DNA of 44,347 nucleotides, from contig PNKD01000020.1 in NCBI GenBank assembly GCA_013822265.1, forward strand, positions 1-44,347. The letters are read 5' to 3'. Both the position numbers and the translations under genes were made by a program. Each line of letters starts with the position of its first letter. Positions within the stretch are counted from its first letter, which is position 1. Positions 1 to 44,347 of the stretch are shown piece by piece. The notes under the pieces were generated by a model, which had not been told where the DNA came from, did no database searches, and saw only the letters and a program-made list of their open reading frames with translations. Origin of the DNA: Leptothrix sp. (in: b-proteobacteria) (GTDB lineage Bacteria; Pseudomonadota; Gammaproteobacteria; Burkholderiales; Burkholderiaceae_C).

Positions 1-2
1 CG

Positions 3-191
3 ATATGGTTCGTGGTGACATATGTCGTGTCGTTTTTTGCCCGCGACCTGGCCTTCAACTTCGCAGGCTGGCCCTTCAGCTTCTGGATGGGTGCCCAGGG
101 TTCGCTGGTGATCTACGTCGTGATCATCTGGTACTACGCGCACTACATGAACAAGCTCGACATCGAGCACGGCGTGGCCGAGGAGGAATGA
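3..191 (+). CDS. DUF4212 family small subunit of a sodium:solute symporter (3' part only)
   Basis: This is the last 62 codons of a small membrane protein whose start lies outside the window. The visible part has a hydrophobic stretch (WFVVTYVVSFFA), an aromatic FNFAGWPFSFWMGAQGS segment, a second membrane helix (LVIYVVIIWYYAHYM) and an acidic tail. This pattern and its position directly before a VC_2705-type symporter match DUF4212 proteins, thought to be small partner subunits of that transporter. Its TGA stop is one base from the ATG of the symporter, so the two are surely co-transcribed and probably translationally coupled. The GAGGAGG within its last codons probably serves as the ribosome binding site of the next gene. 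Confidence 0.8.
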   Translation: MWFVVTYVVSFFARDLAFNFAGWPFSFWMGAQGSLVIYVVIIWYYAHYMNKLDIEHGVAEEE

Positions 192-192
192 C

Positions 193-2319
193 ATGGCTGG
201 CTTGAGTTTCGAACCCCAATCCGGGGTCTCCAACAAGGAGGCCAACGCGGCCTTCAAGAAGGGCCTGAACAAGGTCTATGGCTGGTACACCGGGGGCTTC
301 ATCGCCTTCGTGCTGGTGCTGGCCGTGGCCGAGCAGATGGGGCTGTCGCGCGGCGCGATCGGCATGATCTTCCTGCTGGCCACCGTGGCGCTGTATGCCG
401 GCATCGGCATCATGAGCCGCACCAGCGACGCCGCCGAGTACTACGTCGCCGGGCGACGCGTGCCGGCGGTCTACAACGGCATGGCCACCGGCGCCGACTG
501 GATGAGCGCGGCGTCGTTCATCGGCATGGCCGGTACGCTGTACCTCACGGGTTACGGCGGCCTGGCCTTCATCATGGGGTGGACCGGCGGCTACTGCCTG
601 GTGGCGCTCTTCCTCGCGCCCTACCTGCGCAAGTTCGGCCAGTTCACCATCCCCGACTTCCTGGGCGCGCGCTACGAGGGCAACCTGCCTCGCTTCGTCG
701 GCATCCTGGCGGCCATCCTGTGCTCGTTCACCTACGTCGTGGCGCAGATCTACGGTGTCGGCCTGATCACCACGCGCCTGTCGGGCCTGGCGTTCGAGAT
801 CGGCATCTTCGTCGGCCTGGGCGGCATCCTGGTGTGCTCGTTCCTGGGCGGCATGCGCGCGGTGACGTGGACGCAGGTCGCGCAGTACATCATCCTGATC
901 ATTGCCTACCTGATCCCGGTGGTGTGGCTGAGCGTGAAGCAGACCGGCGTGCCCATCCCGCAGGCCATCTACGGCTACCAGCTCGAGAAGGTCACGGCCA
1001 AGGAGAAGCAGCTGATCGACGACCCGAAGGAAAAGGAAGTCATCGCGATCTTCAAGAAGCAGTCCGACGACCTGGCCGCCAAGCTCAAGGACGTGCCCGC
1101 CGCTCTGGCCGCCGACCGTGCCGCCGCCGAGCAGAAGGTTGGCGAGCTGAAGGCCGCCAGCGCTGCGGTAGCCGACCTGCAGGCCGCCGAGAAGGCACTG
1201 GCCGCGCTGCCCAAGGACGCTGCCGCGGCCAAGGACGCCTGGACCAAGGCCAAGGCCGCCGCCGATGGGCGCGCCAAGCCGCTGGCCGGCATGCCGCGCC
1301 ACGCCGCGCAGTACGCGGGCGACCCCAACGGCGACGAAAAGGCCAAGAAGACCTTCGAGGAGTCGCGTCGCAACTTCCTGGCGCTGGTGTTCTGCCTGAT
1401 GGTGGGCACGGCCGCGCTGCCGCACATCCTGATGCGCTACTACACCACGCCGTCGGTGAAGGACGCCCGCGCCTCGGTGACCTGGTCGCTGTTCTTCATC
1501 TTCCTGCTCTACTTCACCGCACCGGCCCTGGCGGTGCTGGTCAAGTACGAGATCTTCACCACGCTGGTGGGCACGCCGTTCACCCAGCTGCCTGACTGGA
1601 TCGCGGCATGGAACAAGGTTGATCCGGCGCTGCTGTCGGTGGCCGACGTCAACAAGGACGGCATCTTCCAGCTCGGCGAGATGCGCATCGGTGGCGACAT
1701 CATCGTGCTGGCGACGCCGGCCATCGGCGGCCTGCCGTACGTGGTCTCGGGCATGGTCGCTGCCGGCGGCCTGGCTGCCGCGCTGTCCACCGCCGACGGC
1801 CTGCTGCTGACCATCGCCAACGCGCTGTCGCACGACCTGTACTACAAGATGATCGACCCGAACGCGCCCACCGCGCGCCGCGTGATGATCTCCAAGGTCC
1901 TGCTGCTGGTGGTGGCCCTGGCCGCCGCTGCGGTGGCGGCGCAGAAGCCGGCCGACATCCTGTTCCTGGTGTCAGCGGCGTTCTCGTTTGCCGCGGCGGC
2001 CTTCTTCCCGGCGCTGGTGCTGGGCGTGTTCTGGAAGCGCGCCAACAAGTGGGGCGCGACGCTGGGCATGGTCGCCGGCCTGGGCATCACGTTCTACTAC
2101 ATGGTGACGACGCAGACCTGGCTGCGCGGCATCTTCGGCGTCACGTCGCCGGTGGAACTGTGGTGGGGCATCCTGCCGATCTCGGCCGGCGTCTTCGGCG
2201 TGCCGCTGGGCTTCGCGGTGATCATCATCGTGAGCCTGCTGACCAAGGCCCCCTCGGCCGAGACCCAGGAACTGGTGGAGCACGTGCGCTACCCGAACCT
2301 GAACACGACGCGCGCCTGA
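193..2319 (+). CDS. Sodium:solute symporter, VC_2705 (ActP-like) subfamily
   Basis: This 708-residue integral membrane protein is of the SSS family, probably a Na+-coupled importer of acetate or another short carboxylate; the substrate cannot be read from sequence. The family core begins with a helix near residue 33, followed by YYVAGRRVPAVYNGMATGAD (84-103). A hydrophilic, Ala/Lys/Glu-rich insertion at about residues 262-390 interrupts the membrane helices and looks like a coiled coil. A second loop holds DVNKDGIFQLGE (485-496), which fits an EF-hand calcium loop. The protein is longer than typical ActP proteins (about 550 residues) because of these loops. The start has a strong GAGGAGG site in the preceding gene. 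A clear terminator follows the stop. Confidence 0.9.
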   Translation: MAGLSFEPQSGVSNKEANAAFKKGLNKVYGWYTGGFIAFVLVLAVAEQMGLSRGAIGMIFLLATVALYAGIGIMSRTSDAAEYYVAGRRVPAVYNGMATGADWMSAASFIGMAGTLYLTGYGGLAFIMGWTGGYCLVALFLAPYLRKFGQFTIPDFLGARYEGNLPRFVGILAAILCSFTYVVAQIYGVGLITTRLSGLAFEIGIFVGLGGILVCSFLGGMRAVTWTQVAQYIILIIAYLIPVVWLSVKQTGVPIPQAIYGYQLEKVTAKEKQLIDDPKEKEVIAIFKKQSDDLAAKLKDVPAALAADRAAAEQKVGELKAASAAVADLQAAEKALAALPKDAAAAKDAWTKAKAAADGRAKPLAGMPRHAAQYAGDPNGDEKAKKTFEESRRNFLALVFCLMVGTAALPHILMRYYTTPSVKDARASVTWSLFFIFLLYFTAPALAVLVKYEIFTTLVGTPFTQLPDWIAAWNKVDPALLSVADVNKDGIFQLGEMRIGGDIIVLATPAIGGLPYVVSGMVAAGGLAAALSTADGLLLTIANALSHDLYYKMIDPNAPTARRVMISKVLLLVVALAAAAVAAQKPADILFLVSAAFSFAAAAFFPALVLGVFWKRANKWGATLGMVAGLGITFYYMVTTQTWLRGIFGVTSPVELWWGILPISAGVFGVPLGFAVIIIVSLLTKAPSAETQELVEHVRYPNLNTTRA

Positions 2320-2337
2320 TCCGCCGCGCCTGAGCCG

Positions 2338-2370
2338 AAAGGGCCGCAACCTCCGGGGTGCGGCCCTTTT
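2338..2370 (+). terminator. Rho-independent terminator after the symporter
   Basis: An 8-bp perfect stem, GGGCCGCA (2341-2348) with TGCGGCCC (2359-2366), encloses a 10-nt loop. AAA precedes it and TTTT follows, so it could work in both directions. It lies 21 bases after the symporter stop and separates the transporter operon from the DUF294 gene. Confidence 0.85.
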
Positions 2371-2473
2371 CCATTGCCGCGCCGCGCATGCGGCTTGACG
2401 CGCGTCAGCCGCACCGGCCCCGCCGCCAGCCGTTGCCGTCCTAAGATGCGTGTGGTCTCTGCCCGCACCGCCC

Positions 2474-4363
2474 ATGTCCGTCCAGCCACCGCCGCCGCCC
2501 ACGGCCGCCGCCTCGCCCGCGCTGCCGGCCGATGTGCTGCGGCTGGCGCCGTTCGCACAGATGACGCCGGCACAGCTCGAGCTGTTCAGCGCCTCGTCGC
2601 GCGTCGTCGACTACGAGGCCGGCGAGGTCGTGTTGCAGCCCGGCGACGGGCCGGTCGACCGTCTGCTGCTCGTCTGCAGTGGCCGCATCGTCGGTCGCAA
2701 CGGGCTGGCCGCCAGCAGCGGGCCGTTCGAGTACGAGGCCGGCACGCTGTTCCCGGTCGGCGCGCTGCTCGGGCAGCGTGCGGTCACCGCCACCTACACG
2801 GCCGACGAGGCCACGCGCTGCCTGGCGCTGCCGGCGGCCGCGGCGCAGCGGCTGGCCGAGCAGAGTGCCGCCTTCGCCGACTTCCTGAACCGCCGCGTCA
2901 TGCACTTCCTGACGCTGGCGCAGCGTGCGCTGCAGCAGGGCGCGGGCGCGCACTCGCTGGAGGCACGCCTGGGCAGCCTGCCGCGCAAGAGCGCCGTGGT
3001 CTGCGGTCCCTCGACGCCCTTGGCTCAGGCCCTGGCGGCGATGCACGAACGCAGCGTCGGTTCGGTGCTGGTGCTGAACGAGCGCCAGGCGCCGCTGGGC
3101 ATCCTGACGCGCCACGACATCCTGGGCCGCGTGACGCTGCCGCAGCTGCCGCTGCACACGCCCATCGCCGAGGTCATGAGCCAGCCGCTGGTGAGCCTGA
3201 GCACGCGCCACACGCTGCACGATGCCGCGCTGGCCATGGCCCGCCACGGCGTCCGCCACCTGCCGGTGACCGAAGAAGGCCGCGTCGTCAGCGTCGTCTC
3301 CGAGCGTGACCTGTTTGCACTGCAGCGGCTGTCGCCGGGGCAGTTGAGCACGCAGATCCGCGCCGCTCCCGACATCGAGTCGCTGCGCCACCTGGCCGGC
3401 GAGATCCGAAACCTCGCGCGCAACCTGCTGGGGCAGGGCGTGCAGGCGCGCCAGACCACCGAGCTCATCAGCCACCTCAACGACGTGCTCGCCGAACGCC
3501 TGGTGAACCTGGTCGCGGCGCGGCGCGGCATGGACATGGCCAAGGCCTGCTGGCTGGCCTTCGGCTCAGAGGGCCGCGGCGAGCAGACCGTGGCCACCGA
3601 CCAGGACAACGGCCTCGTCTTCGAGAGCGCCGAGCCCGGCAAGGACCGACCGCGCTGGCTGGCGCTGGCGCTCGAGGTCAACGAGGCGCTCGACCTCTGT
3701 GGCTACCCCTTGTGCAAGGGCCAGGTGATGGCCAGCAACCCCGAGTGCTGCCTGACGCCGGCCGAGTGGCGGGCCCGCTTCGCGCACTGGATCGAGCACG
3801 GCGCCCCCGAAGACCTGCTCAAGGCCAGCATCTACTTCGACCTGCGGCCGCTGTGCGGCCAGCTGGCCCTGGCGCGGCCGCTGCAGACCATGCCGGCACG
3901 CGAGGCCGCGCGCGTGCCACGTTTCCTCAAGCAGCTGGCCGGCAACGTGGGGCGCTACCGCGTGCCGCTGAACTGGCGCGGGGCGATCGAGACGCAGACG
4001 GTGAAGGGCCGCGAGATGCTCGACCTGAAGCTGCACGGCACGGCGATCTTCGTCGACGCGGCGCGGCTGTTCGTGCTGGCGCAGGGGCTGCCGCTGCTGG
4101 GCACGCGCGCGCGCCTGGAGGGGGCGGCGCCAGGCCTGCGCGTGGCCGCGCCCGAGGGGCAGGCCTGGGTCAGCGCCTTCGAGTTCCTGCAGGGGCTGCG
4201 GCTGCGGGCGCAGGTCGACCCCGCCGCAGCCGAACATCAGGCCGGCAATGCCAACCTGATCGAGGTGGCGGCGCTGGACGACATCGAGCGCAGCGTGCTG
4301 AAGGAGTCGCTGCGCGTGGCGCGGCGGCTGCTGCAGCGCATCGAGCTCGACTACGGCGCGTGA
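2474..4363 (+). CDS. cNMP-binding / CBS / DUF294 nucleotidyltransferase-like protein
   Basis: This 629-residue cytoplasmic protein has a cyclic-nucleotide-binding-like domain (about 20-145), a pair of CBS domains (about 170-285), a DUF294 nucleotidyltransferase-like domain with GSEGRGEQT (364-372) and TDQDNG (375-380), and a C-terminal substrate-binding domain. The middle domain resembles GlnD/GlnE-type transferases. Such proteins commonly sit beside VC_2705 symporters and are presumed to regulate them; the reaction is unknown. An in-frame ATG at 2450 exists, but I chose 2474 because the extra residues are not domain-like. Neither start has a convincing Shine-Dalgarno site. Upstream is the symporter terminator, so the gene should have its own promoter in 2371-2473. 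Confidence 0.85.
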   Translation: MSVQPPPPPTAAASPALPADVLRLAPFAQMTPAQLELFSASSRVVDYEAGEVVLQPGDGPVDRLLLVCSGRIVGRNGLAASSGPFEYEAGTLFPVGALLGQRAVTATYTADEATRCLALPAAAAQRLAEQSAAFADFLNRRVMHFLTLAQRALQQGAGAHSLEARLGSLPRKSAVVCGPSTPLAQALAAMHERSVGSVLVLNERQAPLGILTRHDILGRVTLPQLPLHTPIAEVMSQPLVSLSTRHTLHDAALAMARHGVRHLPVTEEGRVVSVVSERDLFALQRLSPGQLSTQIRAAPDIESLRHLAGEIRNLARNLLGQGVQARQTTELISHLNDVLAERLVNLVAARRGMDMAKACWLAFGSEGRGEQTVATDQDNGLVFESAEPGKDRPRWLALALEVNEALDLCGYPLCKGQVMASNPECCLTPAEWRARFAHWIEHGAPEDLLKASIYFDLRPLCGQLALARPLQTMPAREAARVPRFLKQLAGNVGRYRVPLNWRGAIETQTVKGREMLDLKLHGTAIFVDAARLFVLAQGLPLLGTRARLEGAAPGLRVAAPEGQAWVSAFEFLQGLRLRAQVDPAAAEHQAGNANLIEVAALDDIERSVLKESLRVARRLLQRIELDYGA

Positions 4364-4434
4364 AGGCCGGCGCCGGCGCCTGACGCCGCCGCGGCCTCGC
4401 GCCAGCATGGCCGGGCGGCAAGGGGTCGGGGCAC

Positions 4435-4854
4435 ATGGCCATCACGCAGTCGATCAGGCGTCGGGGGTTTCGCAAGTGGTACGAGCGCGAACTGCTCATC
4501 GGCCACAGCCACCTCGTGCTGCTGCTGATGTGCACGCTGGCGCTGCTGGCCGGCATGGAAGCCTTCACGCAGCCCGGCGCCTCGCGGGGCCTGATCGCCC
4601 TGTGCCTGTTCGTAGCCACGGGCGTGGGCGTGTGGGCGCTGCGGCGTTACCTGCAACTGCTGATGCGCGCCGAGATCATCGCCAACCAGGCCGTCTGCCC
4701 CCAGTGCCAGGCCTACGGCCGCTGGGTGCTGGAAGCGACGGCGCCGCAGCCCGGCCCGGCTGAAGAGGTCGACAGTGACGCCCAAGGCGGTGAGCCCGCG
4801 TGCATGAACGTCTGCTGCCGCGCCTGCGGCCGGCGCTGGCTGATCGAGTGGTAG
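4435..4854 (+). CDS. Small two-helix membrane protein with a C-terminal zinc-ribbon-like module
   Basis: I do not recognise a named family. The 139-residue protein has a basic N-terminus (about 1-20), two membrane helices (about 25-45 and 53-70), and a soluble tail with CPQC (88-91 region) and a later CCRACGRRW. Spacing of these cysteine pairs fits a zinc ribbon or rubredoxin-like knuckle. It starts 71 bases after the DUF294 gene on the same strand and may belong to that operon. An anchored Zn-ribbon could bind a partner or sense metal or redox state, but nothing here proves that. Confidence 0.65.
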   Translation: MAITQSIRRRGFRKWYERELLIGHSHLVLLLMCTLALLAGMEAFTQPGASRGLIALCLFVATGVGVWALRRYLQLLMRAEIIANQAVCPQCQAYGRWVLEATAPQPGPAEEVDSDAQGGEPACMNVCCRACGRRWLIEW

Positions 4855-4881
4855 AGCGCGCCGGCAGCGCGATCACCGCCG

Positions 4882-6579
4882 TCAGCGCGGGGTCGCGCCG
4901 TCGATGGCGTCGGCCACCGTGGGCACGATCTGGTCGGCACCCAGCACGGCCTCGAAACCACCGCGGCGCATCAGCGACAGCGGCTGCTCGTTGACGTTGG
5001 CCAGAACCAGCGCGGTGCCCTGGCGCTGCAGCGTGCGGTGCATCTGCTCGAGTGCGTCCAGGCCCGAGCTGTCCATCAGCACCAGGCGCTGCATGTCCAG
5101 CACCACGGCGCGCGTGCCTTCGGGCAGGTCGTCGGGCAGGGCCTCGATCTTGCCGACGGCACCGAAGAACAGCGAGCCGTAGAGGTCGAAGGCGGCCACG
5201 CCCGGCGGCAGCTCGGTGGCATCGGCGGGCCGGTGCGGATCGACGCGGAACAGCGTGCCCATGCGCCAGATGAAAAACACGCAGCTCAGCACCAGGCCGA
5301 CCTGCACGGCCACCGTGAGGTCGAACACGATGGTCAGCGCAAACGAGCCCAGCATCAGCGTGCGGTAGCCGGCCGAAAAGCGGCGCAGGCGCGCGAACTG
5401 GTGGCCTTCGAACATGTTCCAGGCCACGAAGACCAGGATGCCGGCCAGCGCGGCCAGCGGCACCAGCGAGGCCAGCGGCGCGGCTGCCAGCAGGATGGCC
5501 AGCAAGGTGAACGCGTGCACGATGCCCGAGACGGGGCTGAAGGCGCCGGCGCGCACATTGGTGACGGTGCGCGCGATGGTGCCGGTGGCCGGGATGCCGC
5601 CGAAGAACGGTGTCACGACGTTGGCCACGCCCTGGGCCATCAGCTCCTGGTTGGGGTCGTGGCGCTTGAAGTCACCGATGCCGTCGGCCACGCGCGCGCA
5701 CAGCAGGCTTTCGACGGCGCCGAGCAGCGCGATGGTGATGGTGGGGATGATCAGCTGCTGCGCAGAAGACCAGCTCAACGGCGGCAGGTCGAAGCTCGGC
5801 AAGCCGTCTCTCAGCAAGTCGGGCAGATCGCCGAAACGCGAGCCTATGGTTTCCACCGGCAGCTTGAACCACCACGCCGCGGCCGTCAGCGTGACCAGCG
5901 CGACGATGGGTGCCGGCAGGCGCGAGACCATGCGCAGCGGGCGGCAGTCCAGCGCGGCCGGCGGCAGCCGCTTGCCGGGCGAGAACAGCCGCGGCCAGAG
6001 AGCCAGGCCGGCGATGCAGGTCACGCCGATGGCGCAGGCCCAGGGGTTGAAGCTGCCGATGTGGCCGCCCAGGGTTTCGAGCTGCGCGAAGAACTCGCCG
6101 GGCATCTTCACGATGTCCAGGCCCATCAGGTCGCGCAGCTGCGACAGCGCGATGAGCACCGCGATGCCGTTGGTGAAACCGATGACGATGGACACCGGGA
6201 TGTAGCGGATCAGCGCGCCCAGCCTGAACAGCCCCAGCACGAACATCAGCAGGCCGGCCAGCACGGTGGCCATCAGCAGGTTGGTGGGTCCGTAGCGCTC
6301 GACGATACCGAAGACGATGACGATGAAGGCGCCCGCCGGCCCGCCGATCTGCACCTGGCTGCCGCCCAGGGCGCTGATGAGGAAACCCCCGACGATGGCG
6401 GTGATGAGCCCCTGTTCGGGTTTCACGCCCGACGCGATGCCGAAGGCCAGCGCCAGCGGCAGCGCCACGATGCCCACCGTGATGCCGGCGCCCAGGTCGG
6501 CCAGGAAACGCTGCCGGTTGTAGTCCTTCAGCGCATCGAGCAGGCGCGGGCGGAAGGGGTGGAGCGAGAGGGGCTGCAT
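4882..6579 (-). CDS. SulP family anion transporter with STAS domain
   Basis: This 565-residue membrane protein has the SulP fold: an N-terminal transport domain with DLGAGITVGIVALPLALAFG (about 28-47) and the conserved GSQVQIGGPAGAF segment, then a cytoplasmic STAS domain (about 445-555) containing LMDSSGLDAL, the usual regulatory serine region. Family members carry sulfate, bicarbonate or dicarboxylates; the substrate cannot be assigned. The ATG is preceded by GGAG at a good distance. It lies 158 bases downstream of metG on the same strand and is convergent with the small membrane protein gene. Confidence 0.92.
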   Translation of the reverse strand: MQPLSLHPFRPRLLDALKDYNRQRFLADLGAGITVGIVALPLALAFGIASGVKPEQGLITAIVGGFLISALGGSQVQIGGPAGAFIVIVFGIVERYGPTNLLMATVLAGLLMFVLGLFRLGALIRYIPVSIVIGFTNGIAVLIALSQLRDLMGLDIVKMPGEFFAQLETLGGHIGSFNPWACAIGVTCIAGLALWPRLFSPGKRLPPAALDCRPLRMVSRLPAPIVALVTLTAAAWWFKLPVETIGSRFGDLPDLLRDGLPSFDLPPLSWSSAQQLIIPTITIALLGAVESLLCARVADGIGDFKRHDPNQELMAQGVANVVTPFFGGIPATGTIARTVTNVRAGAFSPVSGIVHAFTLLAILLAAAPLASLVPLAALAGILVFVAWNMFEGHQFARLRRFSAGYRTLMLGSFALTIVFDLTVAVQVGLVLSCVFFIWRMGTLFRVDPHRPADATELPPGVAAFDLYGSLFFGAVGKIEALPDDLPEGTRAVVLDMQRLVLMDSSGLDALEQMHRTLQRQGTALVLANVNEQPLSLMRRGGFEAVLGADQIVPTVADAIDGATPR

Positions 6580-6737
6580 GGGGTCTCCGGGGGCTGCGGG
6601 CGGATTCGGGGGCCGTGCGGCACCCCCGGTGGACCGCCGTGCTGCAGCCGCGCGATGAATCGACGCCGACGCGACGGCAGCAGTGCCCTCGTTTCAGAGA
6701 CCAGCCGGGTGCACATGTGGTGGTCGTGCGCCAGGCG

Positions 6738-8780
6738 TCAGCGCACCCGCATGCCCGGCACGGCACCGGGAAAGGGTTCGAGCACGAAGACGCCCGGGTT
6801 GGCCTTCTCGTCGGCATCGCTGGCCGCCAGCACCATGCCTTCGCTGACGCCGAACTTCATCTTGCGCGGCGCCAGGTTGGCCACCATCACCGTCAGCTTG
6901 CCGGTGAGCTGTTCGGGCGCGTAATTCATCGCGATGCCGCTGAAGACGTTGCGCAGGCGGCCTTCGCCGGCGTCGAGCGTCAGGCGCAGCAGCTTGGTGC
7001 TGCCTTCCACCGCCTCGGCCTTGACGATGCGGGCGATGCGCACGTCGACCTTGGCGAAGTCGGCAATACCGATCTCGGGCGCGATCTCTTCGCCGCCGGG
7101 CGGCGGGGCGGCCGGTGCGGGAGGGGGCTCGAACAGCGCGTCGAGCTGCTTGGGGTCGACCCGCTGCATCAGGTGCTTGTACTCGCCGATGCTGTGGTGG
7201 CCCAGCGAGCGCTGCGCGTCGGCCCATTGCATGGCCGGCACCTGCAGAAAGGCCTCGACCTGCGCCGCCAGTGCCGGCAGCGCGGGCTTGAGGTAGATCG
7301 TCAGCACGCGGAAGGCCTCGATGCAGACGCTGCACACGTCGTGCAGCGCGGCGTCCATGCCCGGCTGCTTGGTCAGTTCCCAGGGTTTGTGGCGGTCGAC
7401 GAATTCGTTCACGCGGTCGGCCAGCAGCATCACCTCGCGCAGCGCCTTGCCGAACTCGCGCTCGTCCCAGTGCGCGGCCACGGTGGCGGCATGGGCACGC
7501 AGGCCGTCGAGCAGCACACGGCCCTCGACGCCGAGGTCGGCGCTGAGCCGGCCAGCGAAACGCTTGTGCAGGAAACCCGCGGCGCGGCTGGCGATGTTGA
7601 TGTACTTGCCCACCAGGTCGCTGTTGACGCGGGCGACGAAGTCGTCGGGGTTGAAGTCGAGGTCCTCGACACGCGCGTTCAGCTTGGCGCAGATGTAGTA
7701 GCGCAGCCACTCGGCGTTGAGCCCGAGTTCCAGGTACTTGAGCGGGCTGATGCCGGTGCCGCGGCTCTTGCTCATCTTCTCGCCGCTGACGGTGAGATGG
7801 CCGTGCACGTGGATGCGGTCGGGCACCTTGCGGCCGCTGAACTTCAGCATCGCCGGCCAGAACAGCGTGTGGAAGGTGACGATGTCCTTGCCGATGAAAT
7901 GCACCTGCTCGACGGCCGGGTCGGCGAGGTAGGCGTCCATGTCGACGCCGCGCCTGTCGAACAGGTTCTTCAGCGACGCCAGGTAGCCCACCGGCGCGTC
8001 GAGCCAGACGTAGAAGTACTTGCCCGGCGCGTCGGGGATCTGGATGCCGAAGTAGGGCGCGTCGCGGCTGATGTCCCAGTCGCCCAGGCCGACCTTGCCG
8101 TCTTCGTCGCGCTTGAACCACTCGCGCACCTTGTTGGCCACCTCGGGCTGCAACCGGCCGTCCTGCGTCCAGTTCTCCAGGAACTCGACGCAGCGTGGGT
8201 CGCTGAGCTTGAAGAAGAAGTGCTCGCTGGTGCGCAGGACCGGCGTGGCGCCGGTCAGCGCCGAGACCGGGTTCTTCAGGTCGGTGGGCGCGTAGACGGC
8301 GCCGCAGACCTCGCAGTTGTCGCCGTACTGGTCTTTGGCGCCGCAGTTCGGGCATTCGCCCTTGATGAAGCGGTCGGGCAGGAACATGCCCTTCTCGGGG
8401 TCGAAGAACTGCTCGACCTCGCGCACCTCGATGAGTTCGTTCCTGCGCAGCGCGCGGTAGATGTCCTGCGCCAGCGCGTGGTTCTCGGGCGCGTCGGTGC
8501 TGTGCCAGTTGTCGAAGGCGATGTGGAAGCCGTCGAGGTACTTCTGGCGCCCGGCGGCGATCGTGGCGACGAACTGCTGCGGCGTCTGGCCGGCCTTCTC
8601 GGCGGCGATCATGATGGGTGCGCCATGCGCGTCGTCGGCGCAGACGAAGTGCACCTCGTGCCCCAGCATGCGTTGCAGCCGCACCCAGGTGTCGGCCTGG
8701 ATGTATTCCATCATGTGGCCGACGTGGAAGCCGGCGTTGGCGTACGGCAGGGCGGTGGTGACGAAGAGCTTGCGGGTCAT
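6738..8780 (-). CDS. metG: Methionine-tRNA ligase
   Basis: This 680-residue class I aminoacyl-tRNA synthetase charges tRNA-Met in the cytoplasm. Visible marks are the HIGH-type motif FHVGH (18-22), a zinc knuckle with cysteines at 143, 146, 156 and 159, KMSKS (335-339), an anticodon-binding helical domain, and a C-terminal tRNA-binding (EMAP/Trbp111-like) domain starting near [16 protein letters not shown]. Length and domain order match the long bacterial MetG form. It is divergent from apbC, an arrangement I recall in many Burkholderiales, with a degraded gene in the intervening 591 bases. Confidence 0.98.
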
Positions 8781-8833
8781 CAGGGGATTCTAGGTTTGCG
8801 CGGCACGCCGGGTGGCGGCGGCATGCGCGGCCC

Positions 8834-9202
8834 ATGCGGCCACCGCTCCGACACGCCGGCCCACGCCGCCTCGCCCCATGCCGCCTCAGGGCGTCCGCCT
8901 CTGGCCCGATCGCTCTGGCGCTGACGCTGGGCGCCGCGGGCGACGTCCGAGCAGCGTTTCGGGCAAGAACGCCAGGGCGAGCCCGACGCCATCGCCAGCC
9001 ACATCGCCGGTCTGTTCGAAGGCTGGGCCCGCGCACGCGCATCGAGCTGGCCAACGGGCAGGCGTGGCAGGTGGTGGACGACAACAGCGGTGTGTACAAG
9101 CTGAGGGACGCCAAGGCCGCCGTGCGCCGCGCCGCGCGGGGCGGCTTCGTGATGGACATAGCCGGCGCCAACCGCGTGCCGCGGGTGCGGCGGGTGGGGT
9201 AA
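8834..9202 (+). pseudogene. Frameshifted remnant of a small secreted protein
   Basis: The 591-base gap between metG and apbC holds a broken gene. A signal-peptide-like run (ASGPIALALTLGAAGDVRA) is in frame 2. The next segment, EQRFGQERQGEPDAIASH then IAGLFEGW (about 8949-9024), reads sensibly only in frame 3, where a TGA (8922-8924) blocks extension upstream. The end, RTRIELANGQAWQVV to NRVPRVRRVG (about 9030-9202), is again in frame 2. This pattern fits a small exported proteobacterial protein family with an ANGQ.WQV...NR.PRV.RV ending. Two compensating one-base indels are needed, one before 8949 and one near 9026 in a G/C run. Sequencing error is the main alternative. The remaining 9203-9371 shows only a short ACCCC/GGGGT hairpin near 9253-9268 and the apbC leader. 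Confidence 0.6.
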
Positions 9203-9371
9203 AGCGGGGCCGGGCCGGGCCTTGGCATCGACCCCTGTCCACGTGGATGCCCGACCCCTTGCGGGGTGAGCGCCCTCGGCGCAAGCATCCCTTCTGCCAA
9301 AGCACCCACCCCGCCGCACTTAGACTTGCGGGCCCGACCTTCCTTCCACCGTCCCCGGAGCCCCCGCCACC

Positions 9372-10469
9372 ATGCCCAGCCCCGTCACCGAAAGCGCGCT
9401 GCTCGACGCGCTGAAGACCGTCACCGATCCGAACACCGACAAGGACTTCGTCTCCACCAAGGCGCTGAAGAACCTGCGCATCGAAGGCAGCGATGTCGCC
9501 TTCCAGGTCGAACTGGGCTACCCCGGCAAGAGCCAGCACGCGGCGCTGCGCAAGGCGCTGATCGCCGCGGCGCGAGGCGTCGCGGGCGTCGAAAACGTCA
9601 GCGTCGAGATCACCACGCGCATCGTCTCGCATGCCGTGCAGCGCGGCGTGCAGCTGCTGCCGCGCGTCAAGAACGTCATCGCCGTGGCGTCCGGCAAGGG
9701 CGGCGTGGGCAAGAGCACCACCACCGTCAACCTGGCGCTGGCGCTGGCCGCCGAGGGCGCCAGCGTGGGCATCCTGGACGCCGACATCTACGGCCCCAGC
9801 CAGCCCACGATGATGGGCATCAGCGGCCGGCCCGAGAGCGCCGACGGCAAGAGCATCGAGCCGATGGAGAACTACGGCGTGCAGGTCATGAGCATCGGCT
9901 TCCTGATCGAGCCCGACCAGGCCATGATCTGGCGCGGCCCGATGGCCACGCAGGCGCTCGACCAGCTGCTGCACCAGACGCAGTGGCGCGACCTCGACTA
10001 CCTGCTGATCGACATGCCTCCGGGCACCGGCGACATCGCGCTCACGCTCAGCCAGCGTGTGCCGCTGACCGGCGCCATCATCGTCACCACGCCGCAGGAC
10101 ATCGCGCTGCTCGACGCCAAGAAGGGCCTGAAGATGTTCGAGAAGGTGGGCGTGCCCATCCTGGGCATCGTCGAGAACATGGCTGTCTACTGCTGCCCCA
10201 ACTGCGGCCACACCGAACACATCTTCGGCGCCGACGGCGGCAAGCGCATGGCCGCCGAGTACGGCGTCGACAACCTCGGCGGCCTGCCCCTGACCATGGC
10301 CATCCGCGAGCAGGCCGACGCCGGCCGCCCCACCGTGGTGGCCGACCCCGAGGGCGAGATCGCCGGCCTGTACAAGACCGTGGCGCGCCGCGTGGCGGTG
10401 AAGGTGGCCCTCAAGGCCAAGGACTTCTCGTCGAAGTTCCCGACCATCACGGTGTCCAAGGGCACCTGA
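9372..10469 (+). CDS. apbC: Iron-sulfur cluster carrier protein ApbC (Mrp/NBP35 family)
   Basis: This 365-residue cytoplasmic P-loop ATPase binds and transfers 4Fe-4S clusters to target proteins. An N-terminal MIP18/DUF59 domain (about 5-85) is followed by the deviant Walker A GKGGVGKST (108-116), the switch motif DMPPGTGD, and the CPNC pair (around residue 275) that holds the bridging cluster. Length is typical. The start is preceded by GGAG about 12 bases upstream. It has its own promoter region, divergent from metG, and a hairpin terminator. Its cluster-delivery role could serve the Fe-S-rich formate dehydrogenase proteins downstream, but the gene is housekeeping and the link is only by proximity. 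Confidence 0.95.
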   Translation: MPSPVTESALLDALKTVTDPNTDKDFVSTKALKNLRIEGSDVAFQVELGYPGKSQHAALRKALIAAARGVAGVENVSVEITTRIVSHAVQRGVQLLPRVKNVIAVASGKGGVGKSTTTVNLALALAAEGASVGILDADIYGPSQPTMMGISGRPESADGKSIEPMENYGVQVMSIGFLIEPDQAMIWRGPMATQALDQLLHQTQWRDLDYLLIDMPPGTGDIALTLSQRVPLTGAIIVTTPQDIALLDAKKGLKMFEKVGVPILGIVENMAVYCCPNCGHTEHIFGADGGKRMAAEYGVDNLGGLPLTMAIREQADAGRPTVVADPEGEIAGLYKTVARRVAVKVALKAKDFSSKFPTITVSKGT

Positions 10470-10519
10470 ACGCTGGCTGTCGGGCCCTGCACGGGGCCTG
10501 GCGCAGAACGCACCGCCCC

Positions 10520-10550
10520 GACGGCCGCCGCAAGGCGGCCGTCGTCGTTT
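10520..10550 (+). terminator. Terminator after apbC
   Basis: A 10-bp perfect stem, GACGGCCGCC (10520-10529) with GGCGGCCGTC (10534-10543), has a GCAA tetraloop and is followed by GTCGTTT. The T-tract is short and interrupted, but stem quality is high. It ends the apbC transcript before the ahpC promoter region. Confidence 0.75.
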
Positions 10551-10592
10551 CGGGCCGGCGCTGCCGCTGACGAAAGACGCGAAAGACGCAGT

Positions 10593-10627
10593 AGGCAATG
10601 GGCAATAGGCAATAGGCAATAGGAAAT
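10593..10627 (+). repeat. Heptanucleotide tandem repeat (five units) upstream of ahpC
   Basis: Five 7-bp units follow one another: AGGCAAT, GGGCAAT, AGGCAAT, AGGCAAT, AGGAAAT. A 9-bp direct repeat of CGAAAGACG lies immediately before (10571-10588). The stretch is AT-rich for this genome and lies about 110 bases before the ahpC start, in the likely promoter region. It may be a slipped-strand variable repeat that sets promoter spacing. Confidence 0.75.
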
Positions 10628-10735
10628 TGGCATCGCTGACATGGAGCCAATCAATCCGCTAAATGCTGCACCGCACCCAAAATGGCCCCCGTCAACAGAT
10701 TCTTCCTTCCTCTTCAACCCTCAAGGAGTGCTTTC

Positions 10736-11299
10736 GTGTCCCTCATCAACACCCAGGTCCAGCCCTTCAAGGCCCAGGCTTTCCACAACGGCAAGTTCGT
10801 CGAAGTCACCGAGCAGGCCCTGTTGGGCCAGTGGTCCGCCTTCATCTTCATGCCCGCCGCCTTCACCTTCAACTGCCCGACCGAAGTCGAAGACGCCGCC
10901 GACAACTACGGCGAGTTCCAGAAGCTGGAGACCCAGGTCTACATCGTCACCACCGACACGCACTTCGCGCACAAGGTGTGGCACGAGACCAGCCCGGCCG
11001 TCGGCAAGGCGCGTTTCCCGCTGGTGGGCGACCCCACGCACCAGCTGACCAAGGCTTTCGGCGTGCACATCGACGAAGAAGGCCTGGCGCTGCGCGGCAC
11101 CTTCCTGATCAACCCGGACGGCGTCATCAAGACCGCCGAGGTGCACGACAACGCCATCGCGCGTGACGTCAAGGAGACGCTGCGCAAGCTCAAGGCCGCT
11201 CAGTACGTGGCCAAGCACCCCGGCCAGGTGTGCCCGGCGAAGTGGAACGAAGGCGCCAAGGCGCTGACCCCCTCGCTGGACCTCGTCGGCAAGATCTAA
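10736..11299 (+). CDS. ahpC: Alkyl hydroperoxide reductase subunit C (2-Cys peroxiredoxin)
   Basis: This 187-residue typical 2-Cys peroxiredoxin reduces H2O2 and organic peroxides in the cytoplasm, recycled by AhpF. The peroxidatic cysteine is in FTFNCPTE (about residue 47), the resolving cysteine in VCPAKW (about 166), and the C-terminus SLDLVGKI matches E. coli AhpC. An in-frame ATG lies at 10682, but I chose the GTG at 10736: AAGGAG sits 7 bases upstream and translation then begins (M)[10 protein letters not shown], matching the E. coli start MSLINTK. ahpF follows 113 bases later, with a hairpin repeat between. Upstream spacing repeats may affect the promoter. Confidence 0.96.
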
Positions 11300-11310
11300 G
11301 GCCCACCCCC

Positions 11311-11341
11311 GGAGCGCCTTCGGCGCTCCCCCTCCAGGGGG
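11311..11341. repeat. GC hairpin element between ahpC and ahpF
   Basis: GGAGCGCC (11311-11318) pairs with GGCGCTCC (11322-11329) around a TTC loop. It overlaps a second inverted repeat, CCCCC-TCCA-GGGGG (11328-11341). I recall such GGAGCGCCTTCGGCGCTCC elements as frequent intergenic repeats in Burkholderiales genomes. With no T-tract it may attenuate rather than stop transcription, giving more AhpC than AhpF. Confidence 0.65.
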
Positions 11342-11412
11342 CGCCGCCAGCGGCCCGGCAGAGCCGGTTCCGCGGCGGCCGCTTGACTTCACCTTCTCCC
11401 GAGGCCACCGCC

Positions 11413-12978
11413 ATGCTCGACAGCACCATCCAGGCCCAACTCAAGGCCTACCTCGAACGCCTGCAGCAACCCATCGAACTGATCGCCAGCCTCGACGACC
11501 GTCCGGCCTCGGCCGAGATGCGCGAACTGCTGACCGAGATTGCCGCGCTGCACCCGATGGTGAGCGCGCGTTTCGATGGCGGCGACATGCGCCGGCCGTC
11601 GTTGCAGGTCACGCGCCATGGTGCCGACATGGGGCTGCGCTTTGCCGCCATCCCGATGGGCCACGAGTTCACCTCGCTGGTGCTGGCGCTGCTGCAGGCC
11701 GGCGGCCACCCGCCCAGGCTCGAGGCCGACGTGACAGCGCAGATCCAGTCGCTCGAAGGCGATTTCGCCTTCGAGACCTACATGTCGATGACCTGCCACA
11801 ACTGCCCCGACGTCGTGCAGGCGCTGAACCTGATGGCGGTGCTGAACCCGCGCATCCGCCACGTGGCGATCGACGGCGGGCTGTTCCAGGCCGAGGTCGA
11901 GCAGCGCCAGGTCATGGCCGTGCCGTCGATCTTCCTGAACGGCCAGCCCTTCGGCAGTGGCCGCATGGGGATCACGGAGATCCTGGCCAAGCTCGACGCC
12001 GGGGCGGCCGTGCGCGAAGCCGCCAAGCTGTCTGCCAAGGGGGCCTTCGACGTGCTGATCGTCGGCGGCGGCCCGGCCGGCGCCGCAGCGGCCGTGTATG
12101 CGGCGCGCAAGGGCATCAAGACCGGCATCGTGGCCGAGCGTTTCGGCGGCCAGACGCTGGACACGCTGGGCATCGAGAACTACGTCTCCGTGCTCGACAC
12201 GCAAGGCCCGAAGTTCGCGCTGGCGCTCGAAGCCCACGCCAAGGCCTACGACGTCGAGATCATGAACGGCCAGCGCGTCGCCGCGCTGGAACCTGCCGGG
12301 CAACCCGGCGGCACCATCAAGGTGACGCTCGAGAACGGCGCGGTGCTGCAGGGGCGCAGCGTGATCCTGTCCACCGGCGCGCGCTGGCGCAAGGTCAACG
12401 TGCCCGGCGAGGCCGAGTACGCCAACAAGGGCGTGGCCTATTGCCCGCACTGCGACGGCCCGCTGTTCAAGGGCAAGCGCGTGGCCGTCATCGGCGGCGG
12501 CAACTCGGGCGTCGAAGCCGCCATCGACCTCGCCGGCGTGGTGGCCCATGTCACCGTGGTCGAGTTCGCCGATCAGCTGAAGGCCGACGCCGTGCTGGTG
12601 AACAAGCTCAAGAGCCTGCCCAACGTCGACATCCACACCAACGCCCAGACCACCGAGATCACCGGCGACGGCCAGAAGGTCGACGGCCTGGAGTACAGGA
12701 ACCGCGCCGATGGCCGCGAGTACCGCCTGGCGCTGGCCGGCGTGTTCGTGCAGATCGGCCTCGTGCCCAACACCGAGTTCCTCAAGGGCACGGTGGAGCT
12801 CAGCAAGTACGGCGAGATCATCGTCGACGCCAAGGGCGCCGCCAGCCTGCCGGGCGTGTTCGCCGCGGGCGACGCGACGACGGTGCCGTACAAGCAGATC
12901 ATCATCGCCGCGGGTGATGGCGCGAAGGCGGCGCTGTCGGCCTTCGATCACCTGATCCGCACGCCGGTAGCGGCCTGA
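11413..12978 (+). CDS. ahpF: Alkyl hydroperoxide reductase subunit F
   Basis: This 521-residue flavoprotein disulfide reductase passes electrons from NADH through FAD to AhpC. The N-terminal tandem thioredoxin-fold domain carries CHNC (about residues 130-133), the FAD motif [17 protein letters not shown] starts near 218, the redox-active CPHC is near 346-349, and [15 protein letters not shown] marks the NAD domain. The length equals E. coli AhpF. The ATG at 11413 was chosen over longer in-frame starts because it gives the canonical N-terminus [14 protein letters not shown]. It forms an operon with ahpC. Its stop is only 12 bases from the convergent kinase gene. Confidence 0.97.
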
Positions 12979-12990
12979 GCCCGGCGCGCC

Positions 12991-14969
12991 TCAGTCGCCG
13001 CCGACCTTCAGCCGCACCGTGAACTCGGCGCCGCCGCCGGCGCCGTTGCGCGCCGTGAGGCCGCCGCCGTAACGTTCGACGATCTCGCGGCTGATCCACA
13101 GCCCGAGGCCGGTGCCGTCCTTGCGGCGCGTCACGAAGGGCTGGAACAGGCGCTCCAGCAGCTCGGGCGCCAGGCCGGGCCCGCTGTCGGCCACGGTGAT
13201 GTCGACGGCGGCGTCTTTGTCTTCGGATGTGCCTGGGCCCACGTCGTGCGTGGCCAGCGTCAGCGTGCCGCCCCCGGGCATCGCATGCAGCGCGTTGACG
13301 ATCAGGTTGACCAGCACCTGCTGCAGCTCCTGGCGGTTGATCGCGGGGTGGCGCGTGGCCTGCAGGTCGCGGCGCACGGTGACGCCGACGCGCGCGATCT
13401 GGTGGCCGGCCAGCACCAGGCAGTCTTCGAGCGTGCGGTTGGGATCGACGGCCTCGACGTAGCCGGCGAACTCGGCCGGCCGCGCGAACTGCAGCAGCCG
13501 CGTCACGATCAGCCGCATGCGCTCGATCTGGTCGTCGACGAGCCGGATCTCCGGTGCCACGCGCGCCGCGCCTTCGTCGCCCAGCAGTTCACGCACGAGG
13601 TCGAGGTTGCCCTGGATCACCGCGATGGGGTTGTTGATCTCGTGCGCGATGCTGGCCGTGAGCTGGCCTACGGTGGCCAGCTTCTCGGCCTGTACCAGCT
13701 GGCGCTGCGCCTGCTGCAGTTCGCTGGTGCGTTCGGCGACCTTGGCGTCAAGCTCGGCGTTCCAGCCCTGCAGGCGGCGCGTGTTGTCCTCGATCGCCGC
13801 CAGCAACTCGTCCAGATGCCGCGCCAGGCGGCCGATCTCGTCGGCACGGGCCAGCGGGCCCACGCGTGCGCCCAGCTCGCCGCTCGCCACGCGCTGCATC
13901 GTGGCCTCCATGCGCTCCAGCGGGTGGAAGATGGCGCGTGCCCAGCGCAGCGAGAGCAGCGCGGCCAGCACCATCACCGCGAAGAAGAGCACGCCTATGC
14001 TGGCCAGCGCGCCGTACTTCAGCAGCGTGAAGGGCCGCTCGAGCACGCCGACGTAGAGCATGCCCACGCGCCGACCGGCGCCATCGGCCAAGGGCTGGTA
14101 GCCCGAGACATACCAGTCCTGCACGACGAAGGCGCGGTCCAGCCAGGTGCGCCCGCTGCCGAGAACGGCATCGCGCACGCTCTGCGAGACGCGGGTGCCG
14201 ATGGCGCGCTCCTGCTGTTCGCCGCCGAACAGGCGCACGTTGGTGCTGATGCGCACGTCGTCGAGGAACAGCGTGGTCGTGCCGCGGCTGCCCCAGTCGG
14301 CAAAAGGCAGCGAGCCCTCGGGGTAGACGATCTGGTTGATGTGGTCGATGAAGGGCAGGTTGCGATTGAGCAGCACGCCGCCCTGCACATGGCCGAGCAG
14401 CCGCCCGGCGTCGTCGCGCACCGCGCGGGTGGCCTGCAGCACCAGGGCGCGGTCTTCGACGGTGCGCGCCGTGGGCGCGGCGTTCTGCGTCGCCAGCAGC
14501 GGCACCGCCACGCGCGACTGCTGCGCCGCGCTGAACAGGCCCTGCTGCGCCGGCGCCAGCAGCTCGACGCTGGTGGTGTCGGCCAGCGTCGGGTCGGCGG
14601 GCAGCCAGCGCATGAAGTCGAGCTGTTCGCGCAGCGCCTGGCGCTGCAGCAGCGCGGCCGGTTCTCTCGCCGGCCCGGCCAGGGCGCGTGCCAGCACCTG
14701 AGAGCCGGCCACGCCGGCCACGCTGGCGCCCACCTCGCCGAGCACACGTTCGAAGTAGCCGTTGGCCACTGCCAGGTCGGCGCGCACCTTGGTCAGCAGC
14801 AGGTGGTCGACGGCTGCACTGCCCCACCACAGCAGCCCGACGCCCAGCAGCGGCAGCACGCCCAGCAGCGGCAGCAGCGCCAGCGCCAGCAGCTTGTGGC
14901 GTATCGACAGCCGCTGGAAGCCGCCCAGGGGCGGCGCCGCCGCGGCGGGCGCGTGGGCCGGCACCGCGC

Positions 14970-14973
<4 letters not shown>
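12991..14973 (-). CDS. Membrane sensor histidine kinase
   Basis: This 660-residue kinase has a membrane helix near residues 30-55, a long periplasmic cache-like sensor region, a second membrane helix near 340, a HAMP linker, HisKA with SIAHEINNPIAVIQGNL, and HATPase_c with N-, G1- (DSGPGL) and G2-type (GTGLGLWIS) boxes. The start is a GTG whose last two bases overlap the TGA of the response regulator gene (GTGA overlap), so the pair is translationally coupled. It lies in the operon-like series running back to the TorD chaperone, next to the formate dehydrogenase genes, so formate, molybdate or respiratory state is a plausible signal. The ligand is unknown. Confidence 0.9.
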
Positions 14974-16379
<1,406 letters not shown>

Positions 16380-16483
16380 GGCGGGCGCGATGGTAGCGCC
16401 GCGCCGCGCCTGCCGCTGCAGGCGGGCGATGCGGCCCCGCGCCGCGGCGGCGCGGCGCCGGCTGCGCGCCGGCCGTGCCGTGG

Positions 16484-17083
16484 TCAGCGGCCGTGCAGCC
16501 GCGCCAGGTCTTGCGGCGTGTTGGCGTTGAAGAAGGCCGCGGCGTCGTCGAACATCGCCTGCACGCAGTGGTGCTGCGCCGTCCAGCGGTCGATCTTGCG
16601 TTCGCCGGCCTGCATCGCGGCGACCAGGCTTTCCATGAGCTGCGACTTCATCAGGCAGAACACCGGCTGCGGCTGCACCACGCCCGCTTCGGTGGTGGCG
16701 GCCATCGCGATCTCGGCGTTGCCGGCCTCCAGCGCAGCGGCCAGGCGTGCCACCAGGTCCGCGGGGAAGTGCGGCGAATCGCAGGGCACGGTGACCATGT
16801 AGGGTGTCTCGCAGCGCTCGAGCCCGGCCAGCCAGCCGGCCAGCGGGCCCGGGAAGTCGCCCGTCGGGTCGGGCCACACCGGCGCGCCCAGCGACTCGTA
16901 GGCCGCCAGGTTGCGGTTGGCGTTGATCATCAGCTCGCCGACCTGCGGCCGCAGCCGCAACAGCGCGTGCAGCGCCAGCGGCATGCCCTGGTAGTTTTGC
17001 AGGCCCTTGTCGACGCCGCCCATGCGGCTGCCGCGGCCACCGCACAGCACGAGGCCGGTGATGTCTTCGGTGCGTATCGCCAT
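16484..17083 (-). CDS. mobA: Molybdenum cofactor guanylyltransferase
   Basis: This 199-residue cytoplasmic enzyme attaches GMP to molybdopterin to make the bis-MGD cofactor used by formate dehydrogenase. The nucleotide-binding motif [16 protein letters not shown] is at 13-28, and the metal-binding region (VPCDSPHFP) is near residue 98. Length is normal. Its ATG overlaps the TGA of the upstream TorD-type gene by one base (TGATG), indicating translational coupling. The 104 bases after it, up to the regulator gene, are GC-rich with no clear feature. Context fits maturation of the downstream formate dehydrogenase. Confidence 0.94.
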
Positions 17084-17721
17084 CAGGCCTCCAGCATGTC
17101 GAAGGCTTGCGTCTCGACCTTCAGAAACTCACGCGTGAAGTCGGCCACCGCAGCCCAGACCACGGCGTTGGGGCTGGCGTTGACGGCCTCGCACAACTGC
17201 CCGACCCAGGTCTGCAGATGGGTGCGGAAGAAGCGGCGCTGCTGTTCCAGGTTGCACACCGCGACGTCGTCGCCGCCGATCAGGTAGCGCATGACCTCCA
17301 GGCCGTAGCTGACGTGGTCTTCGGTCTCCAGCGTCGTCTCGTCGCGCGTCAGGCCCAGCGCGGCGAGGTCGTCGCGCAGCGTGGCCAGCGGGCGCTCGTT
17401 GAGAAAGCCGCTGAGGTAGTAGGAGCCGAAGGCAAAGACCTCGGGCTTGCCCACGCCGTGGAAGAGCGCGGCAAATTCGCCGGCGGCCGCCGCCGGCGTG
17501 GTGGCGCGCAGCGCGCCCACCAGCGACTGCCACGGCGCCTCGAGCAGCGCGCCGGCTTCGGGCGCCTCGGTCACGGCAACCCGGAACTGCTGCAGCAGCT
17601 CGGCATCGGGCGGCGCCAGCCAGAGGCGGGCCAGCAGGCCGTAGAGCTCGGCGCGGGCCAGCTCCTCGGCGTCGCCTGGGCTGGCAAATGAGACCTGGGC
17701 GGTTGAGGTCGGGGCGGTCAT
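17083..17721 (-). CDS. TorD/DmsD-family molybdoenzyme chaperone
   Basis: This 212-residue, mostly helical cytoplasmic protein is a TorD-like chaperone that would bind the Tat signal of a molybdoenzyme and hold it until cofactor insertion. Family marks are the N-terminal [17 protein letters not shown] segment, the [23 protein letters not shown]-like region in the middle (quoted in parts: [19 protein letters not shown]) and the [15 protein letters not shown] helix. Its likely client is the Tat-exported alpha subunit starting at 25739. It is followed directly by mobA with a one-base overlap; the ferredoxin gene ends 52 bases upstream of its start. Confidence 0.9.
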
Positions 17722-17773
17722 GGGTGCGGGGCTCGTGTGGGCGAAGGCTACACAGGTCGGATCACGGGTCGGA

Positions 17774-19972
17774 TCACAGGTCAGTGATGCGCACTTCGCC
17801 GGGGTTGCTGTACATGTCGATGACGCGGCAGTCGCTGCACATCTTCAGGCGTTCGGCCGCAGCGCCCTGGAAGGCGCTGTGGCCGGCCAGCCTGGCGGCC
17901 ATGTTCTCGATCGCGCGCAGCGTGCTGAAAGGCTTGTGGCACCTCACGCACGCCCAGGGCTGGTCCTGGGCAATGACGCGGGCGCTCTTGCGCGCCTTGC
18001 CGCCGTCGGCCAGCCACAGCCGCGGCTGCAGCGTGATGGCGCGCTCGGGGCAGGTGGTGGCGCACAGGCCGCACTGCACGCAGTTCTTCTCGATGAAACG
18101 CAGCTGCGGCGTGTCGGGGTTGTCGGCCAGCGCGGCCTCGGGGCAGGCGCCGACGCAGGCCAGGCACAGCGTGCACTTGTCGGCGTCGACCAGCAGGCTG
18201 CCGAAGGGCGCGCCGGCGGCAGGCAGCGCCACCTCGTCGGCGGGCTGCGGCGCCTGCGCCAGCAGGTGGTCCATGGCCAGTTCGAGCGTGGCGCGCTTGT
18301 CGGTCTGGACGGCAAAGGTGCCGGCCCGGGCCACGGTTTGCGCCGCCGCGGTGCGCAGCGCGGCGTCCAGCGCCGCGAGGTCGCGGGCGTCGCGGGCCTC
18401 GAGCAGCCTGAAGTGCTCGCCGCGGTAGCCCAGGCCGGTCAGCACGGCCTGGGCCACGGCCATCTGCTCGGCCAGCGCCTGGCGGTACTCCGGCGCCTCT
18501 TCATCCGTCAGCAGCACCCACACCTGGCTCGCGCCCTGGGCGATGGCCGCCAGCCACAGGTCGATGCCGACGCTGGCGGTGTGCCACAGCGCCAGCGGCA
18601 GCACGCGCGCGGGCAGGCCCTGCAGGTCGCGGCTGGCGCGTGCACCGCGGCCGAGGTCGTCGATCAGCCGCGCACCGGCGCCTTCGCTGTGCAGCAGCAG
18701 CGCCGCGGCGCCGGCTTGCGCCGGGCCGCCGGCGTGGCCGTAGGCGGCCAGCGCCGTGCGCAGGCGCCGGCCCATGTCGGCCGGGCCGGGATAGGCAAAA
18801 CTCAGCGCGCCGCTCGGGCACACCGTGCTGCAGGCGCCGCAGCCCACGCACAGGTGCGGCTCGACGGCGATGCCGCCGGCCTGCTCGCCCTTGGTCTTGC
18901 CCTTGCGCGACCCGTCGCTGCGCACGGCGCGTGCCGAACACACGTCGATGCATGCCGTGCAGCCCGTCTGCTCGTTGCGGCTGTGCGCGCAGAGCTTGGG
19001 CTGGTAGCGGAAGAAGCGCGGCTTCTCGAACTCGCCCACCAGCCCGCGCAGCTTCAGCACGGCGTCGGTCAGGCCGCGTTCGGCGCCGGCGCCACGCGTG
19101 GGCACGTGGAAGTAGCCCTGCGGCGGCTGGTGCTGGCTGAACGCGGGCTGCTCGCGCAGGTCGAGCACGAGGTCGAAGCGGTCTTCGTGCACGGTGGGTG
19201 CACGGTCGAAGTCGATGGCGCCGGCGGCGTCGCACACGCGCACGCAGTCGCGGTGGCTCTGGCAGGCCGCCAGGTCGACCTGGTAGTCGAGGCCGATGGC
19301 GCCCTCGGGGCAGGCGTCGACACAGGCGTTGCAGCGCGTGCAGACGTCGAGGTCGATGGGATTGGCGCTGCGCCACGCGACGTCGAACTGGCCGAGCCAG
19401 CCCGTGATCCGCGTCGGCTGGCCGGTGAAGGTGGCGCGGCCGTGGGCCTGTGCCAGCGCGCTGCCGCCCTGGCTGACGAGCACGCTCACGTCCAGCGTGT
19501 CGTCCAGCAGCGCGGCGGCGCGTTCGGCGGCCTGCGCCGGGCCGACCACCAGGCAGCGGCCGCCCGAGCGGTAGCTGGCGGTGGCCACGGGCTCGGGCGC
19601 CGGCAGCTGGGCCACGGCCAGCAGCGCGGCGATCTTGGGCGTGGCCGCGGCCTTGTCGCGCGACCAGCCCGCGGTCTCGCGGATGTTGACGAAGCGGATC
19701 GGCCGCTCGGCCACGCCGGCGGCGCCTTCGGTGGCGTCGTTCAGTTCGAGGAAGAGGCGGGCTTCCTGCGTGCAGGCCACCAGCAGCTCGTCGGCACTGG
19801 CACTGGTGGCCTTGGCCGCGCGCTGGAAGGCGCCGGCCTCGCGGCGGCACAGCAGCGTGTGGACGGTGTCGAGCCCGTCAGAGTGCGCGCCCGGCGTCTT
19901 CGCCAGCGCCTGGCGCAGGGCCAGGGCATCCAGCGTCATCGTCTGGTTGCAGTTGCAGATCAGTGTTTTCAT
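17774..19972 (-). CDS. Large multi-cluster 4Fe-4S ferredoxin-like protein
   Basis: This 732-residue soluble protein carries at least four ferredoxin-type cluster motifs: CTRCNACVDACP (about 220-231), CVGCGACSTVCP (about 375), CTLCLACVGACP (about 600) and CVQCGLCATTCP (about 635), plus an extra CTACIDVC. No catalytic domain is evident. Similar polyferredoxins sit with DUF3305/DUF3306 and formate dehydrogenase genes in Burkholderiales and Rhizobiales; electron transfer or cluster assembly for the enzyme is likely but unproven. The start MKTLICNCNQTM was chosen because upstream in-frame sequence is the out-of-frame shadow of the DUF3306 gene. It overlaps that gene by 95 bases. Confidence 0.85.
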   Translation of the reverse strand: MKTLICNCNQTMTLDALALRQALAKTPGAHSDGLDTVHTLLCRREAGAFQRAAKATSASADELLVACTQEARLFLELNDATEGAAGVAERPIRFVNIRETAGWSRDKAAATPKIAALLAVAQLPAPEPVATASYRSGGRCLVVGPAQAAERAAALLDDTLDVSVLVSQGGSALAQAHGRATFTGQPTRITGWLGQFDVAWRSANPIDLDVCTRCNACVDACPEGAIGLDYQVDLAACQSHRDCVRVCDAAGAIDFDRAPTVHEDRFDLVLDLREQPAFSQHQPPQGYFHVPTRGAGAERGLTDAVLKLRGLVGEFEKPRFFRYQPKLCAHSRNEQTGCTACIDVCSARAVRSDGSRKGKTKGEQAGGIAVEPHLCVGCGACSTVCPSGALSFAYPGPADMGRRLRTALAAYGHAGGPAQAGAAALLLHSEGAGARLIDDLGRGARASRDLQGLPARVLPLALWHTASVGIDLWLAAIAQGASQVWVLLTDEEAPEYRQALAEQMAVAQAVLTGLGYRGEHFRLLEARDARDLAALDAALRTAAAQTVARAGTFAVQTDKRATLELAMDHLLAQAPQPADEVALPAAGAPFGSLLVDADKCTLCLACVGACPEAALADNPDTPQLRFIEKNCVQCGLCATTCPERAITLQPRLWLADGGKARKSARVIAQDQPWACVRCHKPFSTLRAIENMAARLAGHSAFQGAAAERLKMCSDCRVIDMYSNPGEVRITDL

Positions 19973-20549
19973 CGGCGGCCAGCTCGGGGGGCGTGGGCAC
20001 GGCAGCTTCGGGCTGCGGTGCGAGTTCGGGGGCGGGGGGCGGGGTCGTGGGCGGAACCTGTTCTTCGGCGAACAGGCCCATGGCCTGGGCTTGAAGCATC
20101 TTGCGCAGCATGCCGTCGGGCAGGGGGTCGGGGATGCCGTAGTCGTCGATGTAGGTGTCCAGGCCGTCCATGACGTTGAAGTGCGGGTCGCTGAACAGCT
20201 TGCCCAGCGCGGCGTTGCGCACGTCGGGTTGCACGCTGCGGCCGACAAAACGCGAGTAGTCGGACTCGCGCGTCAAGGCGGCCACATCGTCCAGCGTGGG
20301 TGGTGCAGGCGCTGCCGCAGAGGGTGTGGCGCGTGGGCCGGGCGCGGCCGACGGTTGCGCGCCCTCAGGCGCGGCGGCCTCGCGCGGCGGTGCCTCATCG
20401 ACCGCCGGCAGCGGGTCGGCGAGGGCCGTCACGGTGGCGGGCTGCGTTGGCGGCCTGGCCACATCGACCACATCGGCGCCCTGGCGCACCTGCGCCTTGC
20501 GCCTCGACCAGCGCGACAGGAACCCGCTGTCTTCGGAGTCGGTGGACAT
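19878..20549 (-). CDS. DUF3306 protein, long form
   Basis: This 223-residue protein starts MSTDSEDSGFLSRWSRRKAQ, the usual DUF3306 opening. A Pro/Ala-rich linker follows, then a core with TLDDVAALTRESDYSRFV, RNAALGKLFSDPHFNVMDGL and IDDYGIPDPLP. The C-terminal 60 or so residues are low-complexity Pro/Glu/Ala. Its function is unknown; the family occurs next to molybdo-formate dehydrogenases. The last 95 bases overlap the ferredoxin gene in another frame, a long overlap implying coupled translation. A second DUF3306 copy lies at 21327-21647. It is divergent from the DUF3305 gene, sharing a 185-base promoter region. Confidence 0.85.
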   Translation of the reverse strand: MSTDSEDSGFLSRWSRRKAQVRQGADVVDVARPPTQPATVTALADPLPAVDEAPPREAAAPEGAQPSAAPGPRATPSAAAPAPPTLDDVAALTRESDYSRFVGRSVQPDVRNAALGKLFSDPHFNVMDGLDTYIDDYGIPDPLPDGMLRKMLQAQAMGLFAEEQVPPTTPPPAPELAPQPEAAVPTPPELAADENTDLQLQPDDDAGCPGPAPGAGEDAGRAL

Positions 20550-20690
20550 CGTGGGATCGGTACTCGGCGTGCGCTCGGTGGCCCTGCAGCCGCCAGGTCC
20601 TGGGCGGGCCGGCGGCGGGGCGAGCGGGGATTCTAGGTGCCGTCGTTTTGCGCCGCCCCGGGGCGGGCCCTCGCTGCCGGCGCGCCGGGC

Positions 20691-20726
20691 GCGACAGCTT
20701 GTCGCCCGCGGCGCCTGGGCTAGACT
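20691..20726 (+). promoter_or_regulatory. Candidate promoter and overlapping palindromic operator for the DUF3305 gene
   Basis: The perfect inverted repeat GCGACA-GCT-TGTCGC occupies 20691-20705. Its right half contains TTGTCG (20699-20704), a fair -35 match, followed after 16 bases by TAGACT (20721-20726), a good -10. The ATG of the DUF3305 gene is 8 bases further on, so this mRNA may be nearly leaderless. The same CGACA-N3-TGTCG core recurs at 25339-25351 between selB and the formate dehydrogenase genes, suggesting a shared regulator. Confidence 0.45.
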
Positions 20727-20734
20727 GCCCGCGC

Positions 20735-21334
20735 ATGGAGTCGACCACATCGCAGGCACCGCCCACCGCCTCAGCGCGCCCCGCGCTGCAGGTGGCCGTG
20801 GTGATGGAGCGCACCGCCCGGCCCAACGCCTGGCAGGACTGGCTGTTCCGCCTGCTCGAAGTCGTGCCCGACGAAGGGGTTTTCGGCAGCGCGCCGCGCC
20901 GGCTGCACGACGACGGCAAGACCTCGCGCTGGCTCTACCCCGGGTTCAAGGTCGAACTCTTTGCCGATGAATGCAAGGGTTACTTTCTCAACCTGACCTC
21001 GGGCCGGCCGGCCTGGTTCGTGTCGTGGCTGGTCGACGAGGCCGACGCGTCGAGGGTCATCCTGACCGGCGTCAGCGTCTCCTACATCGAGGCCGACCGG
21101 CGCATGACGGCCGAGGAGTGCGTCGAGAACGTGCCGCTGGAGCCCGAGCTGTGCGAGTGGCTGCGCGTGTTCACGAACGAGAACTTCCGGCCCGACACCG
21201 GGCGCAAGGTGCGCGCGATGTCCTTCCTGACGCCGCAGGAGCGTGAACTGCAGGGCGGCGCCGGTGCGGGAGACGAAGACCGGCGGCCGCGCCGCGGCCC
21301 CCGCGGCCGCGACGAAGGAAGCGGCGATGGCTGA
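20735..21334 (+). CDS. DUF3305 protein
   Basis: This 199-residue soluble protein is of the DUF3305 family. Typical marks are VVMERTARPNAWQDWLFRLL near 28, WLYPGFKVELFADECKGYFLN and WFVSWLVDE, ending in a charged, Arg/Gly/Asp-rich low-complexity tail. Its molecular role is unknown. The family is consistently linked with DUF3306 and formate dehydrogenase genes, suggesting a role in enzyme assembly or regulation. The start at 20735 is the first ATG after a likely promoter; the Val-Met at residues 34-35 is an alternative nearer the conserved region. The stop overlaps the next gene by 8 bases. Confidence 0.85.
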   Translation: MESTTSQAPPTASARPALQVAVVMERTARPNAWQDWLFRLLEVVPDEGVFGSAPRRLHDDGKTSRWLYPGFKVELFADECKGYFLNLTSGRPAWFVSWLVDEADASRVILTGVSVSYIEADRRMTAEECVENVPLEPELCEWLRVFTNENFRPDTGRKVRAMSFLTPQERELQGGAGAGDEDRRPRRGPRGRDEGSGDG

Positions 21335-21647
21335 GCCCGACCGCATGCCGGCCACGCCGCCGACGCTGGACGACGTGTCGCGGCTCACGCCCGAGTCGGA
21401 TTACTCGGTCTTCACGGCGCCCGAAATCGACGCCGGCGTGCGCAACGAGGCGCTGCGCAAGCTCTTCCAGTCCGACCCGCACTTCGCGCGGTCCGACGGC
21501 CTGGACGTGGCCGTCGACGAGGTCTGCGAGATCGCGCAGTCGCCGCAGGCGCGGCAGCGCAAGATCGAACAGGCGCGTGCGCTGGGCTTGCTGGACGACG
21601 ATCTGATCGAGCAGGAACGACCCGACCCCGAGACCGGCACGGGCTGA
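21327..21647 (+). CDS. DUF3306 protein, short form
   Basis: This 106-residue protein is a compact second copy of the DUF3306 core: TLDDVSRLTPESDYSVF, VRNEALRKLFQSDPHFARSD and ARALGLLDDDLIEQ parallel the core of the long form at 19878-20549, without its N-terminal SGFLSRWSRRK segment and Pro-rich linker. It overlaps the DUF3305 gene by 8 bases (ATGGCTGA), with AAGGA upstream of its ATG, so the two are translated together. Two divergent DUF3306 copies around one DUF3305 gene suggest duplication followed by specialisation. Confidence 0.85.
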   Translation: MAEPDRMPATPPTLDDVSRLTPESDYSVFTAPEIDAGVRNEALRKLFQSDPHFARSDGLDVAVDEVCEIAQSPQARQRKIEQARALGLLDDDLIEQERPDPETGTG

Positions 21648-21654
21648 TCGGCGC

Positions 21655-21669
21655 GGCGCCCCGGGCGCC
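21655..21669. terminator. Possible bidirectional terminator hairpin between convergent genes
   Basis: GGCGCC (21655-21660) pairs with GGCGCC (21664-21669) around a CCG loop, in the 26 bases between the stops of the convergent DUF3306 and selA genes. There is no T-tract, so function is uncertain. Confidence 0.4.
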
Positions 21670-21673
21670 GGGG

Positions 21674-23080
21674 TCAGAGCCGCGCCTGCGCCAGCGCGCC
21701 GAGTTGCGCCACGAAGGTGGCCTCGGCCGCGGCGCCGTCCAGGCAGCGCATGTCCAGCCGCACCTGGCCGTCCTCGATGCGGCCGATCACCGGCACCGGC
21801 AGCGCACGCAGCGCTTCGGCCAGGCGGTCGGGCAGCCGGCCGGCGCGCTTGGCCCCGGCCGGGGCCCCGACGGCCACGCAGGCGCTGGGCAGGCGGTCGA
21901 CCGGCAGCGAGCCGCTGCCGATCTGGCTGCTGCACGGCAGCACCTGCACGCTGACGCGGTCGCCCAGTGCCAGGGCCACGGCCGGCGCGATGCGCTCGGC
22001 GACCTGCCGCAGCTCGGCCTGGCCACGCGTGAGCAGGCGCAGCGCGGGCAGCCGCTCGGCCAGGCGGTCGGGGTCGCGGTAGAGCTTGAGCGTGGCTTCC
22101 AGCGCGGCCAGCGTCATCTTGTCCAGCCGCAGCGAGCGCTTCAGCGGGTGGCGCTTGATCTTCTGGATCAACGCCTGGTCGCCGACGATGAGACCGGCCT
22201 GCGGCCCGCCCAGCAGCTTGTCGCCGCTGAAGGTGACGACGTTGGCGCCGGCGGCGATGGACTGCGCCGGCGTCGGCTCGGCCGGCAGGCCCCAGCGCGT
22301 GAGGTCGACCAGCGTGCCGCTGCCCAGGTCTTCGACGAAGGGCAGGCCGCGCGCCCTGCACAGGGCCGCCAGCTCGGCCACCGGCACGGCGGCGGTGAAA
22401 CCCTGGATGGCGTAGTTGCTGGCGTGAACCTTCATCACCAGCGCCGTGCGCGGGCCGAAGGCGTCTTCGAAGTCGCGCAGGTGGGTGCGGTTGGTGGTGC
22501 CCACCTCGACCAGCTTGGCGCCGGCGCGCCGCATGATGTCGGGGATGCGGAAGGCGCCGCCGATCTCGATCAGCTCGCCGCGCGACACCGGCACTTCCTT
22601 GCGGTCGGCCAGCGCGGCCAGCACCAGCAGCACGGCGGCGGCGTTGTTGTTGACGGCGGTGGCGGCCTCGGCGCCGGTGAGCTCCGTCAGCAGGCCGGCG
22701 ATGTGGTCGTCGCGGTCGCCGCGCGCGCCGCGGGCGAGGTCGAACTCCAGGTTGGAGGCGCCGCGCATCACCGCGACCACGGCGTCGATGGCCTCGGGTG
22801 CCATCACCGCGCGGCCCAGGTTGGTATGCAGCACGGTGCCGGTGAGGTTGAAGACCGGTCGCAGCGCCGCGGCGGCCTGCCGTTCCAGCGCGCTGCGGCA
22901 GGCGGCCTCGAACGCGGCCGTGTCGAAAGGCGTGGTCGCGGCCTCGGCGCGCCAGGCCTCGAGCGCGCTGCGGGCGGCGGCGCGCACGGCTGCGCGGCCG
23001 TGCTGCTGCGTCAGCGCGCGCAGGGTGTCGGATTCGAGCAGCTTGTCGAGCGCAGGCGGGCGGTGGGCGAGGGCGGTCAT
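21674..23080 (-). CDS. selA: L-seryl-tRNA(Sec) selenium transferase (selenocysteine synthase)
   Basis: This 468-residue PLP enzyme converts Ser-tRNA(Sec) to Sec-tRNA(Sec) using selenophosphate. The PLP lysine is K288 in TFSGDKLLGGPQAGLIVG. The TGTVLHTNLGRA segment (80-91), GASNLEFDLARG and TAVNNNAAAVLLVL are family hallmarks, and nothing essential looks degraded. Length matches the roughly 460-residue family. The start MTALAHRPPALDKLL at 23080 was chosen because a longer reading frame (to 23122) would run into the tRNA gene. Only 13 bases separate it from the tRNA 3' end, and no clear Shine-Dalgarno is visible there. It lies in selB-selC-selA order on one strand. SelD is not encoded in the window. 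Confidence 0.96.
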   Translation of the reverse strand: MTALAHRPPALDKLLESDTLRALTQQHGRAAVRAAARSALEAWRAEAATTPFDTAAFEAACRSALERQAAAALRPVFNLTGTVLHTNLGRAVMAPEAIDAVVAVMRGASNLEFDLARGARGDRDDHIAGLLTELTGAEAATAVNNNAAAVLLVLAALADRKEVPVSRGELIEIGGAFRIPDIMRRAGAKLVEVGTTNRTHLRDFEDAFGPRTALVMKVHASNYAIQGFTAAVPVAELAALCRARGLPFVEDLGSGTLVDLTRWGLPAEPTPAQSIAAGANVVTFSGDKLLGGPQAGLIVGDQALIQKIKRHPLKRSLRLDKMTLAALEATLKLYRDPDRLAERLPALRLLTRGQAELRQVAERIAPAVALALGDRVSVQVLPCSSQIGSGSLPVDRLPSACVAVGAPAGAKRAGRLPDRLAEALRALPVPVIGRIEDGQVRLDMRCLDGAAAEATFVAQLGALAQARL

Positions 23081-23093
23081 GGCGTCGGGCACG

Positions 23094-23190
23094 TGGCGGA
23101 GGGGGGTGGGAGTCGAACCCACCTGGGACCGCAGGGCAGCCCCACCCGGTTTTGCAGACCGGACGCCCCACCGGGGGACGATCCTCCTCC
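23094..23190 (-). tRNA. selC: tRNA-Sec with cysteine anticodon GCA (selC variant)
   Basis: This 97-nt tRNA (including encoded CCA) lies between selB and selA. On the minus strand: acceptor GGAGGAGG / CCCCCTCC, 8 bp with one A-C mismatch at pair 6; a 6-bp D stem CGTCCC/GGGGCG with a CCGGT loop; anticodon stem CCGGT/ACCGG with loop CTGCAAA; a long variable arm (GGGGCTGC/GCGGTCCC); a 5-bp T stem GTGGG/CCCAC with loop TTCGACT; discriminator G73, then CCA. This is the 8/5 tRNA-Sec architecture and aligns almost base for base with E. coli selC. The exception that matters is the anticodon: E. coli has TCA in CTTCAAA, here it is GCA, which reads UGC and UGU. G73 and the long arm favour SerRS charging; CysRS needs U73. 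It should feed SelA and SelB, not EF-Tu. Confidence 0.96.
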
Positions 23191-23237
23191 ATTCATCACC
23201 GACCGGTGCCGTGGCGCGGGCGACCGCGCCAGCGCCG

Positions 23238-25160
23238 TCAGCCTTCGAACACCTTGCGGGGATCGCGCCTGAAATGCCGGCCCAAGTCGTCGCGCTTCGT
23301 CAAGCCGATCTGGTCGAAGTACTCTACCAGCGGCACCGAGAGGTGGCGGCTGATGCCCGTGGCCTCGCGCAGCGCCTTGACGTTCAGGCGCTTGTGCTCG
23401 TCGGCCTCGGCCAGCGCATGCGCATGCGCCGCCAGCTGCAGCAGGTGCGGCGTCTGGATGAAGTATTCGGCCCCCACCGCATGCACCTTGCCCATGCGTT
23501 CCAGGCGCTGCAGCACGCGCATCACCTGGTCCTTGCGCAGGCTGCGGTCGCGCAGCAGCATCTCGCTGAGCCGCGGCGGGTGCACGCCGCCTTCGTCGAG
23601 CCAGGGCTTCAGGCGTTCCCAGAGCGCCTTCTCGGCGCCTTGCAGCGATGCATCGTGGCCGGCCAGCGACAGGTGCGGGCCGCTGCGCTTGAGCGCGCCT
23701 TCCTTGACCAGCTGGCGCAGCAGCAGCGCGAACACGGCGCCGGCGGGCTTGTCGCGCACTGCGCGCTGCAGCGCTTCCTGCGTCAGGCCGGGGCTGTCGG
23801 GCTGCTTGCGGTGGAAGCCGGCCAGGTGGGCCGAGACCGCGCCGGCATAACGCTCGATCTGCCCGCTGGCGAACAGCAGCGCACGGCCGCCGTCCTCGAT
23901 GCTGCGGTGGGGCGCGGCATCCATCACGTGCCCGAGCTGGGCGCCGTCGAGGTTGTAGAGCGTGGCGAACTGGCGCGCGTCGACGCCGCCGGGCAACTCC
24001 AGCGCCAGCGCCGCCGCCAGCGCCTCGGCGGGGCCGGGCTGGGCCAACGCGGCCAGGGTCGCCAGGCGCTGCGCGCGGCGGCGGCGCGTGACGGGCGGGA
24101 AGGCGTCGAGCACCACGCCGCCGCCCAGCGTGCGCAGCGCCGACTGGTCGCGCAGGATGAAGCGGTCGCCGTGCAGCGCGCCGATGGCGCGGTCGAGGTC
24201 CAGCTGCACCAGCGCGCTGCGGCCGGGCTCGATCGCCTGGCCTTCCAGCAGCACGACGCGCGCGCCGACGTCCTCGGCGCCCAGGTGCAGGTGCACCGGC
24301 GTCCAGTGCGCCAGTGGGCGGGTTTCGCTGGCCAGCACCTGCAAGCGCACGTCCAGGCGCTGCGTCGGCGCGTGCAGAGCGTCGGCCACGATCCAGTCGC
24401 CGCGCCGCACGTCGTTCTTCTCGACGCCAGCCAGGTTCAGCGCCAGCCGCTGGCCGGCACGGCCGGTGGCGGCCTGCAGGCTCTGGGCGTGCAGGCCGCG
24501 CACGCGCACTTCCAGCCCGCGCGGCGAGAGCGTCAGCTTGTCGCCCACCGCCACCTGGCCCGACACCGCGGTGCCGGTGACCACGGTGCCGATGCCGGCG
24601 AGCGTGAAGCTGCGGTCCACCGCGAGGCGGAACTGGCCCGGCCGCCGCGCCGCGGGCGCCTGGGCCGCGGCCTGCGCCAGGTGGGCCTGCAGCGCGGGCA
24701 GGCCCGCGCCGGTGCGCGACGACACCGGCAGGATGGGGGCATCGGCCAGCGCGCTGCCGGCCAGCAGCGTGCGCACTTCGCCTTCGGCCTCGGCCAGGCG
24801 GGCCGGCGTGACGAGATCGCACTTGCTCAGCGCCACCGCGCCGCGGCCCAGGCCCAGCAGGTGCAGGATGGCCAGGTGCTCGCGCGTCTGCGGCATCGGG
24901 CCGTCGTCGGCAGCGATCACCAGCAGTACATGGTCGATGCCGGTGGCGCCGGCCAGCATGTTGCGCACCAGCTTCTCGTGGCCGGGCACGTCGACGAAAC
25001 CCAGCACCTCGCCGTCGGGCAGCGCGTGGTAGGCGAAGCCCAGGTCGACGGTGATGCCGCGCTCCTTCTCTTCCTTGAGCCGGTCGGCGTCGATGCCGGT
25101 CAGCGCCTTGACCAGCGAGGTCTTGCCGTGATCGATGTGTCCTGCGGTGCCGATGATCAC
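23238..25160 (-). CDS. selB: Selenocysteine-specific elongation factor SelB
   Basis: This 640-residue GTPase brings Sec-tRNA(Sec) to ribosomes stalled at a SECIS hairpin. The G domain shows [11 protein letters not shown] (G1, residues 4-14), ITVDLGFAY (G2 region), DVPGHE (G3) and SKCD (G4). Two beta-barrel domains and a C-terminal set of winged helices, which bind the SECIS RNA, follow; the last ends near [17 protein letters not shown] chose the GTG at 25160, which gives (M)[13 protein letters not shown] like E. coli MIIATAGHVDHGKT; upstream in-frame sequence is not conserved in character. AGGA lies about 14 bases upstream, a weak site. All motifs are intact, so the Sec delivery machinery is under selection. 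It is divergent from the formate dehydrogenase operon. Confidence 0.95.
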
Positions 25161-25338
25161 GGTGGTGCCAGTGTCCTGAGGGTTCGGTGAGGCGGGCGTG
25201 GGTCGTGCCGCAGCGACCGGCTCGCGGGCGGCCACTTCGGGCCGGCGATTATCGGCGTCGCAGCGCCGCGGCGCCGACGACCGCCGGGCCGTTGCCGCCG
25301 GGGCGTGCCGGCCGGGAAAACAGGGCGGCACTGAGTCA

Positions 25339-25351
25339 CGACAAACTGTCG
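25339..25351. promoter_or_regulatory. Candidate operator palindrome between selB and the formate dehydrogenase operon
   Basis: The inverted repeat CGACA-AAC-TGTCG has the same half-sites and 3-base spacing as the palindrome at 20691-20705. It lies in the 294-base divergent region (25161-25454) between selB and the Tat-peptide gene. A possible -10 (TAGGGT, 25360-25365) follows. Binding by the nearby Fis-type response regulator is a guess. Confidence 0.4.
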
Positions 25352-25396
25352 CGGCTTGATAGGGTCATCCCGCTTGAACCGCGGGTCGCTATGCAG

Positions 25397-25414
25397 GGTA
25401 ATGCTCGGGTTACC
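25397..25414. promoter_or_regulatory. Inverted repeat GGTAA-N8-TTACC upstream of the formate dehydrogenase operon
   Basis: GGTAA (25397-25401) and TTACC (25410-25414) form a perfect 5-bp inverted repeat with an 8-base spacer, in an AT-richer patch 40-58 bases before the chosen start at 25455. It could be an operator or leader hairpin. Nothing else distinct is seen in 25161-25454. Confidence 0.3.
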
Positions 25415-25454
25415 TATCGGCCCGCAATGGCCCCTTGCGATGGAGACCGACCCG

Positions 25455-25664
25455 ATGGACAAGTCCCCCACCAACACGATCAACCGCCGTGCCGTCTTCG
25501 TCGGTGCGGGGGTGGTCGGTGCCGTCGGCGCGCTGGCCGCCGCCACGCGCTTGCCCGCTGCCGAACCAGCGCCGCATAAAACGGCCGAGGCCAAGCTCGA
25601 CCCGGCCGGCGGCTACCAGCTGACCGACCATGTGCGGCAGTACTACGCCACCGCGCGCATCTGA
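25455..25664 (+). CDS. Small Tat-signal protein of formate dehydrogenase operons
   Basis: This 69-residue protein begins with a twin-arginine type signal, NRRAVFVGAGVVGAVGALAA (9-28), and ends YQLTDHVRQYYATARI. It matches the small 'formate dehydrogenase region Tat target' family found directly before the alpha subunit gene in many proteobacteria. It lacks cofactor motifs; its role in the complex is unknown. The ATG at 25455 has GGAGA at a suitable distance; an upstream ATG at 25440 (METDP) has none. The alpha subunit starts 74 bases downstream. Confidence 0.85.
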   Translation: MDKSPTNTINRRAVFVGAGVVGAVGALAAATRLPAAEPAPHKTAEAKLDPAGGYQLTDHVRQYYATARI

Positions 25665-25738
25665 AGCTGCGGGTCCGACCCTGCTGACCACGTTCACATG
25701 ACTCCCATCCCGAATCCGCTTGTTCCACAGGAGGCTCT

Positions 25739-28705
25739 ATGCTCTTGACACGCAAGTCGGCAGCTGACGGGGCGACGTCGTCGTCCCGCACGCTCGTCGA
25801 CGGCCTGGCGCGAGGCTTGTCCCGCGCCATACCCACGATGGACAGGCGCAGGTTCCTGCGCCGATCCGGGTTGGGTCTCGGGGCCGGCATCGCGGCCACC
25901 CAGCTCACGCTCGTCCGCAAGGCCGACGCCGCCGCCGACGCCACGGCCGCGGCAGCCGCTTCAGGCGCCAAGGTCGAGGTCAAGCGCACGGTCTGCACCC
26001 ACTGCTCGGTGGGCTGCGCGATCGACGCCGTCGTCGAGAACGGCGTCTGGGTGCGGCAGGAGCCGGTGTTCGACTCTCCCATCAACATGGGGGCCCACTG
26101 CGCCAAGGGCGCGGCGGTGCGCGACAACGCGCATGGCGAATACCGCCTGAAGTACCCGATGAAGCTCGTGAACGGCAAGTACGAGCGCATCTCCTGGGAC
26201 GTGGCGCTGAACGAGATCAGCGCCAGGATGCTCGAGCTGCGCAAGGAAAGCGGCCCCGACAGCATCTTCATCGTCGGTTCGTGCAAGAGCAACAACGAGC
26301 AGGGGTACCTGCTCAGAAAGTGGATGTCCTTCTGGGGCAGTAACAACTGCGACCACCAGGCACGAATATGCCACTCCACTACTGTCGCCGGTGTGGCGAA
26401 TACGTGGGGCTACGGTGCGATGACCAACTCGTACAACGACATGCAGAACAGCAAGGCTGCGATGTATATCGGCAGCAATGCTGCCGAGGCGCATCCGGTG
26501 TCCTTGCTGCACATGCTGCATGCCAAGGAGAAGGGCTGCAAGATGATCGTGGTGGACCCCCGGTTCACCCGTACGGCAGCCAAGGCAGACCAGTACGTGC
26601 GCATGCGCTCGGGGGCGGACATCCCGTTCCTGTACGGTGTGCTGTACCACGTCTTCAAGAACGGCTGGGAAGACAAGCAGTACCTCAACGACCGTGTCTG
26701 GGCGATGGACAAGGTGCGCGACGAGGTGCTGGCCAAGTGGACGCCCGACAAGGTGTTCGAGGCCTCCGGCGTGACCGAGGCCGAGTGCCTGCAGGTCGCC
26801 CGCACGATGGCCGAGAACCGCCCGAGCACGCTGGTCTGGTGCGTGGGCCATACCCAGCACACCATCGGCAACGCGATGGTGCGGGCGTCGTGCCTGCTGC
26901 AACTGGCACTGGGCAACGTCGGCAAGAGTGGCGGCGGCGCGAACATCTTCCGCGGTCACGACAACGTGCAGGGCATCACCGACGTCGGCCCCAATCCCGA
27001 CTCGCTGCCGGGCTACTACGGCATCGTCGAAGGCTCGTTCAAGCACTACGCCGCGGTCTGGGGCGTCGACTTCGAGTGGATCAAGAAGCAGTACGCGCCG
27101 GGCATGATGTCCAAGCCGGGCCTGACCATCTCGCGATGGTTCGACGCCGTGCTCGAGAAGCCCGAGCTGATCGACCAGGAAGGCAACCTGCGCGGCATGT
27201 TCTATTGGGGCCACGCCCCGAACTCGCAGACGCGCGGCCTCGACCTGAAGAAGGCGATGGACAAGCTCGACCTGCTGGTGGTGGTCGACCCCTTCCCGTC
27301 GGCCACGGCGGCGATGGCGGCCATGCCCGGCAAGGCCGAGGACCTGAACCCCAAGCGTGGTGTCTACCTGCTGCCGGCGTGCACGCAGTTCGAGACCAGC
27401 GGCTCGGTCACGGCCTCGAACCGGTCGCTGCAGTGGCGCGAGAAGGTCATGGAGCCGCTGTACGAATCGCGCAGCGACCACATGATCCTGTACCAGCTGG
27501 CGCAGAAGCTGGGCTTCGGCGAGCAACTGGTCAAGAACTACAAGCTGCAGAAGGTCAAGGGCCAGGACGAGCCCGTGCCCGAGGACATCCTGCGCGAGAT
27601 CAATCGCTCCGTCTGGACCATCGGCTACACGGGCCAGAGCCCCGAGCGGCTGAAGGCGCACATGCGCAACATGCATGTCTTCGACGTCAACACGCTGAAG
27701 GCCAAGGGCGGCATCGACAAGGAGACCGGCTACAAGCTCGACGGCGAGTACTTCGGCCTGCCCTGGCCGTGCTGGGGCACGCCCGAGATGAAACACCCGG
27801 GCACCAGCAACCTGTACGACACGTCCAAGCACGTCATGGATGGCGGCGGCAACTTCCGCGCCAACTTCGGCGTCGAGCGTGACGGGCAGTCGCTGCTGGC
27901 GGCCGACGGCTCGCACTCCAAGGGCGCCGATCTCACCACCGGCTACCCCGAGTTCGATCACCTGCTGCTGAAGAAGCTGGGCTGGTGGGGCGAACTGACC
28001 GAGGACGAGCAGAAGAAGGCCGAGGGCAAGAACTGGAAGACCGACCCGTCGGGCGGCATCATCCGCGTGGCGATGACCAAGCACGGTTGCCACCCCTTCG
28101 GCAATGCCAAGGCGCGGGCCGTGGTCTGGAACTTCCCCGACCCGATCCCGCAGCATCGCGAGCCGCTGTACTCGACGCGGCCCGAACTGGTGGCCAAGTA
28201 CCCGACGCACGACGACCGCAAGGCCTTCTGGCGCCTGCCCACGCTGTTCAAGACGGTGCAGGAGGCGAACAAGGATGTGGGGCAGAAGTTCCCCCTCATC
28301 CTGACCAGCGGGCGCCTTGTCGAGTACGAGGGCGGCGGCGACGAGACGCGCTCGAACCGCTATCTCGCCGAACTGCAGCAGAACATGTTCATCGAGATCA
28401 ACCCGGCTGCAGCCAACGACCGCGGCATCCGCAATGGCGAGGAGGTGTGGGTGACCACGCCGACGGGTGCGCGCATCAAGGTGAAGGCGCAAGTGACCGA
28501 GCGCGTCGACAAGGGGACGACCTTCATGCCCTACCACTTTGCCGGCCACTGGCAGGGTGCGGACATGGAAACCTTCTACCCGAAGGGCGCGGCGCCGATC
28601 ATCCGCGGCGAGGCGGTCAACACCGCCACGACCTACGGCTACGACAGCGTGACCATGATGCAAGAGACCAAGACAACCGTCTGCCAGGTCGAGCGCGCGG
28701 CTTGA
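25739..28705 (+). CDS. fdhA: Formate dehydrogenase alpha subunit; catalytic Sec probably encoded by UGC
   Basis: This 988-residue Mo/W-bis-MGD enzyme oxidises formate to CO2 in the periplasm. RRRFLRRSGLG at residues 36-46 begins a Tat signal. The 4Fe-4S site uses C86, C89, C93 and C121. The active site reads ARI-x-HSTTVAGVA, where x is residue 211, followed by H212. Selenoenzyme relatives have Sec (UGA) here; this gene has TGC at 26369-26371. Rare codons for this genome (CGA, ATA, ACT, ACT, AAT) surround it, and a SECIS-like hairpin follows. With the GCA-anticodon tRNA-Sec nearby, Sec is the likely residue; plain Cys is the alternative. AGGAGG sits 7 bases before the ATG. Length is normal for this class. 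Confidence 0.97.
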   Translation: MLLTRKSAADGATSSSRTLVDGLARGLSRAIPTMDRRRFLRRSGLGLGAGIAATQLTLVRKADAAADATAAAAASGAKVEVKRTVCTHCSVGCAIDAVVENGVWVRQEPVFDSPINMGAHCAKGAAVRDNAHGEYRLKYPMKLVNGKYERISWDVALNEISARMLELRKESGPDSIFIVGSCKSNNEQGYLLRKWMSFWGSNNCDHQARICHSTTVAGVANTWGYGAMTNSYNDMQNSKAAMYIGSNAAEAHPVSLLHMLHAKEKGCKMIVVDPRFTRTAAKADQYVRMRSGADIPFLYGVLYHVFKNGWEDKQYLNDRVWAMDKVRDEVLAKWTPDKVFEASGVTEAECLQVARTMAENRPSTLVWCVGHTQHTIGNAMVRASCLLQLALGNVGKSGGGANIFRGHDNVQGITDVGPNPDSLPGYYGIVEGSFKHYAAVWGVDFEWIKKQYAPGMMSKPGLTISRWFDAVLEKPELIDQEGNLRGMFYWGHAPNSQTRGLDLKKAMDKLDLLVVVDPFPSATAAMAAMPGKAEDLNPKRGVYLLPACTQFETSGSVTASNRSLQWREKVMEPLYESRSDHMILYQLAQKLGFGEQLVKNYKLQKVKGQDEPVPEDILREINRSVWTIGYTGQSPERLKAHMRNMHVFDVNTLKAKGGIDKETGYKLDGEYFGLPWPCWGTPEMKHPGTSNLYDTSKHVMDGGGNFRANFGVERDGQSLLAADGSHSKGADLTTGYPEFDHLLLKKLGWWGELTEDEQKKAEGKNWKTDPSGGIIRVAMTKHGCHPFGNAKARAVVWNFPDPIPQHREPLYSTRPELVAKYPTHDDRKAFWRLPTLFKTVQEANKDVGQKFPLILTSGRLVEYEGGGDETRSNRYLAELQQNMFIEINPAAANDRGIRNGEEVWVTTPTGARIKVKAQVTERVDKGTTFMPYHFAGHWQGADMETFYPKGAAPIIRGEAVNTATTYGYDSVTMMQETKTTVCQVERAA
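26369..26371 (+). other. Putative UGC selenocysteine codon (codon 211 of formate dehydrogenase alpha)
   Basis: TGC occupies the position that is UGA (Sec) in E. coli fdnG, fdoG and fdhF. It matches the GCA anticodon of the neighbouring tRNA-Sec. The reading frame is open throughout, so automated annotation will translate it as Cys. Confidence 0.75.
26372..26409 (+). promoter_or_regulatory. SECIS-like hairpin directly after the UGC codon
   Basis: The upper stem TCGCC (26385-26389) pairs with GGCGA (26395-26399) around loop GGTGT. The lower stem CTCCAC (26374-26379) pairs with GTGGGG (26404-26409) with one T-G pair, leaving an internal loop. Counting the base after the codon as +1, the apical GGU is at +19 to +21 and a U at +14. 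As I recall E. coli fdhF, its loop GGU is also at +19 to +21 and its conserved bulged U at +14. In this hairpin the +14 U may pair with A at +28 or be bulged. Confidence 0.75.
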
Positions 28706-28744
28706 GGATCAAACCGTGAACCTCCAAGCTCACATCCGTTCGCT

Positions 28745-28780
28745 GCCCCCCGGGGGGGCGCATGCCTCCCTTGGGGCGGC
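28745..28780. repeat. GC hairpin repeat between the alpha and beta subunit genes
   Basis: GCCCCCC (28745-28751) pairs with GGGGGGC (28753-28759), and an adjoining GCCTCCC-TT-GGGGCGGC forms a second imperfect stem. I recall similar elements between genes in Comamonadaceae-type genomes. It fills most of the 90-base gap between alpha and beta and may stabilise the upstream mRNA or reduce read-through. Confidence 0.55.
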
Positions 28781-28795
28781 CCAGCAGGAGTCATC

Positions 28796-29422
28796 ATGGC
28801 AAGAATGAAGTTCATCTGTGACGCCGAGCGCTGCATCGAGTGCAACGGCTGCGTCACGGCCTGCAAGGCCGAACACGACGTGCCCTGGGGCGTCAACCGG
28901 CGCCGCGTGGTCACGCTCAACGACGGCGTGCCGGGCGAGCGCAGCATCTCGGTGGCGTGCATGCACTGCTCAGACGCGCCGTGCATGGCGGTGTGCCCCG
29001 TCGACTGCTTCTACCGCACCGCCGAGGGTGTGGTGCTGCACGACAAGGACGTTTGCATCGGCTGCGGCTACTGCTCGTATGCCTGCCCCTTCGGCGCACC
29101 CCAGTTCCCCAGCAACGGCACCTTCGGCCTGCGCGGCAAGATGGACAAGTGCACCTTCTGCGCCGGTGGTCCCGAGGCCAACACGAGTGCGGCCGAGAAC
29201 GAGAAGTACGGCCGCAACCGTCTGGCCGAGGGCAAGCTGCCCATCTGCGCCGAGATGTGCTCGACCAAGGCGCTGCTGGGCGGTGACGGCGACGTCGTGG
29301 CCGACATCTTCCGCACCCGAGTGCTCACGCGCGGCAAGGGCAGCGAGGTCTGGGGCTGGGGCACGGCCTATGGCAAGCCGGCCGGTGGCGGGCAGGGTCA
29401 GCCTGCGGGGACGAAGTCATGA
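28796..29422 (+). CDS. fdhB: Formate dehydrogenase beta subunit (4Fe-4S, FDH3 type)
   Basis: This 208-residue electron-transfer subunit moves electrons from the alpha subunit to the cytochrome b gamma subunit. Four ferredoxin-like cysteine groups are visible: C13, C16, C19 and C23 (CIECNGCVTAC); CMHCSDAPCMAVCP; CIGCGYCSYACP; and CTFC with a later CAEMC. Unlike E. coli FdnH it has no C-terminal membrane helix, and it lacks its own signal, so it should be co-exported with alpha. CAGGAG precedes the ATG. The stop overlaps the following lipoprotein gene by four bases (ATGA). Confidence 0.95.
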   Translation: MARMKFICDAERCIECNGCVTACKAEHDVPWGVNRRRVVTLNDGVPGERSISVACMHCSDAPCMAVCPVDCFYRTAEGVVLHDKDVCIGCGYCSYACPFGAPQFPSNGTFGLRGKMDKCTFCAGGPEANTSAAENEKYGRNRLAEGKLPICAEMCSTKALLGGDGDVVADIFRTRVLTRGKGSEVWGWGTAYGKPAGGGQGQPAGTKS

Positions 29423-29649
29423 GAATCATCGTCACCATGTCAGTGGGCGCCTTGTTGATGGGCCTGGCAGGCTGCGGTGAGAAGCCGCAGGTCATCGGCA
29501 AGCGCAGCGACCAGGCGCCCTATGCGACGGCCGCAGGCGCGTACAGAACCGGCGACTGGAAGCAGGGCGACGCGGCCAGTTGGGAGCGGCACCTCAACGC
29601 CCGTGCCCAGCAAGGCCAGAACGAATACGGGCGTACCGGCCCGCACTGA
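29419..29649 (+). CDS. Small lipoprotein in the formate dehydrogenase operon
   Basis: This 76-residue protein has a short hydrophobic N-terminus with lipobox LAGC (cysteine about residue 17), then a polar, Gln/Arg/Gly-rich mature part containing YRTGDWKQGDAASWERHLN. A lipid-anchored periplasmic location is expected. It has no known domain; its ATGA overlap with the beta subunit gene and 22-base gap to gamma show it is part of the operon, possibly an assembly or anchoring factor. Confidence 0.8.
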   Translation: MRIIVTMSVGALLMGLAGCGEKPQVIGKRSDQAPYATAAGAYRTGDWKQGDAASWERHLNARAQQGQNEYGRTGPH

Positions 29650-29671
29650 CGCCCGGCACAGGGGATAGACC

Positions 29672-30835
29672 ATGAACAGCTGGACCCGGAAGCTCATCCT
29701 CAGCCTGGCCCTGGCTTGGGCCGCCTGCACGCCGGCCCTGGCGCAGGGCGGTGCTGCAGCCGCACCGGCGGCCGAGGCCACCACGGCGGCCAAGGGCCCG
29801 CCGGCGGGCTTCGCGGCCCCCGCGTTGCCCAAGGAAGACGAGGGCAATGCCGCACGCGCCAAGTCGCAGCCAGGCAACAACGCCCCGATGTGGCGCGGCG
29901 TGCGCGAATCGGGCCAGACGCCGGGCAGCGTGAACCTGCCGGGCGCGGAGAAGGGCGTCCTGATCCAGTCTTTCGTGCAGTACCCTGGATCGAGCTTCAC
30001 CACCGCGGGCGAGGCTTGGCGGCAGGTTCGCAACCAGTGGATCATTCCGTATGGCGGCTCGCTCATCCTGCTGGTGGCCGCGGCCACCGCGCTCTTCTAC
30101 TTCACCAAGGGCCCGATCGGAGGCCATGAGGTCAATACCGGCCGCCTCATAGAACGCTTCACCTACCTCGAGCGCGTGGCGCATTGGTCGATGGCGATCA
30201 CGTTCGTCGTGCTGGCCATCTCCGGCATCGTGATGGCCTTCGGCAAGTTCTTCCTGCTGCCGGTACTGGGCGCAACGTTGTTCGGGTGGCTCAGCTATGC
30301 GCTGAAGACCGCGCACAACTTCGTGGGGCCGCTGTTCGCCGTGTCGCTGGTCGTGTTCGCGCTCATCTACATCAAGGACAACCTGCCCAAGGCGGCAGAC
30401 CTGGCCTGGCTCGCCAAGGGCGGCGGCTTGCTGAGTGGCAAGCAGGTGCCCTCGGGTCGCTTCAATGGCGGCGAGAAGTTCGTTTTCTGGGGCGGCGTGA
30501 TCGTGCTCGGGCTCACCGTGGTGGCGTCGGGCCTGGTGCTCGACCTGCTGATCCCGGGATGGGGCGAGACACGCGGCCAGATGCAGGTCGCGCACATGCT
30601 CCATGCCGCGGCCTCGGCGCTGATGACCGCGATGTTCATCGGCCACATCTATTTGGGCACGATCGGCGTCAAGGGCGCGCTGGACGCCATGAAAACCGGC
30701 TACGTCGACGAAGCCTGGGCCAAGGAGCACCATGAGCTGTGGCACGACGACGTGAAGGCCGGGCGTGTGCCCGCCATCCGTTCACAGTCGACGCCGCCGA
30801 TGGCCGCCGCGACCAGCTCACCCCACCGGGCCTGA
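29672..30835 (+). CDS. fdhC: Formate dehydrogenase gamma subunit (cytochrome b556)
   Basis: This 387-residue membrane subunit passes electrons to quinone. A Sec-type signal peptide (1-24, ending ALAQ) and a Pro/Ala-rich periplasmic stretch precede four helices: about 123-145, 172-190, 217-235 and 270-290, with a further segment near 312-330. Candidate heme ligands are H171 (ERVAHW), H215 (LKTAHNFVGP), H308/H311 (VAHMLH) and H325 (FIGHIY). It is longer than E. coli FdnI (217 residues) because of the N-terminal periplasmic extension, as in other Burkholderiales-type proteins. It is the last membrane component of the operon. Confidence 0.94.
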   Translation: MNSWTRKLILSLALAWAACTPALAQGGAAAAPAAEATTAAKGPPAGFAAPALPKEDEGNAARAKSQPGNNAPMWRGVRESGQTPGSVNLPGAEKGVLIQSFVQYPGSSFTTAGEAWRQVRNQWIIPYGGSLILLVAAATALFYFTKGPIGGHEVNTGRLIERFTYLERVAHWSMAITFVVLAISGIVMAFGKFFLLPVLGATLFGWLSYALKTAHNFVGPLFAVSLVVFALIYIKDNLPKAADLAWLAKGGGLLSGKQVPSGRFNGGEKFVFWGGVIVLGLTVVASGLVLDLLIPGWGETRGQMQVAHMLHAAASALMTAMFIGHIYLGTIGVKGALDAMKTGYVDEAWAKEHHELWHDDVKAGRVPAIRSQSTPPMAAATSSPHRA

Positions 30836-30887
30836 GGCGCTGCGCCTTGCATCTGCGGCCCAACGCCACTCTGCGGAGATCCAAGAC

Positions 30888-31238
30888 ATGAAGACGATGA
30901 AGCCCGCCAGGCTCCTGATGTCGGTGCTGCTGGCCAGCGGCATGGCCGCAGCGGCCTGGGCCAAGCTGCCCCCACCCAGCGACGAAGCCAAGGCCAAGGC
31001 GGCCGAGGCGGCGGCCAAGACGGCGCACGCCGGCAAGATGGCCGCCTATGAACTCTGCAAGTCCATGGACGCCACGGCGGCCAGGTACTACGCCGACGCC
31101 AAGAAGGCTGGCAAGCAGACCAATCCGCCGGTGGCCACGCCGCCATGCACCAACCCGGGCCCCTTCGTCTACGCGCCCGCGGCGCCGGCCGCGGCAGCCG
31201 CTCCGGCGCCTGCCGTCGCGGCCGCACCGAAGAAGTGA
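30888..31238 (+). CDS. Small exported protein, Ala/Pro-rich
   Basis: This 116-residue protein has a cleavable signal (MKTMKPARLLMSVLLASG, ending AAAAWA), a Lys/Ala helical region, a middle with two cysteines (YELCKSMDA and PPCTNPGPF) that could form a disulfide, and an Ala/Pro low-complexity tail. I do not recognise a function. It lies between the gamma gene and fdhD on the same strand, with GGAG before the ATG, so it is probably co-transcribed and periplasmic. Confidence 0.75.
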   Translation: MKTMKPARLLMSVLLASGMAAAAWAKLPPPSDEAKAKAAEAAAKTAHAGKMAAYELCKSMDATAARYYADAKKAGKQTNPPVATPPCTNPGPFVYAPAAPAAAAAPAPAVAAAPKK

Positions 31239-31256
31239 TCGTCACCCCGACGCGTC

Positions 31257-32189
31257 ATGTCCCTACAGCCTGAGACGCTGGCCCTGGCCGGTTCGTTTGG
31301 CGAAACTTCGGCAAGGCCGGTGGTGGCGGGCGCGCCGCGCCTGACAGCCGCGCACTGCGATCTGCTGCGCGAGATCCAGATCGTCGACGAGTACGGCGAG
31401 CGCCGCTCGATCCACATACCGGCCGAGCGCCCGCTGACGGTCTTCGTCGACAAGCGCGAGCTCGTCACGCTGATGACGCTGGGCCAGTGCCCCGAGCTGC
31501 TGGTGCTGGGTTACCTGCGCAACCAACGTCTCGTCGACACCGTGCAGCAGGTCGAGTCGATCACCGTCGACTGGGATGTCGGCGCCGCGGCCGTGCGCAC
31601 GCATGACGGCGTGCACGACCTGGCGGCCAAGACCACCACGCGCGTCGTCACCACGGGTTGCGGCCAGGGCACGGTCTTCGGCGACGCGATGAGCCAGCTG
31701 CACACCGTCACCCTGCCCGACGCCGCCACGGCACGCATCCGGCAGAGCACGCTGCACCGCATGCTGGAGACGATGCGCCAGCAGGAAAGCATTCACCGCA
31801 AGGCCGGGTCGGTTCACGGTTGCGCGCTGTTCCAGCTGCAGCCCCAGGGCTGCGAGATGCTGTGCTTCGTCGAAGACGTGGGCCGCCACAACGCCATCGA
31901 CACCATCGCCGGCTGGATGGCGATGCATGGCGTCGACGGCGCCGACAAGGCCTTCTACACCACGGGCCGCCTGACCAGCGAGATGGTGATGAAGGGCGCC
32001 CAGATGGGCGTGCCCATCGTGGTCTCGCGCAACGGCGTCACCGCGATGGGCCACGAGCTCGCGTCGCGCCTGGGCATGACGCTCTTCGGGCGCGCCGCCA
32101 ACCGGCACTTCCTCTGCTACACCGGGCTCGAGCGTTTCGACTCCGAGCCCGAACCGCAACGCGCCGCCGTGCGCGTCGTGGCCGGCTAG
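31257..32189 (+). CDS. fdhD: Formate dehydrogenase accessory sulfurtransferase FdhD
   Basis: This 310-residue cytoplasmic protein transfers sulfur from IscS to the Mo-bis-MGD cofactor, needed for formate dehydrogenase activity. The catalytic cysteine is C135 in VVTTGCGQGTVF. E. coli FdhD has two cysteines in a CxxC pair (C121/C124); here the second is replaced, leaving one. The C-terminal part has CFVEDVGRHNAIDTIAG and FYTTGRLTSEMVMKGAQMG, typical of the family. It starts 18 bases after the exported protein gene and ends the formate dehydrogenase operon, convergent with moeA. Confidence 0.95.
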   Translation: MSLQPETLALAGSFGETSARPVVAGAPRLTAAHCDLLREIQIVDEYGERRSIHIPAERPLTVFVDKRELVTLMTLGQCPELLVLGYLRNQRLVDTVQQVESITVDWDVGAAAVRTHDGVHDLAAKTTTRVVTTGCGQGTVFGDAMSQLHTVTLPDAATARIRQSTLHRMLETMRQQESIHRKAGSVHGCALFQLQPQGCEMLCFVEDVGRHNAIDTIAGWMAMHGVDGADKAFYTTGRLTSEMVMKGAQMGVPIVVSRNGVTAMGHELASRLGMTLFGRAANRHFLCYTGLERFDSEPEPQRAAVRVVAG

Positions 32190-32208
32190 CTCGCGCCGCC
32201 GGCGGCCA

Positions 32209-33492
32209 TCACACCAGGCCGTCGAACAACCAGACGTCGACCAGGCCGCCTTCGGCCACCGAGCCCTGCTCGTGGCCCAGCACGACCAGGGCGTTGGCCT
32301 CGCACATGCTGCGCAGCACGCCGGCGCCCTGGGAGCCCGTCAGCCGCACCTGCCAGCCGCCGTCGGCGGCGCGTTCGACGATGCCGCGCTGGAACTCGGT
32401 ACGTCCTGGGCGTTTTCGCAGGGTGGCCGTGCTGCGCGCCTGCAGCGTGGGCAGCGGCTGCGGCGTCGCCCCGGCCAGCTGCAGCAGGGCGTCGCGCGCA
32501 AAGGCATAGAAGGTGACGAGGGCGGCCACCGGATTGCCGGGCAGCGCGAACAGCCAGCAGGGGGGTGCGGTGCCGGCGTGTGCAGCGCGGGTCAACGGAC
32601 CGAAGGCGAAGGGCCGACCCGGCCGCATCGCGACCTTCCAGAACGCCACCTCGCCCAGGCGCGCCAGCACCTCACGCGTGTGGTCGGCGTCGCCCATGCT
32701 CACGCCGCCGCTGGTCAGCACGACGTCGGCCTGCGCCATCGACGCCTCGAGCGCGGCCTGAAGTGCGGCCGGGTCGTCGGCCACCAGGCCCAGGTCGACG
32801 ACCTCCATGCCCAGCCGCTGCAGCGCGCCCATCAGGCTGTAGCGGTTGCTGTCGTAGACGCTGCCGGCATCCAGCGGCTGGCCCAGCGTGCGCAGTTCGT
32901 CGCCGGTCGAAAAGAGCGCCACGCGCAACCGCCTGCGTACCGCCACCTCGGCGATGCCCAGCGAGGCCACCAGCCCCAGGTCGGCTGGCCTGAGCACACG
33001 CCCGGCATGCAGTGCCGGGCGGCCTGCCGTCAGATCCTCGCCGCGGCACCGGCGGTTGTCACCGGGGCGCACGACGCCGGCGTCGATGTGCACGACATCG
33101 CCGTCGACGCGGCAAAGCTCCAGCGGCACCACGGTGTCCAGGCCCGCCGGCATCACGGCGCCGGTCATGATGCGCAGGCACTGGCCGGCAGCGACCTTGC
33201 CGGCATAAGGCGCGCCCGCGAACAGCGTGCCCACCGACTGCAGCCGCGTGGCACCTGCCGGCTGCAGGCCGGCACCGTGAAACGCGTAGCCGTCCATCGC
33301 CGAGTTGTCGTGCGCTGGCACGTCGATGGGCGAGATCACGTCGTCTGCCAGCACACGCCCCAGGGCCTGGGTCAGCGGCACGGTCTCGCTGCCGGCGATG
33401 GGCTGCAAGGCTGCCGCAATGGCGGCTCGGGCTTGGGCCACGCTGAGGTTGCGATCGCCGGCCGTCAGCGGCGACTCTGCGAGTTCGGTCAT
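32209..33492 (-). CDS. moeA: Molybdopterin molybdotransferase MoeA
   Basis: This 427-residue enzyme inserts molybdate (or tungstate) into adenylated molybdopterin. Motifs are VPAHDNSAMDGYAF near residue 60, STGDELRTLGQPL, the SGGVSMGDADHTREVL MoCF-binding segment and LPGNPVAALVTF. I chose the start MTELAESPLTAGDR at 33492, preceded by AGGAAGAGA, rather than an upstream in-frame ATG at 33582. It is convergent with fdhD (19-base gap, which holds the palindrome GCCGCCGGCGGC). The 214 bases upstream, shared with the ABC genes, show no distinct element. Confidence 0.95.
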   Translation of the reverse strand: MTELAESPLTAGDRNLSVAQARAAIAAALQPIAGSETVPLTQALGRVLADDVISPIDVPAHDNSAMDGYAFHGAGLQPAGATRLQSVGTLFAGAPYAGKVAAGQCLRIMTGAVMPAGLDTVVPLELCRVDGDVVHIDAGVVRPGDNRRCRGEDLTAGRPALHAGRVLRPADLGLVASLGIAEVAVRRRLRVALFSTGDELRTLGQPLDAGSVYDSNRYSLMGALQRLGMEVVDLGLVADDPAALQAALEASMAQADVVLTSGGVSMGDADHTREVLARLGEVAFWKVAMRPGRPFAFGPLTRAAHAGTAPPCWLFALPGNPVAALVTFYAFARDALLQLAGATPQPLPTLQARSTATLRKRPGRTEFQRGIVERAADGGWQVRLTGSQGAGVLRSMCEANALVVLGHEQGSVAEGGLVDVWLFDGLV

Positions 33493-33706
33493 CGTCTCTT
33501 CCTGCACCGGCGTGGTTGCCGTGGTTAGCCTCGCCGCACCGACCAGGGCGCCTGGCCTGCGGCTGGCGACGCCATTCTGCACGGGCCGCCGGCCGCCGCG
33601 CCGATGCCGATGCCGACGATGCTAGGCAAGCGCCTGCATATCGGTGGCCCGACGCCGGCACGGCAGAATCGGCGGCCCGCCCCGGCCAGCCATCACGTCT
33701 CGCTGC

Positions 33707-34420
33707 ATGAACACCGTCACCGACAGCTTCTGGCTGGCCCTGCAGTTGATCGCCCAAGGCGATGCCGCCCTGGCGCAGATCGTCGGCCTGTCGCTGCGTG
33801 TCAGCGCCACGGCCTGCCTGCTGGGTGCCGTGGCCGGGCTGGCCCTGGGTGCGGCGCTGGCCGTGGCCCGGTTCCCGGGGCGCGCGGCGCTGGTCTGGCT
33901 GGTCAATACCCTGCTGGCCCTGCCGTCGGTTGTCGTCGGCCTGCTGGTCTACCTGCTGCTGTCGCGTGCCGGGCCGCTGGGCAGCCTGGGCATCCTGTTC
34001 ACGCCCGGCGCGATGGTCATCGCGCAGAGCATCCTGGTGGTGCCGCTGATCGCGGCGCTTTCGCGGCAGCTGGTGCGCGACGCCCTGAGCGACGGCGGCG
34101 ACCAGTTGCGGTCCATGGGCGCCAGCCCCGCCCAGGCGGCGTTGCTGGTGCTGCTGCACGCGCGCGTGGGCGTGCTGACGGTGGTGCTCACGGCCTTTGG
34201 CCGCGCGATCTCCGAAGTCGGCGCGGTGATGATCGTCGGCGGCAACATCGACGGCCTGACGCGCGTGATGACCACGGCCATCGCCCTCGAGACCAGCAAG
34301 GGCGACCTGCCGCTGGCGCTGGCACTGGGCCTGGTGCTGCTGGGCGTGGTCGGGCTCGTGAACCTGGGCATCACCCTCGTTCAGGGCCGCGGCCTGCGGG
34401 TCGGGCCGGCCTGGGCATGA
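33707..34420 (+). CDS. tupB: Tungstate/molybdate-type ABC transporter permease (TupB-like)
   Basis: This 237-residue inner-membrane permease has five or six helices and the EAA-like loop RSMGASPAQAALLVLLHARVG, followed by the FGRAISEVGAVMIVGGNI segment characteristic of TupB/WtpB/CysT-type oxyanion permeases. Tungstate is the best guess from similarity; molybdate is possible. The ATG at 33707 lacks a clear Shine-Dalgarno. Its stop overlaps the ATPase gene by 4 bases. No substrate-binding protein (TupA) is encoded nearby. Confidence 0.85.
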   Translation: MNTVTDSFWLALQLIAQGDAALAQIVGLSLRVSATACLLGAVAGLALGAALAVARFPGRAALVWLVNTLLALPSVVVGLLVYLLLSRAGPLGSLGILFTPGAMVIAQSILVVPLIAALSRQLVRDALSDGGDQLRSMGASPAQAALLVLLHARVGVLTVVLTAFGRAISEVGAVMIVGGNIDGLTRVMTTAIALETSKGDLPLALALGLVLLGVVGLVNLGITLVQGRGLRVGPAWA

Positions 34421-35214
34421 GTACGAACGACATCGGGACATACGGCGTCGCTCTGGCGCCAGTTGCGGGCGCCGCGCTGACGTCGCGTCCAGACGGATGC
34501 CAGCTGCTGGGCACGCCCTTGGTCACCCTCGACGCGGTGGCCGTCAACTTCGGCAACGTGCAGGCGCTGCAACCGCTGGCCCTGACCGTGCGCCGCGGCG
34601 ACCGCCTGGCCCTGGTCGGCGCCAACGGTTCGGGCAAGACGACGCTGCTGCGCGTGCTGCACGGCCTGCTGCCCTGCACGGGCCGGCGCGAACTTCACGG
34701 CGCCGATGCCGCACCGCTGGTGGTGGCCATGCTGTTCCAGCGTCCCTTCCTGCTGCGCCTGTCGGTGCGTGCCAACATGATGCTGTCGCTGTGGCTGCGC
34801 AAGGTGCCGCGGGCCGAGCGCGCTGCCCGTTGCGCGTCGGCCCTGCAGCGTGTCGGCCTGGATGGCCTGGAGTGCCGCCCGGCGCTGGCGCTGTCCGGCG
34901 GCCAGCAGCAACGCCTGGCGCTGGCGCGTGCCTGGGCGTTGCGCCCCGACCTGCTGTTGCTGGACGAGCCCACGGCCAGCCTGGACCCGAGCGCCAAGGC
35001 CGAGGTCGAGCGGCTGATCGCCCAGATTGCCGACGAGGGCACGACGGTCGTGATGAGCACCCACAACCTGGGCCAGGCCAAGCGCCTGAGCACGCGCGTG
35101 GCCTATCTCGAAGGCGGGCGCCTGGTCGTCGATCTGCCGGTCGATCGGTTCTTCGGCGACACGCTGCCGCCGGAAGCGGCGCAATTCCTCAAAGGTGAAC
35201 TGCCCTGGCACTGA
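34417..35214 (+). CDS. tupC: Oxyanion ABC transporter ATPase (TupC-like)
   Basis: This 265-residue cytoplasmic ATPase powers the adjoining permease. It shows Walker A GANGSGKT (about 68-75), the signature LSGGQQQRLALARA, Walker B LLLLDEPTASLD and the H-loop STHNLGQAKRL. The first 35 residues are a non-conserved extension before the ABC core. The ATG overlaps the permease stop (ATGA), so translation is coupled. Supply of W or Mo to the formate dehydrogenase cofactor is the natural contextual role. Confidence 0.9.
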   Translation: MSTNDIGTYGVALAPVAGAALTSRPDGCQLLGTPLVTLDAVAVNFGNVQALQPLALTVRRGDRLALVGANGSGKTTLLRVLHGLLPCTGRRELHGADAAPLVVAMLFQRPFLLRLSVRANMMLSLWLRKVPRAERAARCASALQRVGLDGLECRPALALSGGQQQRLALARAWALRPDLLLLDEPTASLDPSAKAEVERLIAQIADEGTTVVMSTHNLGQAKRLSTRVAYLEGGRLVVDLPVDRFFGDTLPPEAAQFLKGELPWH

Positions 35215-35225
35215 GTCAGGACCGA

Positions 35226-35245
35226 GCGGCCACCTGCGTGGCCGC
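35226..35245 (+). terminator. Hairpin after the ABC ATPase gene
   Basis: GCGGCCAC (35226-35233) pairs perfectly with GTGGCCGC (35238-35245) around a CTGC loop, 11 bases past the stop. There is no T-tract, so termination efficiency is uncertain. Confidence 0.5.
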
Positions 35246-35329
35246 GAGCGCCTGACGAAGGCCCGGACGCATGCTTGCGGCCGGGCTGAGCGCGTGTCGC
35301 GCCCGGGCACTGCGGCTTAGCATCGGCGC

Positions 35330-36370
35330 ATGACCATCGACACACCCATCGACCTGCGCTCCGACACCGTCACCCGCCCGACCGCCGCGATGCGCGCGGC
35401 GATGGCGGCCGCTCCTGTGGGCGACGACCAGTACGGCGAAGACATCCTCACCAACCAGTTGCAGGAACGCTGCGCGGCGCTGCTGGGCAAGGAGGCCGCG
35501 CTGTGGCTGCCCTCGGGCACCATGGCCAACCAGGTGGCCCTGCGCGTACTGGCTCGGCCGGGCGACGAGGTCATCACCAGCCGCGAGGCGCATGCCGGCT
35601 GGCACGAGACCGGCGGCGCCGCGGCCAATGCCGGCGTGCAGTTGGTCGAAGTGGGGCAGGGCGGGCTCTTCACGTGCGCCGACTTCGAGGCCGCCATCAA
35701 ACCGCGTGGCTTGCCGGTGTTCCCGCCCTCCACGGTGGTGCAGATCGAGAACACGCACAACCGCGGCGGCGGCCTGGTGTTCCCGCAGGCCGAAGCCGAG
35801 CGCATCTGCGCCGCGGCGCGCGCACGCGGCATGGCCAGCTTTCTCGACGGCGCGCGCCTGTGGAACGCCGCTCTGGCCAGCGGCCGCAGCGAGGCCGAGC
35901 TGGCTGTGCCCTTCGATCTCGTCGCCGTGGCCTTCTCCAAGGGGCTGGGAGCGCCCGGCGGATCGCTGCTGGCAGGGCGGCGTGAACTCATCGCCGCGGC
36001 CACGCGCCACCGCCGCATGCTTGGCGGCGCGATGCGCCAGACCGGCTTCTACGCCGCCGCGGCGCTGCACGGCCTGGACCACCACCGCGAGCGCCTGGCC
36101 GAAGACCATCACAACGCCCGTGCGATGGCCGAGGTGCTGGCGGCCTGCCCCGGCGTGCACCTCGACCTCGCCACGGTGCAGACCAACATCGTGGTCTTCC
36201 ACCTCGCCGACGGCGCGCCCGACGACGCGGGCTTCATCGCCGCGGCGCGTGAGAAGGGCGTGCTGCTCAACGTGTTCGGGCCGCGCAAGGCGCGCATCGT
36301 CACGCACCTGGACGTCACGGCCGCGATGGCCCGGCGTGCCGCCGGGCTGCTGGCCGGGCTGTTGGGCTGA
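35330..36370 (+). CDS. ltaE: Low-specificity L-threonine aldolase
   Basis: This 346-residue PLP enzyme cleaves L-threonine or L-allo-threonine to glycine and acetaldehyde. It begins [18 protein letters not shown], the family opening, and carries the PLP lysine K204 in [25 protein letters not shown] (140-148) is also typical. Length is standard. It appears to be a single-gene unit between the ABC operon and the convergent Mpo1-like gene. Confidence 0.95.
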
Positions 36371-36383
36371 GGCCCGCGGCGCG

Positions 36384-36926
36384 TCAGCGCGTGGCGGGGT
36401 GCGCCAGGTCGCGCAGCACGGTCGGCCCGGCGTGGCGCTCGACCTCGGCCAGCAGGCCGCGGAACAGGCCCAGCGGCGCCAGCATCTCGAGCAGCACGAA
36501 CATCGGCGCCACGAACAGGCCCACGAGGTCGTCGACGAAGGCCGGCTTGCGCCCTTCGTAGTAGTGGCCGACGAACTGGATCACCCAGCCGACCAGGAAG
36601 AACCCCGCGCCCCACGCCGGGCCCTGGCCCGTGGCACCAGCGATCAGGTGCGCCAGCATGGCCAGCGCAACCCAGGCCAGCGCCGTCACGCTGCCCAGGC
36701 CGAAGGCGCCGCGGCTGAGCGTCCACGGCAGCACCAGCGCCAGGGCCAGCGCTGCCGGCGTGAGCGTCAGGCCGGCCAGCTCGAACGTCGGCCGCGCCAG
36801 CAGCACCAGCGCGCCGAACATGATCATCGGCACGCCCACGAAGTGCGTGGCGATGTTGCGGCGGTCGCGGTGGTACTCGGCGTACTGCGACAGCAGTTGC
36901 TGCGCGCTGCGAAAGGGCGTGGCCAT
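36384..36926 (-). CDS. Mpo1-like / DUF962 membrane protein
   Basis: This 180-residue protein has several membrane helices and the family motif YAEYHRDRRNIATHFVGVP (15-33), with a second FVGHYYEGRKPAF motif. In yeast, Mpo1 is a fatty acid alpha-dioxygenase and the conserved histidines bind iron; the bacterial role is not established. The histidines in both motifs are present here. It is divergent from dcd by 109 bases and convergent with the threonine aldolase gene. Confidence 0.9.
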   Translation of the reverse strand: MATPFRSAQQLLSQYAEYHRDRRNIATHFVGVPMIMFGALVLLARPTFELAGLTLTPAALALALVLPWTLSRGAFGLGSVTALAWVALAMLAHLIAGATGQGPAWGAGFFLVGWVIQFVGHYYEGRKPAFVDDLVGLFVAPMFVLLEMLAPLGLFRGLLAEVERHAGPTVLRDLAHPATR

Positions 36927-37035
36927 GGTGTGTCTCCAACGGTGCGACGGCGCTGCGCCATGCTAGCGCAGGCCTCTAGAATCCGGCACGCCTGCCAGCG
37001 TGCATTACGACGAACCAGGAACCGCGGGGGAACGG

Positions 37036-37617
37036 ATGACGATCAAGAGCGACAAGTGGATACGCCGCATGGCCGAAGAGCACGGGATGATCGAGCCCTA
37101 CGAGCCCGGCCAGGTGCGCACGGCCGCCGACGCCAGCGGCGAGATGAAGCGCATCGTCAGCTACGGCACCAGCAGCTACGGCTATGACATTCGCTGCGCA
37201 CCGGAGTTCAAGGTCTTCACCAACATCTACAGCACGGTCGTCGATCCGAAGAACTTCGACGAGCGCAGCTTCGTAGACATCAATCAGGACGTCTGCATCA
37301 TCCCGCCCAACAGCTTTGCGCTGGCACGCACGATGGAGTACTTCCGCATCCCGCGCAACGTGCTCACCATCTGCCTGGGCAAGAGCACCTACGCGCGCTG
37401 CGGCATCATCGTCAACGTCACGCCCTTCGAGCCGGAATGGGAGGGCTACGTGACGCTGGAGTTCAGCAACACCACACCGCTGCCGGCCAAGATCTACGCC
37501 GGCGAAGGCTGCGCGCAGGTGCTCTTCTTCGAGAGCGACGAAGTCTGCGAAACCAGCTACAAGGACCGCGGCGGCAAGTACCAGGGCCAGCGCGGCGTCA
37601 CGCTGCCCAAGACCTGA
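37036..37617 (+). CDS. dcd: dCTP deaminase
   Basis: This 193-residue enzyme deaminates dCTP to dUTP for thymidylate synthesis. Marks are [21 protein letters not shown] at the start (quoted as MTIKSDKW...HGMIEP), [13 protein letters not shown], the substrate-binding [10 protein letters not shown] (126-135) with its serine and arginine, and the catalytic glutamate in VTLEFSNTT. Length is close to E. coli Dcd (193). I chose the ATG at 37036, which has GGGGGAACG upstream, rather than 37000. Confidence 0.96.
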
Positions 37618-37772
37618 GCCGCTTGCGCGGTCGCGGCGCCGAGGCGCCCAGCGCGGCACGCCAGGCGCCGAACTGCGCCGGGCCAGTGGTGCTTATCGCG
37701 CCATTGCGGCCCGCCCGGGGGCTTGAACATGGCACGGCGCGGCGGCCGGACGCCCGCGTCTGGAGACACCCC

Positions 37773-38036
37773 ATGCTGCCACTGCAGACCAGAGACGAGA
37801 ACCCCAGCCCGACCGCACCCGTGCGGGCGCTTCCGATAGGCGTGATGGCGCGCTTTCGGCGCCTGATGAACTACGAGGGCTGGGAGGTCGACCTGCCGCG
37901 CATGTGCGTCGACACGGCCTATGCCTTCGCCTGCCTGGCCACGGCCCACACCAGCGGCGACGAACGCCTGCGCCGCACTGCGCTGGCCCTGTTCGGTGCC
38001 TACGACCGCAACGGCGAGGCGCCGCAGGTGCACTGA
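37773..38036 (+). CDS. Small hypothetical protein
   Basis: This 87-residue protein is not recognised. It contains RFRRLMNYEGWEVDLPRMC and a helical alanine-rich part (DTAYAFACLATAHTSGDERL), with no signal or membrane helix. GGAGA lies 8 bases before the ATG. Codon usage fits a real gene. The upstream 155 bases hold only GC-rich sequence. It lies on the same strand as the metallopeptidase gene, 61 bases away. Confidence 0.6.
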   Translation: MLPLQTRDENPSPTAPVRALPIGVMARFRRLMNYEGWEVDLPRMCVDTAYAFACLATAHTSGDERLRRTALALFGAYDRNGEAPQVH

Positions 38037-38097
38037 TCCCGCCTGCGCAGCGCGCAGAATCCGCCTTCGGCATTCGACGCCGGCAGCGGGGTGGCCC

Positions 38098-38976
38098 ATG
38101 AAGTGGGAAGGTCAGGAGCAGAGCGACAACGTCGAGGATCGCCGTGGCGCTTCGGGCGGCCAGGCCGGCGGGCGGCGTGTCGGCGGCCGCGGCCTCGGTG
38201 TCGGCAGCATCGTCATTGCCCTCGTGGCGGGCTGGATCTTCGGCATCAACCCGCTGACGGTCTTGGGCCTGCTCGAAGGGGGTGGGCCGGGCGTCGAGCA
38301 ACCGGCCCCGGCGGGCCCCGCCACGCGCCCGCCGCCGCAGGACAAGGCCGCCACCTTCGTCTCGGTGGTGCTGAAGGACACGGAACGTGTCTGGAGCCGC
38401 CTGTTCCAGGCCGGCGGCGGCCAGTATCAGTTGCCCAGGCTGGTGCTCTTCCGCGGCGCCACGCCCACCGCCTGCGGCGCCGGTGAAAGCGCCATGGGGC
38501 CGTTCTACTGCCCCGGCGACCGGCAGATCTACATCGACCTCGACTTCTTCGACACGCTGTATCGCCGACTCGGCGCGCCCGGCGACTTCGCGCAGGCCTA
38601 CGTCATCGCCCACGAGGTCGCGCACCACGTGCAGAACCAGATGGGCGTCACGGGCAAGGTCGATGCGGTGCGCGGGCGCGTGTCGCAGGCGCAGCACAAC
38701 GCCCTGTCGGTGAAGGTGGAGCTGCAGGCCGATTGCCTGGCCGGCGTCTGGGCGCATCACTCGCAGCAGGGCAAGGACTGGCTGGACCGCGGCGACATCG
38801 AAGAAGGCCTGAACGCCGCGTCGAAGATCGGCGACGACACCTTGCAGCGCGCGTCGCAGGGCCGCGTCGTGCCCGAGAGCTTCACGCATGGCAGCAGCGC
38901 GCAGCGCGTGGCCTGGTTCAAGCGCGGGTTGTCCGGGGGCAGCGTGCAGCAGTGCAACACCTTCGAGGCGGGCTAG
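38098..38976 (+). CDS. ypfJ: Membrane-anchored neutral zinc metallopeptidase (YpfJ family)
   Basis: This 292-residue protein has a charged cytoplasmic N-terminus ([17 protein letters not shown]), one membrane helix (about 35-58), a Pro-rich linker and a periplasmic zincin-like domain with HEVAHH (172-177), [16 protein letters not shown] and [12 protein letters not shown], the last supplying a third ligand region. Substrate is unknown. It ends 4 bases before the CoA-transferase gene, on the same strand. Confidence 0.93.
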
Positions 38977-38980
38977 ACGC

Positions 38981-40918
38981 ATGAGCGCCACCATGCAGCG
39001 CATCGATCGCATCGCCGGCCTGCGCGCCGGTGGCAAGGGCAAGGTGGTGAGCGCGGCCGAGGCACTGCAGCTCGTGCGCGACGGCGACACCGTGGCCAGC
39101 AGCGGCTTCGTCGGCATCGGATTCGCCGAGAACCTGGCGGTGGCGCTGGAGAAGCGCTTCCTGGCCCACGGCAGCCCACGCGGCCTGACCCTGGTCTATG
39201 CCGCGGGGCAGGGCGACGGCAAGGAGCGCGGCCTCAACCACCTGGGCCACGAAGGCCTGGTGGCGCGCGTGATCGGCGGCCATTGGGGCCTCGTGCCGCG
39301 GCTGCAGAAGCTGGCCATCGACAACCGCATCGAGGCCTGGAACCTGCCGCAGGGCGTGATCTCGCAGCTGTTCCGAGACATCGCGGCGGGCAAGCCCGGC
39401 CACCTCAGCCGCGTCGGCCTCGGCACCTTCGTCGACCCGCGCCACGGCGGCGGCCGCATCAACACCCGCACGACCGAGGAACTGGTGCGGCTGATGCCCA
39501 TCGACGGCGAGGACTTTCTCTTCTACAAGGCCTTCCCGATCCACGTCGGCCTCATCCGCGCCACCACCGCCGACGCCGACGGCAACCTGACGATGGAGCG
39601 CGAGGCGCTGACGCTGGAGTCGCTGGCCATCGCGATGGCCGTGCACAACAGCGGCGGCGTCGTCATCGCGCAGGTCGAGCGGCTGGCCGAGGTGCATTCG
39701 CTGAACCCACGCCAGGTCAAGATTCCCGGCGTGCTGGTGGACTGCGTGGTGCTGGCCGAGAAGCCCGAATACCACCAGCAGACCTTCGCCGAGCCCTACA
39801 GCGCGGCCTTTGCCGGCGAACTGCGCGTGCCGGCGGCCAGCGTGGCGCCGATGGCCTTGAACGACCGCAAGATCATCGCCCGCCGCGCGGCGCTGGAGCT
39901 GCGGCCCAACAGCGTCGTCAACCTCGGCATCGGCATGCCCGAGGGCGTGGCGGCGGTGGCCGCGGAAGAGCGCGTCATCGACCTCATCACGCTCACCGCC
40001 GAGCCCGGCGTCGTCGGCGGCATCCCCGCCGGGGGCCTGAACTTCGGTGCCGCGGTGAACACACACGCCGTCATCGACCAGCCCTACCAGTTCGACTTCT
40101 ACGACGGCGGCGGCCTGGACATCGCGTTCCTGGGCCTGGCGCAGGCCGACGCCGAGGGCAACGTCAACGTCAGCCGCTTCGGGCCGCGGCTGGCCGGCGC
40201 GGGCGGCTTCATCAACATCAGCCAGAACGCGCGGCGCGTGGTCTTCGTCGGCAACTTCATGGTGGCGGGGCAGCCCAAGTTCGTCGCCCAGGTCGAGCAG
40301 CGCACGTTCTCGGGCCGCGAGGCGCTGCGCCGCGGGCAGGACGTGCTCTACGTCACCGAGCGCGCCGTGTTCGGGCTGCACGCCGACGGACTGGAACTGC
40401 TGGAGATCGCGCCCGGCCTCGACCTGCAGCACGACGTGCTGGGGCGCATGGGTTTCGCGCCCGTCATGCCGCGCCCGCCGGCCGTCATGGACGCGGCGCT
40501 GTTCGGCGAAGCAGCGCTCGGCCTGCGCGCGCGGCTGCTGATGCTGCCGCTGCCCGACCGCTTCACCTACGACGAGTCGTCGCACACCCTGTACATCAAC
40601 TTCGAGCGCCTGAGCGTCCGCACGCCGGAAGACGTGGAGGCCGTGCGGCGCGAGGTCGAGCGCCACGTCGTGCCGCTGGGCCACAAGATCTGGGGGGTCG
40701 TGAACTACGATCACTTCACGCTCGACCCTGGCGTCGAGGATGAGTGGGCCGCGATGGTGCGCGAACTGGTCGACCGGCACTATCTCGACGTTGCCCGCTA
40801 CACCACCAGCGGTTTCCTGCGTGCCAAGCTGGGCCCGGCGCTGAAGGCGCGCGGCGTGGCGCCGCACATCTACGAAACGGCCGACGAGGCCCGCCGGTCA
40901 CTTCCGAAAACCAGCTGA
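38981..40918 (+). CDS. Acyl CoA:acetate/3-ketoacid CoA transferase (YdiF family)
   Basis: This 645-residue protein is a fused alpha-beta class I CoA transferase. The alpha half contains [19 protein letters not shown] and [19 protein letters not shown]; the beta half has [13 protein letters not shown], where the conserved glutamate is the expected catalytic residue, and [16 protein letters not shown]. It would transfer CoA between short-chain acyl groups; exact substrates are open. About 100 residues longer than E. coli YdiF (531), with a C-terminal extension after residue 540 containing [15 protein letters not shown]. It overlaps the following pseudogene start by one base (TGATG). Confidence 0.9.
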
Positions 40919-41518
40919 TGAATCTGCCATGGCCTGGCTCTCGCGCCAGCATGCCGGCCACGCTGCGCCTGGTGTGTGCCGGCGCCGCGCTCGTCTTGCC
41001 GGCGCTGGCCACGGCGCGGGCGCTGGCGCTGGCGATGGCGATGGCGCCGCACGCGCTGCCGGCCAAGGTCGCCGTGCCGGTGACGCCGCTGCTCCGCACG
41101 CTGAAGGATCTGGTCGGCCTGGAGTCTGACAGCCGCGATCTCGATGGCCTGGACAAGACCGCCGAACACACCACGGCGCGCCTGCAGGCTGCGGGCATGA
41201 CGGTCAAGTCGCGGCCAGCGCAGGCGCCCGGCTTTGGCGACCGATGCCGCGTCCAAGGTGCTGGCGCGGCATGCGCTGCCGGTGTTCCAGGAAGTGGGCC
41301 TGCCGCTGCCAGTGCGTGATCGCGCCACCGGCGCCGGTACCGACGCTGCGTTCGCCGGCCTGTGCCCCAAGGGCGGCGTGCTCGAGAGCTTCGGCCTGCG
41401 GGGCTTCGGCGCGCACTCGAACAACAACGAGTAGATCCACATCAAGTCGATCGCCCCCAGGCTCTACCTGGCCACGCGCAGGGTGATGGACGTAGGTAGC
41501 GGCAAGCTGGCCTGGTAG
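40918..41518 (+). pseudogene. Degraded M20-family peptidase (glutamate carboxypeptidase-like)
   Basis: The first part, [18 protein letters not shown] then a signal peptide and LKDLVGLESDSRDLDGLDK to ARLQAAGMTVKSRPAQ, matches the start of exported M20 peptidases. Near 41225 the frame shifts, and the sequence jumps to a C-terminal piece (VFQEVGLPLPVRDRATGAG, GVLESFGLRGFGAHSNNNE). The catalytic and dimerisation middle is missing. After NNNE an in-frame TAG (41432-41434) stands where relatives have Tyr, then IHIKSIAPRLYLATRRVMD continues in frame to about 41518. An internal deletion, a frameshift and a nonsense mutation make this a decaying gene. Confidence 0.85.
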
Positions 41519-41537
41519 GCCGCTGGGCCTCGCGGCA

Positions 41538-42401
41538 TCAACCGTCGATCAGCGCCGGGTTCCAGGCGAACACGGTCTGCTGCTGTTCGCCCAGGCCGCG
41601 GATGCCCAGGCGCATCACGTCGCCGGGCTTCAGGTACACGGGCTGCGGCTTGATGCCCATGCCCACGCCGGGCGGCGTGCCGGTGATGATGAGGTCACCG
41701 GGCTGCAGCGTCATGAAGCGGCTGAGGTAGCTCACGATCTGCGCCACGCCGAACACCATGGTGCGCGTGTTGCCGGTCTGCATGCGGCGGCCGTTGAGGT
41801 CCAGCCACAGGTCCAGGGCCTGCGGGTCGCCCACCTCGTCGGCGGTCACCAGCCAGGGACCGATGGGGCCGAAGGTGTCGCAGCACTTGCCCTTGTCCCA
41901 CTGGCTGCCGCGTTCGAGCTGGTACTCGCGCTCGGAGACATCGTTGACGACGCAGTAGCCGGCCACGTGCTGCAGCGCGTCGGCCTCGGCGACGTAGCGC
42001 GCGCGGCTGCCGATGACGATGCCGAGCTCCACCTCCCAGTCGCCCTTCAACGCACCCTGCGGCAGCACCACGGGGTGGTGGGCGCCGACGGCACAGTCCA
42101 GCGTCTTCATGAAGACGATGGGTTCCTTGGGCAGGGCCATGCCGGCTTCGGCGGCGTGGTCGGCGTAGTTCAGGCCGATGGCGATGAACTTGGTCATGCC
42201 CGTCCAGGGCACCGCGAGGCGGCCCTGCTCGACGACGGGCAGGGCGTTCACGTCGAGCCCGCGCAGCGCGGCCAGGCCGGCGGGCGACAACGTGGCGGGT
42301 GTGATCTCGGGCAGCAGCGCGCCGAGGTCGCGCAACTGGCCATGGATGTCCAGCAGGGCGGGTCGTTCCTGGCCCTTGGGGCCGTGGCGAAGCAGCTTCA
42401 T
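41538..42401 (-). CDS. Fumarylacetoacetate hydrolase-family protein
   Basis: This 287-residue protein has the FAH C-terminal fold: IGLNYADHAAEAGMALPKEP near 71, GDWEVELGIVIGSRARY with metal-binding glutamates, NDVSEREYQLE, and LITGTPPGVGMGIKP. Members hydrolyse or decarboxylate 2,4-diketo acids (for example 2,4-diketo-3-deoxy-L-fuconate or fumarylpyruvate). The adjoining SDR gene, 25 bases upstream on the same strand, fits a sugar-acid or diketo-acid pathway. Exact substrate is open. Confidence 0.93.
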   Translation of the reverse strand: MKLLRHGPKGQERPALLDIHGQLRDLGALLPEITPATLSPAGLAALRGLDVNALPVVEQGRLAVPWTGMTKFIAIGLNYADHAAEAGMALPKEPIVFMKTLDCAVGAHHPVVLPQGALKGDWEVELGIVIGSRARYVAEADALQHVAGYCVVNDVSEREYQLERGSQWDKGKCCDTFGPIGPWLVTADEVGDPQALDLWLDLNGRRMQTGNTRTMVFGVAQIVSYLSRFMTLQPGDLIITGTPPGVGMGIKPQPVYLKPGDVMRLGIRGLGEQQQTVFAWNPALIDG

Positions 42402-42426
42402 GGTGGTCTCTCTGGACAGCAGGGCG

Positions 42427-43176
42427 TCAGCCGCGGCCGACGAAGGGCATCTTGGTGGCCATCACGGTCATGAACAGCACGTTGGCCGACAGCGGCAGGC
42501 GTGCCATGGCCATGAAAGTGTCGGCCACGGCCTGCAGGTCCATGCGCGCCTCGGGGCGCAGGCTGCCGTCGGCCTGCGGCACGCCCACGGCCATGCGCGC
42601 GGTCATCTCGCTGGCGGCGTTGCCGATGTCGATCTGCCCCACCGCGATGTCGAAGGGCCGGCCGTCGAGTGCCGCCGTCTTCGTCAGGCCGGTGACGGCG
42701 TGCTTGGTGGCTGTGTAGCCGATCGATCCCGGCCGCGGCGCGTGTGCCGAGATGCTGCCGTTGTTGATGATGCGGCCGCCCATCGGCGTCTGCGCCTTCA
42801 TCAGGCGGAAGGCGTTGGACAGGCAGTAGAAGGCGCCGTTGAGGTTGACGTCGACGATCTGCCGCCACTCGGCCGGCGAGACGAGGTCGGGCGAGGTCGA
42901 GGCCAGGCCGCCGCCGGCGTTGTTGAACAGCAGGTCGAGGCGGCCGCAGCGTTGCTGCACGGTGTCGAACAGCTGCGTGACGGCCGCGTCGTCGGCGACG
43001 TTGCAGGGCATCGCGATGCCGCGTGCGCCATCGGCGCCGGCCGCAGCGATGGCGTCGGCCAGCGCGGCTTCGCGGCGGCCGACGAAGACCACCTGCCAGC
43101 CGTCGCGCAGCAATGCGGTGGCGCAGGCCTTGCCGATGCCGCTGCCGGCGCCGGTGACGAGAGCGACTGGGGTCAT
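42427..43176 (-). CDS. Short-chain dehydrogenase/reductase
   Basis: This 249-residue classical SDR has the NAD(P)-binding motif TGAGSGIGKA (7-16), NNAGGG near 90, the catalytic serine in IINNGSISAHAPRPGSIGY and the YxxxK pair in YTATKHA. It is probably in an operon with the FAH-family gene downstream. Substrate unknown. It diverges from the cupin gene, with 74 bases between the starts. Confidence 0.93.
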   Translation of the reverse strand: MTPVALVTGAGSGIGKACATALLRDGWQVVFVGRREAALADAIAAAGADGARGIAMPCNVADDAAVTQLFDTVQQRCGRLDLLFNNAGGGLASTSPDLVSPAEWRQIVDVNLNGAFYCLSNAFRLMKAQTPMGGRIINNGSISAHAPRPGSIGYTATKHAVTGLTKTAALDGRPFDIAVGQIDIGNAASEMTARMAVGVPQADGSLRPEARMDLQAVADTFMAMARLPLSANVLFMTVMATKMPFVGRG

Positions 43177-43250
43177 GAACGAAGCCAGGGAGTGGAAACC
43201 GGCGCCGATGATGCACCATGCACCCCCCGGCCACCGACAGCAGAGATCCC

Positions 43251-43631
43251 ATGGAATTCACCAAAGTCGTTCTCTACACCGCCGAAGACGGCCGCGCGCG
43301 TTTCCGCGAAGAAGCGGTGCCGTTGACCGAAGGCAAGCCGCAGGCCCGCCTGTCGGCGCTGATGCCCAGCGGCGGCCTGCAGCTGCGCATGAGCCCGGTG
43401 GGTTTTCGAAGCGACTTCCATTGCACCGAGAACCCGCAGTGGCTCTTCGTGCTGTCCGGCCAGATGGAGATCGGCCTGCAGGACGGCGGCAAGCGCGTGT
43501 TCGGGCCCGGCGACCACTTCTTCTCGGCCGACACGCTGGCGCCAGGTGTCGCCTTCGACGCCACGCTGCACGGCCACAACAGCCGCCAGGTCGGCGACGT
43601 GCCTTTGGTGACGGCCTTCGTGCGCGCCTGA
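43251..43631 (+). CDS. Small cupin-domain protein
   Basis: This 126-residue protein is a single beta-barrel cupin. It contains FHCTENPQWLFVLSGQMEIG and FGPGDHFFSADT, the two cupin motifs, with His/Glu candidates for metal binding, although the first motif is a variant of G(X)5HXH. The role is unknown. The start at 43251 was chosen over an ATG at 43218 on start context. It may act with the neighbouring SDR and FAH-family genes. Confidence 0.85.
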   Translation: MEFTKVVLYTAEDGRARFREEAVPLTEGKPQARLSALMPSGGLQLRMSPVGFRSDFHCTENPQWLFVLSGQMEIGLQDGGKRVFGPGDHFFSADTLAPGVAFDATLHGHNSRQVGDVPLVTAFVRA

Positions 43632-43683
43632 ACGCCGGCGCCCGGCGCGCTCGAGCGCAGGCCGCGGCGGCGCCTGCGGTGGC

Positions 43684-44347
43684 TCAGCCTATGCGGCCGA
43701 GCAGCAGGTACTCCATCAGCGCCTTCTGCGCGTGCAGCCGGTTCTCGGCTTCGTCCCAGACCACGCTCTGCGGGCCGTCGATGACCTCGGCCGTGACCTC
43801 TTCACCGCGGTGCGCCGGCAGGCAGTGCATGAAGAGGGCATCGCGCTGGGCCACGGCCATCATCTCGTCGTCGACACACCAGTCGACGAAGGCCTTGCGG
43901 CGCTCTTCGTTCTCGGCTTCGTAGCCCATGCTCGTCCAGACGTCGGTGGTGACGAGATGGGCGCCTTCACAGGCCTGCATGGGGTGGTTGAAGACCTTGT
44001 AGCAGGCGGTGTCGCGCACGCCGGCCACGGCGGGGTCGATCTCGTAGCCGCTGGGCGTGCTGACATGCACCGTGAAGCCCAGCACCTCGGCCGCCTGCAG
44101 CCAGGTGTTGGCCATGTTGTTGCCGTCGCCGACCCAGGCCACCGTCTTGCCCTTGATGTCGCCGCGGTGCTCGATGAAGGTGAAGATGTCGGCCAAGATC
44201 TGGCACGGGTGGTACTCGTTGGTCAGTCCGTTGATGACCGGCACGCGCGAGTGCGCCGCGAAACGCTCGAGCATGTTCTGCTCGTAGGTGCGGATCATCA
44301 CGATGTCGACCATGCGGCTGATGACGCGCGCGCTGTCCTCGGCCGGC
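43684..44347 (-). CDS. argF: Ornithine carbamoyltransferase (5' end outside window)
   Basis: About 220 C-terminal residues are visible; the frame runs off the window through EDSARVISRMVDIVMIRT. The ornithine-binding and catalytic region is present: VINGLTNEYHPCQILADI, VAWVGDGNNMANTWLQAA, DVWTSMGYE and MHCLPAHRGEEV, whose HCLP loop carries the catalytic cysteine. It makes citrulline from ornithine and carbamoyl phosphate in arginine synthesis. The missing N-terminus should hold the STRTR carbamoyl phosphate site. Confidence 0.96.
   Translation of the reverse strand, partial: PAEDSARVISRMVDIVMIRTYEQNMLERFAAHSRVPVINGLTNEYHPCQILADIFTFIEHRGDIKGKTVAWVGDGNNMANTWLQAAEVLGFTVHVSTPSGYEIDPAVAGVRDTACYKVFNHPMQACEGAHLVTTDVWTSMGYEAENEERRKAFVDWCVDDEMMAVAQRDALFMHCLPAHRGEEVTAEVIDGPQSVVWDEAENRLHAQKALMEYLLLGRIG

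Follow-up and report, generated by a model that had tools for sequence, protein, structure and literature searches.

The window, a stretch of 44,347 nt from Leptothrix sp., holds a tRNA gene set among genes of the selenocysteine (Sec) machinery, next to a formate dehydrogenase (FDH) operon. The features of the locus are listed below, where the clade means the lineage carrying this tRNA and its target site:

21674..23080, minus strand: selA, selenocysteine synthase (TIGR00474, 580 bits; ATG at 23080)
23094..23190, minus strand: tRNA-Sec gene with anticodon GCA, 97 nt including the encoded CCA, G73
23238..25160, minus strand: selB, Sec-specific elongation factor (TIGR00475, 403 bits; start taken as GTG 25160)
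25739..28705, plus strand: fdhA, alpha subunit of an FDH3-type formate dehydrogenase, likely target selenoprotein (Pfam molybdopterin domains)
26363..26368, plus strand: rare codon pair CGA-ATA immediately 5' of the TGC codon (19/19 clade genes versus 0/77 comparators)
26369..26371, plus strand: TGC codon, residue 211 of fdhA, proposed Sec codon (TGC in 19/19 clade genes)
26374..26409, plus strand: SECIS-like hairpin, lower stem CTCCAC/GTGGGG, upper stem CGCC/GGCG, U at 26385, loop GGTGT at 26390-26394
28796..29422, plus strand: fdhB, FDH3 beta subunit, iron-sulfur (NF038355 FDH3_beta, 337.5 bits, cut-off 240)
29672..30835, plus strand: fdhC, FDH gamma subunit, cytochrome b (TIGR01583, 167.5 bits, cut-off 115.85)
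31257..32189, plus strand: fdhD, FDH accessory sulfurtransferase (PF02634, 246 bits; TIGR00129, 125 bits, under its cut-off of 141)
32209..33582, minus strand: moeA, molybdopterin molybdotransferase, a cofactor gene flanking the operon (NF007960, 541 bits, cut-off 440)

A sequence-only reading of this DNA had placed the tRNA gene between selB and selA, and the profile matches together with the start codons confirm this arrangement. The ATG of selA lies 13 bases past the CCA end of the tRNA on the same strand; a longer selA reading frame begins at GTG 23122, within the tRNA gene. SelA aligns with the solved SelA 8uzw including the motif SGDKLLGG, which we take to be the segment holding the PLP lysine, and SelB contains the Pfam SelB winged-helix domains and aligns over nearly its full length with SelB 5lzb. 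The order fdhA-fdhB-fdhC-fdhD runs divergently from the sel genes and is followed by moeA and by an ABC permease gene that is TupB-like, at a score under that model's cut-off. FdhA was assigned to the FDH3 type through the match of its beta partner to NF038355. Its closest solved chain is 9vap, with which it has ARICHSTTVAGVANTWGYGA in common, and in the alignment with 9t1s its residue 211 falls on an X of the chain sequence, probably Sec. A large multi-ferredoxin protein of 824 aa (17774-20248 of the window) is often encoded near the GCA locus; in G014, G038 and G046 it lies close to plain FDH3 genes.

ARAGORN reports a single tRNA in the window (23094-23190, minus strand), whose anticodon it reads as gca and which it labels tRNA-Cys. 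The Rfam tRNA-Sec model matches the gene over model positions 1-91 of 91 with 69 bits (cut-off 47), and tRNA-Sec is the sole Rfam family above its gathering score for this segment. The view that this is a full tRNA-Sec with a GCA anticodon is thus confirmed, and the one-base difference from the UCA anticodon of E. coli selC had been described correctly. The structural marks listed at that time (8-bp acceptor, 5-bp T stem, 6-bp D stem, long variable arm, G73 and encoded CCA) were all borne out: the GCA tRNA-Sec body consists of an acceptor of 8 bp, a D stem of 6 bp, an anticodon stem of 6 bp, a variable arm of 8 bp and a T stem of 5 bp. We aligned 14 distinct tRNA-Sec rows, namely 13 GCA sequences from 15 genomes and the TCA tRNA of G021, in which standard pairs make up 97.4% of the pair cells. 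The five T-stem pairs are present in 14/14 distinct rows, and G73 in 16 aligned rows. Ten of the 14 rows have a single acceptor mismatch, located at pair 6 in five rows and at pair 8 in the other five. The A.C at acceptor pair 6 that had been remarked upon is therefore real and not confined to the window, being shared by 5/14 distinct rows, and four second-genus tRNAs (L334-L337) have C.A at this position. Two-sided covariation in the GCA tRNAs amounts to one pair, as much as is reached in 464 of 500 shuffles.

Sequencing or assembly error in the anticodon can be excluded, since 15 of 81 genus genomes and four from another genus, 19 in all, have the GCA tRNA. Excluded as well is the idea that it serves as the only tRNA-Cys of the genome, because an ordinary 74-nt tRNA-Cys(GCA) adjoins tRNA-Gly and tRNA-Leu genes elsewhere in the window's genome. 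A second tRNA-Sec above the cut-off was not found in that genome (97% complete, 251 contigs, 4.38 Mb), so that a standard UCA selC, which would have spoken against the earlier reading, is absent at this cut-off; two relatives, G084 and G104, do carry both kinds. With GCA in place of UCA, the tRNA departs from the anticodon expected of a bacterial tRNA-Sec. Since published work counts anticodon variants as tRNA-Sec (PMC8124441 and PMC7609411, in passages), GCA defines a subtype and does not place the molecule outside the tRNA-Sec class. Nor is it an allo-tRNA, whose acceptor domain is given as 8/4 or 9/3 in the relevant part of PMC7609411: the window tRNA combines 8 acceptor with 5 T-stem pairs.

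The proposed target codon, TGC at residue 211, is one of 15 Cys codons in the window's fdhA, all of which are TGC. Around it, the 19 clade fdhA genes (16 from the genus and 3 from the second genus) are identical in CGA-ATA-TGC-CAC-TCC and, further downstream, in GTC-GCC-GGT-GTG-GCG-AAT-ACG-TGG. Within the hairpin only the third bases of two Thr codons vary, both in the internal loop; nearby, variation is seen in the Ala codon preceding CGA and, immediately past the hairpin, at the third base of Gly224. The hairpin pattern search tolerated up to three mismatches, and all 15 GCA genomes matched with 0 or 1; the second-genus fdhA genes were located independently of the pattern. This invariance stands out from the rest of the gene. 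FdhA proteins of the clade are 77-97% identical, and among their genes the divergence at four-fold third positions is 15-49% (mean 37%). As a control for relatedness, codons 209-227 were compared with the remainder of the same genes: in the 14 complete clade genes, 11/14 degenerate codons are invariant at 209-227 versus 51/343 elsewhere (Fisher p 4.6e-7). The top 15-codon windows of fdhA fall at the target site (0.914; mean 0.718, sd 0.072).

Downstream of the codon, all 19 genes can form the complete hairpin with a 6-bp lower stem, U13, a 4-bp upper stem and a GGU-type loop, versus none of 77 plain-Cys homologues. As a within-genome control, the second FDH3 gene of G006 does not have the element. 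Near misses occur among the plain-Cys FDH3 genes: 13/77 have every part (U13, upper stem, RGU loop) except a complete lower stem, and in 4/77 both stems and U13 are present and only the GGU loop is missing. Parts of the hairpin being this frequent in plain-Cys comparators, the FDH3 family is half prepared for it by protein sequence. We therefore discarded the hairpin of any one gene as proof and placed the weight on its invariance across species.

The architecture corresponds to that of canonical SECIS elements in the genus. At the 22 sites in its UGA-coded FDH genes the codon is followed by 13 nt, U, 4 bases, a loop [A/G]GUCU and 4 pairing bases, and the clade UGC hairpin reads 13 nt, U, CGCC, GGUGU, GGCG with the same spacing. 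In all 19 clade genes the U, the short upper stem and the GGU-type loop are thus placed as in the UGA FDH genes. Bacterial SECIS elements require a bulged-out U; at minimum energy the clade hairpin folds with U13 paired to A27, and in the folded UGA sites the U stays unpaired. The loop begins 18 nt past the codon, within the 16-37 nt at which the apical loop of bacterial SECIS elements is placed in a section of PMC10778597. The constraint also reaches upstream into the CGA-ATA pair. Both codons are rare in the 16 clade fdhA genes in which usage was counted: ATA accounts for 11 of 512 other Ile codons and CGA for 16 of 857 other Arg codons. The fixed CGA-AUA is a candidate pause site. For the UGA case, a passage in PMC4513850 raises the point that one ribosome may follow another too soon for a SECIS to refold. 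The pair occurs outside the UGC system as well: CGA-ATA precedes TGA in one UGA gene, that of G068 (L284). SelD was considered as a further TGC target and discarded, because its active-site region varies synonymously (13 genes, by eye).

Most of the genomes surveyed are drafts in many contigs. In the genus, the tRNA-Sec model was run on 58 of 81 genomes; the remaining 23 had given no selA match. Besides the 15 genomes with a GCA tRNA-Sec, two of which (G084 and G104) carry both kinds, 20 of the 58 have a TCA tRNA-Sec alone, and G021 has the clade's tRNA body with TCA. Weaker matches to the model (L032-L037) are tRNA-Ser. The SECIS-TGC pattern was found in 16/81 genus genomes, comprising 15/15 with the GCA tRNA plus G073, whose fdhA lies on a 4.1-kb contig and in which no tRNA-Sec was found. 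In a family sample of 399 genomes, four of the five sampled from a second genus have the GCA tRNA; in these four, selB, selA and the fdh genes share one locus with it, and the same TGC/hairpin site is present in the three with a complete fdhA. Exact matches to a generic pattern yielded no further ARAGORN-accepted case in a phylum sample (398 genomes) and an order sample (399). In the latter, 105 matches fell in 100/399 genomes, of which 99 read TCA, not each being verified as a tRNA; the remaining six were the window's own GCA gene and five matches rejected by ARAGORN. Pattern matches with GCA, CCA or ACA in G252, G293, G370, G820, G1085, G985, G938 and G1216 were likewise not accepted as tRNAs by ARAGORN. 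A UGA-coded FDH relative (E <= 1e-100) occurs in 22/81 genus genomes, namely in 18 of the 20 TCA-only genomes (all except G071 and G075) and in G082, G088, G104 and G002. None was found in 13 GCA genomes, the remaining two of the 15 being G104 and G002; UGA-coded FDH and GCA tRNA are thus nearly mutually exclusive within the genus. A 3-kb contig of G002 (C183, L317) carries at its edge the C-terminal end of a UGA-type FDH alpha subunit together with beta and gamma subunits. No UCA tRNA-Sec was found in G002, and this piece is a fragment or contamination.

Taken together, a tRNA-Sec(GCA) and a target gene in which UGC is followed by a SECIS-like hairpin are both present, and these are two marks of Cys-codon recoding. 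Judged from comparative sequence evidence, the tRNA is very probably a working tRNA-Sec(GCA), with SelB and the SECIS placing Sec at the single UGC 211 of fdhA. SerRS would charge the GCA tRNA with serine, and SelA would convert Ser to Sec on the tRNA, using selenophosphate from SelD. The clade's own SelB would then carry the Sec-tRNA and dock on the hairpin just 3' of codon 211, so that Sec is placed at this single UGC, fdhA presumably being the sole target. Other UGC and UGU codons have no hairpin and would be read as Cys by the ordinary tRNA-Cys. As Cys-tRNA-Cys must compete at UGC 211, Sec insertion there may be partial, at whatever efficiency this competition would allow. The comparative evidence supports the essence of the sequence-only reading, which had proposed a Ser-charged, SelA-converted tRNA-Sec decoding a Cys codon from a single locus with its target.

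Three other explanations have to be weighed. The tRNA could belong with the selC* tRNA-Cys as an isoacceptor for Cys: SelB would deliver it carrying Cys, and the enzyme would remain a Cys enzyme. Such tRNAs have a tRNA-Sec-like shape and often GCA, and delivery by SelB is described for one (accounts in PMC7609411 and PMC11415595); the ARAGORN label of the window tRNA, tRNA-Cys, would fit as well. The selC* tRNA-Cys are, however, described in part of PMC7609411 with a modified 8/4 shape and with U73, which is named there as an identity element of tRNA-Cys. The window tRNA has G73 and five T-stem pairs, hence not the 8/4 acceptor domain with a bulged A51a. Moreover, selA and selD, which would be useless for Cys, are mostly kept. 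We found selA in 36/81 genus genomes including 14 of the 15 GCA genomes, the one miss being G070 (76% complete), and selD in 13/16 clade genomes, where the three misses are 73, 78 and 89% complete. That selA is missing next to the tRNA in G069, G009, G070, G002 and G103 seemed to count against the reading, but all of these except G070 have a selA elsewhere in the genome. The SelA proteins encoded beside the tRNA form a separate clade with the SelA of G021 as sister, whereas a selA of the canonical type is present in G001, G002, G009 and G069 (by tree) and in G103 and G073 (by identity), in each case without a canonical selB or tRNA alongside. The linked selA is gone in G001, G002, G009, G069 and G103, and a canonical-type selA is found there instead. 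SelA thus seems to have been replaced rather than lost, which argues for a need of Sec synthesis. SelB-delivered Cys at a Cys codon would, in addition, bring no gain. We consider a selC*-type tRNA-Cys highly improbable.

Less probable still is a Sec system in decay, with an enzyme that now uses Cys and with tRNA, SelB and SelA as drifting relics. The enzyme family naturally uses Cys, the target is a normal Cys codon, and some tRNA rows have mismatches at two acceptor-stem positions, as such relics might. Drift is nevertheless difficult to reconcile with an invariant hairpin and fixed rare codons in 19/19 genes, or with the 16 genus genomes selected by the hairpin, in 15 of which the tRNA body was found, with GCA throughout. 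The SelB proteins of 14 GCA genomes form their own clade with full support (100/100), and dN/dS is 0.14-0.27 in three pairs (dN 0.03-0.17, dS 0.21-0.63); clade SelB is under purifying selection. The FDH3 tree, in which Cys is likely ancestral and the SECIS derived, also runs against decay, which predicts the reverse. This FastTree phylogeny was built from FDH3 alpha proteins, with its root placed towards G046 and G038. It gathers the 17 complete clade genes in one group (0.986) that lies among plain-Cys genes, each successive sister being plain-Cys. From this nesting, Cys is probably the ancestral state, with the SECIS and Sec reading derived. Equally remote is the proposal that the constrained fdhA stretch is another RNA or DNA element (regulation, an overlapping gene) and that the tRNA has its target elsewhere: the constraint does extend beyond the hairpin to CGA-ATA, upstream of the codon, but spacing, U13 and the RGUNU loop match the genus's UGA SECIS at the homologous residue, the element accompanies the GCA tRNA alone among the 81 genus genomes apart from G073, and among 80 named homologues it occurs in one, which comes from G005, a genome of the clade itself (identified as the MAG 'Rubrivivax sp. 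isolate SJ720' by its contig C182, the reverse complement of L105).

Returning to a functional tRNA-Sec(GCA), the phylogeny suggests that Sec was probably gained at an existing Cys codon. The second genus falls within the clade in the FDH3 alpha tree, which suggests transfer of the cassette or a taxonomic boundary that cuts through the group. The history probably started from an ancestral cassette in which a UCA tRNA served a UGA-coded FDH. This cassette would then have lost its UGA FDH and adopted a cysteine-type FDH3, which would have acquired its SECIS through synonymous changes, and the first anticodon base of the tRNA would have changed from U to G. In E. coli with overproduced sel genes, the UCA machinery gave 75Se labelling of a UGC construct, at a lower level than UGA, according to an experiment in PMC3834832, and the enzymes that handle tRNA-Sec do not bind its anticodon arm, as stated in PMC7609411. 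These two points make such a switch plausible. G021 looks like the state before the anticodon switch: in this genome (L198, 8385-13280) the clade tRNA body with TCA and a selA of the clade type occur with a UGA FDH alongside, and selB was not located.

Two GCA genomes appear to hold a UCA system in addition. G104 carries, besides the GCA system with its own selA on contig C30 (L195), a UGA/TCA FDH-N operon on contig C194 (L320), consisting of the tRNA, selB, an fdhE-like gene, fdhC, fdhB, fdhA and fdhD, and no selA. It is likely a genome with two Sec codons and one SelA for both. In G084, a TCA tRNA-Sec on contig C10 (L319, 1783-3896) is accompanied by a second SelB, a distant one (41% identity); no selA adjoins it, and no target gene was found beside this system. 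Both genomes are listed with 5% contamination. The tetranucleotide profiles of the paired loci correlate with r 0.988 and 0.98, a weak test, since other genus genomes reach 0.97-0.98 on the same contigs. Neither second locus has its own selA in the stretches examined, and the selA of each genome is of the GCA type only; this pattern favours UCA and GCA systems within one genome and is not proof of it. A related observation comes from G075, where an unusual SelB (35% identity) is encoded together with a TCA tRNA-Sec on contig C191 (L322, 6837-8893); neither an FDH-N type UGA gene in the genome nor a target beside the UCA system was found.

A more tentative extension, for which we would not claim even odds, is that the arrangement acts as a selenium-conditional fail-safe code. 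With selenium the cell would make the Sec enzyme; without it, a Cys codon in a gene of Cys-enzyme ancestry would still give a full-length Cys protein, not a truncated one as at UGA. A ribosome slowed at CGA-AUA, directly ahead of the UGC, would let SelB outcompete Cys-tRNA-Cys, and G104 and G084 would run both codes with one SelA.

Assigning Sec to a Cys codon is not in itself new. Mukai et al. 2016 are credited in reviews with Sec at UGU/UGC through a variant tRNA-Sec (passages in PMC10778597, PMC11415595 and PMC8124441), in agreement with the statement in the sequence-only reading that a sense-codon tRNA-Sec is known from Aeromonas salmonicida. For this species the Cys codon read as Sec is given as UGU in PMC10778597 and as UGC in PMC11415595; the passage in PMC8124441 mentions UGC/UGU recoding and names no species. 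A GCA anticodon on tRNA-Sec and Sec at a Cys codon are common to the A. salmonicida system, as summarised in these reviews, and to ours. The passages name one species, whereas we count 19 genomes in two genera of one family; and, unlike the A. salmonicida case in so far as these reviews describe it, our lineage has an FDH3-type UGC target with plain-Cys relatives, a fixed CGA-AUA and two relatives with both UCA and GCA tRNAs. The canonical system of the genus (FDH-N/O, UGA, UCA, selA-selB) has in common with the GCA clade the sel genes, the hairpin spacing and the residue position in the FDH alpha subunit. It differs in that the clade has the anticodon GCA, a UGC codon, another FDH subfamily and a separate SelB clade. 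The selC* tRNA-Cys found with SelB in Desulfotomaculum nigrificans and others resemble the clade tRNA in a tRNA-Sec-like body, an often Cys-type anticodon and SelB delivery, as far as these are outlined in the sources; they are described there with U73, an 8/4 body and Cys charging, whereas the clade tRNA has G73, an 8/5 body and selA. This kind of recoding had been published, while its clade-wide fixation, its origin from a Cys enzyme and the two likely two-codon genomes are apparently new. In our literature search, mostly judged from listings, we recognised no publication covering this lineage, which does not imply its absence from print.

These results point to a sense-codon reading of Sec that is fixed in a lineage and not a single oddity. 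The states found, from G021 (UCA with a UGA enzyme) over the GCA clade and the plain-Cys homologues to the two apparent two-code genomes, form a ladder on which one could test by what steps a codon acquires another meaning, by what means SelB wins over a competing aminoacyl-tRNA, and whether Cys can become Sec without a stop codon in between. For annotation it matters that ARAGORN gives the GCA tRNA-Sec the label tRNA-Cys, and that selenoproteins of this kind escape searches for in-frame UGA.
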